The position numbers were made by a program, and so were the translations under genes. Under the pieces are notes generated by a model that was not told the DNA's origin, searched no databases, and saw nothing but the letters and a program-made list of their open reading frames with translations. A stretch of 64,000 nt of DNA, taken from assembly GCF_029866045.1 (NCBI RefSeq), contig NZ_JARXAB010000023.1:16927-80926 (forward strand), in the 5' to 3' direction. Source of the stretch: Ramlibacter sp. GTDB lineage: Bacteria > Pseudomonadota > Gammaproteobacteria > Burkholderiales > Burkholderiaceae_C. Each line of letters starts with the position of its first letter. The stretch's first letter is position 1. Below are positions 1 to 64,000 of the stretch, in pieces.

Positions 1-1
1 C

Positions 2-391
2 GCCAAGCGCCGTGTGGGCGACGATCTGGCTGCCCGTGGCGAGGGCTGGGATGTCTACAGCCATGGCGGTCGCAAGAACACCGGCCTTGACGCGGTGCAG
101 TGGGCGTTTGACATGGCCCGCCGCGGCGCGGGTGAAATTCTCCTCACCAGCATGGACCGCGACGGCACCAAGAGCGGCTTCGACCTGGCCCTCACCCGCG
201 CCGTGGCCGACGCGGTGGAGGTGCCGGTCATTGCCTCCGGCGGGGTGGGTAACCTCGAGCATCTGGCCGATGGCGTGCAGCAGGGCGGCGCCGACGCGGT
301 GCTGGCTGCCAGCATCTTTCACTACGGTGAGTACACCGTGGCCCAAGCCAAAGAGGCCATGCGCGCCCGGGGTATCCCGGTGCGGCTCTGA
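2..391 (+). CDS. hisF: Imidazole glycerol phosphate synthase cyclase subunit HisF, 3' portion (5' truncated by window)
   Basis: Frame open to the window edge; motifs [41 protein letters not shown]; followed by hisI/hisE. Confidence 0.95.
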
Positions 392-523
392 GCCCAGCCC
401 GCAACCGTCTGGCGCGGGGGTGACCGCCCTGGTGATGGCGGCCGCGACGCACGTGGCGCCGCAGGCGGCTGCGGAGGCGGCAAGCGCGTCGCCGCTCCTC
501 GCGCCATCAGCGACAATGCCAGC

Positions 524-913
524 ATGGAGTGGCTGGATCAGATCAAGTGGGATGCGCAAGGCCTCGTGCCCGTCATCGCCCAGGAGGCGACCACCGGCGA
601 CGTGCTGATGTTCGCCTGGATGACCCGCGAGGCGCTGGCGCTGACCGCGCGTGAGGGCCGGGCGGTTTATTACAGCCGCTCGCGTCAGCGCCTGTGGTTC
701 AAGGGCGAGGAGTCCGGTCACGTCCAGCAGGTGCACGAGCTGCGCCTGGACTGTGACCGCGATGTGGTGCTGCTCAAGGTCACCCAGACCGGCCATGAGC
801 CTGGCATCGCCTGCCACACCGGCCGCCATAGCTGCTTTTTCCAGGTCCTCAAGGACGGGCAGTGGCAGGCGGTTGACCCGGTCCTCAAAGACCCGGAGAG
901 CATCTACAAGTGA
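524..913 (+). CDS. hisI: Phosphoribosyl-AMP cyclohydrolase
   Basis: 129 aa with [21 protein letters not shown] and [10 protein letters not shown] motifs. Confidence 0.96.
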
Positions 914-1299
914 ACCCATCTTCCAACGATTCGCTGGCCCGCCTGGCTGCTGTCATCGAGAGCCGAAAGCCGGCCGCCGGGGGCGACCCCGAGAAAAGCT
1001 ATGTCGCCCGCCTGCTTCACAAGGGGCCCGACGCATTCCTCAAAAAGGTCGGCGAAGAGGCCACTGAGGTGGTCATGGCGGCCAAGGACCTGGCCCATGG
1101 CCCGGTCGATGCCGCAGCCAGCCGGGCCGCCCTAGTCGGCGAAGTGGCCGACCTCTGGTTCCACACCATGATCGCGCTGGCCCATTTCGGGCTGTCGCCG
1201 GCCGATGTCGTGGCGGAGCTTGAGCGCCGCGAGGGCCTCTCTGGTCTGGAGGAAAAGGCCCTGCGCAAGGCCCAGGCCCGCGAGGCCGGGCAGACTTAA
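910..1299 (+). CDS. hisE: Phosphoribosyl-ATP pyrophosphatase
   Basis: GTG start overlapping the hisI stop; [16 protein letters not shown] and [13 protein letters not shown] motifs. Confidence 0.95.
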
Positions 1300-1384
1300 C
1301 GCTGGCCAAGACGCGACCCCCTCAAAGCGCCACCCTTCGCACCTTTGACCCCACCGCCTGGGTGGGTGTTCCCGGAGCTCCCTT

Positions 1385-1744
1385 ATGACCCACGACCCAA
1401 ACTGCCTCTTTTGCAAGATCGTCGCCGGTACGATTCCCTCGCGTAAGGTTTACGAGGACGAGGAGATCTTCGCCTTCCACGACATTCACCCTTGGGCCCC
1501 GGTGCACTTCCTCATGATCCCCAAGGCCCACATCCCCTCCATGGCCCAACTCGGGCCTGAGCATGCCAACCTCATGGGCCGGCTGATGACGCTGGCCCCG
1601 CGCCTGGCCCTGGAGCAGGGCTGCAACCCCTACCCCCAGGGGGGGTTTCGCATCGTTGCCAATACCGGCGGCGAGGGCGGCCAAGAGGTCCACCACCTGC
1701 ATATCCATGTGATGGGCGGTCCGCGGCCCTGGCTCAGGGGCTGA
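1385..1744 (+). CDS. HIT (histidine triad) family protein
   Basis: CLFCKIVAGTIPSRKVYEDE and HHLHIHVMGG histidine triad. Confidence 0.95.
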   Translation: MTHDPNCLFCKIVAGTIPSRKVYEDEEIFAFHDIHPWAPVHFLMIPKAHIPSMAQLGPEHANLMGRLMTLAPRLALEQGCNPYPQGGFRIVANTGGEGGQEVHHLHIHVMGGPRPWLRG

Positions 1745-1850
1745 GGGCCCGACACGCGCCGCAGGGTCGGCGAGCGCTGCAATCCCCGTCCGCGAGACCG
1801 GCCCGGGCGCGCAGGACTAGAATCAGGCTAAGTTCTTTCAGGAGTTTTCC

Positions 1851-2117
1851 ATGGGTTCCTTTTCCATTTGGCACTGGCTGATCGTGCTGGCGATCGTGGT
1901 GCTCGTGTTCGGCACCAAGAAGCTGAAGAACATCGGCTCTGACCTCGGCGGCGCAGTCAAAGGCTTCAAAGACGGCGTGCGTGACGGCACCACCCCCGCG
2001 GAGCAGGCCCAGCCGGCTGCGCCGGCCGCCCCCGCCCAGCAGGTTTCTGCGTCTGCCACGGTCGACGCCAAGAACGATGGCAAGACCATCGACGTCGAGG
2101 CCAAGAGCAAGTCCTGA
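1851..2117 (+). CDS. tatA: Sec-independent translocase subunit TatA
   Basis: [40 protein letters not shown]. Confidence 0.96.
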
Positions 2118-2196
2118 CCTGGCCACCCGGATTCGGCCCGCCTCTCCTGCGGGCCGCCCCTGACGTGCACCCCCGGGCCTCTTCCCCCTTCCCCTC

Positions 2197-2658
2197 GTGA
2201 TCGACATCGGCATTTCCAAGATAGCGCTTATCGGCGCGGTGGCGTTGATCGTCATCGGGCCGGACAAGTTGCCGCGCCTCGCCCGCACGATCGGCGCGCT
2301 CTTGGGCAAAGCCCAGCGCTATGTTGCCGATGTGAAGGCCGAGGTCAATCGGTCGATTGACCTCGACGAGCTGCGCAAGATGAAGGACTCGGTCGAGACG
2401 GCCGCCCGGGACGTGGAGACTGCGGTGCACGAGACCACCTCCGGTATCGAGCGTGACCTCGGAGCCATCGTCGACGAGTCCACCTCCGCCTCAGAGCCCC
2501 TGGCCACGCCAGTCCCCGAGTACAAGAACCCCGGCAAAAACTGGCGCCTTAAGCAGGGCGCCATGCCGCAGTGGTACAAAGCCCGCGCCGGTGTGCGCCG
2601 GCATGTGCTCTCCGGGGCCGCCCGCGTGGCGCGCTACCGGCCCAAGAAATTCAGCTGA
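2197..2658 (+). CDS. tatB: Sec-independent translocase subunit TatB
   Basis: GTG start; [42 protein letters not shown]; between tatA and tatC. Confidence 0.94.
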
Positions 2659-3632
2659 TGGCCGCAACTGACAAAGAAGACGAACTGGCCGGTACCGAGC
2701 AACCCTTCGTCTCCCACCTGATCGAGCTGCGCGACCGCCTGGTGAAGGCGCTGATCGCAGTCGTTGTCGCCGGCGCCGTGCTGGCGCTGTGGCCGGGACC
2801 TGGCCGCCTCTACGACTTCCTGGCCGCCCCCCTGATTGCCACGCTGCCCCAGGGCGCGACGCTCATCGCCACCTCGGTGATCTCGCCCTTTTTGGTGCCA
2901 CTCAAGATCTTGCTGATGGCGGCCTTCCTGATAGCGCTGCCGGTCGTTCTCTACCAGGTCTGGGCCTTCGTTGCCCCCGGCCTCTACAACCACGAGAAGC
3001 GGCTGGTGCTTCCGCTGGTGGTCTCGAGCACCTTGCTGTTCTTCATCGGCGTGGCTTTTTGCTACTACTTCGTCTTCGGCCAGGTGTTCAAGTTCATCCA
3101 GAGCTTCGCCCCCAAGAGCATCACTGCTGCGCCTGATATCGAGGCTTACCTGAGCTTCGTGCTGACCATGTTCCTGGCCTTCGGCCTGGCTTTCGAGGTT
3201 CCCATCGTGGTGGTAGTCCTGGCTCGCATGGGCGTCGTGACCATCGAGAAGCTCAAGGCCTTTCGCAGCTATTTCATCGTGCTGGCCTTCGTCATCGCCG
3301 CGGTGGTGACGCCGCCGGACGTGGTGTCGCAGTTGGCCCTGGCCATTCCGATGTGCATCCTCTACGAGGTGGGCATCGTGGCGGCCAAGTTCTTCATGAC
3401 CTACACCAAGGCGCCCGAGGAGCCTACCGACGGCGCGGCCGCAGACCAGACGGCTGGCCAGGGCGCGCAGGCCGCGCCCACTCCCGCTGACGGGTCTACA
3501 GCCACCGCTGACGGGCCTACGACGCCTGCCGGTCAGTCGCCCAGTGAGGTCACAGTTGCTGGAGAAGCCCCTCCTGGCGCAAGCGGTGACACGCTTGCGG
3601 CGACGGGTCCAACCGAACCACCTCGGCCCTGA
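2658..3632 (+). CDS. tatC: Sec-independent translocase subunit TatC
   Basis: FVSHLIELRDRLVKALIAV, multiple TM segments; Pro/Thr/Ala-rich C-terminal extension. Confidence 0.95.
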   Translation: MAATDKEDELAGTEQPFVSHLIELRDRLVKALIAVVVAGAVLALWPGPGRLYDFLAAPLIATLPQGATLIATSVISPFLVPLKILLMAAFLIALPVVLYQVWAFVAPGLYNHEKRLVLPLVVSSTLLFFIGVAFCYYFVFGQVFKFIQSFAPKSITAAPDIEAYLSFVLTMFLAFGLAFEVPIVVVVLARMGVVTIEKLKAFRSYFIVLAFVIAAVVTPPDVVSQLALAIPMCILYEVGIVAAKFFMTYTKAPEEPTDGAAADQTAGQGAQAAPTPADGSTATADGPTTPAGQSPSEVTVAGEAPPGASGDTLAATGPTEPPRP

Positions 3633-3729
3633 TCCGGGAGGCTTGCTTGGCATCTGGCGCCTGGCCAGGTCTAAGCTTTGCGCGAGCGCCCAGCGCAAGG
3701 GTTCCCGGTCCCGGATGTGGGGCGGCTGC

Positions 3730-4911
3730 CTAGCGCGGCCCCTGCGGCCCCTGCGGCCCCTGTGACCCTTGAGACATAGGCGGCCGAGGCCGCAGGCCTG
3801 GCGTGATTTTCAGCGCTAGCTCGTCCGCGCGGCGCTGCACTTTGAACACGGTCTCAACCCCGGGTTTGAGCGCCGCCACTTGGCTCAGCAACTCGGGCAC
3901 GTTGCCCACCCGCTGGCCGCCGACCTCCTCGATGACGTCGCCGGGCCGAATGCCCGCCTTGGCGGCTGGGCCACTTTGCAGCACGCCGGTAATCAAGACG
4001 CCGCGCGCCGCCTGTGCGCGGAAAGTCTCGCGCAGCTCGGGCGTGAGGTCGGCAGGCTCCACCCCGATCCAGCCACGGCGCACGGACCCCTCTTTCACGA
4101 TGCTCTCCAGGATCTGACGCGCGGTAGCCACGGGAATCGCAAAGCCAATGCCCATGCTGCCGCCTGAGCGGGAGTAAATGGCGGTGTTGATACCCACCAG
4201 GTGGCCCTGGATGTCGACTAGCGCGCCGCCGGAGTTGCCAGGGTTGATCGCGGCGTCGGTCTGGATGAAGTTCTCGAAGGTGTTGATCCCCAGCTGGTTG
4301 CGGCCCAGGGCGCTGACGATGCCGCTGGTCACCGTCTGACCCACGCCGAAGGGGTTGCCGATCGCCAGCACCTGGTCGCCCACCTGCAGTGCGTCGGAGC
4401 TGCCCAGGGTGATCGCTGGCAGCTTGTCCAGGGTGATGCGCAGCACAGCAAGATCGCTCTCCGGGTCGGTGCCGATCACCTTGGCCCGGGCGCTGCGGCT
4501 GTCGTTGAGAACCACCTGAATCTCATCGGCGCCCTCCACCACATGGTTGTTGGTGAGGATGTAGCCCTCGGGGCTGATGATCACCCCGCTGCCCAGGGCC
4601 GCCTGCGGCTGGTTGCCCTGGTCGCCGAAGAAGAAGCGAAACCAGGGCTCGTTCGCGTGCGGCCCCTGTCCGGCGGCCTTGGATGTGTTGATGCTCACCA
4701 CCGCCGCAGCGCCCCGCTGGGCCGCCTGCCGGAAGCTCCCCGGGGGTGCGGCGCCGCCAGAGGAGGGCGCCGCCTCCAGCAGGGCCACGCCGGAGCTTCG
4801 GCCCAGCCCTGGCGCCTGGCGCAGCCAGTCCGGTTGCAGGGTGGTGACCACGAAATAGGCCGCCAGCAGGACCGTTACCGACTGGGAAAAGAGGAGCCAA
4901 AAGCGTCGCAT
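3730..4911 (-). CDS. DegS/HtrA-like S1C serine protease (N-terminal TM, one PDZ domain)
   Basis: GYILTNNHVVEGADEI, SDLAVLRI, NPGNSGGALVDIQGHLVGINTAI catalytic motifs; ORF could start at 4944 but MRRFWLLF (4911) is preferred. Confidence 0.93.
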   Translation of the reverse strand: MRRFWLLFSQSVTVLLAAYFVVTTLQPDWLRQAPGLGRSSGVALLEAAPSSGGAAPPGSFRQAAQRGAAAVVSINTSKAAGQGPHANEPWFRFFFGDQGNQPQAALGSGVIISPEGYILTNNHVVEGADEIQVVLNDSRSARAKVIGTDPESDLAVLRITLDKLPAITLGSSDALQVGDQVLAIGNPFGVGQTVTSGIVSALGRNQLGINTFENFIQTDAAINPGNSGGALVDIQGHLVGINTAIYSRSGGSMGIGFAIPVATARQILESIVKEGSVRRGWIGVEPADLTPELRETFRAQAARGVLITGVLQSGPAAKAGIRPGDVIEEVGGQRVGNVPELLSQVAALKPGVETVFKVQRRADELALKITPGLRPRPPMSQGSQGPQGPQGPR

Positions 4912-4964
4912 GGCCGGAGAATAACGCCGGTCGATCATCGACAATGCGCCTCGAACGGATTCCC

Positions 4965-5741
4965 ATGGCCACCCTGCAACAACTTATTCAAGCCTGCGAC
5001 GGCCTGCTCCAGCCCGAGCGCTTCCGCGATTACGGCCCCAACGGCTTGCAAGTCGAGGGGCGCCCGCAGGTGCACAAGCTGGTTTCTGGCGTCACCGCCA
5101 GCCTGGACCTGATCGACGCAGCGATCGCAGCCGGCGCCGACGCGGTTCTGGTGCACCATGGCTTGTTCTGGCGCGGCCAGGACGGCCGGGTCACCGGCTG
5201 GATGCGCCAGCGTCTGGCCCGCCTGCTGGCCCACGACATCAGCGTGCTGGCCTACCACCTCCCTTTGGACGCACACCCGGAGTTGGGCAACAACGCCCAG
5301 CTCGGTCGGGTCCTGGGCCTGCTGGCTGACGCCCGATTCGGGGAGCAAGACCTGGGCTTTCTCGGTGGACCGGCCGACGGCCAGGCCTTTGCCGACACTG
5401 CGGCCCTCAGGGCCCGTGTGGAGCAGGCGCTGGGGCGTCAGGTCACGGTGGTCGAGGGCCGCAACGCCCAGGGCGCAGCGCCCGCATCCTTGACTCGCAT
5501 CGCTTGGTGCAGCGGCGGAGCCCAGGGCTACTTTGAGGCCGCCATCGCCGCCGGCGCCCAGGCCTTCCTCACCGGCGAGATTTCCGAGCCTCAGGCCCAT
5601 TACGCGCGCGAATGCGGCGTGAGCTTCTTGGCCTGCGGCCATCACGCCACCGAGCGCTACGGAGCGCCGGCGGTGGCCGCTCGTGTGGCGCAGGACCTGG
5701 GCCTGGCGCACGAGTTCATCGACATCCCGAACCCCGCATGA
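4965..5741 (+). CDS. Nif3-like dinuclear metal center protein
   Basis: YGPNGLQVEG, DAVLVHHGLFW, AFLTGEISEPQAHYARE, CGHHATERYG. Confidence 0.93.
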   Translation: MATLQQLIQACDGLLQPERFRDYGPNGLQVEGRPQVHKLVSGVTASLDLIDAAIAAGADAVLVHHGLFWRGQDGRVTGWMRQRLARLLAHDISVLAYHLPLDAHPELGNNAQLGRVLGLLADARFGEQDLGFLGGPADGQAFADTAALRARVEQALGRQVTVVEGRNAQGAAPASLTRIAWCSGGAQGYFEAAIAAGAQAFLTGEISEPQAHYARECGVSFLACGHHATERYGAPAVAARVAQDLGLAHEFIDIPNPA

Positions 5742-6793
5742 GCACGCACCTCCCGATCGCGCTGACCATGGGCGACGCCGCTGGCATCGGTGGAGAGGTT
5801 CTGGTCAAGGCCTTTGCCACCGAGCCCGCGCTGATGGCCGGCTGCTTTGTCGCTGGCGACCTGGCGCACCTGCGCCGGGCTGCCGCCGCTGTGGCGGCGA
5901 CCGGTGTCGGGCCGGCCCCGGGCATGGCACTGCCGGTGGCCCTGATCGAGGGGCCCGAGCAGGCCCACGCGGTGCCCGCAGGCTGTCTGCCTGTCGTTCA
6001 GGTCGGCGCGCCGTCGGCCACCCTGGTCCCCTGGGGCCAGGTGGACGCCCAGGCCGGTCGCATGGCAGCCGAGTCTGTCATCTGGGCCGCTCGGCAGGCG
6101 CTGCGCGGCGAGGTGGCGGCGGTGGTCACCGCGCCCCTGCACAAGGAGGCGCTGGCGGCTGCAGGCGTGGCCTTTCCGGGACACACCGAGCTGCTGCAGG
6201 CCGAGGCCGCCGCGCACCTGGGCCGGTCGATCGCCGAGGTGCCGGTGCGGATGATGCTGGCCAGCCCCGCCCTGCGCGTCGTGCTCGTGAGCATCCATGT
6301 CTCCCTGCGTCAGGCCATCGAGGCGGTGACGTTCGAAAACGTGCTGCAAACCCTGCGCATCACCCACGCCGCCCTGTCCCGGGCCCTCGGCCATCCCCCG
6401 CGCATCGCGGTGGCGGGCCTCAACCCCCATGCCGGGGAGGGCGGCCTGTTCGGCCGCGAGGAGATCGATTTCATTGCACCGGCGGTTACAGCAGCGCGCG
6501 CCGAGGGCATGCAGGTCGAGGGGCCTAGGGCGCCCGACACCATTTTCATGCGCGCCCGCCACGCGCCAGACCACCCCGGCGAGTTCGATGTCGTCGTGGC
6601 GATGTACCACGACCAGGGACTCATCCCGGTGAAGTACCTGGGCCTCGATGAGGGTGTCAACGTGACCCTGGGCCTGCCCCTGGTGCGTACCAGTCCCGAC
6701 CACGGTACTGCTTTCGATATCGCCGGCAGCGGCCGTGCCGACCCCGCCAGCTTGCTGGCGGCGGTGCGAAGCGCACGCAGCCTCGTGCTTTGA
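5738..6793 (+). CDS. pdxA: 4-hydroxythreonine-4-phosphate dehydrogenase PdxA
   Basis: ITAPLHKEAL-like VTAPLHKEALAAAGVAFPGHTELL, AGLNPHAGEGGLFGREE, MYHDQGLIPVKYLGLDEGVNVTLGLP; ATGA overlap with upstream gene. Confidence 0.95.
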   Translation: MSTHLPIALTMGDAAGIGGEVLVKAFATEPALMAGCFVAGDLAHLRRAAAAVAATGVGPAPGMALPVALIEGPEQAHAVPAGCLPVVQVGAPSATLVPWGQVDAQAGRMAAESVIWAARQALRGEVAAVVTAPLHKEALAAAGVAFPGHTELLQAEAAAHLGRSIAEVPVRMMLASPALRVVLVSIHVSLRQAIEAVTFENVLQTLRITHAALSRALGHPPRIAVAGLNPHAGEGGLFGREEIDFIAPAVTAARAEGMQVEGPRAPDTIFMRARHAPDHPGEFDVVVAMYHDQGLIPVKYLGLDEGVNVTLGLPLVRTSPDHGTAFDIAGSGRADPASLLAAVRSARSLVL

Positions 6794-6909
6794 ATCCTTC
6801 CGTACCACCCGGTCTGGCGCCCGCTGTCTCCACACATCGAGGCGGGCTGAAATGGTTCGCTACAATCGCGGGTTGTCCCTAATCCAAGCATCTTCCGTCG
6901 AGGACCCCC

Positions 6910-7506
6910 ATGAGTAGCACCCCAGTGGACGCCAGCAAACGGACGTGGTTGATCGCGTCTGGCTGTGCCGGCGCAGTGGGCGGCGCGTTCGTCGCCGTTC
7001 CCTTCGTGAGCAGCTTCCAGCCTTCCGAGCGCGCCAAGGCCGCAGGCGCTGCCGTGGAGGTCGACATCTCCGCCCTCCAGCCCGGCGAAAAAGTCACTGT
7101 CGAGTGGCGAGGCAAGCCGGTCTGGATCATGAAGCGCACGCCGGAACAATTGGCCGCCCTGCCCAAGTTCGATGGTCAGCTGGCCGACCCCAAGTCCGAT
7201 CGCACCGCGTACCCCACTCCGGACTACGCCAAGAACACCCACCGTTCGATCAAGCCCGAAATTTTTGTGGGTGTGGGCATCTGCTCCCACCTGGGCTGCT
7301 CGCCCAGCGACAAGTTTCAGGCGGGGCCGCAGCCTTCGCTGCCCGATGACTGGCAAGGCGGCTTCCTCTGCCCCTGCCACGGTTCCACCTTCGACCTGGC
7401 CGGCCGCGTGTTCAAGAACAAGCCCGCGCCTGACAACCTCGAGGTGCCGCCGCACATGTATGTGTCCGACACCAAGCTGGTGATCGGCGAAGACAAGAAG
7501 GCGTGA
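6910..7506 (+). CDS. petA: Ubiquinol-cytochrome c reductase iron-sulfur (Rieske) subunit
   Basis: CSHLGCSP...CPCHGSTFDLAGRVFKNKPAPDNLEVPP. Confidence 0.97.
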   Translation: MSSTPVDASKRTWLIASGCAGAVGGAFVAVPFVSSFQPSERAKAAGAAVEVDISALQPGEKVTVEWRGKPVWIMKRTPEQLAALPKFDGQLADPKSDRTAYPTPDYAKNTHRSIKPEIFVGVGICSHLGCSPSDKFQAGPQPSLPDDWQGGFLCPCHGSTFDLAGRVFKNKPAPDNLEVPPHMYVSDTKLVIGEDKKA

Positions 7507-7514
7507 GACAGACC

Positions 7515-8927
7515 ATGGCTCAATTCAAGGAAATTTCCCCCAATGCCTCGGCCTCCGAGAAGCTGACCAACTGGTTCGACAACCGCTTCCCGACCGCCTT
7601 TGCCGCGTACCGCGACCACCTGTCCGAGTACTACGCACCGAAGAACTTCAACTTCTGGTACTTCTTCGGCTCGCTGGCGCTCCTGGTGCTGGTGATCCAG
7701 ATCGTCACCGGCATCTTTCTGGTGATGAACTACAAACCCGACGCGAACACTGCCTTCGCTTCGGTCGAGTACATCATGCGTGATGTGCCCTGGGGCTGGC
7801 TGATCCGCTACATGCATTCCACCGGCGCCTCGGCCTTTTTCGTCGTGGTCTACCTGCACATGTTCCGCGGCCTGATCTACGGCAGCTACAGAAAGCCCAG
7901 GGAGCTGGTCTGGATCTTCGGCTGCGCGATCTTCCTGTGCCTGATGGCTGAGGCCTTCATGGGCTACCTGCTCCCCTGGGGGCAAATGTCTTACTGGGGT
8001 GCGCAGGTGATCGTGAACCTGTTCGCCGCCATTCCCTTCATCGGCCCTGACCTGGCGCTGCTTATTCGCGGCGACTACGTGGTGTCCGACGCTACCCTGA
8101 ACCGCTTCTTCAGCTTCCACGTGATCGCGGTGCCCCTGGTTCTGCTGGGCCTGGTGGTGGCGCACATCCTGGCGCTGCATGACGTCGGCTCGAACAACCC
8201 GGATGGCGTCGAGATCAAGGGCCCCAACGCCCCCAAGGATGCCAACGGAAAGCCCCTTGACGGCATTCCCTTCCATCCGTACTACACCGTTCACGACATC
8301 TTGGGCGTGTCTGTCTTCCTGTTGGTGTTCTCCGCCATCGTGTTCTTTGCGCCTGAATTCGGCGGCTACTTCCTGGAGTACAACAACTTCATCCCAGCCG
8401 ACCCGCTCAAAACCCCGGCGCACATCGCCCCGGTGTGGTACTTCACGCCGTATTACTCAATGCTGCGCGCCATTACCTCCGAGATGGTCTACGTGCTGGT
8501 GCTGTGCGTGGTAGCAGCCGCTGCCCTGGTGTCACTGCGCTCCAAGCTGCCCACCTTCATCAAGGGCGGTATCGTGATCGGCGCCGTGGTCGGCATCGCC
8601 CTGCTGCTGGGTATTGATGCCAAGTTCTGGGGTGTGGTCGTGATGGGTGGCGCCGTGATCATCATGTTCTTCCTGCCCTGGCTCGATCACAGCCCGGTGC
8701 GCTCCATCCGCTACCGCCCGAGCTGGCACAAATACGTCTACGGCGTGTTCGTCGTCAACTTCTTCGTTCTGGGCTATCTTGGCGTGCAGCCGCCCTCGCC
8801 GATCGGTGAGCGCGTCTCGCAGGTGGGCACCTTGTTCTATTTCGGCTTCTTCCTGCTGATGCCGTGGTGGAGCCGCCTGGGTGAGCCCAAACCGGTGCCC
8901 GAGCGCATCACCTTCGCGCCCCACTGA
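7515..8927 (+). CDS. petB: Cytochrome b of the bc1 complex
   Basis: WFDNRFPTAFAAYRDHLSEYYAPKNFNFWYFFGSLALLVLVIQIVTGIFLVMNY; PEFGGYFLEYNNFIPADPLKTP. Confidence 0.97.
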   Translation: MAQFKEISPNASASEKLTNWFDNRFPTAFAAYRDHLSEYYAPKNFNFWYFFGSLALLVLVIQIVTGIFLVMNYKPDANTAFASVEYIMRDVPWGWLIRYMHSTGASAFFVVVYLHMFRGLIYGSYRKPRELVWIFGCAIFLCLMAEAFMGYLLPWGQMSYWGAQVIVNLFAAIPFIGPDLALLIRGDYVVSDATLNRFFSFHVIAVPLVLLGLVVAHILALHDVGSNNPDGVEIKGPNAPKDANGKPLDGIPFHPYYTVHDILGVSVFLLVFSAIVFFAPEFGGYFLEYNNFIPADPLKTPAHIAPVWYFTPYYSMLRAITSEMVYVLVLCVVAAAALVSLRSKLPTFIKGGIVIGAVVGIALLLGIDAKFWGVVVMGGAVIIMFFLPWLDHSPVRSIRYRPSWHKYVYGVFVVNFFVLGYLGVQPPSPIGERVSQVGTLFYFGFFLLMPWWSRLGEPKPVPERITFAPH

Positions 8928-8948
8928 AGTCAAGGCAGGGACCATTCC

Positions 8949-9728
8949 ATGAAAAAGACCCTCTCTTCCCTGTTCCTGGCGCTGGTCACGGCCCTGAGCT
9001 TGGGGCTCGCCGGCACGGCAGCCCATGCGGCGGGCGGCGACACCATCGCCTGGGACAAGGCACCCAACAAGGTCAACGACCTGCCCGCCCTGCAAGAAGG
9101 CGCGAAGCTGTTTGTCAACTACTGCCTGAACTGCCACTCTGCTGCCTACATGCGCTACAACCGCCTGCAGGACATCGGCCTGACCGAGCAGCAGATCAAG
9201 GACAACCTGCTGTTCGCCACCGACAAGATCGGTGACACGATGAAGTCCAACATCGACCCGAAGCAGGCCAAGGAGTGGTTTGGTGGCCTGCCGCCTGACC
9301 TGACCCTCGTCGCCCGTTCGCGCGCTGGCCACGGCGGCACTGGCGCAGATTACCTGTACACCTACCTGCGTACCTACTACCGTGACCCGACCAAGGCCAC
9401 CGGCTGGAACAACCTGGCCTTCCCGAATGTCGGCATGCCGCATGTGCTCTACCAACTGCAGGGCGAGCGTGAGCCAATCTACGAAACCGTGAAGGCTCAC
9501 GGCCAGGACACCCAAGTCTTCAAGGGCTGGAAGCAGATCACCCCCGGCACGATGACGCCCCTGCAGTACGACCAGGCGATGGCCAATCTGGTGGGCTACA
9601 TGCAGTGGATGGCGGAGCCTGCGCAGAACACCCGCGTACGGGTGGGTGTTTGGGTCCTGCTGTTTTTGGCGGTATTCACTGTTTTTGCCTGGCGCCTCAA
9701 CGCCGCTTTCTGGAAGAATGTCCGCTGA
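8949..9728 (+). CDS. petC: Cytochrome c1
   Basis: Signal peptide, CLNCHS haem motif, YMRYNRLQDIGLT, C-terminal TM anchor. Confidence 0.96.
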   Translation: MKKTLSSLFLALVTALSLGLAGTAAHAAGGDTIAWDKAPNKVNDLPALQEGAKLFVNYCLNCHSAAYMRYNRLQDIGLTEQQIKDNLLFATDKIGDTMKSNIDPKQAKEWFGGLPPDLTLVARSRAGHGGTGADYLYTYLRTYYRDPTKATGWNNLAFPNVGMPHVLYQLQGEREPIYETVKAHGQDTQVFKGWKQITPGTMTPLQYDQAMANLVGYMQWMAEPAQNTRVRVGVWVLLFLAVFTVFAWRLNAAFWKNVR

Positions 9729-9822
9729 CGCGGCGTGCTGAATGGACAAGGCCGCTCACGCGGTGTCCTGAAGTACACCGGGGTTTGGGCGCATAACGCG
9801 CCCGAACCCAGCGAATCCCCCT

Positions 9823-9855
9823 GGAGTGGGCCGCCTCGCGGGCCCGCTCCTTTTT
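9823..9855 (+). terminator. Rho-independent terminator after petC
   Basis: GGAGTGGGCC-GCCTCGCG-GGCCCGCTCC stem followed by TTTTT. Confidence 0.8.
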
Positions 9856-9874
9856 GATTTAAGGAGCCACCGAC

Positions 9875-10486
9875 ATGATGGTGCTGTACTCGGGCACAAC
9901 CTGCCCTTTCTCCCACCGCTGCCGCTTTGTCCTGTTCGAAAAAGGCATGGACTTCGAGATCCGCGACGTGGATCTGTACAACAAGCCCGAAGACATCAGC
10001 GTGATGAATCCCTACGGCCAGGTGCCTATCCTGGTCGAGCGTGACCTCATCTTGTATGAGTCCAACATCATCAACGAGTACATCGACGAGCGCTTCCCGC
10101 ATCCGCAGCTGATGCCCGGTGACCCGGTCGACCGTGCCCGGGTGCGCCTGTTCCTGCTGAACTTCGAAAAAGAACTGTTCGTTCACGTGAGCACGCTGGA
10201 GTCACGCGCTGCCAAGGGCAATGAGAAGGCGCTGGAGAAGGCCCGCGCGCACATTCGCGACCGCCTGACCCAACTCGCGCCGGTGTTCCTGAAGAACAAG
10301 TACATGCTCGGCGACAACTTCTCCATGCTCGACGTGGCCATTGCCCCTCTGCTGTGGCGCATGGACTATTACGGCATTGAGCTGTCCAAGAACGCATCGC
10401 CCTTGCTCAAGTACGCCGAGCGCATCTTCTCCCGTCCGGCTTACATCGAGGCGCTCACGCCCTCGGAGAAGGTGATGCGCAAGTAA
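9875..10486 (+). CDS. sspA: Stringent starvation protein A / GST-fold protein
   Basis: MMVLYSGTTCPFSHRCRFVLFEKGMDFEIRDVDLYNKPEDISVMNPYGQVPILVERDL; followed by sspB. Confidence 0.93.
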   Translation: MMVLYSGTTCPFSHRCRFVLFEKGMDFEIRDVDLYNKPEDISVMNPYGQVPILVERDLILYESNIINEYIDERFPHPQLMPGDPVDRARVRLFLLNFEKELFVHVSTLESRAAKGNEKALEKARAHIRDRLTQLAPVFLKNKYMLGDNFSMLDVAIAPLLWRMDYYGIELSKNASPLLKYAERIFSRPAYIEALTPSEKVMRK

Positions 10487-10537
10487 GCGGTCTTTCCGCA
10501 CGCCTTGCGCTCGCCCGGCCACGTTGCGATCTGCCGC

Positions 10538-11110
10538 ATGAACGCCATCGAGTCCACCTCCACGCGCCCGTACCTCATTCGTGCGCTGTACGACTGGTGC
10601 ACGGACAACGGTCTCACCCCCTATGTGGCGGTGGCGGTGGATGACAGCGTGCAGGTGCCGCGTGACTATGTGAAGAACGGCGAGATCGTTCTGAACATCA
10701 GCTTCGACGCCACCAGCTCGCTCAAGCTGGGCAACGATTTCATTGAGTTCAAGGCGCGCTTTGCGGGCGTTGCCCGCGACATCATGGTGCCGGTGGGCCG
10801 GGTTTTGGCCATCTACGCCCGGGAGAACGGCCAGGGCATGGCCTTCCCGGTCGACACCTCGGCCGACAGTCTGCAAGCTGGCGAGGCGGGGGCGGCCGGT
10901 GCCGCCGGCGAAGCGAGTGGTGCGGATGGCACGGGCGTGGGTCGCGGCCGCAGCTCCGCGCTGACCCGCGTGCCCGCTGCAGAAGGCGATCGGCCCCAGT
11001 TGGTTCCCCTGGATTCGCCCGCATCAGCGCCGGAGTTGGCCGGTGACGAGGAACCGCCGCCGCGTCCTGCTGGCGGTGGACCGCGCCCCGCGCTCAAGCG
11101 GGTGAAGTAA
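10538..11110 (+). CDS. sspB: ClpXP protease specificity-enhancing factor SspB
   Basis: STRPYLIRALYDWCTDNGLTPYVAVAVDDSVQVPRDYVKNGEIVLNIS. Confidence 0.95.
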   Translation: MNAIESTSTRPYLIRALYDWCTDNGLTPYVAVAVDDSVQVPRDYVKNGEIVLNISFDATSSLKLGNDFIEFKARFAGVARDIMVPVGRVLAIYARENGQGMAFPVDTSADSLQAGEAGAAGAAGEASGADGTGVGRGRSSALTRVPAAEGDRPQLVPLDSPASAPELAGDEEPPPRPAGGGPRPALKRVK

Positions 11111-11178
11111 TGGCATCCGTCCTGGTGGAGGTGTCAGTCCCTTCAACCGCCTCGCTCAGGCCCTAGAATTTCAGAGTC

Positions 11179-11254
11179 GCCGGTTTAGCTCAGTTGGTAG
11201 AGCACCCGCCTTGTAAGCGGAAGGTCGTCAGTTCGATTCCGACAACCGGCACCA
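11179..11254 (+). tRNA. tRNA-Thr (anticodon TGT), CCA encoded
   Basis: Cloverleaf: GCCGGTT/AACCGGC acceptor, GCTC/GAGC D stem, CTTGTAA anticodon loop, TTCGATT T loop, ACCA end. Confidence 0.95.
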
Positions 11255-11263
11255 CACGTCCCC

Positions 11264-11302
11264 AACCCTGCTGAGTCACTGGCTCAGCAGGGTTGATCTT
11301 TT
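11264..11302 (+). terminator. Rho-independent terminator after tRNA-Thr
   Basis: Perfect 12-bp stem AACCCTGCTGAG/CTCAGCAGGGTT, then GATCTTTT. Confidence 0.88.
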
Positions 11303-11384
11303 CGGGCGACACTCGTCTCCCACGGTGGTGGATCCCGATCGGCTGATCGATCCCGTACCGGGCAAGAATCAGGCTGGACATTCG

Positions 11385-12047
11385 ATGCACTTCACCCCTC
11401 TTCACGGTCGCCCGGCGGCCCAGGCCGCCCGGTCGTTACTGCCCCTGCGCCCTGATCTATTTGCCAAGGGTTTGCTGGCGTTTGCGTTGGGTATCGGGTC
11501 AGCCGTCGCTGCGACACCTGCCGCCCCCCCGATGGCCGCCTCCGCGCGGGCCCCTGCGGCCAGTGCCTGCCCCCCCCTGCTCCAGCACAGTTTTCCGCGG
11601 CTTCAGGACAACCAGCCCCAGGCCCTGTGCCAGTACAGCGGCAAGGTGGTGCTGGTGGTCAACACCGCCAGCTACTGCGGTTTCACCTCGCAGTTCGAGG
11701 GCCTAGAGGCGCTCAACGCCAAGTACGCGGCACGTGGCTTGGTGGTGCTGGGCTTTCCTTCCGGCGACTTCAAGCAGGAAGACGCCGACGCCCGTAAGAC
11801 GGCCGAGGTCTGCTTCAATACCTACGGGGTGAAGTTCCCCATGTTCACCGACACCCGCGTGCGGGGCAGTCAGGCCCACCCGCTCTTTGCCGAGCTCGCC
11901 CGGGCTACGGGCTCGCAGCCGAGTTGGAACTTCAACAAGTACCTGGTGGGTCGTGATGGCCGGCCCATTGCGCACTTTGGCAGCATGACGGCGCCCGACA
12001 ACCGCAAGTTCACCGCCGCCATCGAGGCCGCGCTCGCAGCGCGTTGA
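11385..12047 (+). CDS. Glutathione peroxidase-like protein with N-terminal signal/TM
   Basis: VVLVVNTASYCGFTSQFEGLEALNAKYAARGLVVLGFPSGDFKQE; WNFNKYLVGRDG. Confidence 0.93.
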   Translation: MHFTPLHGRPAAQAARSLLPLRPDLFAKGLLAFALGIGSAVAATPAAPPMAASARAPAASACPPLLQHSFPRLQDNQPQALCQYSGKVVLVVNTASYCGFTSQFEGLEALNAKYAARGLVVLGFPSGDFKQEDADARKTAEVCFNTYGVKFPMFTDTRVRGSQAHPLFAELARATGSQPSWNFNKYLVGRDGRPIAHFGSMTAPDNRKFTAAIEAALAAR

Positions 12048-12065
12048 GAGCTGGGCCAGCCGGCC

Positions 12066-12389
12066 TCAGGTGCCGCGGCTGGTCAAGACCTTCAGCCGGA
12101 TCGCCTCCACCGCCATCCCGCGTTGACGCAGGTGGGTCTGCAGTGTGGGCAGCATCTGTCGCAGCTTGGCCGCTGCGGCGCTGCTCTTGACCAGCAGGCA
12201 CCAGTCGCCCCCCTCCAACGGACCGGCCTCCACCTGGCTCGCCAGTGCGCCAGGCAAAAGCGGGCGCACCGCCGCCAGGCGCTGGGTCGAAGCCTCGGCC
12301 CTGGCCGCCAGGGTGGCCAGTTGCGGCGAGGCTTCGGCAGCCTGAAGCACGCTCAAGGCCTGGCGCAGGCGGGGGGTTTCGGGATTCAT
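12066..12389 (-). CDS. DUF721/DciA-like protein, divergent from secA
   Basis: Small protein with LRQMLPTLQTHLRQRGMAVEAIRLKV C-terminus; position beside secA. Confidence 0.65.
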   Translation of the reverse strand: MNPETPRLRQALSVLQAAEASPQLATLAARAEASTQRLAAVRPLLPGALASQVEAGPLEGGDWCLLVKSSAAAAKLRQMLPTLQTHLRQRGMAVEAIRLKVLTSRGT

Positions 12390-12627
12390 GGTGACCAGCA
12401 TATCCCGAACCGGCGTGCGCCCATCGTGTCAGGCGCTGCCGAGGGCCCCCACCGGGCTAAAATGCCGTGTTTGTCCGCACTGCCATGCAGGCAGCGCCGC
12501 GCACTGGGTTCTCGTGCGGGTATCCGCGCTGATGCGGCGTCCCGCGCAAAACTCACGGCAGCACTCGTGTTGACGAGTGTGGTCGGCGGGCTGTTTGCGG
12601 GCTTGTTCCGTCCGGGCTTTCCACTTC

Positions 12628-15387
<2,760 letters not shown>

Positions 15388-15526
15388 GCGCCTGTTGGGC
15401 TGGGCCCGGTGACTGTTCTGTTGATAACAGCGCCGCGCCTCTGAGGCACGCGGTTGCGGCGTGCTTCGCCGCCCACAGGACTCGCTCGAATCTCGGTGTC
15501 CACCCGTGAGGGATGGCAGTCGAGAC

Positions 15527-15567
15527 TGGTAGTCCTGCCAGGGCTGCTTGTAACCAAATTTTTTTCC
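15527..15567 (+). terminator. Possible terminator/leader structure between secA and the CqsA-like gene
   Basis: TGGT-AGTCCT-GCC-AGGGCT-GCTTGTA-ACCA followed by AATTTTTTT; imperfect stem with bulge. Confidence 0.35.
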
Positions 15568-15610
15568 CGAATTGAATGAGGGGGTGTTCCCGAACCTTAG
15601 GAGGCCTCCC

Positions 15611-17080
15611 ATGAGCGAGCAGCTCAATATCCAGGCGCCGGCACGACCTGCCAGCCTTGGATTGGCAGTGTCCGGTGGTATCCCCACCCGGGTCCTGCCC
15701 CTGCAGTCCCTTGCCCCGCGCAGTGCGGGTCCACAGTCAGCCGGTCTGCTCGGTGCAGTTCCCCACCCTGGCCTCTCCGAGGCCCTGCGCGCGCGCATTG
15801 CGCGAGATTTCATGCCCCGCTGGACCCACGAGTGGGGTGGGCGCTTCTTTGCCGAGGGGCGTGTGCCAGGCCCCCAGGCGGTACGTCTAGACGGCAACGA
15901 CTACCTGTCAATCGCTGGCCATCCCAAGATCGTCTCCGCCCAGATCGACGCCCTGCGTCGGCACGCCAGCTTCATGGTCCAGTCTGGCATCTTCCAGAAA
16001 ACCGATTCGCCGGGCCTGCGGCTGGAGGCGGATCTGGCGGCTTGGCTGCAGGCCCAGGGCGTGGTCCTCTGCCAGTCGGGCTATGCGGCCAACCTGGGTC
16101 TGCTGCAGGTGATCGCTGAGCCGGATACCCCGGTGTATATCGACGCCTTGGCGCATATGTCACTGTGGGAAGGCATTCGCGCCGCGCGTGCGCAGCCTCG
16201 GCCCTTCCGGCACAACCAGCCCGACCATCTGGCACGCTGCATCCGCGAGCATGGGCCGGGTGTGGTCGTGGTGGACGCTGTCTACAGCACGACCGGGGCT
16301 CTGTGCCCTCTGGAAGAAATGGTCCGTGTCGCTGAAGAGGGGGGCTGCATGATCGTGGTCGATGAGTCGCACTCGCTCGGCACGCATGGCCCACAGGGGC
16401 GCGGCCTGTGTGTCGGGCTGGGTCTGGCGCACCGGGTGCACTTCATCACCGCCAGCCTGGCCAAGGCATTTGCGGGGCGGGCGGGTTTCTTCACCGTCCC
16501 CGACGAGTTGCGGCCCTACCTGAGCCTCAACAGTTTCCCCAGTGTCTTCAGTTCCTGCCTCTTGCCCTACGAGGTGATTGGTCTGCAGGAGACGCTCGCC
16601 GTGGTGCAGGCTTCAGACGACGCTCGGCTTCGTTTACGGCAAATCACCCTTCGCCTGCGCCGCCACCTCACCCTCTTGGGCTACCCGGTGGGGCAGGGCA
16701 CCGAGCAGATCATTGCCCTGGAGACCGGCCGTGAAGCCGACACGCTGGCGCTACGTGACGCGCTTGAGGCGCAGGATATCTTTGGCGCCATGTTCTGTGC
16801 CCCGGCCACTGCGCGGGATCGGGCCATGGTGCGCCTGACCCTGACCGCGGGCCTCACGGACTCTGAGATCACGCGGGTGGAGTCCGTGCTGGCCGCCATG
16901 GCGCCTGAACTGCGCCCCTGGGATTGGCCGGCCGCCCGGCGCCAGCGCGCAGCGGAGGTCCGGGCGTCCGCGCTTGGGTCGGGTCTGGGGCGCGATCAGA
17001 GCGCCGTCGCCATGCCCCAGGCGGTGAATCCGAAGGCGGTGATGCCTGAGCCAGCTATGCCCGAGCCAGCGTTACGCTAG
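15611..17080 (+). CDS. CqsA/LqsA-like PLP-dependent alpha-oxoamine synthase (alpha-hydroxyketone autoinducer synthase)
   Basis: AGGAGG RBS region; RLDGNDYLSIAGHPKIV, FMVQSGIFQKTDSPGLRLEADLAAWLQAQGVVLCQSGYAANLGLLQ, VVDESHSLGTHGPQGRGL, FITASLAKAFAGRAGFF (presumed PLP lysine); beside a sensor kinase and response regulator. Confidence 0.85.
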   Translation: MSEQLNIQAPARPASLGLAVSGGIPTRVLPLQSLAPRSAGPQSAGLLGAVPHPGLSEALRARIARDFMPRWTHEWGGRFFAEGRVPGPQAVRLDGNDYLSIAGHPKIVSAQIDALRRHASFMVQSGIFQKTDSPGLRLEADLAAWLQAQGVVLCQSGYAANLGLLQVIAEPDTPVYIDALAHMSLWEGIRAARAQPRPFRHNQPDHLARCIREHGPGVVVVDAVYSTTGALCPLEEMVRVAEEGGCMIVVDESHSLGTHGPQGRGLCVGLGLAHRVHFITASLAKAFAGRAGFFTVPDELRPYLSLNSFPSVFSSCLLPYEVIGLQETLAVVQASDDARLRLRQITLRLRRHLTLLGYPVGQGTEQIIALETGREADTLALRDALEAQDIFGAMFCAPATARDRAMVRLTLTAGLTDSEITRVESVLAAMAPELRPWDWPAARRQRAAEVRASALGSGLGRDQSAVAMPQAVNPKAVMPEPAMPEPALR

Positions 17081-18075
17081 TCGCCCAAGCCCTGGATGCG
17101 GCGCGCGCCCTGCGCTGCGAGCCAGGATCGGTAGCCTTGTATTGGCTCTGGCAAGGCCTCTGTCGGTAAGGGAAACAGGGCTGCCAGTAGTTGGCCGCCC
17201 TCGTCGAGCGTAAAGGCCTGCTGGAACGGGCCCGGACCGTTCAAACCCAGGCTCTGGTGAACCTCCGGCGCCACGAGCACATCGCCCTGCTCCAAGAGCC
17301 CCCGATAGTCCCCTGGTAAGCCGCTCTCGGGCGCTGTGGTGAGCTCATGCACCCGCTGTGGCAGCGCCTCGCGCGCTTGCAGTTGCAGCCAGCTGGCACG
17401 GCCCTCGGCGTCCAGGCCCAGCACGCCAAAGGGGTCTCCGCACACCACATACTCCACCCACTCCCGGTCCATCAGCGCCTTGAGCGCGCGACCCGCACCG
17501 CCTTGGCGGAGCAGGGCCATCTGTTGCGGCCGCAGCGTGGCGCGCCAGATAGCGTCGTGCCGGTCGTGGCAATGGTCGGCCAGGCGCTCCAGGCTTCGCG
17601 CAAGCAGGCTGGCCATCTCGGCGGACTGTTTGGCGATGTACTGGTCGATCAGGCCGTGATTGAAGGCGTCGACCGCCACTCGCTCATCGGCCTGCCCCGT
17701 GAGTAGCACGCGCGCGCCTGGCCAGCCGGTGCGCAGCTGGCCGAACACTTCGAGTCCGCTCAGCCCCGGCATCATGTGGTCACTGACCCCGACATGCGTC
17801 AGACCATACCGTTGGGAATGCCGCGCCCAGTAGCGGAGCATCTGTGGGATGAGAGGGCGCCCCTGGCGCCAGAGGTCGACCACGGTCTCCTGTCGGTAGC
17901 AGTCGGCGGCCCAGTCCTTTTGCTCCTCCCGCATATGTTGCAAGCAGCCATGCGGCCGCAGGAAGAGGCGCACATGGCGCTCGGGCGGCAGCAGCAAGGC
18001 CATCAGGTCGAGGTAATCAGGGTCGTCGTCGAGCAGGAAGATGCTGCCGGGGCGTCGGAACAGGTGAAAGCTCAT
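17077..18075 (-). CDS. Response regulator, LqsR-like (receiver domain plus C-terminal region of unknown function)
   Basis: FLLDDDPDYLDLMALLLP, GVSDHMMPGLSGLEVFGQLR, ARVLLTGQADERVAVDAFNHGLIDQYIAKQ; ATGA overlap with upstream kinase. Confidence 0.8.
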   Translation of the reverse strand: MSFHLFRRPGSIFLLDDDPDYLDLMALLLPPERHVRLFLRPHGCLQHMREEQKDWAADCYRQETVVDLWRQGRPLIPQMLRYWARHSQRYGLTHVGVSDHMMPGLSGLEVFGQLRTGWPGARVLLTGQADERVAVDAFNHGLIDQYIAKQSAEMASLLARSLERLADHCHDRHDAIWRATLRPQQMALLRQGGAGRALKALMDREWVEYVVCGDPFGVLGLDAEGRASWLQLQAREALPQRVHELTTAPESGLPGDYRGLLEQGDVLVAPEVHQSLGLNGPGPFQQAFTLDEGGQLLAALFPLPTEALPEPIQGYRSWLAAQGARRIQGLGD

Positions 18076-19547
18076 ATGACTTTGTTCGGCGTGCTGGGGC
18101 GCATCTGGGTCGCCCGAGACTTCGCTGCGGTTGATTTGCGGGAGGCGGCCGAGACCGGCAGCTCGATGATGAAGGTGGCGCCTTCTCCGAGCGCCGACTC
18201 GACCCGCAGGCGGCCGCCGCCTCGGTGAACCACCCGCTGGCAAAAGGCCAGGCCCAGGCCGTGTCCGCTGGCATGGTGGCTGGAGACGAAGGGCTGGAAC
18301 AGGCGCGCCTGCAGATGCGGTGGGATGCCAATGCCGCGGTCGATGACCCGTATGCGGCCCCAGCGCGGGGAGGTTTGCTCAATTTCCACCCGCAGGTCGC
18401 CAGGCACAGGGCCTTCTGGCAGGCTGGCCAGGGCGCGCAACGCGTTGCGCAGGAGGTTGTCTACGACCTGGAGGAACAGGCTGCGCACAGTGTCGAATTC
18501 GAAGTCGCTGTGCACCACCAACTCGACACATTGGCGCTCACGTTCATGGCGGAAGGGGTGTGACGCCATGGCTTCCCGCAGCAGGCAGGCGGCGCTCACA
18601 CTCTCGGTGGCTGGTGGCAGCCGGAGCAGGCGTGCATTGGTGATTTGGGTGTCGATTTGCCGGTGCATATTGCGCACCAGGTTGAGTAGCCGATGGGCCA
18701 GGTGTTCGACCTGCTCACGGCGCAGGGGCGTTGCGGTGCGGGCCTCCTGCCGCATGGCCTCACCGATGAGATTCATCGTGGCCAGCGGGGTGCGCAGCTC
18801 ATGGGCCATGATGCCCATGGTGTCCAACGCCTGCTTGAGTTGTTCCCGCCGCAGGTTCGAGGTGGACATGCCGAGCATCAGCCCGGTGGCGGCGCAAAAC
18901 ACAAAGACCACCGCCTGCGCCTGGACGGCTTCGGTGGGCAGCGACAGCGTGTCGGGGCCGAACCCGGCGAACAGCATCCAGCCGGCCGGTAGCCCGGTCA
19001 CGAGGCCCAGGCTCGCCAGCCGCCAGTCGGTCAGGTTGAGATAGATGAGCAGCATTGCCGCGGCGGAGGCAAACCAGACCGCATTGCCGCCGTTGCACAG
19101 GTACATCCAGGTGAAGTAGACGGGCAAGGTGATCCAGAAGATCACCGACGTGACCAAGGTGGCGGTTCGTGTGGGCGGGCAATGAGAAAGGGCTGGTGTG
19201 ACGATGAGCACCAGGCCGAGGCCGCTCATCGCGAGACGCTGCCAGGGGTCGTCATAGGGCTGGGGCGTCCAGCGCGTCCACAGAAGGTGGAACAGGGGGT
19301 GCCCTACCGCTGTGAAAAGGCCGAGTGCCCGTACCCGGCGGGGCAGTGGGCTCTGCAGCGGGTCGAACAGCGGCGCCAGCAGGGTTTCACCCCACGAGGA
19401 GAACCATGAGGAGACCCTCGACGCGAACCATGCAGCAGCCCGGCCAATGGCCCATGAAGCCGGGATACCTGACCACCCCTGTCGCCAGGACCTGGCCGTC
19501 GTGCGCGAGCGGGTTGATGCCATCGTTTGTAGTGCTATCGTTCTCAT
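18072..19547 (-). CDS. CqsS/LqsS-like membrane sensor histidine kinase
   Basis: Multi-TM N-terminus with GHPLFHLLWTRWTPQPYDD; MAHELRTPLATMNLIGEAMRQ H-box; DNLLRNALRAL N-box; DRGIGIPPHLQARLFQPFVSS; GHGLGLAFCQRVVHRGGGRL. Start uncertain (19547 or 19523). Confidence 0.82.
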   Translation of the reverse strand: MRTIALQTMASTRSRTTARSWRQGWSGIPASWAIGRAAAWFASRVSSWFSSWGETLLAPLFDPLQSPLPRRVRALGLFTAVGHPLFHLLWTRWTPQPYDDPWQRLAMSGLGLVLIVTPALSHCPPTRTATLVTSVIFWITLPVYFTWMYLCNGGNAVWFASAAAMLLIYLNLTDWRLASLGLVTGLPAGWMLFAGFGPDTLSLPTEAVQAQAVVFVFCAATGLMLGMSTSNLRREQLKQALDTMGIMAHELRTPLATMNLIGEAMRQEARTATPLRREQVEHLAHRLLNLVRNMHRQIDTQITNARLLRLPPATESVSAACLLREAMASHPFRHERERQCVELVVHSDFEFDTVRSLFLQVVDNLLRNALRALASLPEGPVPGDLRVEIEQTSPRWGRIRVIDRGIGIPPHLQARLFQPFVSSHHASGHGLGLAFCQRVVHRGGGRLRVESALGEGATFIIELPVSAASRKSTAAKSRATQMRPSTPNKVI

Positions 19548-19571
19548 TTTCGAGGACGTACGACAAACACC

Positions 19572-20240
19572 ATGGGAGATCCTGTTAACTTCTACAGCGT
19601 GTGCCTGGACGGCATCCTGAGCGACTGGCTGGCCACCTTGCGCGAATTTGCCGTCGAGGCGGTGGTTGTGCTCGGGCCCGACCCGCTGGGCGGCGCCGAC
19701 GACCGCCAGGTCGTTTGTGTCCATCCGCCGATGGCGTCTGACACCGCCAGCGCGCTGGCGGCCAGCACTGATTTCAGCGGCGCCTGGCGCGACTCCGACG
19801 CACCCTTGGTGGCCTGGCAGCACATCGCCCGGGGCGCGGCCCTGCACGACACCGGCTGGCGCGGCCTGGCGCGCGCCCATGGCTTTCAGTCCATGGTTCG
19901 AGTGGAGTTTCCCTTGCCGGCACAGCGCTCCTTCGAATGCTTCATGTTCAGCCCGCGCGAGCTGATCGACCGCACCGAGGCAGCGCTGCTGGCCTGGTCG
20001 ACCCTGAGCGTATGGCCCCTGGTACGCCGCTCCATCGCCGACGAACGCTCGGCGCTGAGCCCGCGTGAACGCCAATGCCTCTCGCTGGCCTTTGACGGCC
20101 ACACCGCCCGGGAGAGCGCCTCGCGCCTGTCTTGCACCGAGCGAACGGTCAATTACCACCTGGCCAATGCCATGGCTAAGCTCAAGGTGGAGAACAAGCT
20201 GGCGGCAATCCAGCGTGCAAGCTGGATCGGTGCCATCTGA
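19572..20240 (+). CDS. LuxR-family transcriptional regulator (autoinducer-binding-like N-terminus, C-terminal HTH)
   Basis: LSPRERQCLSLAFDGHTARESASRLSCTERTVNYHLANAMAKLKVENKLAAI; upstream GWRGLARAHGFQSMVRVEFPLP resembles LuxR ligand-domain core. Confidence 0.85.
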   Translation: MGDPVNFYSVCLDGILSDWLATLREFAVEAVVVLGPDPLGGADDRQVVCVHPPMASDTASALAASTDFSGAWRDSDAPLVAWQHIARGAALHDTGWRGLARAHGFQSMVRVEFPLPAQRSFECFMFSPRELIDRTEAALLAWSTLSVWPLVRRSIADERSALSPRERQCLSLAFDGHTARESASRLSCTERTVNYHLANAMAKLKVENKLAAIQRASWIGAI

Positions 20241-20339
20241 TTGCTGCAGCTTCGGTCTCTGCTCCGGCGCTGGCCCTGGTCCTCAGCGCAGTGTGACAAT
20301 GCCGGTTTTGCTGACCAACGGTTTTCCCGAAAGACCCGC

Positions 20340-21122
20340 ATGCTGCTTGCCATCGACGTGGGGAACACGCGCCTGAAGTGGGCGCTCTATCCATACGCCC
20401 GTCCCGGTGCCCAGCCCCTTGCCCAGGGCGCCGAATTTCTCGAAAACATCGACAAGCTCGCGGAGGGCCCCTGGCGCGAGCTGCCGGCGCCCCGGCAGAT
20501 GATCGGATGCACCGTAGCGGCCGACGCCATCAAGCAACGGGTCCAGGAGCAGATCGAAGAACTGTGGGATTTGGCGCCGCGCTGGGTCCATGCCAATGCG
20601 GCGGAGGCGGGGCTGGTCAACGGCTACGACCACCCTGCCCGCTTGGGGTCCGACCGCTGGGTCGCCATGATCGGCGGCTGGCATCGCATGCGTGCTGCTT
20701 GCGCCGAAGGTCCGGCTCGGCCGCTGGTGGTCGTCATGGTGGGTACCGCGGTCACCGTGGAGGCGGTCAGTCCCGAGGGCCACTTCCTGGGCGGCCTGAT
20801 CCTTCCGGGGCACGGCATCATGCTGCGCGCGCTGGAGTCTGGCACCGCCGGCCTGCACGTGCCCACCGGCGAGGTGCGGCCCTTTCCCACCAATACCAGC
20901 GACGCGCTCACCAGCGGCGGCACCTATGCGATCGCCGGCGCCATCGAGCGCATGGTGATGCACCAGCGCCAGCAGTTCGGGTTGGAGCCCCTGTGCTACA
21001 TGACTGGCGGCGCGGGCTGGAAGATGGCGCCGCATCTGACCATGCCTTTTGAGTTGGTCGACAGCCTCATCTTCGACGGCCTTTTGCAGGTGGCCCAAGC
21101 GCGGGCATTGCTACCGGCTTGA
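20340..21122 (+). CDS. coaX: Type III pantothenate kinase
   Basis: [55 protein letters not shown]. Confidence 0.93.
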
Positions 21123-21162
21123 GTCGGCTCTCCAGCCGTAGGGTGTCAGCCGAGCGTGCGCT

Positions 21163-21204
21163 CCAGGCTTCAGAGGGTGCGCCCCAGGCTTCAGAGGGTG
21201 CGCC
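21163..21204. repeat. Exact tandem duplication of a 21-bp unit (CCAGGCTTCAGAGGGTGCGCC x2)
   Basis: Direct reading of the coaX downstream intergenic sequence. Confidence 0.9.
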
Positions 21205-21240
21205 GAGCCTGCGCCTCAGGCTGTGCGCCGGGTCAGTGCC

Positions 21241-22437
21241 TCAGGCCGCCGGGCGGGCGAACCAAGCCTCGGCCAGCCGCACCCAGTAGGTGGCGCCGAG
21301 GGGGATCAGGTCGTCGTTGAAGTCGTAGCTCGTGTTGTGCAGCATGCAGGGCCCGCCGCCATGGCCGATCTCCCGGTGGGCGCCGTCGCCGTTGCCAATG
21401 AAGCAATAGGCGCCCGGCTTGGCCTGCAGCATGTAGGCGAAGTCTTCTGCGCCCATAGTGGGTTCTTGGACTTGCACATTGTCTGCGCCGACGATGTCGG
21501 CCATCACCTCGCGCGCGAAGTTGGCCTCGTGTACAGCGTTGATCGTTGGCGGGTAGTTGCGCTCGAAGGCGAATTCGCAGACGCAGTCATGGGCGGCGCA
21601 CAGATGCTCGGCAATCTGGCGCATTCGCCGCTCGATCAGGTCCAGCACCGGTGTGGTGAAGGTGCGCACCGTGCCCTGGATCTCGCAGTTGTCCGGTACC
21701 ACGTTGGTGGCCTCGCCGGCGTGGATCATGGTCACCGAGATCACCGCCGTGTCGATCGGCTTTTTGTTACGGGTGATGATGGTCTGGAAGGCCTGCACCA
21801 TCTGGCAGGCCACGGGAACGGGATCGATCGTGTTGTGCGGCAGCGCCGCATGGCCACTTTTGCCCCGAATGGTGATCTTGAATTCGTTGGACGAAGCCAT
21901 GACCGGACCGGGGCTGGCCGCGAAGCTGCCCACGGGTGCGCCTGGCCAGTTGTGCATGCCGAACACCGCCTCCATCGGAAACTGCTCGAACAGGCCGTCC
22001 TTGATCATCTCCCGGGCGCCGCCCCCGCCCTCTTCGGCCGGCTGGAAGATCAGGTAGACGGTGCCGTCGAACGGGCGGTTGCGCGCCAAGTGCTGGCCCG
22101 CGGCGAGCAGCATCGCGGTATGGCCATCGTGGCCGCAGGCGTGCATCTTCCCCGGATGGCGGCTGGCATGCGCGAAGGTGTTGAACTCCTGCATCGGCAG
22201 GGCATCCATGTCGGCCCGCAGGCCGATGGCGCGCGGCGAGTCGCCCCCTTTGACAATCCCCACCACGCCGGTGCGGCCCAGGCCGCGGTGGATGGGAATG
22301 CCCCACTCGGTGAGCCGCGCGGCCACCAGGTCGGCGGTGCGGTGCTCCTCGTAGCAAAGCTCAGGATGGGCGTGCAGGTCGCGGCGGAGGGCAGCGATGC
22401 CGGCCGACTGGGTGACGAGAGAGTCGATCAGTTTCAT
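21241..22437 (-). CDS. M20-family amidohydrolase (hippurate hydrolase/aminoacylase-like)
   Basis: RDLHAHPELCYEEHRTADLVA, IGLRADMDALP, MHACGHDGHTAMLL, PTMGAEDFAYML. Confidence 0.94.
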   Translation of the reverse strand: MKLIDSLVTQSAGIAALRRDLHAHPELCYEEHRTADLVAARLTEWGIPIHRGLGRTGVVGIVKGGDSPRAIGLRADMDALPMQEFNTFAHASRHPGKMHACGHDGHTAMLLAAGQHLARNRPFDGTVYLIFQPAEEGGGGAREMIKDGLFEQFPMEAVFGMHNWPGAPVGSFAASPGPVMASSNEFKITIRGKSGHAALPHNTIDPVPVACQMVQAFQTIITRNKKPIDTAVISVTMIHAGEATNVVPDNCEIQGTVRTFTTPVLDLIERRMRQIAEHLCAAHDCVCEFAFERNYPPTINAVHEANFAREVMADIVGADNVQVQEPTMGAEDFAYMLQAKPGAYCFIGNGDGAHREIGHGGGPCMLHNTSYDFNDDLIPLGATYWVRLAEAWFARPAA

Positions 22438-22561
22438 GGCGGGTCAGGCTCCACCGGCATCGGCGCAGCAGACCCCAGGCCCGCCCCGGCGCCGGCGCCG
22501 GTCAAGTTCCCAGTCTAGCGGGGGATGTGCCGGCGGTCGACGGCTGGTCCAAAATCCCCTC

Positions 22562-24712
22562 ATGGCCAACTCCCTTGCCGCCCCTGGCGCCTTGCCCCTG
22601 CCGCATACCGGACCTACTGCCTTGTCCGGTACCGCTGCCTCGCCTGCCGATTTCCGCCCGGGCGCGAGCAGCACCGTGCGGGGCGCCTGCCCGCATGACT
22701 GCCCCGACACCTGTGCCCTGGTGACCACCGTCGAGGGCGGCCGTGCCGTGCGGGTCCAGGGCAACCCAGACCACCCAATGACCGAGGGCGTGCTCTGCAC
22801 CAAGGTGTCCCGCTACACCGAGCGCACCTATCACGCTGAGCGTGTGCTCACCCCGCTGCGCCGGGTGGGCCCCAAGGGCGCGGGTCGCTTCATTCCCTGC
22901 AGTTGGGAGGACGCGCTCACCGACATCGCCGCCCGGCTGGCGGGCATCGCGGCCCGTGACCCGCAGGCCATCGTCCCGTACAGCTACGCCGGCACCATGG
23001 GCCTGGTGCAGGGCGAGGCCATGGCGGCCCGATTTTTCAACAAGCTGGGCGCTTCCCTCCTTGATCGCACCATCTGCGCATCCGCAGGCGGTGAGGGTTT
23101 GGTCACCACGCTCGGCGGCAGGGTTGGCATGCGAATGGAGCAATTCGCCCATTCGAAGCTGATCCTCATCTGGGGAAGCAATTCGATCGCCAGCAACCTG
23201 CATTTCTGGCGCCTGGCGCAAGAGGCCAAGCGCCAGGGCGCGCGCCTGGTCTGCATCGACCCCCGCCGCACCGAGACCGCCGAGAAGTGCCATGAGCACA
23301 TCGCACTTTTGCCCGGTACCGACGCCGCGCTTGCCCTGGCTCTGATGCACGAGCTGGTGGTCAACGACTGGCTGGACCACGACTACATTGCCCGCCACAC
23401 CCTGGGTTTCGAGCCGCTACGCGAGCGGGCGCTGCAATGGCCTCCCGAGCGCGCGGCCGAGGTCTGCGGGGTACCGGCCGAACAGATTCGGCGCCTCGCC
23501 CGCGACTACGCCCACACCCGGCCGGCAGCCATTCGCCTGAACTACGGCATGCAGCGCGCCCGTGGCGGCGGGAACGCGGTGCGGGCCGTGGCCTGCCTGC
23601 CGGCGCTGGTGGGCGCCTGGCGGCATCCGGCCGGCGGCCTGCTGCTGTCCAACTCTGGACGTTTTCCGGTGCGCAGCGAGGCCCTGCAGCGCCCCGACCT
23701 CCTGGCGGGGCGTCGGCCGCGCACGATCAATATGAGCACCATCGGCGATGACCTGTTGCGCGAGGCCTCAGCGGACTTCGGTCCGCGAATCGAGGCTCTG
23801 GTGGTCTACAACAGCAACCCGGTCGCGGTCGCGCCCCAGTCCTCAAAGGTCGCGCGGGGTTTTGCCCGCGAAGACCTGTTCACCGTGGTGCTCGAGCATT
23901 TCCTCACCGACACCGCTGACCACGCCGATTACGTGTTGCCCGCCACCACCCAGTTGGAGCACTGGGACATTCATCTGTCCTACGGTCATACCGACGTCTT
24001 GCTCAATCGGCCAGCCATCGCGCCGGTCGGGCAGGCCCTGCCGAATTCCGAAATCTTCCGCCGGCTGGCCCACGCCATGGGCTGGGCCGACCCCTACTTC
24101 GGCGAGGACGACGAGTCGCTCTGCCGTGCAGCTTATGGCGAGGCGGTGGACTGGCAGCGCTTGATGGCGCAAGGGTTCGCAGCGCTCTCAGTGCCCCAGG
24201 CGCCATTTGCGGAAGGGGGCTTTCCAACCCCCTCGGGCCGCTGCGAGTTCTACAGCCAACGCCTGGCGGCCCAGGGCCTGGACGGCCTGCCCGATTGGCT
24301 TCCCAACCATGAGCCTGCCGGCAGCGACCTGCGACATCCCTTGGCCATGATCTCGCCGCCGGCGCGCAACTTCCTCAATTCGACGTTCGTCAATGTGAAG
24401 AGTCTGCGTGACATCGAGGGGCGGCCCTTGCTGGAGATCCACCCACAGGACGCAGCCCCGCGCGGCATCGACAGCGGGACCCTGGTGCGGGTGTTCAACG
24501 AGCGCGGCGAGTACCACTGCGAGGCCGAGGTCAGCACGCGGGCGCGGCCCGGGGTGGTGCATGGTCTGGGGATCTGGTGGCGCAAGCTGGGCCCGCGCGG
24601 GACCAATGTGAACGAACTCACCAGCCAGAAGCTCACCGACCTGGGGCGGGCGCCGGTGTTCTACGACTGCCTGGTGCAGGTCGAGGCGGCTGGAGACGAG
24701 GCAGCGTCATGA
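22562..24712 (+). CDS. Molybdopterin-dependent oxidoreductase (4Fe-4S, formate dehydrogenase-like family)
   Basis: CPHDCPDTCALVTTVEGGRAVRVQGNPDHPMTEGVLCTK; LILIWGSNSIASNLH; C-terminal molydopterin dinucleotide-binding-like region. Confidence 0.92.
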   Translation: MANSLAAPGALPLPHTGPTALSGTAASPADFRPGASSTVRGACPHDCPDTCALVTTVEGGRAVRVQGNPDHPMTEGVLCTKVSRYTERTYHAERVLTPLRRVGPKGAGRFIPCSWEDALTDIAARLAGIAARDPQAIVPYSYAGTMGLVQGEAMAARFFNKLGASLLDRTICASAGGEGLVTTLGGRVGMRMEQFAHSKLILIWGSNSIASNLHFWRLAQEAKRQGARLVCIDPRRTETAEKCHEHIALLPGTDAALALALMHELVVNDWLDHDYIARHTLGFEPLRERALQWPPERAAEVCGVPAEQIRRLARDYAHTRPAAIRLNYGMQRARGGGNAVRAVACLPALVGAWRHPAGGLLLSNSGRFPVRSEALQRPDLLAGRRPRTINMSTIGDDLLREASADFGPRIEALVVYNSNPVAVAPQSSKVARGFAREDLFTVVLEHFLTDTADHADYVLPATTQLEHWDIHLSYGHTDVLLNRPAIAPVGQALPNSEIFRRLAHAMGWADPYFGEDDESLCRAAYGEAVDWQRLMAQGFAALSVPQAPFAEGGFPTPSGRCEFYSQRLAAQGLDGLPDWLPNHEPAGSDLRHPLAMISPPARNFLNSTFVNVKSLRDIEGRPLLEIHPQDAAPRGIDSGTLVRVFNERGEYHCEAEVSTRARPGVVHGLGIWWRKLGPRGTNVNELTSQKLTDLGRAPVFYDCLVQVEAAGDEAAS

Positions 24713-25860
24713 TGCGCGGCTGGACGACTGTCGGCAGGCGAGGACGCTTGACGGCGTCGGCGATCGCTCTGGTTGCGGGGCTGGCCGCCTGCGCCCATAC
24801 GCCGCCTGGTGCGGAGCCGGTCGAGGCGCCGCTTGCCTATTACTGGCAGTCGGCAGAGGGGCACCTGCGCCTGCTGGCGGCCGCCCGGCCGGTCAACGAT
24901 TGGCTGGTGGAGGAGGGCGCTCCCGCGCAGCTCAAGGCCCAGTTGCGGCTCGCCCAGCGACTGCGCGAATTCGCCAGCCAAGCGCTGGCACTCCCCGACA
25001 ACGCCAGCTACACCCGGTACGCAGACCTGCGCCGGTCGGCGGCCTTGTGGAATCTGGTGGCTGCGCCGCCTCTGTCCCTGCAGCTGCGGACTTGGTGCCA
25101 CCCAGTGACGGGCTGCGTTGGCTACCAGGGCTGGTTCGACGAGGCCAGGGCCGGCGAGGCGGCGGCCCGTCTTGCGGGCCGAGGGCTGGATGTAGCGGTC
25201 TACCCGGTCCCGGCCTATTCCACGCTCGGCTGGTCAAACTGGTTGGGCGGCGACCCGCTCCTCAACACCTTTGTCCAGGGCGGCGAGATCGAACTGGCCC
25301 GCCTTATCTTTCACGAACTGGCCCACCAGCTGTTCTATGTCAAGGACGACACCGCGTTCAACGAATCCTTTGCGACCGCAGTCGAGCGCTTGGGTCTCGC
25401 GCGTTGGCTGGCGGGTTCTGCCGACGAGCGCCTGCGCCAGGCCTATCACGAAGCCGAGCGACGACGACAGGCATTTCGGGCCCTCAAGCGTGAGACGCGA
25501 GAGCGTCTGGCGGATGTCTATGCCCAGACCGGGCTGTCCGACTCGGAGAGGCTCGGCCGCAAGGCCCAGGTACTCGCGGACTTGCGCGGAGCCTATCGGC
25601 AGCTTCGTGCGGGCTGGGGCCTCGATCCGGCGCGGGTTTTTCCCGCCGACCGTTGGGTGGAAGAGGCCAACAACGCCAGCCTGGCCGCCGAGGGTGCCTA
25701 TGACCAATGGGTGCCAGCGTTTGAGGCGCTGTTCGCGCGCGAGGTCGGTGGCGGTACCGACTGGCGGCCGTTCTACGCCGCTGTGCGCCGGCTGGCCGAC
25801 CTGCCAGTGCCGGCGCGCCGCGATGCGCTGGAGGCCTTGCTCAGGACAGGGAGTCGATGA
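24709..25860 (+). CDS. Predicted zinc aminopeptidase (PF10023-like) lipoprotein
   Basis: Lipobox-like GLAACAHTPP; LARLIFHELAHQLFYVKDDTAFNESFATAVERLGL. Confidence 0.85.
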   Translation: MMRGWTTVGRRGRLTASAIALVAGLAACAHTPPGAEPVEAPLAYYWQSAEGHLRLLAAARPVNDWLVEEGAPAQLKAQLRLAQRLREFASQALALPDNASYTRYADLRRSAALWNLVAAPPLSLQLRTWCHPVTGCVGYQGWFDEARAGEAAARLAGRGLDVAVYPVPAYSTLGWSNWLGGDPLLNTFVQGGEIELARLIFHELAHQLFYVKDDTAFNESFATAVERLGLARWLAGSADERLRQAYHEAERRRQAFRALKRETRERLADVYAQTGLSDSERLGRKAQVLADLRGAYRQLRAGWGLDPARVFPADRWVEEANNASLAAEGAYDQWVPAFEALFAREVGGGTDWRPFYAAVRRLADLPVPARRDALEALLRTGSR

Positions 25861-26095
25861 GGTCCACGTACTGCTGCATCGCGTCTTCCTGCGGCAGGCC
25901 GTTGAGCTTGTTCCACGCGTCCCATTTGGCGCGGCCCACCAGGTCGCCAAATCCCGGCTTGTCGCCGGTGACATCGCCTTCGGTGGCCTGCTTGTAGAGG
26001 GCGTAGATCTGCAGCAGGGTGCTGTTGTCGGGCCGCTGCGAAATGTTGCGGCTGTTGGAAACTGCGGCCTGGAAGCGGCTACTGAGGTCAGACAT
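25841..26095 (-). CDS. Acyl-CoA-binding protein
   Basis: 84 aa: LLQIYALYKQATEGDVTGDKPGFGDLVGRAKWDAWNKLNG. Confidence 0.94.
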   Translation of the reverse strand: MSDLSSRFQAAVSNSRNISQRPDNSTLLQIYALYKQATEGDVTGDKPGFGDLVGRAKWDAWNKLNGLPQEDAMQQYVDLIDSLS

Positions 26096-26380
26096 GGGGG
26101 TGACGCACGGCGTGGAAGGAGTGCGCCAGTATCGTGCATCAGCGGTTCCCGTGGCGCGTCGCCCATCCTTGAGCCTACGCGCTGCGGTCCTTGTGTTCCT
26201 TGACAGTTCCGGGGCTGGCCAATGGGTGATTTGTGCCTTAATAGCGGGCGATGCCGCCCCCTTGGGAGAGCGGTATGTGGAGTCCGTATCGGGATCCGTT
26301 TTGGGGCGTGCAGTGCAGTGTGTTTGCGCGTTGCACGGCTTGAATTTTCTGGAGGTGAGCCTCTGTGGGGATAGGCGTCT

Positions 26381-27487
26381 ATGGGTGAACAGGCAGTATC
26401 GGCAGCGTGGATCGCGGGCGTTGTGGCGTTTGCCACCAGCCTGCTGATCGTGCTCACCCGTCACTGGCATGGCCGCTTCACTCTGGACGGCACCCAGGGC
26501 GTGCAGAAATTTCATGCTGCGCCCACGCCGCGCATCGGAGGCCTCGCGGTCGTCCTGGGCTTGGTGATTTCCCTCAACGTTCTGGCGCCGGCGGTCGCAC
26601 AGATCCTGGGTGCGCTTCTGCTCTGCGCGGTCCCTGCTTTTTTCTCCGGCTTGGGCGAGGACCTCACCCGCCGCGTCAGCGTCCGCACCCGCCTGCTGGC
26701 CACACTGGCCAGTGGCGCGCTGGCCTGGTGGCTGGCCGATGCCGCGCTGCGCCGGCTGGACATCCCCGTGCTCGACTCTTGGCTGGCCTGGGCACCTGTT
26801 TCCCTGCTCTTCACCGCGTTTGCGGTCGGGGGTGTCGCCAACGCCATCAATATCGTTGACGGCTTCAACGGACTGGCCGCCGGCATCGTGCTCATCGCAC
26901 TGGCGGGCCTGGGTCTGCTGGCCCAGGGAGCTGGCGACACCGCAGTCGCCTCGGTATGCCTGGTTGTTGGCGCAGCAGTCCTCGGCTTTGCGCTGGTCAA
27001 CTTTCCTCTGGGCAAGATCTTCCTTGGCGATGGCGGTGCGTACCTGCTCGGGTATCTCCTGGCGGCGCTGGCGGTCCTGGTCAGCACGCGCAACCCCCAA
27101 ATCTCACCCTGGGCCGCCCTCATGGCCTGCGCCTATCCCATCTTGGAGGTCGCTTTCAGCGTGGTGCGGCGCATCCGCAGACAGCATCCGGCCGGTCATC
27201 CAGACCGCCTGCACCTTCACAGCCTGATCAACCGGCGGATCATTCGCAAGCGCTTTGCGCCCCTGTCGGCCACCCTCCAGAATTCCGCCGTTTCGCCCAT
27301 CGTCTGGGGGCTGGCAGCGGCCCCTGCCGCCTGCGGGCTCCTGTTTCGGGACAGTACCCCGCGCCTGATGACGGCGACGCTGCTCTTTGCCTTGCTCTAC
27401 GCGATCGCTTATCTGCGGCTGGTTCGCTTCTCATGGTCCTGGCGTGCACGCCGCCCAGTTCTGCCTGGCGCAGTGAGCAGCCGCTGA
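26381..27487 (+). CDS. Glycosyltransferase family 4 (MraY/WecA-like) membrane protein
   Basis: Multi-TM; HAAPTPRIGGLAVVLGL, NAINIVDGFNGLAAG, FPLGKIFLGDGGAYLLGY. Confidence 0.92.
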   Translation: MGEQAVSAAWIAGVVAFATSLLIVLTRHWHGRFTLDGTQGVQKFHAAPTPRIGGLAVVLGLVISLNVLAPAVAQILGALLLCAVPAFFSGLGEDLTRRVSVRTRLLATLASGALAWWLADAALRRLDIPVLDSWLAWAPVSLLFTAFAVGGVANAINIVDGFNGLAAGIVLIALAGLGLLAQGAGDTAVASVCLVVGAAVLGFALVNFPLGKIFLGDGGAYLLGYLLAALAVLVSTRNPQISPWAALMACAYPILEVAFSVVRRIRRQHPAGHPDRLHLHSLINRRIIRKRFAPLSATLQNSAVSPIVWGLAAAPAACGLLFRDSTPRLMTATLLFALLYAIAYLRLVRFSWSWRARRPVLPGAVSSR

Positions 27488-27496
27488 GCGCACACC

Positions 27497-28513
27497 ATGA
27501 CTGCCCGCCCGACTGACCCCGGCATTCACGGCTTGGCCGTGGCCGCCGTTGATGGCGGCTTCGATGGCAACCGCGCTCGAGATGCCGATCGCGATTCCGC
27601 TCGCGATGCCGATCCCGCTGCTGATCCCGCTGCTGATCCCGAATTGGGCCTAGCAGACCTGCTCCTGGTCCTCGCAGAGAACGCCCGCTTGCTCGTGATC
27701 GGCCCCGTGCTTGCGGCGCTGGTCGCTCTGGCCCTTGGCAGCCTGCTTCCCCAGCGCTGGGAGAGCGTCACCCTTTTGCGGGGCGCCTCGCCGACGCTGG
27801 TCACGGTGGTCACGAGTCCGGCGGTCCTGCTACCGGTGGCCCGCGCCCAGGGGCTGGCGGCGGGCCAGTCCACTGATGAGGCGGTCGAGAAGCTGCGCGG
27901 CCGCATCAAGGCGAGCTTCAACCCCAAGGATCTGGTGCTCACGCTGGCCGTTGTCGGCGATTCGCCTCTGGCGGCCCAGGCCCTCGGCCTTCGTATCTTC
28001 GAGCAGCTCAAAATTGCCTCGGCACCCGCAGGCTCCGAGAAGGCGCGTTTCGAGACCCAAATGGCCGACATCAACCGCCGCGAAGAGCAGATCGACGGCC
28101 CGATTGCGGCGCTCTCGGCCCGCCTGCGTGATACGCCACCTGCCGTTGCATCGGAACTCTCCCGCAGCTTCGGCCAGCTGATTTCAACGGCCCACCAGCT
28201 CAACTCCGATCGCATGGCAATCGCCAAGCAGCTGGCTGGCGTCGACGAGTCCCATCTGCTGCAGGCGCCCTCCCTGCCGGATCGGGCGCAGGGCCGCAAG
28301 CTCGCGCTGGTGGCTCTGGCCGCCGCACTGGGCGTTTTTTGCCTGCTGCTGGTCGTGGCCTTTTTTCGCCTTGCGCTGCGCGCAGCAGAGGGCGACCCCG
28401 CGTCAGCGCCCAAGCTGCTTCTGGCGCGTGAAGCCTGGCGCCGCGCCATCGGGCGGGAGGGGGCCGCGCCTGGCAGGCGTAGGCCGACTGGGCCTCGAGC
28501 GCGCCCGCGCTGA
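27497..28513 (+). CDS. Wzz/chain-length-determinant-like inner membrane protein (hypothetical)
   Basis: Two TM segments (LLVIGPVLAALVALALGSLLP; LALVALAAALGVFCLLLVVAFF) flanking a coiled-coil-like region; downstream of GT4. Confidence 0.6.
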   Translation: MTARPTDPGIHGLAVAAVDGGFDGNRARDADRDSARDADPAADPAADPELGLADLLLVLAENARLLVIGPVLAALVALALGSLLPQRWESVTLLRGASPTLVTVVTSPAVLLPVARAQGLAAGQSTDEAVEKLRGRIKASFNPKDLVLTLAVVGDSPLAAQALGLRIFEQLKIASAPAGSEKARFETQMADINRREEQIDGPIAALSARLRDTPPAVASELSRSFGQLISTAHQLNSDRMAIAKQLAGVDESHLLQAPSLPDRAQGRKLALVALAAALGVFCLLLVVAFFRLALRAAEGDPASAPKLLLAREAWRRAIGREGAAPGRRRPTGPRARPR

Positions 28514-28690
28514 ACCTGGTAGCTCATAGGCGAGCCAGCCAGATCCCGGCAGGCAAAGCGGCTCAATGGCGCCACCTCAGCGGATCTCTCCCCAGCGTGA
28601 TCTCCCGTTTTGATCTCCCGCCGCCTGCCGCTCCAACTGCGCCGCGCCCGACTAGACTCCTGTTTTTTAACGTCCGGATTCCCGCATCCC

Positions 28691-29551
28691 ATGAGCTCCG
28701 TCGACCTCCTCGTTCGCGCCCAGCCCTTCATCCAGCGCTTGCAGGGCAAGACCCTCGTCATCAAGTACGGCGGCAATGCCATGGCCGACCCGGCCCTGCA
28801 GCGCGCCTTTGCCGAGGACGTTGTTTTTCTCCAGATGGTGGGTATCCGGCCGGTGGTGGTTCACGGCGGGGGGCCGCAGATCGAAAAAGGCCTCGAGAAA
28901 ATCGGTAAGAAGGGGCACTTCATCCAGGGCATGCGGGTCACCGACACCGAGACGATGCAGGTCGTCCAGTGGGTGCTGGCCGGCGAGGTTCAGCAGGAGA
29001 TCGTGGGGCTCATTCTTCAGGCCGGCGCCCGAGCGGTCGGTCTGGCCGGGCCCGACGGTGGCTTGATCCGGGCCCGCAAGCTGCAACTGCCCGACGCGCA
29101 GGACCCGACCCTGCTGCACGACATCGGCCAAGTGGGTGATATCACCTCAATGGACACCGACATCATCCGCTCGCTCCAGAGCGCGGGCCTCATCCCTGTG
29201 GTTAGCCCCATCGGCTTCGGTGAGGCGGGCGAGATCTACAACATCAACGCCGACGTCGTCGCTTCCCGCCTGGCCACCGAGCTGCAGGCCGACAAACTGC
29301 TTCTTCTGACCAACATCGCCGGGGTGATGGACAAGGCCGGCCAGCTCCTGCCCGAGCTGAGCTCGCAGCGCATCGACGCCCTGTGCGCCGATGGCACCAT
29401 TTCGGGCGGCATGATCCCCAAGATCGCTGGCGCTCTGGACGCGGCCAAGGCCGGCGTGGGCAATGTCCATATCATCGACGGGCGCGTTCCCCATGCCTTG
29501 CTGCTGGCGGTCCTGACCGACGAAGCTATCGGAACAGTGATCCGCTCCTAG
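28691..29551 (+). CDS. argB: Acetylglutamate kinase
   Basis: [61 protein letters not shown]. Confidence 0.97.
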
Positions 29552-29671
29552 AGGTTCGCGGGCTAGGGGTTTGTTCATCAAAATTAGCTCTTAATATCTA
29601 TATAAAGCTCTTCCAATTAGTCTTTTCGTCTGATACCTTTAAGCCTCCTAATGCTGTAGGGGGATCAGGCG

Positions 29672-30478
29672 ATGCGACTTTTGCTCGTGGAAGACGACGT
29701 GATGGTGGCCAGCGGCATCAAGCTGGGGCTCACTGGCGAGGGCTACGCGGTGGACTGGGTGGGCAGTGGGGAGCGGGCGGAGCAAGTGCTTCGGGCCGAA
29801 AGTTTCGACGCTGCCATCATTGACATCGGTCTGCCCAATATGGACGGGCTCGAATTGACCCGCAGGCTGCGCAAGCCGGACATGGCCAGTCACGGCATGC
29901 CGGTTCTCATACTCACCGCGCGCGACGCCCTCAATGACCGGGTGCAGGGCCTCGATCTGGGCGCTGACGACTACCTGGTCAAACCCTTTGAGCTTCCCGA
30001 GTTGCTGGCCCGGCTGCGGGCCTTGCTCCGGCGATCGCAGGCGGCAACGTCCTCGGTGCTCTCCTTCGGGCAGGTGGAGCTTGACACCGCCACCCGCCGG
30101 GCCGGTGCCCGCAAGGACCCCGACATCTTCGTTCCCATCGAGCTGGGGCCGCGCGAATGGACGGTGCTCGAGTACCTTCTGATGAACGCCCCCAAGCCCG
30201 CCAGCAAAGACAAGCTGCTGCAGGCCCTGACCGGCTGGGACAAGGAAATCACCCCGAATGCGGTTGAGGTCTACATCTCGCGGCTTCGCGCCAAGCTCGA
30301 GCCGCATGGCGTCGGCCTCAAGTCCATACGAGGCTTTGGCTATCGGCTGGAGGTGCGTGAGCCGTCAGTCCCGGCGCCTTCGGGAGCGATAGACGAAATG
30401 CCAGCACGGGATGCCACCGTGGCGGATACCTCCTTGGCGGTCCTGCCGACGCTGGGTGCGACTGGCGCAGGCGCCTAA
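29672..30478 (+). CDS. OmpR-family response regulator
   Basis: MRLLLVEDDVMVASGIKLGL, DAAIIDIGLPNMDGLEL, ILTARDALNDRVQGLDLGADDYLVKPF, C-terminal winged helix EVYISRLRAKLE. Confidence 0.94.
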   Translation: MRLLLVEDDVMVASGIKLGLTGEGYAVDWVGSGERAEQVLRAESFDAAIIDIGLPNMDGLELTRRLRKPDMASHGMPVLILTARDALNDRVQGLDLGADDYLVKPFELPELLARLRALLRRSQAATSSVLSFGQVELDTATRRAGARKDPDIFVPIELGPREWTVLEYLLMNAPKPASKDKLLQALTGWDKEITPNAVEVYISRLRAKLEPHGVGLKSIRGFGYRLEVREPSVPAPSGAIDEMPARDATVADTSLAVLPTLGATGAGA

Positions 30479-30523
30479 TCGCGGGTCTGCCCGCGTTCAG
30501 CGCCGTCACCGCAACGCCCGTCT

Positions 30524-31339
30524 ATGCGGGAAATGTTCCTTTCCCTCAGGCGCCGGCTGCTCCATCGCCTGCTTGCGCCGCTCCTGGCCGAGCAGGCCGA
30601 GCACCAGCGCCGATTCATCGCCGACGCGGCGCACCAGTTGCGAACGCCGCTGGCCGGCTTGCAGTCCCAGGTAGAGGCCTGGGCCCAGGCGGCCCGGCGC
30701 ATCGTGCCCCCTGGGGGCAGTGGCAGTCTGCTGGTCCCTGTCGACCAGGTCGACAAGCTTCGCAACGCCACCCGTCGCACCACACAACTGGCCAATCAGC
30801 TGCTGGCTCTCTCCCGCGCCGAGGCCCGAACCACCAGCGACCATCCGATGGAGCCTGTAGACCTTCGCGCACTGGCAGGGGGCGTCCTCGAAACCTACCT
30901 GGACCGGGCCGCTGCGCGACGCATCGACCTGGGAATGGCCCTGGAAGGCGATGGACCCGAGCCCGCCCGCGCCTGGGGTCAGGAGTGGTTGCTGAGGGAG
31001 CTCTTGGCCAACCTGGTGGACAACGCCATCAAGTACACCCCTGAAGGCGGCACCATCACCATTGGCGGCGGCCTGCGCCCGGGCGGCCCGGCCTGGCTTT
31101 CAGTCGAGGACGACGGCCCCGGTGTCCCGGAGGCGCTGCTGCCACGCCTCTTGGACCGCTTCTACCGGGTGCCCGGCAGCACCGGCGAGGGCACCGGCCT
31201 GGGCCTGGCCATCGTCGACGAAATTGCCCGGGTCCACCGCGGGCGGCTCCTCCTCGGTGCCGGCGCTGAAGGGCGCGGGCTGCGGGTGGTGATGGAATGG
31301 CCTGGCTCGCGGGCCCCTCTGGCCAGCGCCGAGCCCTGA
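30524..31339 (+). CDS. Sensor histidine kinase, apparently lacking TM/sensor region
   Basis: RRFIADAAHQLRTPLAGLQSQVEA, LLANLVDNAIKYTPEGGTI, EDDGPGVPEALLPRLLDRFYR, GLGLAIVDEIARVHRG; only 33 residues precede RRFIADAAHQLRTPL. Confidence 0.88.
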   Translation: MREMFLSLRRRLLHRLLAPLLAEQAEHQRRFIADAAHQLRTPLAGLQSQVEAWAQAARRIVPPGGSGSLLVPVDQVDKLRNATRRTTQLANQLLALSRAEARTTSDHPMEPVDLRALAGGVLETYLDRAAARRIDLGMALEGDGPEPARAWGQEWLLRELLANLVDNAIKYTPEGGTITIGGGLRPGGPAWLSVEDDGPGVPEALLPRLLDRFYRVPGSTGEGTGLGLAIVDEIARVHRGRLLLGAGAEGRGLRVVMEWPGSRAPLASAEP

Positions 31340-31498
31340 TGGGCAGCGAGACCTGTCCCCGCCCTACTCCAGGCGGCCTAGAGCCGAGGCCAAAAGATAC
31401 GCAGGTGAGCGCGCACTCATGACCTTTGCCGCACCGGGACAACCCGTGGCGAGAGCGTCTTTTGCCTGTGCGAGAATGCCCGAAACCAACCGTCTGCC

Positions 31499-32146
31499 AT
31501 GCCCGACGCCGAGTCCTCCCTGCCCTCTGACAACGACGCCCAGGCGCCGGCTGTTGCGCCTGCGCGCAAGCGCCCCAAGCCCGGTGAGCGGCGGGTCCAG
31601 ATCCTTCAGGCGCTGGCCACCATGCTCGAGCAGCCGGGTGCCGAGCGCATCACCACCGCCGCGCTAGCAGCCAAGCTGTCGGTCAGCGAGGCAGCCCTTT
31701 ATCGCCACTTCGCCAGCAAGGCGCAGATGTTCGAGGGGCTGATCGACTTCATCGAGGAGACAGTGTTCTCCTTGATCAACCAGATCCAGTCCCGGCAGCC
31801 TGGCGATGCCTTGCGCCAGACCGCTGGCATCGTCTCCGTCGTGGTGCAGTTCGCCGAGCGCAACCCGGGCATGACCCGCGTCATGGTAGGAGACGCCCTG
31901 GTCTTCGAGCACGAGCGGCTGCAGCAGCGCATGAACCAGTTCTTTGACAAGCTCGAGGCGGCCCTGCGCCAGTGCCTGCGCGAGGCCATGGAGGCCGCTG
32001 ACACCGCCACGCCCACCGTCGACGCCCAGGTTCGGGCCTCCCTGCTTACCGCCTTCCTGCTCGGGCGCTTGCAGCGCTTTGCCCGCTCGGGCTACCGCAA
32101 GTCACCCTCCGAGCACCTCGACGCTTGCCTGGCCCGGATGCTCTGA
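31499..32146 (+). CDS. slmA: TetR-family nucleoid occlusion factor SlmA-like
   Basis: RRVQILQALATMLEQPGAERITTAALAAKLSVSEAALYRHFASKAQMFEGLIDFIEETVFSLINQI. Confidence 0.88.
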   Translation: MPDAESSLPSDNDAQAPAVAPARKRPKPGERRVQILQALATMLEQPGAERITTAALAAKLSVSEAALYRHFASKAQMFEGLIDFIEETVFSLINQIQSRQPGDALRQTAGIVSVVVQFAERNPGMTRVMVGDALVFEHERLQQRMNQFFDKLEAALRQCLREAMEAADTATPTVDAQVRASLLTAFLLGRLQRFARSGYRKSPSEHLDACLARML

Positions 32147-32244
32147 GTCCGTAGGCCCTGCTCCCCGCGCGCGCCGGCACGCTCGGTCGCCCACCGCCAA
32201 GTTCCCGAGCAAAGCAGGCATCGAACCTGTGGGAACCATGGTAA

Positions 32245-32270
32245 AAATAGAACGACCGTTCGTTTTATTT
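32245..32270. promoter_or_regulatory. Candidate TetR operator palindrome upstream of the 32287 TetR gene
   Basis: AAATAGAACGA-CCGT-TCGTTTTATTT: 11-nt arms with one mismatch. Confidence 0.7.
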
Positions 32271-32286
32271 CGTAGAGTCCGACGCC

Positions 32287-32952
32287 ATGGCCGATCCCGT
32301 CCTGTCTGAACCCCCCCCAGCTGACACCGCCGAGTCCAGGCCTGGACGCAACCTGCACAAGGGCCAGCAGACCAAGGCCGCCATTCTCGATGCCGCGCTG
32401 GCGCTGGCTGGCCAGGTCGGCCTTGAAGGCCTCTCCATCGGTGCCCTGGCGGAGGTCGCCGGCATGAGCAAGTCCGGCGTCTTCGCGCATTTCGGCTCGC
32501 GCGAAGAACTTCAGATTTCGGTGGTGCGCGAGTACCACCGCCGTTTTGAAGACGAGGTGTTTTTTCCGGCGATGAAGGCCTCCCGCGGCCTGCCACGCCT
32601 GCGCCAGTTGTTCGCCAACTGGATCTTGCGCACCTCGATCGAGATCGACTCGGGCTGCATCTACATCAGCGGCGCGGTCGAGTTCGACGACCGGCCGGGC
32701 CCGGTGCGCGACGCCCTCGTGGAGTCGGTGCGCATCTGGCATGCGGCGGTACATCGCGCCATTGCCGGTGCCAAGCAGGCCGGTCATCTGAAGGCCCAGA
32801 CGGACGAGGACCAGCTGCTGATGGAGATCCATGGCCTGATCCTGGCCCTGCACTACGAGGCGCGCTTCCTGCGCAACCCCGGCTGCATTCCCCGCGCCCA
32901 TCACGGATTTGACAACCTGCTGCGCCAGCATCTGACCGACGCGGCATCCTGA
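32287..32952 (+). CDS. TetR-family transcriptional regulator
   Basis: KAAILDAALALAGQVGLEGLSIGALAEVAGMSKSGVFAHFGSREELQISVV; upstream of beta-oxidation genes. Confidence 0.92.
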   Translation: MADPVLSEPPPADTAESRPGRNLHKGQQTKAAILDAALALAGQVGLEGLSIGALAEVAGMSKSGVFAHFGSREELQISVVREYHRRFEDEVFFPAMKASRGLPRLRQLFANWILRTSIEIDSGCIYISGAVEFDDRPGPVRDALVESVRIWHAAVHRAIAGAKQAGHLKAQTDEDQLLMEIHGLILALHYEARFLRNPGCIPRAHHGFDNLLRQHLTDAAS

Positions 32953-33001
32953 CCGTATCCCCCAATCTGTCCCATATTTCCCCGTTTCCAAGGAGATCCC
33001 C

Positions 33002-34798
33002 ATGCCCAGCTACGTTCCGCCCCTGCGCGACATGCAGTTTGTTCTGCACGAGGTTTTGCAGGTCGCCGGCGAATTCAAGGCCCTGCCGGCCCATGCCGAG
33101 GTTGACGAGGGCACGGTCAACGCCATCCTGGAGGAGGGCGGTAAGTTCGCCAGCGAGGTGATCGCGCCCCTCAACCGCGTTGGCGACGAGGAGGGCTGCA
33201 CGCTCGACCGCGCCACCCATGAAGTCACCACCCCCACCGGCTTCAAGGCGGCGTTTGCCAAGTACGTGGAAGGCGGCTGGCCCGCCCTCTCGGCCGACCC
33301 GGCCTACGGCGGCCAGGGTCTGCCGATCGTGCTGAACCAGTGCTTCTACGAAATGCTCAACAGCGCCAACCAGGCCTGGACCATGTACCCGGGCCTGACC
33401 CACGGCGCCTACGAGTGCCTGCACGCCCATGGCACGGAAGCGCAAAAGCAGATGTACCTGCCCAAGCTCACCAACGGCGAGTGGACCGGCACCATGTGCC
33501 TGACCGAGCCGCACTGTGGCACGGACCTGGGCATGCTGCGTACCAAGGCTGAGCCCCAGCCCGATGGCAGCTACCGCCTCACCGGCCAGAAGATTTTCAT
33601 CTCCGCCGGGGAGCACGACTTTGTCTCCAACATCGTCCACCTGGTGCTGGCCCGCCTGCCCGACGCGCCGGCCGGCAGCAAGGGCATCAGCCTGTTCATC
33701 GTGCCCAAGTACCTGGTGAACCCCGACGGGTCGCTGGGCGCGCGCAACGGCATTTATTGCGGCGGCCTCGAACACAAGATGGGCATTCACGGCAATGCCA
33801 CCGCCCAGATGGTGCTCGATGGCGCCGTCGGCACGCTGGTGGGTCAGCCGCACAAAGGCCTGGCGGCGATGTTCATCATGATGAACGCCGCCCGCATCGG
33901 CGTGGGCATGCAGTCCCTGGGCCTGACCGAAGTGGCCTACCAAAACGCCCTGGCCTACGCCAAAGACCGCCTGCAATCGCGCAGCCTGTCTGGCCCCAAG
34001 ATGAAGGACAAGCCGGCCGACTCCATCCTGGTGCACCCCGACGTGCGCAAGATGATCCTCACCGCCAAGGCCTATGCCGAGGGTGGCCGCGCGCTCAACC
34101 TGTTTTGCGCGCTGTTGATCGACCGTGAGCTCAATCACCCCGACGAGAAGGTGCGCAAGGACGCCGCCGAGCTCGTGGCCCTGCTCACGCCCATCGTCAA
34201 GGCCTTCATCACCGATAACGGCCACATCGCCACCAACGCCTGCATGCAGGTCTTCGGCGGTCACGGCTTTATCAAGGAATGGGGCATGGAGCAGTTCGTG
34301 CGGGACAACCGTATCAACATGATCTACGAGGGCACCAACACCATCCAGTCGCTCGACCTGCTGGGGCGCAAGGTGCTGGGTAACCAGGGCGCCACGCTGA
34401 AAAAATTCGGCAAGCTGGTCGCGCAGTTGGTCGAGGAGGAAGGCGTCAACGAGAAGATGGCCGAGTTCATCAACCCGCTGGCCTACCTGGGCGACAAGAT
34501 GACCAAGTTCACCACCGAGCTGGGTTTTCGCGCCTTCCAGATCCCGGATGAAGTGGGCGGCGCCGCCGTCGACGACCTCCGGGGGGCCGGCCACCTGGTG
34601 TTCGGCTACTTCTGGGCTCGCATGGCCCAGGTCGCTCTGCGCCAGATCGAGGCCGGCAACTCCGACCCCTTCTACAAGGCCAAGCTGCAGACGGCGCGCT
34701 TTTACTTCGCCCGCCTGTTCCCCGAGACGGCCAGCCTGATGCTCACTGCCCGCAGCGGGGTGAAGGTGCTACTCGACACCGAGGAAGCGCTGGCCTGA
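33002..34798 (+). CDS. Acyl-CoA dehydrogenase (C-terminally extended family)
   Basis: MCLTEPHCGTDLGMLRTKAEP, GQKIFISAGEHDF, YEGTNTIQSLDLLGRKVL. Confidence 0.95.
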   Translation: MPSYVPPLRDMQFVLHEVLQVAGEFKALPAHAEVDEGTVNAILEEGGKFASEVIAPLNRVGDEEGCTLDRATHEVTTPTGFKAAFAKYVEGGWPALSADPAYGGQGLPIVLNQCFYEMLNSANQAWTMYPGLTHGAYECLHAHGTEAQKQMYLPKLTNGEWTGTMCLTEPHCGTDLGMLRTKAEPQPDGSYRLTGQKIFISAGEHDFVSNIVHLVLARLPDAPAGSKGISLFIVPKYLVNPDGSLGARNGIYCGGLEHKMGIHGNATAQMVLDGAVGTLVGQPHKGLAAMFIMMNAARIGVGMQSLGLTEVAYQNALAYAKDRLQSRSLSGPKMKDKPADSILVHPDVRKMILTAKAYAEGGRALNLFCALLIDRELNHPDEKVRKDAAELVALLTPIVKAFITDNGHIATNACMQVFGGHGFIKEWGMEQFVRDNRINMIYEGTNTIQSLDLLGRKVLGNQGATLKKFGKLVAQLVEEEGVNEKMAEFINPLAYLGDKMTKFTTELGFRAFQIPDEVGGAAVDDLRGAGHLVFGYFWARMAQVALRQIEAGNSDPFYKAKLQTARFYFARLFPETASLMLTARSGVKVLLDTEEALA

Positions 34799-34866
34799 AG
34801 GGCCTCTTCCCCTCTGCGCATCATCGCCACCGACCCGAACCCAAGACGCCCTATTTGGAGACCTGT

Positions 34867-35319
34867 ATGAACGCTCCCAACCGCTTCGCTCGCCTGCTCG
34901 CCGCTTTTTCGCTCGCCGCCACCGGCAGCGCCTGGGCCCAGATGACCCCGGTAGGCACCTGGCACAACATCGACGACAAGACCGGAGAGATCAAGTCCGA
35001 GATCCGCGTCTACGAGGCCGACGGGGGCGCTGTCCATGGTCGTGTCGAAAAGCTGCTTCGAAAAGACGCCAAGCCCGACAGCCGTTGCATGGACTGCGAA
35101 GGTGACCGCAAGGACAAGCTGATCGTCGGCCTGGAGATCATTCGCGGCGTCCGCAAGGTGGCCGGCAAGGACGTCTGGGAAGGCGGCAAGATTCTCGATC
35201 CGGAAAATGGTCGCGAATACAGCCTGCGCATTACCCCGATCGAGGGTGGTCGCAAGCTCGAGGTGCGTGGCTCTATCGCCTTTATTGGCCGCACCCAGAC
35301 CTGGGTGCGGGTACCGTGA
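34867..35319 (+). CDS. DUF2147-like secreted protein
   Basis: Signal peptide; PVGTWHNIDDKTGEIKSEIRVYEADGGAVHGRVEKLL; GGKILDPENGREYSLRI. Confidence 0.88.
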   Translation: MNAPNRFARLLAAFSLAATGSAWAQMTPVGTWHNIDDKTGEIKSEIRVYEADGGAVHGRVEKLLRKDAKPDSRCMDCEGDRKDKLIVGLEIIRGVRKVAGKDVWEGGKILDPENGREYSLRITPIEGGRKLEVRGSIAFIGRTQTWVRVP

Positions 35320-35333
35320 CCCGGGCGGACAAC

Positions 35334-37763
35334 ATGAACCAGTTCCAGGTCAGGAAGGTCGCCGTGCTTGGCGCCGGGGTGATGGGGGCGCAAATTGCTG
35401 CTCACCTCGTGAATGTGAAAGTGCCGGTGGTCCTGTTTGACCTGCCGGCCAAGGACCAGGACGGGGGACGGACCCCGTCCGCCAAGTCCTCGAAGAACGG
35501 CATCGTCACCAAGGCGATCGAGGCCTTGAAGAAGCAGAAGCCCTCGCCCTTGGGCATAGCAGCCGACGCCGACCTGATTCAGGCAGCCAATTACGAAGAG
35601 CATCTCAAGCTCCTGAAGGACTGCGACCTGGTGATCGAGGCAATCGCCGAGCGCATGGACTGGAAGCTCGACCTCTACGCAAAAATAGCGCCGCACCTGG
35701 GCCCGCGCACCATCGTCGCCTCCAACACCTCGGGCCTGTCTATCCGCAAGATGGCCGAGGCCCTGCCCGAAGCCGTGCGCCCGCGCTTTTGCGGTATCCA
35801 CTTTTTCAACCCCCCCCGGTACATGTATCTGGTGGAGTTGATTGCCACCCCGTCGACCGACGCCCAGGTGCTGGACGACCTGGAGACCTTTGTCACCAGC
35901 GGACTGGGCAAGGGCGTGGTGCGGGCCAAGGACTCGCCCAACTTCATCGCCAACCGGGTGGGCATTGCCGGCATGCTGGCCACCATGGCCGAGGCCGACC
36001 GCTACGGCCTGAGCTATGACGTGGTGGACGACCTCACGGGCAAAAAGATGGGTCGCGCCGGCAGCGGCACCTTCCGCACCGCCGACGTGGTGGGCCTGGA
36101 CACCATGGCGCATGTGATCAAGACGCTGCAGGACAACTTCAGCGAAGCCTCTGATCCCTTCTACCCGAGCTTTGCCACGCCCAAGGTGCTGCAGACGCTG
36201 CTCGAAAAGGGCAACCTCGGCCAGAAAACACAGGCGGGTTTTTACAAGAAGGTCGGCCGCGACGTGCTGCGCTTCGACGCAGCGCAGGGCGACTACGTCC
36301 CCGCCGGCCAGAAGTGCGACGAGGTCTACGCCCGCATGCTCAAAAAGCCTGCGGCCGAACGCCTGGCCCTGCTTCGCAAGGCCGAAGGGCCGCAAGGCCG
36401 CTTTCTCTGGGCCCTGCTTCGTAACGGCTTTCATTACGCCGCGGTGCACCTGGGCGGCATTGCCGACACCGCTCGTGACCTCGACCTCGCGCTGCGCTGG
36501 GGCTTTGGCATGAAGCAGGGGCCTTTCGAACTCTGGCAGGAGGCGGGCTGGTTGCAGGTGGCGCGTTGGGTGCAAGAAGACATCGACGCGGGCCTCGCCC
36601 TGTCGAAGGCGCCGCTGCCGAAATGGGTGTTCGAAGGCCCGGTGGCCGAGGCTGGTGGTGTGCACACGCCGCAAGGCTCCTTCAATCCCACGACAGGACG
36701 CTTCGAGCCGCCGCGCCGCCTGCCGGTACACGCGCGCCAGCTGTTCCCCGAGTCGGTCCTGGGTAGCGAGGCGCAGGGCTTCGAGACCGCGGGCCGCAGC
36801 CTGCACGAGGACAAGAACATCCGCCTCTGGACGCTGGACGAGGAGGTGCTCATCACCTCGCTCAAGACCAAGATGCACGTCATCAGCCCCGAAGTGGCCG
36901 AAGGCCTGCAGAAGGCGGTGACGCTGGCCGAACAGCAGTTCAAGGCCCTGGTGATCTGGTCTGGCGACGAGCCCTTTTCTGCCGGTGCCGACCTGGAGTC
37001 CATGCTGCCCGCCTTCATGGCGGTGGGCGTGGCCGCGATCGAGGACGCCGAGGGCTTCTTGCAGCAAACGATGCTGCGCATTCGCTACGCCGGTGTGCCG
37101 GTGGTCAGTGCCATTCGTGGTCTGGCTCTGGGCGGTGGCTGCGAACTCGCCATCCACTCCGCACGTCGCGTCGCCGCAATGGAAAGCTACATCGGCCTGG
37201 TGGAGGTGGGCGTGGGTCTGGTGCCTGGCGCCGGCGGCCTGGCCTACATCGCCCGCCGTGCCGCCGAGAACATGGCGCTGTCGGCGCACAAGGACATCAC
37301 GCCCTTCCTGACCGACGGTTTCGCCGCGGCCGCCATGGCCAAGGTGGGCACCAGCGCCATCGAATCACGCCAACTCGGCTACCTGCTCGACTCGGACCTG
37401 ATCGTTCCCAACAAGGACGAACTGCTGTGGGTCGCCCTGCGTGAGGCGCGGGCCCTGGCCGACGGTGGCTGGCGCGCGCCGCACCGCAGGCCCTTCCCGG
37501 TCGGCGGTCGCGCGCTCAAGGCGACGCTCCAGGGCCAGTTGGTGAACATGCGCGACGGCGGTTTCATCAGCGCGCACGACTTTCGCATCGCCAGCCACAT
37601 TGCCCATGTACTGACGGGTGGCGATGTGGACCCGGGCACCTTGGTCACCGAGGAATACCTCATGACCCTCGAGCGCCAGGCCTTTTGCGCCCTGGTCGCG
37701 CACCCGAAGACGCAGGAACGCATCCTGGGCCTGCTGTCCACCGGCAAGCCCCTTCGCAATTGA
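35334..37763 (+). CDS. 3-hydroxyacyl-CoA dehydrogenase / enoyl-CoA hydratase fusion (FadB-like)
   Basis: VAVLGAGVMGAQIAAHLVN, NTSGLSIRKMAEALP, GIHFFNPPRYM, ALGGGCELAIHSARRVAA. Confidence 0.95.
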   Translation: MNQFQVRKVAVLGAGVMGAQIAAHLVNVKVPVVLFDLPAKDQDGGRTPSAKSSKNGIVTKAIEALKKQKPSPLGIAADADLIQAANYEEHLKLLKDCDLVIEAIAERMDWKLDLYAKIAPHLGPRTIVASNTSGLSIRKMAEALPEAVRPRFCGIHFFNPPRYMYLVELIATPSTDAQVLDDLETFVTSGLGKGVVRAKDSPNFIANRVGIAGMLATMAEADRYGLSYDVVDDLTGKKMGRAGSGTFRTADVVGLDTMAHVIKTLQDNFSEASDPFYPSFATPKVLQTLLEKGNLGQKTQAGFYKKVGRDVLRFDAAQGDYVPAGQKCDEVYARMLKKPAAERLALLRKAEGPQGRFLWALLRNGFHYAAVHLGGIADTARDLDLALRWGFGMKQGPFELWQEAGWLQVARWVQEDIDAGLALSKAPLPKWVFEGPVAEAGGVHTPQGSFNPTTGRFEPPRRLPVHARQLFPESVLGSEAQGFETAGRSLHEDKNIRLWTLDEEVLITSLKTKMHVISPEVAEGLQKAVTLAEQQFKALVIWSGDEPFSAGADLESMLPAFMAVGVAAIEDAEGFLQQTMLRIRYAGVPVVSAIRGLALGGGCELAIHSARRVAAMESYIGLVEVGVGLVPGAGGLAYIARRAAENMALSAHKDITPFLTDGFAAAAMAKVGTSAIESRQLGYLLDSDLIVPNKDELLWVALREARALADGGWRAPHRRPFPVGGRALKATLQGQLVNMRDGGFISAHDFRIASHIAHVLTGGDVDPGTLVTEEYLMTLERQAFCALVAHPKTQERILGLLSTGKPLRN

Positions 37764-37782
37764 GCCATTGACGGAGTCCGCC

Positions 37783-38991
37783 ATGAGCAAACAGATTCAG
37801 GACGCCTACATCGTCGCCGCCACCCGCACGCCCATTGGGCGCTCGCACCGGGGCTTTTTTCGCCAGACCCGTCCCGACGACCTGCTGGCCCATACCTTGC
37901 GCGCTGCCCTGGCCCAGGTCCCTGGGCTCGACCCGGCGGCGGTAGAGGACATCGTCTGCGGCTGCGCCATCCCCGAGGCCCAGCAGGGCCTGAACGTGGC
38001 GCGGGTCGCCGCCGTGCTGGCGGGGCTCCCGAAGTCGGTGGGCGGCGTCACCGTCAACCGCTTCTGCGCCTCGGGCCTGTCGGCGGTGCAGATGGCGGCC
38101 GACCGCATCCGGGTGGGAGAGGCCGAAGTGATGATCGCCGCTGGCGTCGAGAGCATGAGCATGGTGCCGATGATGGGCAATTCGCCCTCGCTTTCACCCG
38201 CCATCTTCAAGGACCCCGACGACCTTGAGGCCTACGGCATCGCTTACGGCATGGGCCTCACCGCCGAGAAGGTGGCGCAGCAGTGGAAGGTCTCCCGCGA
38301 AGCGCAGGACCAGTTTGCCTACCAGTCGCACATGCGCGCGCTTGCCGCGATGAAGGCCGGCGAGTTCGACGCCGAAATCACCCCAGTGACGGTGGAAGAG
38401 CGCAGCGTCGACCTGGCCAGCGCCAAGGTCACGGTCACCCCCCGCACCGTGAGCCTGGACGAGGGCGCTCGACCCGACACCACGCCCGAGGGCCTGGCGA
38501 AGCTCAAGACCGTGTTCGCCGCGCGCGGCAGCGTCACCGCCGGCAACAGCTCGCAGACGTCTGACGGCGCCGGCGCACTCATCTTGGCCAGCGAGTCTGC
38601 TGTCAAGCGCTTCGGCCTCACGCCGCTCGCCCGCTTCGTGAGTTACGCCAGCCGGGGCGTGCCGCCGCACATCATGGGCATCGGCCCGGTCGAGGCGATT
38701 CCCGCTGCGCTCAAGGCCGCGGGTCTCAAGCAAGACGCACTGGACTGGATCGAGCTCAATGAAGCCTTCGCTGCGCAGTCGCTGGCGGTGATGAACACAC
38801 TCGGCCTCGACCCCGCCAAGGTCAACCCCATGGGCGGCGCCATCGCCCTGGGTCACCCCCTGGGCGCCACCGGCGCGATCCGCGCGGCCACGGTGGTCCA
38901 TGCGCTGCGCCGTAAGAACCTGCGGTACGGCATGGTCACCATGTGCGTCGGCATGGGGCAGGGCGCAGCCGGTATCTTCGAGCGGGTCTGA
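37783..38991 (+). CDS. Acetyl-CoA C-acyltransferase (thiolase, FadA-like)
   Basis: VNRFCASGLSAVQMAADRI, NEAFAAQSLAV, MGGAIALGHPLGATGAI, GMVTMCVGMGQGAAGIFER. Confidence 0.96.
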   Translation: MSKQIQDAYIVAATRTPIGRSHRGFFRQTRPDDLLAHTLRAALAQVPGLDPAAVEDIVCGCAIPEAQQGLNVARVAAVLAGLPKSVGGVTVNRFCASGLSAVQMAADRIRVGEAEVMIAAGVESMSMVPMMGNSPSLSPAIFKDPDDLEAYGIAYGMGLTAEKVAQQWKVSREAQDQFAYQSHMRALAAMKAGEFDAEITPVTVEERSVDLASAKVTVTPRTVSLDEGARPDTTPEGLAKLKTVFAARGSVTAGNSSQTSDGAGALILASESAVKRFGLTPLARFVSYASRGVPPHIMGIGPVEAIPAALKAAGLKQDALDWIELNEAFAAQSLAVMNTLGLDPAKVNPMGGAIALGHPLGATGAIRAATVVHALRRKNLRYGMVTMCVGMGQGAAGIFERV

Positions 38992-39056
38992 AGCTGCGCG
39001 CTTGCGGCTGGCCCGGATATCCTTCACCTCAAACAAGCAGTCACGGAGAGACTTTC

Positions 39057-39821
39057 ATGAGCGACATCCTCGTCCACACCGAAGCGGGTGTGTGCACCCT
39101 CACCTTCAACCGCCCCGAGCGCAAGAACTCCATCACCGCCGCCATGTACGCCACGCTCGCCGACGCGCTGGAAGCGGCGGCGGCGGACCCCGCTGTGCGC
39201 GTCGCTGTCTTCCAAGGCAGTGAAACCGTGTTTTCTGCTGGCAACGACATCGGCGACTTTTTGAACAACAAGCCCAGTGGCGAGGAAGCGCCGGTGTTTC
39301 GCTTCATGCGCGCCCAGGCCATGTTCCCGAAGCCCTTGCTGGCCGCGGTGTGCGGGCCGGCGGTGGGCATCGGCACCACGCTCCTGTTCCACTGCGACCT
39401 GGTCTACGCTGGCGACAACGCGGCTTTCTCCATGCCCTTCGTCAACCTGGGCCTGTGCGCCGAAAACGGCTCGAGCCTGCTGGCGCCGCGCTTGTTCGGC
39501 TACCAGCGCGCCGCCGAGGCGCTGCTGCTGGGCGAGCCCTTCATGGCCGAGGCGGCCCTGGAGGTCGGGCTGGTCAATCGTGTGGTGCCGCCTTCTGAAG
39601 CCAACGCCCTGGCCCAGGCTCAGGCGCGCAAGCTGGCGGCCAAGCCGCTGTCGGCATTGATCGAAACCAAGCGCCTGATGAAGCAGGGCGCCCAAGGCGA
39701 GGTGATGGCCCGCATCCGCGAAGAGGGTGAGAGCTTCCGTCGCATGCTGGCCGAACCGGCGGCGCGCGAGGCCTTCACCGCCTTCATGGAAAAACGCAAG
39801 CCCGATTTTTCCAAGGTCTGA
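39057..39821 (+). CDS. Enoyl-CoA hydratase/isomerase
   Basis: TLTFNRPERKNSITAAMYATLADALE, SAGNDIGDF, AVGIGTTLLFHCDLVYA. Confidence 0.94.
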   Translation: MSDILVHTEAGVCTLTFNRPERKNSITAAMYATLADALEAAAADPAVRVAVFQGSETVFSAGNDIGDFLNNKPSGEEAPVFRFMRAQAMFPKPLLAAVCGPAVGIGTTLLFHCDLVYAGDNAAFSMPFVNLGLCAENGSSLLAPRLFGYQRAAEALLLGEPFMAEAALEVGLVNRVVPPSEANALAQAQARKLAAKPLSALIETKRLMKQGAQGEVMARIREEGESFRRMLAEPAAREAFTAFMEKRKPDFSKV

Positions 39822-39830
39822 GCGCTGGGC

Positions 39831-40895
39831 TCAGCGCGGGTCGGACGGCCCGCGGTCCGTCATCAGCTGCCAGGCCACCAGGAACATGGCGGCGATCACT
39901 GGCCCGATGACGAAGCCGTTGATGCCAAACACCGCGATACCGCCGATCGTGGCGACCAGAACCAGGTAGTCGGGCAGCCCGGTGTCCTTGCCCACCAGGA
40001 TCGGGCGCAGCAGGTTGTCTACCAGACCGATCACGCCCACGCCCCAGACGGTGAGGCCAATGGCCGCCGCCACCTGTCCGGTGACCAGCATGTAGACCGC
40101 CACCGGTCCCCAGACCAGGGCCGCCCCCACCGCTGGCAGCAGGGACAGTAGCGCCATCAGCGTGCCCCAGAGCAGGGCGGCTGGCAGGCCCAAGAACGCG
40201 AAGGCGATGCCGCCCAGCAGACCCTGCACCAGCGAGATGACGATGTTGCCCTTGACCGTCGCACGCACCACGGTGACGAACTGCCCGAGCAGGCGCTCGG
40301 TGTGCCGCGGATCGAGCGGGATCGAGCGCGCGATTCGGTCGGACAGGTCTCGCCCGTCGCGCAGCAGGAAGAACAGCAGGTACACCATGATCGCCAGCGC
40401 CACGAGGAAGTCCAGCGTGTTCTGGCCGAGCCCGAGCAAGTGGGTGGTGATGAACTGGCCGCTGCCCGCCAGCAGCGCGGTGAGCTGGGCCTGCAGCGCC
40501 TCGAGGTTGACGATGCCCAGCCGATTGAGAATGGCCCGCGCCCAGCTTGGCAGCATGTCGACCATCTGCTGCAGGTAGACCGCGAAATTGAGCTCACCGC
40601 TACGCACCCGCTGCACTGCGGTGGCCGCTTCCTGGACCACCGCAATACCTACCAGCACCAGCGGCAAGATGACGATGGCCACGATCAGGCCCAAGGTGAG
40701 CAGCGCGGCGACGGTCGGGCGCGAGCCGACCTGCAGGCGGACCCGGGCGTGCAGTGGCTCAAAGACGATGGCGATGAACACCGCCCACAGCACCGCGCCG
40801 AGGAAGGGCAACAGAATCAGGGCAAAGCCGGCACCCAGCAGGGCCACCAGCAGGGCCAGCATGCGGCCCTGGTTCGGGGGCTGGTGCGCGCTCAT
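39831..40895 (-). CDS. AI-2E/PerM family membrane protein
   Basis: Multi-TM with LVQGLLGGIAFAFLGLPAALLWGTLMALLSLLPAVGAALVWGPVA and GLPDYLVLVATIGGIAVFGINGFVIGPV. Confidence 0.92.
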   Translation of the reverse strand: MSAHQPPNQGRMLALLVALLGAGFALILLPFLGAVLWAVFIAIVFEPLHARVRLQVGSRPTVAALLTLGLIVAIVILPLVLVGIAVVQEAATAVQRVRSGELNFAVYLQQMVDMLPSWARAILNRLGIVNLEALQAQLTALLAGSGQFITTHLLGLGQNTLDFLVALAIMVYLLFFLLRDGRDLSDRIARSIPLDPRHTERLLGQFVTVVRATVKGNIVISLVQGLLGGIAFAFLGLPAALLWGTLMALLSLLPAVGAALVWGPVAVYMLVTGQVAAAIGLTVWGVGVIGLVDNLLRPILVGKDTGLPDYLVLVATIGGIAVFGINGFVIGPVIAAMFLVAWQLMTDRGPSDPR

Positions 40896-41305
40896 TGGTA
40901 GGCCTCCGGCGGCAGCGGTCGGGGGCGGCCGGCCTCGTCGATTGCCACATAGGTGAGAAAAGCCTCGGTCACCTTGGTCACGCGGCCGCCGTAGGCGTGC
41001 AGGCGTTCGGCGAAGACCTGCACCTTCACCGTGATGGAGGTACGCCCCACCTTGGTGATCACCGCGAAGAAGGACAGCAGGTCGCCCACCTTGACCGGCT
41101 GCTTGAAGACGAATTCGTTGACCGCCACCGTCGCCATGCGCCCGCCCACCTTGCGCGCCGGCAGCACCGCGCCGGCCATGTCGACCTGGGCCATCACCCA
41201 GCCGCCGAAGATGTCGCCATTGGCGTTGGTGTCCGAAGGCATGGGGATCACCTTGAGCACCAGCTCCTGGTCGGTCGGCATGGTTTCGGGGGGGGCATCG
41301 GACAT
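40892..41305 (-). CDS. Acyl-CoA thioesterase (YciA-like hotdog fold)
   Basis: DTNANGDIFGGWVMAQVDMAGAV; VGDLLSFFAVITKVGRTSITVKVQVFAER. Confidence 0.93.
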   Translation of the reverse strand: MSDAPPETMPTDQELVLKVIPMPSDTNANGDIFGGWVMAQVDMAGAVLPARKVGGRMATVAVNEFVFKQPVKVGDLLSFFAVITKVGRTSITVKVQVFAERLHAYGGRVTKVTEAFLTYVAIDEAGRPRPLPPEAYQ

Positions 41306-41348
41306 GGGCACAATCTCCGCTCGGACCTCAGAGCGGACATTGTCTCCC

Positions 41349-43172
41349 ATGCGCCACGCCGGCCACGCACAGCCCCTTCCTTCCCCCACCCTCCCGGGCG
41401 CCCCCCGAACCGACTGGGCGACCTTGCGCCGCCTGGCGCCCTACCTGTTGGAATACCGCTGGCGGGTACTGGCGGCGCTGGTGTTCATGGTGGGCGCCAA
41501 GCTGGCCAATGTGGGGGTGCCGGTCATCCTTAAGGAGATGGTCGACGCAATGACCCCGCGCCTGGGCCCGGCCACTTTGCCCCTGCTGGTGCCCGCCGGC
41601 CTGCTCTTGGCCTACGGGCTGCTGCGCCTGTCAACCTCCCTCTTCACCGAGCTGCGCGAGCTGGTTTTTGCCAAAGCCACCCACGGCGCGGCGCGCAGCA
41701 TCGCCCTGCGCACCTTCGAGCACCTGCATGCGCTCAGCCTGCGCTTCCACCTGGAGCGCCAGACCGGTGGCATGACGCGCGACATCGAGCGCGGGGTGCG
41801 CGGCATCGAGTCGCTGATTTCCTATTCCCTCTACAGCGTGGTGCCCACCCTGATCGAGGTGGTGCTGGTGCTGTCGATCCTGGCGATCAAGTTCGACGTC
41901 TGGTTTGCCGGCATCACCGTGCTGGCGCTGGCCATCTACATCGTCTTCACTATCAGCATCACCGAGTGGCGCACCCAGTTCCGTCGCGAGGCCAACGAGT
42001 TCGACTCGGTCGCCCATACCCGGGCGGTGGACTCGCTTCTGAACTACGAAACCGTCAAGTACTTTAACAACGAGGGCTTTGAGGCCCGCCGCTACGACGA
42101 GAGCCTGGAACGCCTGCGCCGCTCGCGCCTGAAGTCGCAGACCACTCTGTCGCTGCTCAACACCGGCCAGCAGCTGATCATTGCCATCGCCCTGGTGGCC
42201 ATGCTCTGGCGCGCGACCCAGGGCGTGGTCGAGGGCCGGATGACGCTGGGCGATCTGGTCATGATCAACGCCTTCATGATTCAGCTCTACATCCCGCTCA
42301 ACTTCCTGGGGGTGCTTTACCGGGAGATCAAGCAGAGCCTGACCGACCTCGACCGCATGTTCACCCTGATGGACCGCGATCGCGAGGTTGCCGACGCGCC
42401 CGGGGCCCAGCCGCTGTCCGGTCTGGACCAGGCCAGCGTCACCTTCGACCGGGTGCGCTTTGCCTACGAGCCCTCACGCGAGATCCTGCACGAGGTAAGT
42501 TTCGAGATCCCGGCGGGCAAGACGGTGGCGGTGGTGGGGCCCTCGGGCTCGGGCAAGTCGACCCTGGCGCGCCTGCTTTACCGCTTTTATGACGTGCAGG
42601 CGGGCAGCATCCGCATCGGCGGCGAGGACATCCGCCAGGTCACCCAGGCCAGCGTGCGCCAGGCGATCGGCATCGTGCCCCAGGACACAGTGCTGTTCAA
42701 CGACACCGTGGCCTACAACATCGCCTATGGGCGCCCCGGCGCCGGTCAGGACGAGGTCGAGACGGCGGCCCGTGCCGCCCACATCCACGACTTCATCGCT
42801 GGCACCCCCGAGGGCTACCAGACCCGTGTCGGCGAGCGCGGGCTCAAGCTTTCGGGCGGCGAGAAGCAGCGGGTGGCGATCGCTCGCACCCTGCTTAAGA
42901 ACCCGCCCATCCTCATCTTCGACGAAGCCACCTCCGCGCTCGATTCGGCCAACGAGCGGGCGATCCAGGCCGAGCTGCAAAGCGTGGCCCGCAACAAGAC
43001 CACCCTGGTCATCGCCCACCGCCTGTCCACCGTGGTGGACGCCCATGAAATTCTGGTGATGGACGCCGGCCGCATCGTCGAGCGCGGCAACCATGCCGAG
43101 TTACTCGCCCGGGGCGGCCGCTACGCCGGCATGTGGGCGCTGCAGCAAGAGCGCGAGGACGTGCCGGGCTGA
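41349..43172 (+). CDS. Atm1/ABCB7-like ABC exporter
   Basis: [101 protein letters not shown]. Confidence 0.95.
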   Translation: MRHAGHAQPLPSPTLPGAPRTDWATLRRLAPYLLEYRWRVLAALVFMVGAKLANVGVPVILKEMVDAMTPRLGPATLPLLVPAGLLLAYGLLRLSTSLFTELRELVFAKATHGAARSIALRTFEHLHALSLRFHLERQTGGMTRDIERGVRGIESLISYSLYSVVPTLIEVVLVLSILAIKFDVWFAGITVLALAIYIVFTISITEWRTQFRREANEFDSVAHTRAVDSLLNYETVKYFNNEGFEARRYDESLERLRRSRLKSQTTLSLLNTGQQLIIAIALVAMLWRATQGVVEGRMTLGDLVMINAFMIQLYIPLNFLGVLYREIKQSLTDLDRMFTLMDRDREVADAPGAQPLSGLDQASVTFDRVRFAYEPSREILHEVSFEIPAGKTVAVVGPSGSGKSTLARLLYRFYDVQAGSIRIGGEDIRQVTQASVRQAIGIVPQDTVLFNDTVAYNIAYGRPGAGQDEVETAARAAHIHDFIAGTPEGYQTRVGERGLKLSGGEKQRVAIARTLLKNPPILIFDEATSALDSANERAIQAELQSVARNKTTLVIAHRLSTVVDAHEILVMDAGRIVERGNHAELLARGGRYAGMWALQQEREDVPG

Positions 43173-43230
43173 TCGGCCGCCGGGGCGTCGCCCCTGTTCG
43201 GGCGCCCGTCGCCCTCCCATAATCAGGCCC

Positions 43231-44181
43231 ATGGAAACCAAGTGGCTCGAGGACTTCGTGAGCCTGGCCGAGACCCGCAGCTTCAGTCGGTCCGCCCAGC
43301 TGCGCCATGTCACCCAGCCGGCCTTTTCCCGCCGCATCCAGGCGCTGGAGGCCTGGGCCGGCTGTGATCTGGTCGACCGCAGCACCTACCCGACCCGGCT
43401 CACCCCGGCGGGCCAAACCCTGTACGAGCAGTCGCTGGAGATCCTCCAGGCCCTGCAAAGCACCCGGGCGATGCTGCGTGGGCAATCGGGCGCGAATCAG
43501 GGTCTGGTGGAGTTCGCCACCCCCCACACCCTGGCCTTCACGTTTTTTCCTGGCTGGCTATCGGGCCTGCGCGCTGGCTTTGGCCCCGTCAAGAGCCGGC
43601 TGACCGCCCTGAACGTGCACGACGCGATGCTGCGTCTGGTCGAGGGAAGCTGCGACCTGCTGATCGCCTACCACCATGAGGCGCTGCCCCTGCCGCTGGA
43701 GGCCGAGCGGTACGAGATGGTCAGCCTCGGTCGCGAGACGGTCGCTCCCTACTGCCGACCCGACGCCGAAGGCCGCCCTACATTTCTTCTGCCTGGACGC
43801 GTCAGCCACCCCTTGCCCTACCTGGGCTACGCCAGCGGCGCCTACCTCGCCCAGGTGACTGAACTGCTGCAGCGGCAGTCGCTAGCACCCTTGCACCTGG
43901 ACCGGGTCTACGAAACCGATATGGCCGAGGGTCTCAAAGTCATGGCGCTGGAGGGTCACGGCCTGGCTTTCTTGCCGACGAGCGCAGTGCGGGCCGAATT
44001 GGCCGCGGGGCGCCTGGTGCCGGCCGACGAGGGTGGGCTCGGTCCGCTGCGCATGACGCTCGAGATCCGGGCCTGGCGCCAGAAGCCGGGTCGCGAAGGC
44101 ATGCGCCATGTCCAGGGCGCTGCGCAAGCGCTGTGGGACTACCTGGTGGCACAGGCCCCTGGCTCCGCCGCAGCCGGCTGA
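43231..44181 (+). CDS. LysR-family transcriptional regulator
   Basis: METKWLEDFVSLAETRSFSRSAQLRHVTQPAFSRRIQALEAW. Confidence 0.95.
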   Translation: METKWLEDFVSLAETRSFSRSAQLRHVTQPAFSRRIQALEAWAGCDLVDRSTYPTRLTPAGQTLYEQSLEILQALQSTRAMLRGQSGANQGLVEFATPHTLAFTFFPGWLSGLRAGFGPVKSRLTALNVHDAMLRLVEGSCDLLIAYHHEALPLPLEAERYEMVSLGRETVAPYCRPDAEGRPTFLLPGRVSHPLPYLGYASGAYLAQVTELLQRQSLAPLHLDRVYETDMAEGLKVMALEGHGLAFLPTSAVRAELAAGRLVPADEGGLGPLRMTLEIRAWRQKPGREGMRHVQGAAQALWDYLVAQAPGSAAAG

Positions 44182-44316
44182 CTGCTGCTCGCCCGGCGCT
44201 GTTTCAGATTCCTGACGGGCCATGCGGACCTGGCATGGGCCATTGCCGCCTCGGCATTGGCGCAGGCGATCGCGCAGACCTACATTGGGCCTCCGACTCA
44301 CTCAGGAGGATGGCCC

Positions 44317-45738
44317 ATGAATGCCGACACCGCCGAACGATTTCGCACCGAGCAGGATTTCCTCGGCCCCCGTGACATTCCCGCCGACGCCTACTGGGGC
44401 GTGCACACCGCGCGGGCAGTTGAGAACTTCCCGATTTCTGGCACCGCCCTGTCGGCCATGCCCGACCTGATTCGGGCCCTGGCCTTGGTCAAGAAGGCCG
44501 CCGCCCGCGCCAATCTGGCCCTGGGCGTGATCGATGCCAAGCGCTTCCATGCCATCACCCATGCCTGTGAGCAACTCTCCGCCGGGCGCTTCCATGAGCA
44601 GTTCGTGGTCGACGTGATCCAGGGCGGTGCGGGCACCTCCACCAACATGAACGCCAACGAGGTCATCGCCAATCTGGCGCTCGAGCGCATGGGCTTTGAC
44701 AAGGGCCGCTATGACGTGCTGCATCCCAACGACCATGTGAACGCTTCGCAGTCGACCAACGATGTCTATCCCACCGCGGTGCGCCTGTCCCTCTGGTTCG
44801 GCATTGACCGGCTGCTGCTGTCCATGAGCCGCCTGCGTGAGTCGTTCGAGCGCAAGGCGACCGAGTTCCATGCGGTGCTCAAGATTGGCCGCACCCAGTT
44901 GCAGGATGCGGTGCCCATGACCCTGGGCCAGGAGTTTTCCACCTATGCGGTCATGCTCGAAGAGGACGAGGCCCGGCTGCGCGAGGCCCGGGCTTTGATC
45001 CAAGAAATCAACCTCGGCGCCACCGCCATCGGCACCGGCATCAACGCGCCCGCCGGCTACGCCGAGCTGGCCTGTCGGGAGCTGGCCGAGATCAGCGGCA
45101 TTCCGGTCGTCAAGTCGAAGAACCTGATCGAGGCCACCCAAGACACGGGTGCTTTTGTTCAGCTCTCAGGGGTGCTCAAGCGGGTGGCCACCAAACTGTC
45201 CAAGACCTGCAACGACCTGCGCCTGCTCTCCAGCGGCCCCCAGGCGGGCTTTGGCGATATCAAGCTGCCGCCCCGGCAGGCCGGCTCGTCCATCATGCCG
45301 GGCAAGGTCAACCCGGTGATCCCGGAGGTGGTCAACCAGGTGGCCTTCGAGGTGATCGGCAATGACATGACGGTCACCTTGGCCTCGGAGGCTGGGCAGC
45401 TTCAGCTCAATGCCTTTGAACCCATCATGGGCTGGAGCCTGTTCAAGAGCATCAAGCACCTGGCCAATGCCTGCGACACCCTGCGCGAGCACTGCGTCGA
45501 CGGCATCGTCCCCAACTACGAACTGCTGGCAAGGCGGGTGCGCGAGTCGGTGACCCTGGTCACCGCCCTCAACCCGGTGATCGGCTACGAGAAGGCGGCG
45601 CTCATCGCCAAGACGGCCATCGCCACCGGCGGTGCCATTGACGAGGTGGCCGAGTCGCTGGGCATTCTGACTCGCGAGCAAATCGAAGCCCTGCTGGTGC
45701 CCGAGCGGCTCACCCAGCCCGGGCGGTTGATGTCTTGA
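44317..45738 (+). CDS. aspA: Aspartate ammonia-lyase
   Basis: GTSTNMNANEVIANLALE, NASQSTNDVYPTAVRL, GSSIMPGKVNPVIPEVVNQV. Confidence 0.96.
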   Translation: MNADTAERFRTEQDFLGPRDIPADAYWGVHTARAVENFPISGTALSAMPDLIRALALVKKAAARANLALGVIDAKRFHAITHACEQLSAGRFHEQFVVDVIQGGAGTSTNMNANEVIANLALERMGFDKGRYDVLHPNDHVNASQSTNDVYPTAVRLSLWFGIDRLLLSMSRLRESFERKATEFHAVLKIGRTQLQDAVPMTLGQEFSTYAVMLEEDEARLREARALIQEINLGATAIGTGINAPAGYAELACRELAEISGIPVVKSKNLIEATQDTGAFVQLSGVLKRVATKLSKTCNDLRLLSSGPQAGFGDIKLPPRQAGSSIMPGKVNPVIPEVVNQVAFEVIGNDMTVTLASEAGQLQLNAFEPIMGWSLFKSIKHLANACDTLREHCVDGIVPNYELLARRVRESVTLVTALNPVIGYEKAALIAKTAIATGGAIDEVAESLGILTREQIEALLVPERLTQPGRLMS

Positions 45739-45988
45739 GGTGTCTCATCTCTCGCGGCCTTGGGGGCTGTGTCGTATGCCTGCCGCGGGTTGCCGTTGGG
45801 CATTGCCAGGCCAGAACGGTGGCCGGAGCCGCCGGTACGACTCGCGCACCGCGGGTTTACCCTGTGATTCCCCTTAAGCGCCGCAACGGCTCGGTGCGAA
45901 ATGTCCTGTCTTGTGGCGGGATGACTGCAGCCATGCCTAGAATCAGTGTTCTTTCCTTCCACTTTGCAATTTGCACAGGAGATCTTTC

Positions 45989-46888
45989 ATGAAGAAGCAT
46001 CTGTTGGCCTTCGCGGTCGCTGCCCTTGCTGCCGGTAGCGCCCTCGCCCAGGCCGGTGACACCTTGGCCAAGGTCAAGTCCTCTGGCGTGATCACCATGG
46101 GTGTGCGCGATTCCTCGGGTGCCCTGTCTTACACCCTGGGTGACGGCAAGTATGCCGGCTTCCACGTCGAGCTGTGCCAGCGCATCATCGGCAACGTTGA
46201 GAAAGCCGTCGGCCGCAAGGTGGATGTGAAGTACCAATCGGTCACCTCGCAAAACCGCATTCCCCTGGTGCAAAACGGCACCGTCGACATCGAGTGCGGC
46301 TCCACCACCAACAACGCCGCCCGTCAGAAGGACGTGTCCTTCGCCGTCACGACGTTCGTGGAGGAAGTGCGCATCGCGGTCAAGGCCAACTCCGGCATCA
46401 CCAGCATCGCCCAGCTGAAGGACCGCAACGTGGCCACCACCACCGGCACCACCTCGGTCCAGCTGCTGCGCAGGCATGAGCGCGCCAACGGCGTCGACTT
46501 CAAGGAAATCTTTGGCAAGGACCACGCAGACAGCTTCCTGCTGCTCGAATCCGGCCGTGCCGACGCCTTCGTGATGGACGGCCAGATCCTGGCTGGCAAC
46601 ATTGCCGCTTCCAAGAGCCCGGCTGATTTCCGTATCGTCGGCGAAGTGCTGAGCGTCGAGCCCATCGCCATCATGATCCGTAAGGACGACCCGGCCTTCA
46701 AAAAGCTGGCGGATGACACCCTGCGTGACATGATGAAGTCCGGCGACATTGCCAAGCTGTATGACAAGTGGTTCGTGCAGCCCATTCCCCCGAAGAACAC
46801 CCGCGTTGGCCTGCCGGTCAGCGAGGCCACCAAGGCGGTCTGGGCCAACCCCAACGACAAGCCGGTGGAAGACTACGCCAAGAAGTAA
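45989..46888 (+). CDS. gltI: Glutamate/aspartate ABC transporter substrate-binding protein
   Basis: Signal peptide; GVITMGVRDSSGALSYTLGDGKYAGFHVELCQRI; DIECGSTTNNAARQKDVSFAVTTFVEEVRI. Confidence 0.94.
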   Translation: MKKHLLAFAVAALAAGSALAQAGDTLAKVKSSGVITMGVRDSSGALSYTLGDGKYAGFHVELCQRIIGNVEKAVGRKVDVKYQSVTSQNRIPLVQNGTVDIECGSTTNNAARQKDVSFAVTTFVEEVRIAVKANSGITSIAQLKDRNVATTTGTTSVQLLRRHERANGVDFKEIFGKDHADSFLLLESGRADAFVMDGQILAGNIAASKSPADFRIVGEVLSVEPIAIMIRKDDPAFKKLADDTLRDMMKSGDIAKLYDKWFVQPIPPKNTRVGLPVSEATKAVWANPNDKPVEDYAKK

Positions 46889-46907
46889 GCTGACGACTTG
46901 AGCCAAC

Positions 46908-46948
46908 AAACCCCGCGGCGCCTGGCGTCCGCGGGGTTTGTGTTTTTT
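46908..46948 (+). terminator. Rho-independent terminator between substrate-binding protein and permease genes
   Basis: AAACCCCGCGG/CCGCGGGGTTT stem followed by TGTGTTTTTT. Confidence 0.85.
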
Positions 46949-46998
46949 GCAGCGACGCGTTACAACCGACGACCTTTTTTCCGCGGAGCCGATCCCCC

Positions 46999-47721
46999 AT
47001 GACCCTGGACTGGCAGGTATTTCTCACCGACGACGGCGGCGGCCGCACTTATCTCGAATGGATGATGGAGGCTTGGCGATGGACGCTGGCAGTGGCCGGC
47101 GCCTCCTGGGTGGTGGCCATGATCACCGGCGCCTTCTTTGGCACCCTGCGAACCCTACCGAACAACCCCTGGTTGGTGCGCCTGGGTAACGCTTGGGTGG
47201 AACTGTTCCGCAACATCCCCATCCTCGTTCAACTGTTCATCTGGTACTTCGTGGTGCCCAAGATGTTCCCCGCCTTCCAGCAGGTGCCCGGTTTTGTGCT
47301 GGTGGTCTTCGGGCTGGGCTTTTTCACCTCGGCGCGGATCGCCGAGCAGGTACGCGCGGGCATCCAGTCGCTACCGCGCGGGCAGCGCTACGCTGCCATG
47401 GCCATGGGCCTCACCACGACGCAGACCTACCGGTATGTCTTGCTGCCAATGGCGTTTCGCATCATCTTGCCGCCCCTGACCAGCGAGTCTATGAACCTGC
47501 TGAAGAACTCCTCGGTGGCGTTTGCCGTGTCCATCGCCGAGTTGACCATGTTCGCGATGCAGGCCCAGGAAGAAACCTCGAGGGGTATTGAAATCTACCT
47601 GGCAGTCACCGGCCTCTACGCCCTCTCGGCCTTCGCCGTGAACCGCATCTTTGCCTACATCGAGCGCAGGGTGCAGGTTCCCGGCTTCATCGCGGCCGGT
47701 GGTACCGGGGGAGGGCACTGA
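46999..47721 (+). CDS. gltJ: Glutamate/aspartate ABC transporter permease
   Basis: GNAWVELFRNIPILVQLFIWYFVVPKMFP; ESMNLLKNSSVAFAVSIAELT. Confidence 0.93.
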   Translation: MTLDWQVFLTDDGGGRTYLEWMMEAWRWTLAVAGASWVVAMITGAFFGTLRTLPNNPWLVRLGNAWVELFRNIPILVQLFIWYFVVPKMFPAFQQVPGFVLVVFGLGFFTSARIAEQVRAGIQSLPRGQRYAAMAMGLTTTQTYRYVLLPMAFRIILPPLTSESMNLLKNSSVAFAVSIAELTMFAMQAQEETSRGIEIYLAVTGLYALSAFAVNRIFAYIERRVQVPGFIAAGGTGGGH

Positions 47722-47723
47722 GC

Positions 47724-48395
47724 ATGCTGGGCAACCTCGACCTCTCCTTCGTCAGCTGGGACATCCTCAGCAAGTTTGTCCTCAGCGGCTTCATTTTCAG
47801 CATCCAACTGACCATCGTGGCCACGCTGGGCGGCATCTTCTTTGGCACCTTGCTCGCGCTCCTGCGCCTGTCGGGCCGGCCGTGGCTGGTCATCCCCGCC
47901 ACCTTCTATGTCAACGGCATGCGGTCCATCCCGCTGGTGATGGTGATCCTCTGGTTCTTCCTGATGGTGCCGCTGATCATCGGGCGCCCGGTGGGTGCAG
48001 AGGCCTCGGCGGTCATCACCTTCATTGCGTTCGAGGCGGCCTACTTCAGCGAAATCATGCGTGCGGGCATTCAGTCGATCCCGCGCGGTCAGGTCTATGC
48101 TGGCCAGGCACTGGGCATGACCTATGGTCAGAACATGCGCCTGGTGGTGCTGCCCCAGGCCTTTCGCAACATGCTGCCGGTCTTGCTCACCCAGACCATC
48201 ATCCTGTTTCAGGACACCTCCCTGGTCTATGCCATTGGCGCCTATGACCTGCTCAAGGGCCTAGTGACCGCCGGCAAGATCTATGGCCGGCCCGAGGAGG
48301 CCTACCTGCTGGCCGCCATCATTTACTTCACTCTGTGCTTCGGCCTGTCCTGGCTGGTGCGTCGTCTGCAGGCGCGCATTGCCATCATTCGCTGA
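47724..48395 (+). CDS. gltK: Glutamate/aspartate ABC transporter permease
   Basis: YVNGMRSIPLVMVILWFF; EIMRAGIQSIPRGQVYAGQALGMTYGQNMRLVVLPQAFRNMLP. Confidence 0.93.
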   Translation: MLGNLDLSFVSWDILSKFVLSGFIFSIQLTIVATLGGIFFGTLLALLRLSGRPWLVIPATFYVNGMRSIPLVMVILWFFLMVPLIIGRPVGAEASAVITFIAFEAAYFSEIMRAGIQSIPRGQVYAGQALGMTYGQNMRLVVLPQAFRNMLPVLLTQTIILFQDTSLVYAIGAYDLLKGLVTAGKIYGRPEEAYLLAAIIYFTLCFGLSWLVRRLQARIAIIR

Positions 48396-48416
48396 GTTTG
48401 ACTGGGACTATTGAAC

Positions 48417-49154
48417 ATGATCGACATCAAGAACATTTCCAAGTGGTACGGCCCGGTGCAGGTGCTGAGCGATTGCTCGGTGAGCATCAATAAGGGTGAC
48501 GTGGTGGTGGTGTGCGGACCTTCGGGCTCGGGAAAATCCACCCTCATCAAGACAGTCAACGGCCTGGAGCCGGTGCAAAAGGGCAGCATCACGGTCGATG
48601 GCGTGCAAATCACTGACCCGGCCACCAACCTGCCCAAGCTGCGCAGCCGGGTGGGCATGGTGTTCCAGCACTTCGAACTCTTTCCGCACCTGTCGGTGAC
48701 TGAAAACCTCACCTTGGCCCAAATCAAGGTGCTGGGCCGCACGCCTGATGAAGCCATGACCCGGGGCCTGAAAATGCTCGACCGCGTGGGCCTGATGGCG
48801 CACAAGGACAAGTTCCCCGGCCAGCTCTCTGGCGGCCAGCAGCAGCGGGTAGCAATCGCCCGCGCCCTGTCGATGGACCCAGTGGTCATGCTGTTTGACG
48901 AGCCCACCTCTGCGCTCGACCCCGAGATGGTGGGTGAGGTGCTCGACGTGATGGTCACCCTGGCCAAGGAAGGCATGACGATGATGGTGGTCACCCACGA
49001 AATGGGCTTTGCCCGCAAGGTGGCCAACCGCGTCATCTTCATCGACGTGGGCGGGCGTATTCTTGAAGACTGCTCGAAGGATGATTTCTTCGGCAACCCG
49101 GAAGCCCGTCAGCCGCGGACCAAGGACTTCCTCAACAAGATCCTGGCGCACTGA
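48417..49154 (+). CDS. gltL: Glutamate/aspartate ABC transporter ATP-binding protein
   Basis: [62 protein letters not shown]. Confidence 0.96.
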
Positions 49155-49288
49155 AGCTTTTTACTTTGGGGCATTCCTGCCCGGTTGCTTGCTCTCATTG
49201 CGAAGGGCGCATCCTGATCGCTTTCCATTCTGAGATGTGTTTCTCTCCAATGGCCTGCAGCGCGACGGGCATGCGGTACGGGCGCAGT

Positions 49289-49743
49289 GGCTTCGATGCG
49301 GGGGCCCTTCGGGCTTCCTTGCGGTGCTCGGTCGCCAGGGGCACGCGAGGCAAACTCGGCCCTGCGGGCCTCAAACATGCCTCGCTCTTCGGCCCCCAGC
49401 GCCCTCCGCTCCTCAGCCCCGCATAGGCGCCACTGCACCCGCACCGCATACCCGCCGCTTTCCTCTCTCGAAAGACTTCTTGCCGGCAGCCCCTCCGCTC
49501 CCCGCTGATTTCTGGACCCATTCCAACGAGGTCACCAAAGGCAGCGCCGAGAAACCTAGCGCCAGAGGTAAGCGTCGGGTGTGTGGCAGGGGTTCGGCGG
49601 CGCCTATGCGGGGCCGAGGAACGCAGGGCGCTGGGGGCCGAAGAGCGAGGCATGTTTGAGCCGCTGCAGGCGGCGAGTTTGCCTCGCGTGCCCCTGGCGA
49701 CCGAGTACCGCAGGGGAGCCCGAAGGGCCCCCGCATCGAAGCC
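49289..49743. repeat. Long imperfect inverted repeat (arms at least 49289-49431 and 49599-49743)
   Basis: Left GGCTTCGATGCGGGGGCCCTTCGGGC...CTCAAACATGCCTCGCTCTTCGGCCCCCAGCGCCCT...GCATAGGCGCC is matched by right GGCGCCTATGC...AGGGCGCTGGGGGCCGAAGAGCGAGGCATGTTTGAG...GCCCGAAGGGCCCCCGCATCGAAGCC. Confidence 0.92.
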
Positions 49744-49799
49744 GCCGGGCCGCTGCCGCACACACGGCGCGTGCCCCGCCAACGCCAACGCCAAGACCC

Positions 49800-49823
49800 A
49801 AGCAATGACCTAAGCAATGACCC
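49800..49823. repeat. 12-bp tandem duplication AAGCAATGACCY x2
   Basis: AAGCAATGACCT AAGCAATGACCC read directly. Confidence 0.8.
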
Positions 49824-49890
49824 AAGCCGACAAAGCCAAAAAGCCAAGGCCTCTAAGTTCCCCATTCCATGGCCAGCACGATCGACCCAT

Positions 49891-49917
49891 AAAAAAGGGC
49901 GCCCGCCAGGGGCGCCC
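49891..49917 (-). terminator. Rho-independent terminator of the TRAP operon (minus strand)
   Basis: + strand AAAAAA-GGGCGCCC-GCCAG-GGGCGCCC; minus-strand transcript gives stem followed by U-run. Confidence 0.85.
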
Positions 49918-49975
49918 TCGGTGGGCCTGTGCGGTGGGCGGACCGGGCCATGGGGCATGGTCCGCCGGGGCCGCT

Positions 49976-52276
49976 CTAGCGGCCGTACAGCACCTGCGGC
50001 AGCCACAGGCCGATCTGCGGGAAGACGTACAGCATCACGATGGCGATGATCTGAATGCCCATGAAGGGCAACATGCCAGCGAAGATCTGATTGAGCGTCA
50101 CATGCGGCGGGCTGACACCCTTGAGGTAGAAGGCCGCCATCGCCACCGGCGGACTGAGGAAGGCGGTCTGCAGGTTCAGCGCCACCAACAGGCCGAAGAA
50201 CAGCGGGTCAACCCCGAAGTTGTCCAGCAGGGGGATGAAGATCGGCATGAAGATGACGATGATCTCCGTCCACTCCAGGGGCCAGCCCAGGATGAAGATG
50301 ATCAGCTGGGACAAGATCAGAAACTCTGTCTTGCTCAGATTCATCGACATCACCCACTTTTCCACCAGCTCCTGGCCACCCAGCAGGGCGAAGGCCGCCG
50401 AGAAGATGGCGCTGCCCACGAACAGCCAGCAGACCATGGCGCTGGTCTTGGCGGTCAGCAGCACAGACTCCTTGACCTCTGACTCCAGTCGGGCCTGTCG
50501 GTAGGCGAGGACGCACCAGATCGCAACGCCGATCGCGCCCACAGCCCCCAGCAGGTTGGGCACCTCCGCAGCCACGATCCCTTCGGCTTGCAGCACGAAC
50601 CAGACGATGGCCCCCAGGGCGGGCGACCACAGCAGTAGCCAGGTCAGGAAGATGGGGGCTCGCGCCCCGGTTCTCTTGGCAATGACCCCGTAGACCGCGG
50701 CCAGCAGGAAGCCTCCGAACGCGCCCACGGCCGCCGCTTCGGTCGGTGTGGCCAGCCCCATCACGATGGAGCCGAGCACCGAGAGAATCAGGACCAACAG
50801 CGGGAAGAAGCTGGTAAGCAGCATCTTGAAGATCTCCAGCCGCTGGAAGGTCAGCAGGGCATAGAAGCCGACCAAGGCCAAGGCGCCCACGCCGAGGCCG
50901 ATCCAGAAGCCGCGCGTCGCCGGGCTGCGCTCTTGGGCCACGGTGGTATCTGCCTGCGCAGTGGCCGGTGCGTTAGTCGGCGTCGCCGAGCCTGCACTCG
51001 GCGGCTCCTGGACGCCGCCCGCACCCGGGGGCTCCTGGACCCCACCGGTAGTGGCGGCGGTCGCTGCACGGGCTGCGCCAGGCGGCTCGGACAGGCCGCC
51101 AGAGGTGCCCGGAGGCTCTTGCAGCCCGCCACTGGCCCCTGGTGGCTCGGAAAGACCACCCTTGGCGCCCGGGGGTTCGGCCAAGCCGCCGCTGGACGGC
51201 GGCTCCGCCAGCCCGCCGCTGGACGGCGGCTCCGCCAGCCCGGTCGGGCTCGCTGACTTTTCTGCCGTGTTCCCCGGCTCGGACACGCCGCCCGGCTCTG
51301 TGACTTCGGCCGCCGGCGGGGTGGACTCTTGCGCCGGCACGGGACGGGTATTGAGGTGCCAGGAGATCAGTGAGAAGAAGGCAAACAGCAAGAGCGGCAG
51401 CAGGGCCACCAGCAGTTGCTTGCGCAGGTAGGGACGCTCGGCCGGCGCCTCCGCGCCTCCGCGCAGCAGGCCTGGCAGCGCCAGACGGGAGACACTTTGC
51501 GAGATCCGGTCCAGGGCTGGCGGCAGCGGCACGAAGCGCTGCTCGGCCGAGAGCGGCGGCATCAGTGAGGGCTTGATCTTGGCCAGCACAATCACATAGA
51601 TGACGTACAGGCCCGCGAGCATGATCCCTGGAAAGAATGCGCCTGCGTACAGCTGTACCACCGAGACGCCGGCAGTGGCTCCATAGACGATGAGCATCAC
51701 AGACGGAGGGATCAAGATGCCCAGGCAGCCACCCGCGGTAATGGCGCCTGCCGACACCTTGATGTCGTAGCCGCCCTTGAGCATTTGGGGGAGTGCCAGC
51801 AGTCCCATCAGCGTGACCACGGCGCCCACGATGCCCGTGGCGGTTGCGAACACCGCGCAGGTGAACAGCGTGGCGACCGCCAGCGAACCGGGTACCCGGG
51901 CCAGGGCCAAGTGCAGACTCTTGAAGAGTTTGTCGATCAGGTTGGCCCGCTCGACCAAGTAGCCCATGAACACGAAGAGCGGAATGGAGATGAGCACGTC
52001 ATTGCCCATCACCTTGAAGGCCGACTGCACCATCAGGGTGAGCGTCTTGGTGGTATCTCGCTCGTACGCCAGCCAGGTGAAGATCATGCCCATACCCATC
52101 AGGGTGAAGGCAGTGGGAAATCCCAGCATGATGGCCACAACGACCAGGGCCAGCATCATCAGGCCCAGATGGCCGGTGCCGAGCTTGTCGGCCGAGAGCA
52201 GCATCACCGCCGTGCCGGCGATGATGAGTGCCATGAGGGAGAAGCCGAACCAGAGTTCCTTGCGCAGACGAATCAT
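49976..52276 (-). CDS. TRAP transporter large permease (DctM) with internal low-complexity repeat insertion
   Basis: GFPTAFTLMGMGMIFTWL, LISIPLFVFMGYLVERA, ITAGGCLGILIPPSVMLIVYGATAGVSV, GWPLEWTEIIVIFMPIFIPLL. Confidence 0.93.
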   Translation of the reverse strand: MIRLRKELWFGFSLMALIIAGTAVMLLSADKLGTGHLGLMMLALVVVAIMLGFPTAFTLMGMGMIFTWLAYERDTTKTLTLMVQSAFKVMGNDVLISIPLFVFMGYLVERANLIDKLFKSLHLALARVPGSLAVATLFTCAVFATATGIVGAVVTLMGLLALPQMLKGGYDIKVSAGAITAGGCLGILIPPSVMLIVYGATAGVSVVQLYAGAFFPGIMLAGLYVIYVIVLAKIKPSLMPPLSAEQRFVPLPPALDRISQSVSRLALPGLLRGGAEAPAERPYLRKQLLVALLPLLLFAFFSLISWHLNTRPVPAQESTPPAAEVTEPGGVSEPGNTAEKSASPTGLAEPPSSGGLAEPPSSGGLAEPPGAKGGLSEPPGASGGLQEPPGTSGGLSEPPGAARAATAATTGGVQEPPGAGGVQEPPSAGSATPTNAPATAQADTTVAQERSPATRGFWIGLGVGALALVGFYALLTFQRLEIFKMLLTSFFPLLVLILSVLGSIVMGLATPTEAAAVGAFGGFLLAAVYGVIAKRTGARAPIFLTWLLLWSPALGAIVWFVLQAEGIVAAEVPNLLGAVGAIGVAIWCVLAYRQARLESEVKESVLLTAKTSAMVCWLFVGSAIFSAAFALLGGQELVEKWVMSMNLSKTEFLILSQLIIFILGWPLEWTEIIVIFMPIFIPLLDNFGVDPLFFGLLVALNLQTAFLSPPVAMAAFYLKGVSPPHVTLNQIFAGMLPFMGIQIIAIVMLYVFPQIGLWLPQVLYGR

Positions 52277-52851
52277 CGTGCCGCTCCTTCCGACTTGACC
52301 ATCTCCTTGAGCTTCTCGACGTCGACTTCCTCGACGTCCGCCTCTCGCGAGGGCCACGCGCCCGTCTGTATGCACTGGACGCAGCGAACGATCTCGACCA
52401 GCCCCTGCAGCAGCAGCATCAGGCCGGCGACCGGAATCATGAACTTGAAGGGGTATAGAGGCAGGGGCGTCGCGGAGAAGGTGCTCTCACGGATCGCCAG
52501 CGACTCCTGCGCAAAGGTCCAGCCCGCCCAGGTCAGGGCGACGATACCGGGCAGGAAGAAAAGCACATACAGCACCAGGTCGATCCAGGCCTGTGTACGC
52601 TGTTGAAAAAAACCGTACAGCACATCGCCGCGCACATGGCCGTTCTTGGCCAGGGTGTAGGCGCCGGCCAGCATGAACAGCGTGCCGTACATCTGGATCT
52701 GGGCGTCTAGCGCCCAGTCGTGCGGCGTATTGAGCACGTAGCGAGAAAAGACCTCCCAGGCAATCAAGCAGGTCAGCAGGATGATCAGCCATGCGCAGGC
52801 CTGACCGAGGCGGGTGGAGGTGCGATCCACCATCATCAAAATATTTTTCAT
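52273..52851 (-). CDS. TRAP transporter small permease (DctQ)
   Basis: Four TM segments; IILLTCLIAWEVFSRYVLNTPHDWALDAQIQMYGTLFMLAGAYTLAKNGHVRGDVLY. Confidence 0.92.
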   Translation of the reverse strand: MKNILMMVDRTSTRLGQACAWLIILLTCLIAWEVFSRYVLNTPHDWALDAQIQMYGTLFMLAGAYTLAKNGHVRGDVLYGFFQQRTQAWIDLVLYVLFFLPGIVALTWAGWTFAQESLAIRESTFSATPLPLYPFKFMIPVAGLMLLLQGLVEIVRCVQCIQTGAWPSREADVEEVDVEKLKEMVKSEGAAR

Positions 52852-52934
52852 TCTCCCCTCCCAAAAAGATATCAACTGGAAAGGGCCGCCCGACTTGCGC
52901 CAGGCGGCCCTTTCGTCACTCAGACGGCAGTGCG

Positions 52935-54053
52935 TCAGGCCTTCTTCGCGGGCTGGCGGAAGTAGCGGTTCCAGGCCATCTTGAAGTCGACCGAGTAGTC
53001 GTTTTGCCAGGCGCCGGCGCGCTCAGCAAATGCGCGCTGGGAATCCATGACCTTTTTGAACATCGCGTTTTCTTTGGATTTCTCGGTGGTCACCTTGTCC
53101 CAGGCATTGAGCTGGGCCTGCAGGATGCTGTCGGGCGTCTTGTAGAACTTGACCTTGTCCTTCGTCTTCAGGTCAATGTAGTCCTGCGAGTTCCGGCTAA
53201 TGCCCTTCCAGCTCATGTCGGCGCTGGAGGCTTGCACCGCGTAGTCGATGATCGACTTGAGCTCGGCAGGCAGCGCGTCGTACTTGCCCTTGTTGAACAG
53301 GATTTCGAACTGTTCGCCGCTCTGGTGGAAGCTCTGCAGCATGCAGTTCTTCACCACATCGGGGAAGCCGAGCACGCGGTCAGACGAGGCGTTGTTGAAT
53401 TCAGCCGCATCGAGCAGGCCGCGGTCGAGTGCCGGAACGATTTCGCCACCGGGCAGCGGGTTGACTGCAGTGCCCAGTTCCTTGAACACGTCGACAGCCA
53501 AGCCAACGGTACGGAACTTCAGGCCCTTGAGGTCTTGCACCTTCGCGACCGGCTTCTTGAACCAGCCCAGGGGCTGCGTGGCCATGGGGCCATAAAGGAA
53601 TGACACCACGTCGATGTTGATGGACTTGTAGATCTCTTCCAGCAGGGCCTTGCCGCCGCCGTAGTAGTGCCAGGACAGCACCATGTTGGAGTCCATGCCG
53701 AAGGCCGGGCCCGAACCCCACAGGGCCAGCGCAGTGTTCTTGCCGTAGTGGTAAGCCACCACGCCGTGGCCGCCGTCGAGCGTGCCTTTGGCAACCGCGT
53801 CGAGCAGCTGGAAGGCCGGGACGACCGCGCCAGAGGGAAGCACCTCAATCTTGAGGCGGCCGCCAGCCATGTCGTTGACCTTCTTGGCGAAGTCGTTGGC
53901 GTACTCGTGGAAGATGTCCTTGGCGGGCCAAGTGCTCTGGAAGCGCATCGTGGTGGTCTGCGCAACAGCCACCATGGGGGCGGACATTGCGGCGCCGGCA
54001 ACGGCAGCGCCCTTCAGTAGGCTGCGGCGGCGGGGGGTTTTGGCTTCACTCAT
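52935..54053 (-). CDS. TRAP transporter substrate-binding protein (DctP), Tat-like signal
   Basis: RRRSLLKGAAVAGAAM; MRFQSTWPAKDIFHEYANDFAKKVNDMAGGRLKIEVLPSGAVVPAFQLLDAV. Confidence 0.94.
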   Translation of the reverse strand: MSEAKTPRRRSLLKGAAVAGAAMSAPMVAVAQTTTMRFQSTWPAKDIFHEYANDFAKKVNDMAGGRLKIEVLPSGAVVPAFQLLDAVAKGTLDGGHGVVAYHYGKNTALALWGSGPAFGMDSNMVLSWHYYGGGKALLEEIYKSINIDVVSFLYGPMATQPLGWFKKPVAKVQDLKGLKFRTVGLAVDVFKELGTAVNPLPGGEIVPALDRGLLDAAEFNNASSDRVLGFPDVVKNCMLQSFHQSGEQFEILFNKGKYDALPAELKSIIDYAVQASSADMSWKGISRNSQDYIDLKTKDKVKFYKTPDSILQAQLNAWDKVTTEKSKENAMFKKVMDSQRAFAERAGAWQNDYSVDFKMAWNRYFRQPAKKA

Positions 54054-54356
54054 GCTTGACTCCGTGGGGGTTGGTTTTGGAAAAAATGGCAAAGGTGTGA
54101 CTGTTACGGAACGGCTGTTACGGACGTAGAGGGTTTTCACCAACAAAAATTCTTCCAAAACTATACCCGGAGATTGTGAAGTAATTAATTAGATTTCATC
54201 CGGCTTTTTCGCGCGTTTTGCGAAGTTTCGCAGGGTGCAGGGCGTGGATCGTGGATCGCGGAGCGGGAGCAATGCGGCAGCTCAGCGGCCAAGCGGCTCG
54301 CGGCGCCGGGCGCCCCAACTCGGATTGCCTGCCTGGCCGCTGGCAAAATCGGGTGC

Positions 54357-54779
54357 ATGACCGATTCCTCTGACGAAATCCAGCCCGCCCCCGGCTATGC
54401 CGGCGACATTGCACCCGATGTGGCCTGCCGCTGGTGGCAGGCCGGCGATGCGGTGCTGGTGGATGTGCGCACCAGCGCTGAGGTGGCCTGGGTGGGCTTT
54501 GTGCCCGGCTCGGTCCATGTGCCCATCAAAGAGTGGCCCACCATGGCCGTCAACCCGCGCTTTGACGAGCAGGTGATGGCGGCAGTGCCCCCGGGCGGGA
54601 AAGTGGTCTTCCTGTGCCGCAGCGGCATCCGCTCCATCGCCGCTGCCGAGCGCGCCACCGATCTGGGGTTTACCGCCTTCAACATCCTGGAAGGCTTCGA
54701 GGGCGACCCGGACGCCCAGGCCCACCGGGGCACACTCGGAGGCTGGCGCGCGCGCGGCCTACCCTGGGCGCAGAACTGA
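54357..54779 (+). CDS. Rhodanese-like domain protein
   Basis: DAVLVDVRTSAEVAWVGFVPGSVHVPIKEW; GGKVVFLCRSGIRSIAAAERA. Confidence 0.92.
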   Translation: MTDSSDEIQPAPGYAGDIAPDVACRWWQAGDAVLVDVRTSAEVAWVGFVPGSVHVPIKEWPTMAVNPRFDEQVMAAVPPGGKVVFLCRSGIRSIAAAERATDLGFTAFNILEGFEGDPDAQAHRGTLGGWRARGLPWAQN

Positions 54780-54820
54780 TTTCATCCCTGCACTGATTTC
54801 TTTTTTCCGGAAAGTACGAG

Positions 54821-56050
54821 ATGCCCGTGAACCTGTCCGCGCCGCGCGCGGAACAACTGCTGCCCATCCCGGGCTTTCGCATTGGTGTGGCCGAGGCCGG
54901 CGTCCGCAAGGTCGGCCGCAAGGACCTGACCGTGATGCTGCTAGAACCCGGTGCGGTTGTTGGGGGCGTGTTCACCCAGAACCGTTTTTGCGCCGCGCCG
55001 GTGCAGGTGTGTCGCGAGCACCTGGCCGCTGGGCACGAGGTGCGTGCCATTGTGATCAACACTGGCAACGCCAATGCGGGCACCGGCGAAGATGGCCTCA
55101 TCCGCGCCCGCCAGACCTGCATCGCGCTGGCCCGCCGACTTGAAGTTTCGCCCGAGCAGATCCTGCCCTTTTCCACCGGCGTCATCATGGAGCCGCTGCC
55201 GGTCGATCGCATCCAGGCCGGCCTGCCCGCTGCCCTGGCCGACGCCAAGGAAGACAACTGGCTGCGCGCGGCCGAGGGCATCATGACCACCGACACCGTG
55301 GCCAAGGGCGCCAGCAGCCAAACCACGATCGCCGGCCGCAGCGTCACTGTCACCGGCATCAGCAAGGGCGCCGGCATGATCCGACCCAACATGGCCACCA
55401 TGCTGGGCTACCTGGCCACCGACGCCGCCATTGCCCCTGCATTGGCCCAGCCGCTGGCCTACGCCCTGGCCGAGAGCTCTTTCAATCGGGTCACCGTCGA
55501 CGGCGACACCTCCACCAACGACTCCTTCCTGGTCATTGCCACCGGCAAGGCCGGAAACCCGCCGATCACCTCGCTTGAGAGCGCCGAGGGGCGCGCCCTG
55601 TTCGACGCCATGCTCGCGGTCGCCCGTCAGCTGGCTCACGCCATCGTGCGTGATGGCGAGGGCGCCACCAAGTTCATCACCGTGCAGGTCGAAGGTGGCC
55701 GTGACACGGCCGAGTGCCGGCAGGTGGCCTACGCCATCGCCCACTCGCCCTTGGTCAAGACCGCGTTCTACGCTAGCGACCCCAACCTCGGCCGGATCCT
55801 GGCCGCGGTGGGCTATGCGGGCATTGGCGACCTCGACCAGACCCGCATTGAGCTGCACCTGGACGACGTTCATGTGGCCATCGGCGGCGGCCGGCATCCG
55901 GCTTACCGCGAAGAGGACGGTCAGCGCGTGATGAAGCAAAGCGAGATCACGGTGCGCGTGGGCCTGGGCCGCGGCACGGCCACCGACACCGTGTGGACCT
56001 GTGATTTCAGCCACGATTACGTGAGCATCAACGCCGACTACAGGTCGTGA
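54821..56050 (+). CDS. argJ: Bifunctional ornithine acetyltransferase/N-acetylglutamate synthase
   Basis: [65 protein letters not shown]. Confidence 0.97.
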
Positions 56051-56057
56051 GCGCCCG

Positions 56058-56939
56058 ATGAACGAAAAATTTGAACACCTGATCGAGCGCGTGGGCCTGC
56101 TGATGGACCGGCTGGAGCGGGTCCTTCCTCAGCCCCTCTCGGCGCCCGATTGGTCGGCGAGCATCGCCTTCCGCTACCGCAAGCGCAGCAGCGGCCACGG
56201 CACGCTCGAGCCAGTGCGGCATGTGGGTGCCATCGCTTTGGCAGACCTGCAAGAGATCGACGGTCAGAAAGAGAAGATCGAGCGCAACACCTTGCAGTTT
56301 GTCCAGGGCCTGCCCGCCAACAACGTCCTGCTCACGGGGGCGCGCGGCACCGGCAAGTCGTCCCTGATCAAGGCCTGCCTTAACGCCTATGCGGCGCAGG
56401 GCCTGCGCCTGATTGAGGTGGACAAGACGGACCTCATCGACCTGCCCGACATCGTCGAGGTGGTCGCAGACCTGCCGCACAAGTTCATCGTTTTTTGCGA
56501 TGACCTGAGCTTCGAGGACGGCGAGCCCGGCTACAAGGCGCTCAAGTCCATTCTCGATGGCTCGGTGGCAGCGGCCACGGCCAACGTGCTGATTTACGCC
56601 ACCAGCAACCGGCGCCATCTCTTGCCCGAGTACATGAAGGAGAACCTCAGCTACACCCACACCGCGGATGGCGAGGTTCATCCCGGCGAGGGGGTGGAGG
56701 AAAAGATCTCCCTCTCCGAGCGCTTTGGCCTGTGGGTCAGTTTCTATCCCTTCAGCCAGGACGAGTACCTGGCCATCGTCGATCAGTGGCTGGGGTCCTT
56801 CGGCATCGCACCCGCAGCTTGCACCGCCGCCCATGCCGAGGCTTTGGTTTGGGCGCTTGAGCGAGGTTCGCGCTCGGGCCGTGTGGCCTACCAGTTCGCC
56901 CGCGACTTCGCCGGTCGGCGCTCGGCCGACGGGCAGTGA
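56058..56939 (+). CDS. DUF815-type ATP-binding protein (AAA)
   Basis: NNVLLTGARGTGKSSLIKACLNAYAAQGLRLIEVDKTDL; FIVFCDDLSFEDGEPGYKALKSILDGSV. Confidence 0.94.
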   Translation: MNEKFEHLIERVGLLMDRLERVLPQPLSAPDWSASIAFRYRKRSSGHGTLEPVRHVGAIALADLQEIDGQKEKIERNTLQFVQGLPANNVLLTGARGTGKSSLIKACLNAYAAQGLRLIEVDKTDLIDLPDIVEVVADLPHKFIVFCDDLSFEDGEPGYKALKSILDGSVAAATANVLIYATSNRRHLLPEYMKENLSYTHTADGEVHPGEGVEEKISLSERFGLWVSFYPFSQDEYLAIVDQWLGSFGIAPAACTAAHAEALVWALERGSRSGRVAYQFARDFAGRRSADGQ

Positions 56940-57430
56940 GCGAGACCCGCATCTTGGTCGCCGACGGCGACCGCCCCCGCGAGGGCGGCGCTGACCGACC
57001 CGAGGTGCAGGTGGCCGTCGGCGTGCTCGTGCGGCCCGACGGCCGATTTCTGCTCACCTCCCGTCCGCCCGGCAAGGTCTACGCTGGGTACTGGGAATTT
57101 CCCGGCGGCAAACTCGAGGCCGGCGAGACGGTCGCGGAGGCCCTGCGCCGCGAACTGCAAGAGGAAATCGGCATCACCATCGGACAGGTTCACCCCTGGA
57201 AGGTGGAGCGGGTCGACTACCCACATGCCCTGGTGTGCCTGCATTTTTGCAAGGTGTTCGAGTGGACGGGCGAGTTGCAGATGCACGAGGGCCAGTCGTT
57301 CGCCTGGGAGGCCTTGCCAGTGCGCTCAGAGCCGGTGCTCCCTGGTACGGTGCCGGTGCTGGCCTGGTTTGCGCAGGAGCGCGGCTTCGAGGGGGCCACT
57401 CACGCCCCGGCGGGCGGCGCGCCGGCCTGA
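56936..57430 (+). CDS. Nudix hydrolase (MutT-like)
   Basis: GGKLEAGETVAEALRRELQEEIGI Nudix box; GTG start overlapping upstream stop. Confidence 0.93.
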   Translation: MSETRILVADGDRPREGGADRPEVQVAVGVLVRPDGRFLLTSRPPGKVYAGYWEFPGGKLEAGETVAEALRRELQEEIGITIGQVHPWKVERVDYPHALVCLHFCKVFEWTGELQMHEGQSFAWEALPVRSEPVLPGTVPVLAWFAQERGFEGATHAPAGGAPA

Positions 57431-57441
57431 CCCGGCCGCGT

Positions 57442-57630
57442 TCACTGCAAACGCGGGTCGCCGAAAGGCTGGTCGTCCGGCGGCGACTCGGCCTCCATCC
57501 GGAAGCTCTCGCTGGCCCAGGCGCCCAGGTCGATGCCTTTGCAGCGCTCGCCGCAAAAAGGCCGGTAGGGGTTGGACGGTGCGTAGACGCTGTCGCCGCC
57601 GCACTGCGGGCAGCGCACGGTGCGTGTCAT
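57442..57630 (-). CDS. yacG: DNA gyrase inhibitor YacG-like zinc protein
   Basis: [41 protein letters not shown]. Confidence 0.93.
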
Positions 57631-58382
57631 GCGCACAAGGCCAGCTCGAAGCTCACGTCTTCGGTGCTGGCACGCAGGCGTTCGGCCGGCTCGTGCGTCA
57701 TCAGGCGAACCACCACCATGAGCCGGTTTCCGCTGATTTCGGGTACCAGATTGAGCGTGGGGTCGATGCGCAGGCGCAGCAGCTGGAAGCTACGCCCTTG
57801 GGGCAGGTTTTGCTGCAGCTGTCCGCCGGTGGCCATCACCTTTTGTGGCGCGCCGGAGTCACGCAGAAGCTTGAGCAAGAGGCGCACCGGGTCGACGATG
57901 GGCGACAAGGTCTTGGCCCAGCGATGAAGGTCGCCCTGGCGGCGGGCCGGGTCGAGTTGCTGCCAGGCGTGGTAGCCCGGCAGATCAAACTCGCAGGTAC
58001 CGCCGGGGATGGCAATGCGGCTTCGCACCCCCATCAGCCACTCGTTGTCGCTCAGGGCCTGGCCGGGCTTGCCCGACTGGTCTTGCAGTGCGCCATAGCA
58101 GGCGTCGAGCTTGCCGATGATGTCTTCGAGCACCGCTTCGGCGATGGCGGGGTTGCCACGGTAAGCGGCCAGTGCGGATTTCTGCCGGTCCAGGTCTTTC
58201 AGGACCTCCGACTTGAGGTCGGAGCGCCCAGCCACTTCCATGATCTCGAACAGGGTGGCGAGCGCGAAGTGGTGGTCAATCGCCTGCTCGCGGGCGAGCA
58301 ACTGGAGCAGACGCCGGAACAGGGTTTCAAGCCGCAGATAGGTGCGGACGCGCTCGTTGAAGGGGTACTCGTAGAGGATCAC
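57627..58382 (-). CDS. zapD: Cell division protein ZapD
   Basis: [24 protein letters not shown]; yacG-zapD-coaE order. Confidence 0.94.
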
Positions 58383-58392
58383 GGCGACAAGA

Positions 58393-58992
58393 TCATAGCC
58401 CGAAGCCAGCCGCCACCCTCCGGACCTCGGCCTCGAGCTGCGCCAGGCTCAGGTCTTGGTTGAAGATCACCGTGTCGGCCGCCGCCAGGCGTGCCTCGCG
58501 CGGCGCCTGCGCGGCGATGATCGCGCGCACCTCGGCCTCATCCAGGCCGCTGCGCGCCATGACCCGCTGCACTTGGGTCTCCGGCAGGCAGTCGACCACC
58601 AGCACATGGTCCAGCGCATGACGCTCGCGGCCGCCTTCGACCAGCAGCGGAATGTCGATCACCAGGCAGCGGCGCCCTTCGGCCATCGCCTGCTCGCCTT
58701 GCGCCCGAATGGCGGCCGACACCAGCGGGTGGACGATGGCCTCGAGCTGGCGGCGCGCCTCGGGCCGGCTGAACACCTCGGCGCGCATCCGATCCCGGTT
58801 CATCGCACCGTCGGGCGCGACAAATTCGGGCCCGAACTCGCGCGCAATGGCGGGCATGGCCGCGCCACCCGCCGCGGTGGTGGCCCGGGAGATGGCGTCG
58901 GCATCGATGGTTGCCGCGCCCAAGGCGGCGAGCGTCTTGAGCACGGTGCTCTTGCCACTGCCGATGCCGCCGGTGAGTCCGATTCTCAACAT
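58393..58992 (-). CDS. coaE: Dephospho-CoA kinase
   Basis: LRIGLTGGIGSGKSTVLKTLAALGAATIDADAISR. Confidence 0.96.
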   Translation of the reverse strand: MLRIGLTGGIGSGKSTVLKTLAALGAATIDADAISRATTAAGGAAMPAIAREFGPEFVAPDGAMNRDRMRAEVFSRPEARRQLEAIVHPLVSAAIRAQGEQAMAEGRRCLVIDIPLLVEGGRERHALDHVLVVDCLPETQVQRVMARSGLDEAEVRAIIAAQAPREARLAAADTVIFNQDLSLAQLEAEVRRVAAGFGL

Positions 58993-59022
58993 CCCTTTTT
59001 CCTCTCACTGCCCTCGCCTATT

Positions 59023-60030
59023 TCAGCCCAGGCCCATCGCCCGGCCTAGCCGGTCCGGGCCTGCCGCCATGGCAACGAAGCCCGCCGCCGCCAGCCAGGG
59101 ACCGTACTGCACATATTTGCCCTCGACCAGACCGATGGTGACCTTCATCAGGCCGCCGGCCACCGCGCCCAAGAGCGAGGAAATCAGCACCAGGGGGATG
59201 AGCGCTGGCCAGCCGAACCAGGCGCCCAGGGCGGCCAGCAGCTTGAAGTCGCCATAGCCCATTCCCTCCTTGCCCGTGAAAAGGCGGAAGGCCTGGTAGA
59301 CGGTCCAGAGAAACAAGTATCCGCCTACCGCGCCCCACAGCGCGGTGGGCAGGTCTGTGCCGGTCCACCCCTGGGCGCTGGCCAGCAGCCCGCCCCAGAC
59401 GAGTGGCAGGGTCAGGTCGTCGGGCAGCAGCGTGGTGTCCCAGTCAATCAGGGCCAGTGCCAGCAAGGTGGCGCCAAAGGCGGCCCAGGCCAGCCCGGGG
59501 CCGGTCAGACCCCAGCGCCAGGCGACCAGACCAAACAGGGCCCCGGTCGCCAGTTCAACCAGCGGGTAACGCGGGCTGATCCGGGCCTGGCAGTCGGCGC
59601 AGCGCCCGCGCAGCCACAGCCACCCCAGCACCGGGACGTTGTGCTGCCAGCGAATGGCATGGCCGCAGCTGGGGCAGCTGGAACCGGGACGCATCAGGTT
59701 GTAGGGGGGGTCCTCGGCGCCGGCGTCCACTGGGGATGTGGCCGCGTGGGCATCGGCCCCCGCCTCGGCTTGCGTCACCGCCGCTGCCGCGCCCACTGTC
59801 TTGTCTATCGCCTCTACTTCTGCCGGCGAGCGAGAGCCGATGCCGTCGGCGGCGAAGGCCGCGCACTCTTGGGCCCAGCGGCGCTCGAGCATGCGGGGCA
59901 GCCGGTACACGACGACATTGAGGAAGCTGCCCACCGCCAGGCCCACCAGCACCGCCAGCGCGGTCTGGGCCCAAGCCAGGCTCGGGTCTCCCAAGGTCTG
60001 CACGGCCCACCCCTCGAATAGCCCGCCCAT
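59023..60030 (-). CDS. pilD: Prepilin peptidase
   Basis: GSFLNVVVYRLPRMLERRW, CPSCGHAIRWQHNVPVLGWLWLRGRCADCQARISPRYPLVE, GKEGMGYGDFKLLAALGAWFGW. Confidence 0.95.
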   Translation of the reverse strand: MGGLFEGWAVQTLGDPSLAWAQTALAVLVGLAVGSFLNVVVYRLPRMLERRWAQECAAFAADGIGSRSPAEVEAIDKTVGAAAAVTQAEAGADAHAATSPVDAGAEDPPYNLMRPGSSCPSCGHAIRWQHNVPVLGWLWLRGRCADCQARISPRYPLVELATGALFGLVAWRWGLTGPGLAWAAFGATLLALALIDWDTTLLPDDLTLPLVWGGLLASAQGWTGTDLPTALWGAVGGYLFLWTVYQAFRLFTGKEGMGYGDFKLLAALGAWFGWPALIPLVLISSLLGAVAGGLMKVTIGLVEGKYVQYGPWLAAAGFVAMAAGPDRLGRAMGLG

Positions 60031-61247
60031 CAGACCACCTGCCCCAAGCGGAACACCGGCAGGTACATGGCCACCACGATGCTGCCGATGATGGTGCCCA
60101 GCACCACGATGATGATCGGCTCGAGCAGGCTCGACAGGCCGGCCACCATGTCGTCGACCTCGGCCTCAAAGAAGTCAGCAGCCTTGCCCAGCATCTGGTC
60201 CAGCGAGCCGGACTCTTCGCCAATCGCCGTCATCTGCAGCACCATCGACGGAAAAACCTGGGTGCCGGTCATGGCGCTGGTCAGGCTGGTGCCGGCCGAG
60301 ACCTCCTGGCGAATGCGGTCGGTCGCCTGGGCGTAAACCGAGTTGCCCGCCGCTCCGCCCACTGACTCGAGCGCATCCACCAGCGGCACCCCGGCGGCGA
60401 ACATGGTCGCCAGCGTGCGGGTCCAGCGGGCCACCACCGTCTTGTAGATCAAGTCGCCAAAGATTGGCAGCCGCAAGGACAGTCGGTCTACCACCTCGTG
60501 CAGCTTCTGGCTCGTTTTCCAGGCCCGCGTCGCAGCGACCGTGGCCAAGCCCACCATGCCCAGCATGGCCCACCAGTAGCCGACAAAGAATTCGCTGATG
60601 GCAATCACCAGCAGTGTGGGGGCCGGCAGGTCGGCGCCGAACGATTTGAAGATGTCGCGAAACGACGGGATCACGAAAATCATGATCACTGCCACCACAA
60701 CCAGGGCGACGAGCAGGACCGTTACCGGGTACATGAGGGCCGAGCGCAGCTTGGATTTGATGCCCTCGATCTTTTCCATGTAAACGGCCAGTCGCTCGAG
60801 CACCGCGTCCAAAATACCGGCGGCCTCTCCGGCCTCGATCAGGTTGCAGTACAGCGCGCTGAAGTGATTGGGGAACTTGCGGAAGGCCGCCGACAGCGAG
60901 GTGCCGGTCTCGACGTCCATACGGATGTCTTCGAGCAGGCGCGCCAGATTGGCATTGGGGTTGCCACGTCCGACGATGTCGAAGGACTGCAGCAGGGGCA
61001 CGCCGGCCTTCATCATGGTGGCCATCTGGCGGGTGAACAGCGAGATGTCCTTGGGCCGGATGCGCGGGCCCCTGCGTTGCTTGCGCTTGCGGATGCGCAA
61101 CTGGCTCACGCCTTGTCGACGCAGATTGGCCTGAACCTGGTTCTCGCCTGCGGCCCGTGCCTCGCCGCGCACGATGCGGCCCTGCCGGTCGCGGCCTTCC
61201 CATTCAAAAATGAACTCTTCAACCCTGGCGGTGGGTGACCTGGCCAT
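60030..61247 (-). CDS. pilC: Type IV pilus inner membrane platform protein
   Basis: FTRQMATMMKAGVPLLQSFDIVGRG; NLIEAGEAAGILDAVLERLAVYMEK; FPSMVLQMTAIGEESGSLDQML. Confidence 0.95.
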   Translation of the reverse strand: MARSPTARVEEFIFEWEGRDRQGRIVRGEARAAGENQVQANLRRQGVSQLRIRKRKQRRGPRIRPKDISLFTRQMATMMKAGVPLLQSFDIVGRGNPNANLARLLEDIRMDVETGTSLSAAFRKFPNHFSALYCNLIEAGEAAGILDAVLERLAVYMEKIEGIKSKLRSALMYPVTVLLVALVVVAVIMIFVIPSFRDIFKSFGADLPAPTLLVIAISEFFVGYWWAMLGMVGLATVAATRAWKTSQKLHEVVDRLSLRLPIFGDLIYKTVVARWTRTLATMFAAGVPLVDALESVGGAAGNSVYAQATDRIRQEVSAGTSLTSAMTGTQVFPSMVLQMTAIGEESGSLDQMLGKAADFFEAEVDDMVAGLSSLLEPIIIVVLGTIIGSIVVAMYLPVFRLGQVV

Positions 61248-61355
61248 GTGCGTATCCTTGGTGAGGCGGCGTTTCGGCGGCGTTGGGGCGTCGGTGCGCG
61301 AGGGGATGGCTGGAGCGAGCAGCGGAAGTCAGGGGCGGAGGTGAGGGGCTGGCGA

Positions 61356-63098
61356 TCACTGATTGGTCACCGCCAGCACCTCTTCGAGGGAGGTCATACC
61401 CAGCCGGACCTTGAGCAGGCCCGACTGCCGCAGGCTGCGCACGCCCTCGGCCTGCGCCTGGCGGCCGATTTCGACCGCATTGCCATCGGCCAGGATGATG
61501 TTCTGGATGCCCTCGCTGATGGGCATCACCTGGTAGATGCCCACCCGGCCCTTGTAGCCCTCGTTGCAGGCCGAGCAGCCCACCGGGCGGTAGGGCTGCC
61601 AGGTGCCGTCGAGGTCGGCCGGAGTAAAGCCGGCGTCTAGCAGGTTTTGCTTGGGCAGATCGAGAGGCTGCTTGCAGTTCGGGCAGAGCCGCCGCGCCAG
61701 GCGCTGGGCCGAGATAAGAATCACGCTGGAGGCAATGTTGAAGGGCGCAATGCCCATATTGCGCAGCCGGGTGAGCGTGGCGGGGGCGTCGTTCGTGTGC
61801 AGGGTGGACAGCACCAGGTGGCCGGTCTGGGCCGCCTTCATGGCGATGTCTGCCGTTTCCAGGTCACGGATCTCACCGACCATGATGATGTCTGGGTCTT
61901 GCCGCAGGAAGGCGCGCAAGGCGCTGGCGAAGGTGAGCCCCGCCTTCTCATTGACGTTGACCTGGTTCACCCCGGGCATCACGATTTCCGAGGGGTCTTC
62001 TGCGGTGGCAATGTTCACCCCTGCCTTGTTCAGCATGTTCAGGCAGGTGTAGAGCGAGACCGTCTTGCCCGAGCCGGTGGGGCCGGTGACCAGAATCATT
62101 CCGTAGGGCCGCTTGATCGCGTCCATCAGCCGCGCCCGCTCGTCGGGCTCGTAGCCCAGGGCGTCGATGCCCAGACGTGCGGCTGCGGGGTCGAGGATAC
62201 GGATCACAATCTTCTCGCCGAAGAGCGTGGGCAGGGTGGAGACGCGGAAGTCGATCACCCTCTCAGGGCCGATCTTGAGCTTCATGCGGCCGTCTTGCGG
62301 CACCCGCTTCTCGGAGATGTCCATCTTGGAAATCACCTTGATGCGGGAGGCCAGCTTCTCCTTGATTGCCACCGGCGGCGCCGCCATCTCGCGCAGCTCG
62401 CCGTCGATGCGAAAGCGCACCCGGTAGTTGTGCTCGTAGGGCTCGAAGTGAATGTCTGACGCCCGGGCGCTGAACGCGTCGAGCAGCATCTTGTGCAGGA
62501 ACTTGACGACCGGCGCGTCTTCAACCTCGGCCGAGGCGGCCTTGTCTTCATCGCCCGCCAGTCCCATGTCCAGCGAGGCGTCGTCGAACTGGAAGTCATC
62601 CCCGATGAGGGAGTCCATGGTCTCGGCAGCGGTGGTGGACTGCGCATCCACCAGGCGCGAGAGCTTGTCGTACTCCGTCAGAACCCAGTCGACTCCCATC
62701 TGGGTGGCGAACTTGATCCGCTCGGCGGCCTGCTGGTCGGAGGGGTCGGCGGTGGCCACCGAGATGCGGTTGTTGCGCTTGGCGAGTGCCACCACCCGGT
62801 ACTTTTGGCAGAGCTTGCCGTCGAGCAAGGTGCGCGGCAGACGCTGGGGGTCGATCGCATCAAGGTCGAGCAGCGGCACGCCAAAGGTCGTTGCCAGTGT
62901 GTGGGCCATTTCGGCCGGGGACACCGCGCCCGACCCAGTCAGCTCGGCAATGAAGGTCTGGCCGGTGGACTGGGCCTTGCGGTAGACGGCCTCTGCGGCC
63001 TGCTGCTCGAGCTTGCCAGCGGCGATGAGGGCGCGGGCCAGTCCGGGAAGGGCCGGCGGCTGCTGGAGAGGGGCGGCGGTGGTGTCGGCAACGGCCAT
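61356..63098 (-). CDS. pilB: Type IV pilus assembly ATPase
   Basis: GMILVTGPTGSGKTVSLYTCLNMLNKAGVNIATAEDPSEI; FLRQDPDIIMVGEIRDLETADIAMKAAQTGHLVLSTLHTNDA; CPNCKQPL/CSACNEGYKGRVGIYQV. Confidence 0.96.
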   Translation of the reverse strand: MAVADTTAAPLQQPPALPGLARALIAAGKLEQQAAEAVYRKAQSTGQTFIAELTGSGAVSPAEMAHTLATTFGVPLLDLDAIDPQRLPRTLLDGKLCQKYRVVALAKRNNRISVATADPSDQQAAERIKFATQMGVDWVLTEYDKLSRLVDAQSTTAAETMDSLIGDDFQFDDASLDMGLAGDEDKAASAEVEDAPVVKFLHKMLLDAFSARASDIHFEPYEHNYRVRFRIDGELREMAAPPVAIKEKLASRIKVISKMDISEKRVPQDGRMKLKIGPERVIDFRVSTLPTLFGEKIVIRILDPAAARLGIDALGYEPDERARLMDAIKRPYGMILVTGPTGSGKTVSLYTCLNMLNKAGVNIATAEDPSEIVMPGVNQVNVNEKAGLTFASALRAFLRQDPDIIMVGEIRDLETADIAMKAAQTGHLVLSTLHTNDAPATLTRLRNMGIAPFNIASSVILISAQRLARRLCPNCKQPLDLPKQNLLDAGFTPADLDGTWQPYRPVGCSACNEGYKGRVGIYQVMPISEGIQNIILADGNAVEIGRQAQAEGVRSLRQSGLLKVRLGMTSLEEVLAVTNQ

Positions 63099-63384
63099 CG
63101 GAGGGTGGGGGCGCCATCCGCAAGGCGCCCGGGGTCGGGTGTTCGAGGTTGGGGCGATCATCGCCCAAGTTGGATGTACTGTAAATGTAGCAACTTTTGG
63201 TTTGCGACTCGCTCAAAGGCTACCGTTCGGCGAAAACCCCGGCCAGGTTTGGTCTGGCGGCAAACGATGGGAGGCCGGTGGGAAAGGAATTTCGAAAGGT
63301 GTATTCGCCTGGCGGAGAAGCGGTCTGCCCCTCGATCAGATGGTCATAATGATTTTTCTACTCATATCGAACAAGGAAGCGCCC

Positions 63385-63531
63385 GTGAACAAGATCAAGA
63401 AGTTTTTGGGGAGTGCCGGCGTGGTACTTCTGTGCGTAGTGGGCGGGCTTTCCCTGGCCTCTTGCGGTGGCGGCAGCTCCAGTTCGGGCGGTGGTTCGAG
63501 CGGCTTCTCTGTTGGCGTGCAGGGGTTCTAA
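63385..63531 (+). CDS. Small lipoprotein (48 aa)
   Basis: GTG start; VNKIKKFLGSAGVVLLCVVGGLSLASCGGGSSSSGGGSSGFSVGVQGF with LASC lipobox. Confidence 0.65.
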   Translation: MNKIKKFLGSAGVVLLCVVGGLSLASCGGGSSSSGGGSSGFSVGVQGF

Positions 63532-63532
63532 G

Positions 63533-64000
63533 ATGAAAAAACGCATTGTTTTGGCTTCGGCCGCTGCGGTGACTGCAACCGTCGTTTTGGCCGCGGTGGT
63601 GGGCCCGGTGTCGGGTTCTTCGCTCGACTTCCCGACTCTGTTTGGTGGAACCACGGGTGTTTCTGCTGCCTTCCCCGATTGCACCGTCACGGGCTCGGGC
63701 ATCACAGTCACCGCCGGAACCGACTGCAACATCCAGCCGGATGTGCAGACGGTCACCGTTTACAAGATGGCCCTCTGCACCGCTAAACCCAGCGCACCGA
63801 CAGCGGCGGCGGCGACATCGCTTTCTGCCTGCAGCACGATTTTTGAGTCGACCAGCGCAACGGGATCCCCGGTCAATATCGTCCTCAATACGTTGGCCTC
63901 CTTGCCCGATGGCACGGTGACCAAGCCCGCCAACGGCACCTACTACTACCTGTATGTGGAAGTAGACCCGGAGGTCAAGATCCAAGCGACTGTGCAGTTC
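63533..64000 (+). CDS. Secreted protein of unknown function, 3' truncated by window
   Basis: ATG 2 nt after the lipoprotein stop; MKKRIVLASAAAVTATVVLAAVVGPVSG signal sequence, Cys- and Thr-rich mature part, open to the end of the window. Confidence 0.7.
   Translation, partial: MKKRIVLASAAAVTATVVLAAVVGPVSGSSLDFPTLFGGTTGVSAAFPDCTVTGSGITVTAGTDCNIQPDVQTVTVYKMALCTAKPSAPTAAAATSLSACSTIFESTSATGSPVNIVLNTLASLPDGTVTKPANGTYYYLYVEVDPEVKIQATVQF

Follow-up and report, generated by a model that had tools for sequence, protein, structure and literature searches.

Alpha-hydroxyketone signalling has been described in several Betaproteobacteria. The jqsA/jqsS/jqsR system of Janthinobacterium has a deletion phenotype that can be complemented by cqsA and lqsA (PMC3566124), and jqs is present across Janthinobacterium and Duganella (PMC5080296). 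Clusters of lqs genes are found across Betaproteobacteria and PhcX belongs to the LqsR family (PMC10653808, which also cites a study of the Lqs system of Cupriavidus taiwanensis). Early reports exist for Ralstonia eutropha, Burkholderia xenovorans and Polaromonas (PMC3376566). Since the jqs loci, the betaproteobacterial lqs loci and these early reports are published, the synthase-sensor-regulator core is already known in Betaproteobacteria, and the core module of the locus reported here is not new. A description of a LuxR partner of LqsA or LqsR in Comamonadaceae was not found in the open-licence literature. The original prediction of a signalling module with an added LuxR gene holds for the family membership of the proteins and for the absence of the LuxR gene from the descriptions found, while the novelty that it implied for the core is contradicted by the published betaproteobacterial loci.

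The locus belongs to a freshwater bacterium of the Comamonadaceae. It lies in a window, the whole 64,000-nucleotide stretch of DNA that was analysed, between secA (about 12628..15387, + strand) and coaX (about 20340..21122, + strand), which lie outside the system and have dS values like those of other flanking genes. All four of its genes are intact. A CqsA/LqsA/JqsA-type PLP-dependent autoinducer synthase (15611..17080, + strand, 489 aa) is convergent with an LqsR/PhcX-type response regulator (17077..18075, − strand, 332 aa), the stops of the two genes having 4 nt in common. The regulator is coupled by an ATGA start/stop overlap to a CqsS/LqsS-type membrane sensor histidine kinase (18072..19523, − strand, 483 aa), whose start is separated by 48 bp from that of a LuxR-type transcription factor gene on the opposite strand (19572..20240, + strand), the conserved divergent partner of the locus. 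The convergent, coupled and divergent arrangement originally predicted agrees with these coordinates. The nearest named relative, Ramlibacter metagenome assembly L039, has a synthase 97% identical and a locus identical in layout. A gene-neighbourhood survey of the kind suggested together with the prediction covered Burkholderiaceae. Of 31 genomes with the synthase, 28 keep the order and strands synthase(+), regulator(−), kinase(−), LuxR(+), and this recurrence indicates that the arrangement is not due to chance.

The synthase scored 526 bits against NF005526, the NCBIfam model for alpha-hydroxyketone autoinducer synthases (cut-off 428), and stayed below the cut-offs of the sister-family models, with 207 bits for BioF (cut-off 426), 176 for KBL (460), 155 for ALAS (339) and 188 for SPT (500). 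Its best solved structure in the PDB was V. cholerae CqsA (E 6e-96, 325 bits), with the next family at 131 bits. A tree was built from 40 synthase homologues together with V. cholerae CqsA and five BioF-like proteins of related bacteria; in it the synthases, V. cholerae CqsA included, form one group with 100/100 support, apart from the BioF-like proteins. The enzyme is thus of CqsA/LqsA type, as had been proposed, and the grouping with BioF, KBL, ALAS or SPT that had been named as counting against the proposal was seen neither in the family scores nor in the PDB match nor in the tree. The PLP lysine (K236 equivalent) is invariant in the synthase alignment. Among the nine positions named for the hydrophobic pocket of V. 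cholerae CqsA (PMC3285556), five are kept (F79, F264, C346, P348 and A349), while H30, V32, F257 and I263 are replaced in the window synthase; with four of nine positions replaced, its acyl chain preference may differ from that of V. cholerae CqsA. Residues beyond about 440 form an unconserved tail, and the C-terminal stretch encoded at window:16930-17080 contains MPxPA-like repeats that are shared with the 97% identical relative and conserved nowhere else.

The kinase is above the Pfam cut-off for HATPase_c and just below that for HisKA (22.6 vs 26.9 bits), and H241, N356 and the G boxes are invariant across 31 homologues. Six membrane helices are predicted, and a low-confidence model (pLDDT 57) places helices at residues 61-85, 93-112, 119-143, 148-165, 167-187 and from 197 onward. 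The original prediction had likened the kinase N-terminus to the CqsS sensor. An alignment of 14 sequences, in which Vibrio CqsS was represented by proteins encoded on plasmids of Vibrio sp. THAF190c and V. campbellii (L105, L106), confirms the likeness with nine positions invariant with Vibrio CqsS (G74, P76, W82, Q88, R96, F137, N144, S153 and F209). In the same alignment W150-S153 of the window kinase fits the W104/S107 pair of V. cholerae CqsS, which reads the signal head group (PMC3376566). The position that reads tail length appears to be a leucine, small as in Legionella LqsS, although the weak alignment makes this suggestive only. By these sequence features the kinase is a CqsS/LqsS-type sensor, and ketone binding is predicted for it.

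The regulator consists of a receiver and a C-terminal domain. Its best PDB match, over residues 9-265, is 6sy9 (E 1.6e-14), a 361-residue chain titled 'Response regulator' that we take to be Legionella LqsR. The phospho-acceptor aligns with D128 of this chain, which we infer to be D108 of LqsR (PMC3376566) displaced by a 20-residue tag, and D16, D17, D99, T126 and K149 are invariant across 37 homologues. Beyond the receiver, a Pfam search found no other domain, a recognised DNA-binding domain included, and no output domain is known for the C-terminal part of LqsR-type proteins (PMC3376566). The 6sy9 match and the intact receiver residues identify the protein as LqsR-type.

The LuxR-type protein has a GerE/LuxR HTH match (E 3e-15; PF00196, 56 bits against a cut-off of 23.5), and its N-terminal half gave no match to the autoinducer-binding domain PF03472 even at E 10. 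Its model (pLDDT 83) had the AHL receptors TraR, QscR, SdiA and RhlR as top Foldseek matches, with E down to 1e-10; these matches run along the length of the protein, with TM-scores of only 0.34-0.53 and high rmsd. Despite the resemblance of the model, we do not file the protein as an AHL receptor, because PF03472 is unmatched. Upstream of the gene lies an extended -10-like element, TGCTATCGT (19533..19541, + strand), with one mismatch to TGnTATTGT. With up to one mismatch, this conserved motif precedes the LuxR start codon (ATG) by 26-43 bp at 27 of 36 loci; on the coding strand it lies upstream of the synthase in 1 of 30 and of the regulator in 0 of 36. The luxR-type gene has a promoter-like element of its own. 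Elsewhere in the window's own genome (L111, contig C3, 4431-4832), a 325-aa open frame has a weak LuxI-type match (PF00765, 26 bits) and is possibly an acyltransferase-like relative, not an AHL synthase.

A synthase above the NF005526 cut-off was found in 31 of 301 Burkholderiaceae genomes. An orthologue of the LuxR-type gene occupies the same divergent position in 28 of these, the window's own genome included, and the other orthologues are 52-71% identical to that of the window. The three synthase genomes without LuxR in place are G010, with kinase and regulator on another contig; G094, a genome only 55% complete with a synthase 42% identical on a short contig; and G130, with a synthase 44% identical and the order synthase-kinase-regulator. 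Six further genomes have an intact LuxR orthologue and no synthase. The adjacent kinase is also absent from the locus in all six, LuxR has an LqsR-type regulator as its immediate divergent neighbour in each (27-168 bp apart), and the secA-coaX setting is kept in two. This pairing and the 28 synthase loci confirm the LuxR gene as a member of the locus. The regulator is in the same locus for all 34 intact LuxR orthologues of the 301 genomes, and in about nine genomes an LqsR-type regulator occurs and LuxR does not; LuxR therefore depends on the regulator, not the reverse. Fisher tests, in which phylogeny was ignored, linked LuxR to the synthase at p about 1e-30 and to the regulator at p about 1e-35. 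No LuxR orthologue was found in six synthase genomes of other families, in a search run without a positive control genome, and given this absence and that in G010, G094 and G130, LuxR is not a general requirement of such signalling. A search for the orthologue beyond Burkholderiaceae, in 250 genomes of the order, gave matches only in the window's own genome and in one of its family.

Several loci without a synthase have features of their own. Two large plasmids, of Polaromonas sp. P1-6 (L100) and P. naphthalenivorans CJ2 (pPNAP01, L101), carry an LqsR-type regulator and LuxR and no synthase, and on the former the kinase gene is broken into two frames. The synthase-less genomes G273 (C1:37329-38570) and G056 (C71:8928-10118) contain different kinases, whose frames are about 870-935 aa long and match over the sensor region at 29-31% identity; these could feed the orphan regulator.

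The divergence of the four proteins was compared across 26 loci by partial Mantel correlations of distances with CoaX as control, which removes shared ancestry only partly. The strongest correlations between proteins were 0.66 for kinase-receiver, 0.55 for regulator-LuxR and 0.54 for synthase-sensor; synthase-LuxR stood at 0.06. Synthase-sensor exceeded synthase-receiver and receiver-LuxR exceeded sensor-LuxR in 99-100% of subsamples, a ranking opposite to that predicted by gene order. Co-divergence thus tracks the expected signalling chain and not gene order, and LuxR follows the regulator, not the synthase. Signal synthesis and sensing on the one side and the regulator and LuxR on the other behave as two evolutionary sub-units.

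From these sequence comparisons, we consider it likely that the locus is a four-gene quorum-sensing module of alpha-hydroxyketone type (CAI-1/LAI-1/JAI-1-type) with output via the LuxR-type protein. By analogy with its family, the synthase would convert an acyl-CoA and an aminobutyrate-type donor to a 3-amino or 3-hydroxy alkan-4-one, and the conserved CqsS sensor positions suggest that the six-helix kinase would sense this ketone signal in the membrane. The LqsR-type regulator shares a transcription unit with the kinase, which would control its phosphorylation, as gene coupling, intact residues and co-divergence suggest. The conserved pairing and joint retention of the regulator and LuxR point to the final step, in which the regulator, with no recognised DNA-binding domain, would act through the divergently encoded LuxR-type DNA-binding protein. 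We read the latter as the partner through which the regulator would exert its transcriptional output, on the grounds of conserved neighbourhood and co-divergence only; both could equally arise if the two genes are simply adjacent and share one control region.

Other readings have to be weighed against this module. Fold type I oxoamine synthases have much sequence in common, and with merely five of the nine CqsA pocket positions kept and H30, V32, F257 and I263 replaced, the synthase might yield another, biosynthetic alpha-oxoamine product like those of BioF, KBL or SPT, so that the locus would not be a quorum-sensing one; the NF005526 score, the V. cholerae CqsA structure match and the tree rule out membership of those families, and together with the constant linkage to a CqsS-type sensor they make this reading highly improbable. 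LuxR solos with ketone-like ligands exist, and the structural matches to TraR, QscR, SdiA and RhlR (E down to 1e-10) could mean that the LuxR-type protein works in the cytoplasm as an additional receptor, for the same signal or an AHL, parallel to the kinase and not downstream of the regulator. The low TM-scores, the high rmsd and the unmatched PF03472 speak against such a receptor, as do the conservation of LuxR (98% identical to that of the relative L040, against about 75% for the synthase), its divergence, which does not track the synthase, and its presence in the six genomes without synthase and adjacent kinase; we regard it as unlikely. A local role, for example in the expression of the kinase and regulator genes, has somewhat more in its favour: divergent regulators of this kind often control the neighbouring operon, and the LuxR gene shares a short region with the kinase and has its own promoter-like element. 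Such a role would leave the quorum output to a regulator in which no DNA-binding domain is recognised, and LuxR remains with that regulator in loci that lack synthase and kinase, which renders a purely local function rather doubtful.

The pattern of divergence between close relatives is a separate matter. Between the window and L040, SecA, CoaX and LuxR are 94%, 96% and 98% identical at the protein level, and synthase, regulator and kinase 73-75% (aligned codons). Between the secA end and the start of luxR (L040:7900-12700 and window:15400-19600), DNA identity drops to about 74%, from about 90%. The dS is 0.94-1.36 in the synthase, regulator and kinase genes, with intervals that do not overlap those of most flanking genes, vs 0.41-0.60 in eight flanking genes; for LuxR it is 0.79, and the 5' quarter of luxR is as divergent as the cassette. 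Because the cassette dS is doubled relative to the flanks, these values suggest an allelic replacement of the synthase-regulator-kinase cassette with a breakpoint inside luxR, and a second pair (L053/L055) exhibits a milder form of the same divergence. Fast evolution in place could also be considered, as dN is raised along with dS and the three genes evolve faster in other pairs too; given the largely separate dS intervals and an identity that drops at the secA end and rises again within luxR, it is the less convincing explanation, although one with some weight. We propose only tentatively, and as a possibility short of probable, that the LuxR-type protein is the dedicated output transcription factor of LqsR-type regulators and also that synthase and sensor form an exchangeable, pherotype-like cassette, swapped or lost while regulator and LuxR are kept.

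The occurrence of LuxR beside the regulator, even where synthase and sensor are missing, points to an unrecognised output arm of alpha-hydroxyketone-type signalling. The LuxR-type partner is a concrete candidate for how LqsR-type regulators reach genes in one large bacterial group. In addition, close relatives carry divergent alleles of the cassette, which suggests that an alpha-hydroxyketone system can come in types of different signal specificity; we know of no earlier description of such types.

The Vibrio cqsA-cqsS system (CAI-1) shares with this locus a synthase core about 47% identical, based on the Vibrio plasmid records, and the invariant sensor residues, but its CqsS is longer (681 aa vs 483 aa in the window). 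Vibrio CqsS signals via the shared LuxU/LuxO relay, and the cqsA-cqsS locus in the plasmid records has no match to an LqsR-type regulator or a LuxR partner. Legionella pneumophila lqsA-lqsR-lqsS (LAI-1) likewise has a separate synthase, an LqsR-type regulator without known output domain and a six-helix kinase; hdeD lies between lqsS and lqsR (PMC3376566), whereas in the window the corresponding two genes overlap each other, and there is also a LuxR gene. Among Ralstonia PhcX and betaproteobacterial lqs loci, the LqsR-family regulator is sometimes retained after loss of lqsA (PMC10653808), a parallel to the regulator-LuxR pairs; PhcX became attached to the phc system, and the text consulted mentions no LuxR partner. 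Janthinobacterium jqsA-jqsS-jqsR (JAI-1) likewise combines a betaproteobacterial CqsA/LqsA-type synthase, an adjacent kinase and an LqsR-like regulator (PMC3566124, PMC5080296). Its reported order is synthase, kinase, regulator, with no LuxR-type gene described, whereas the order in the window is synthase, regulator, kinase, LuxR.
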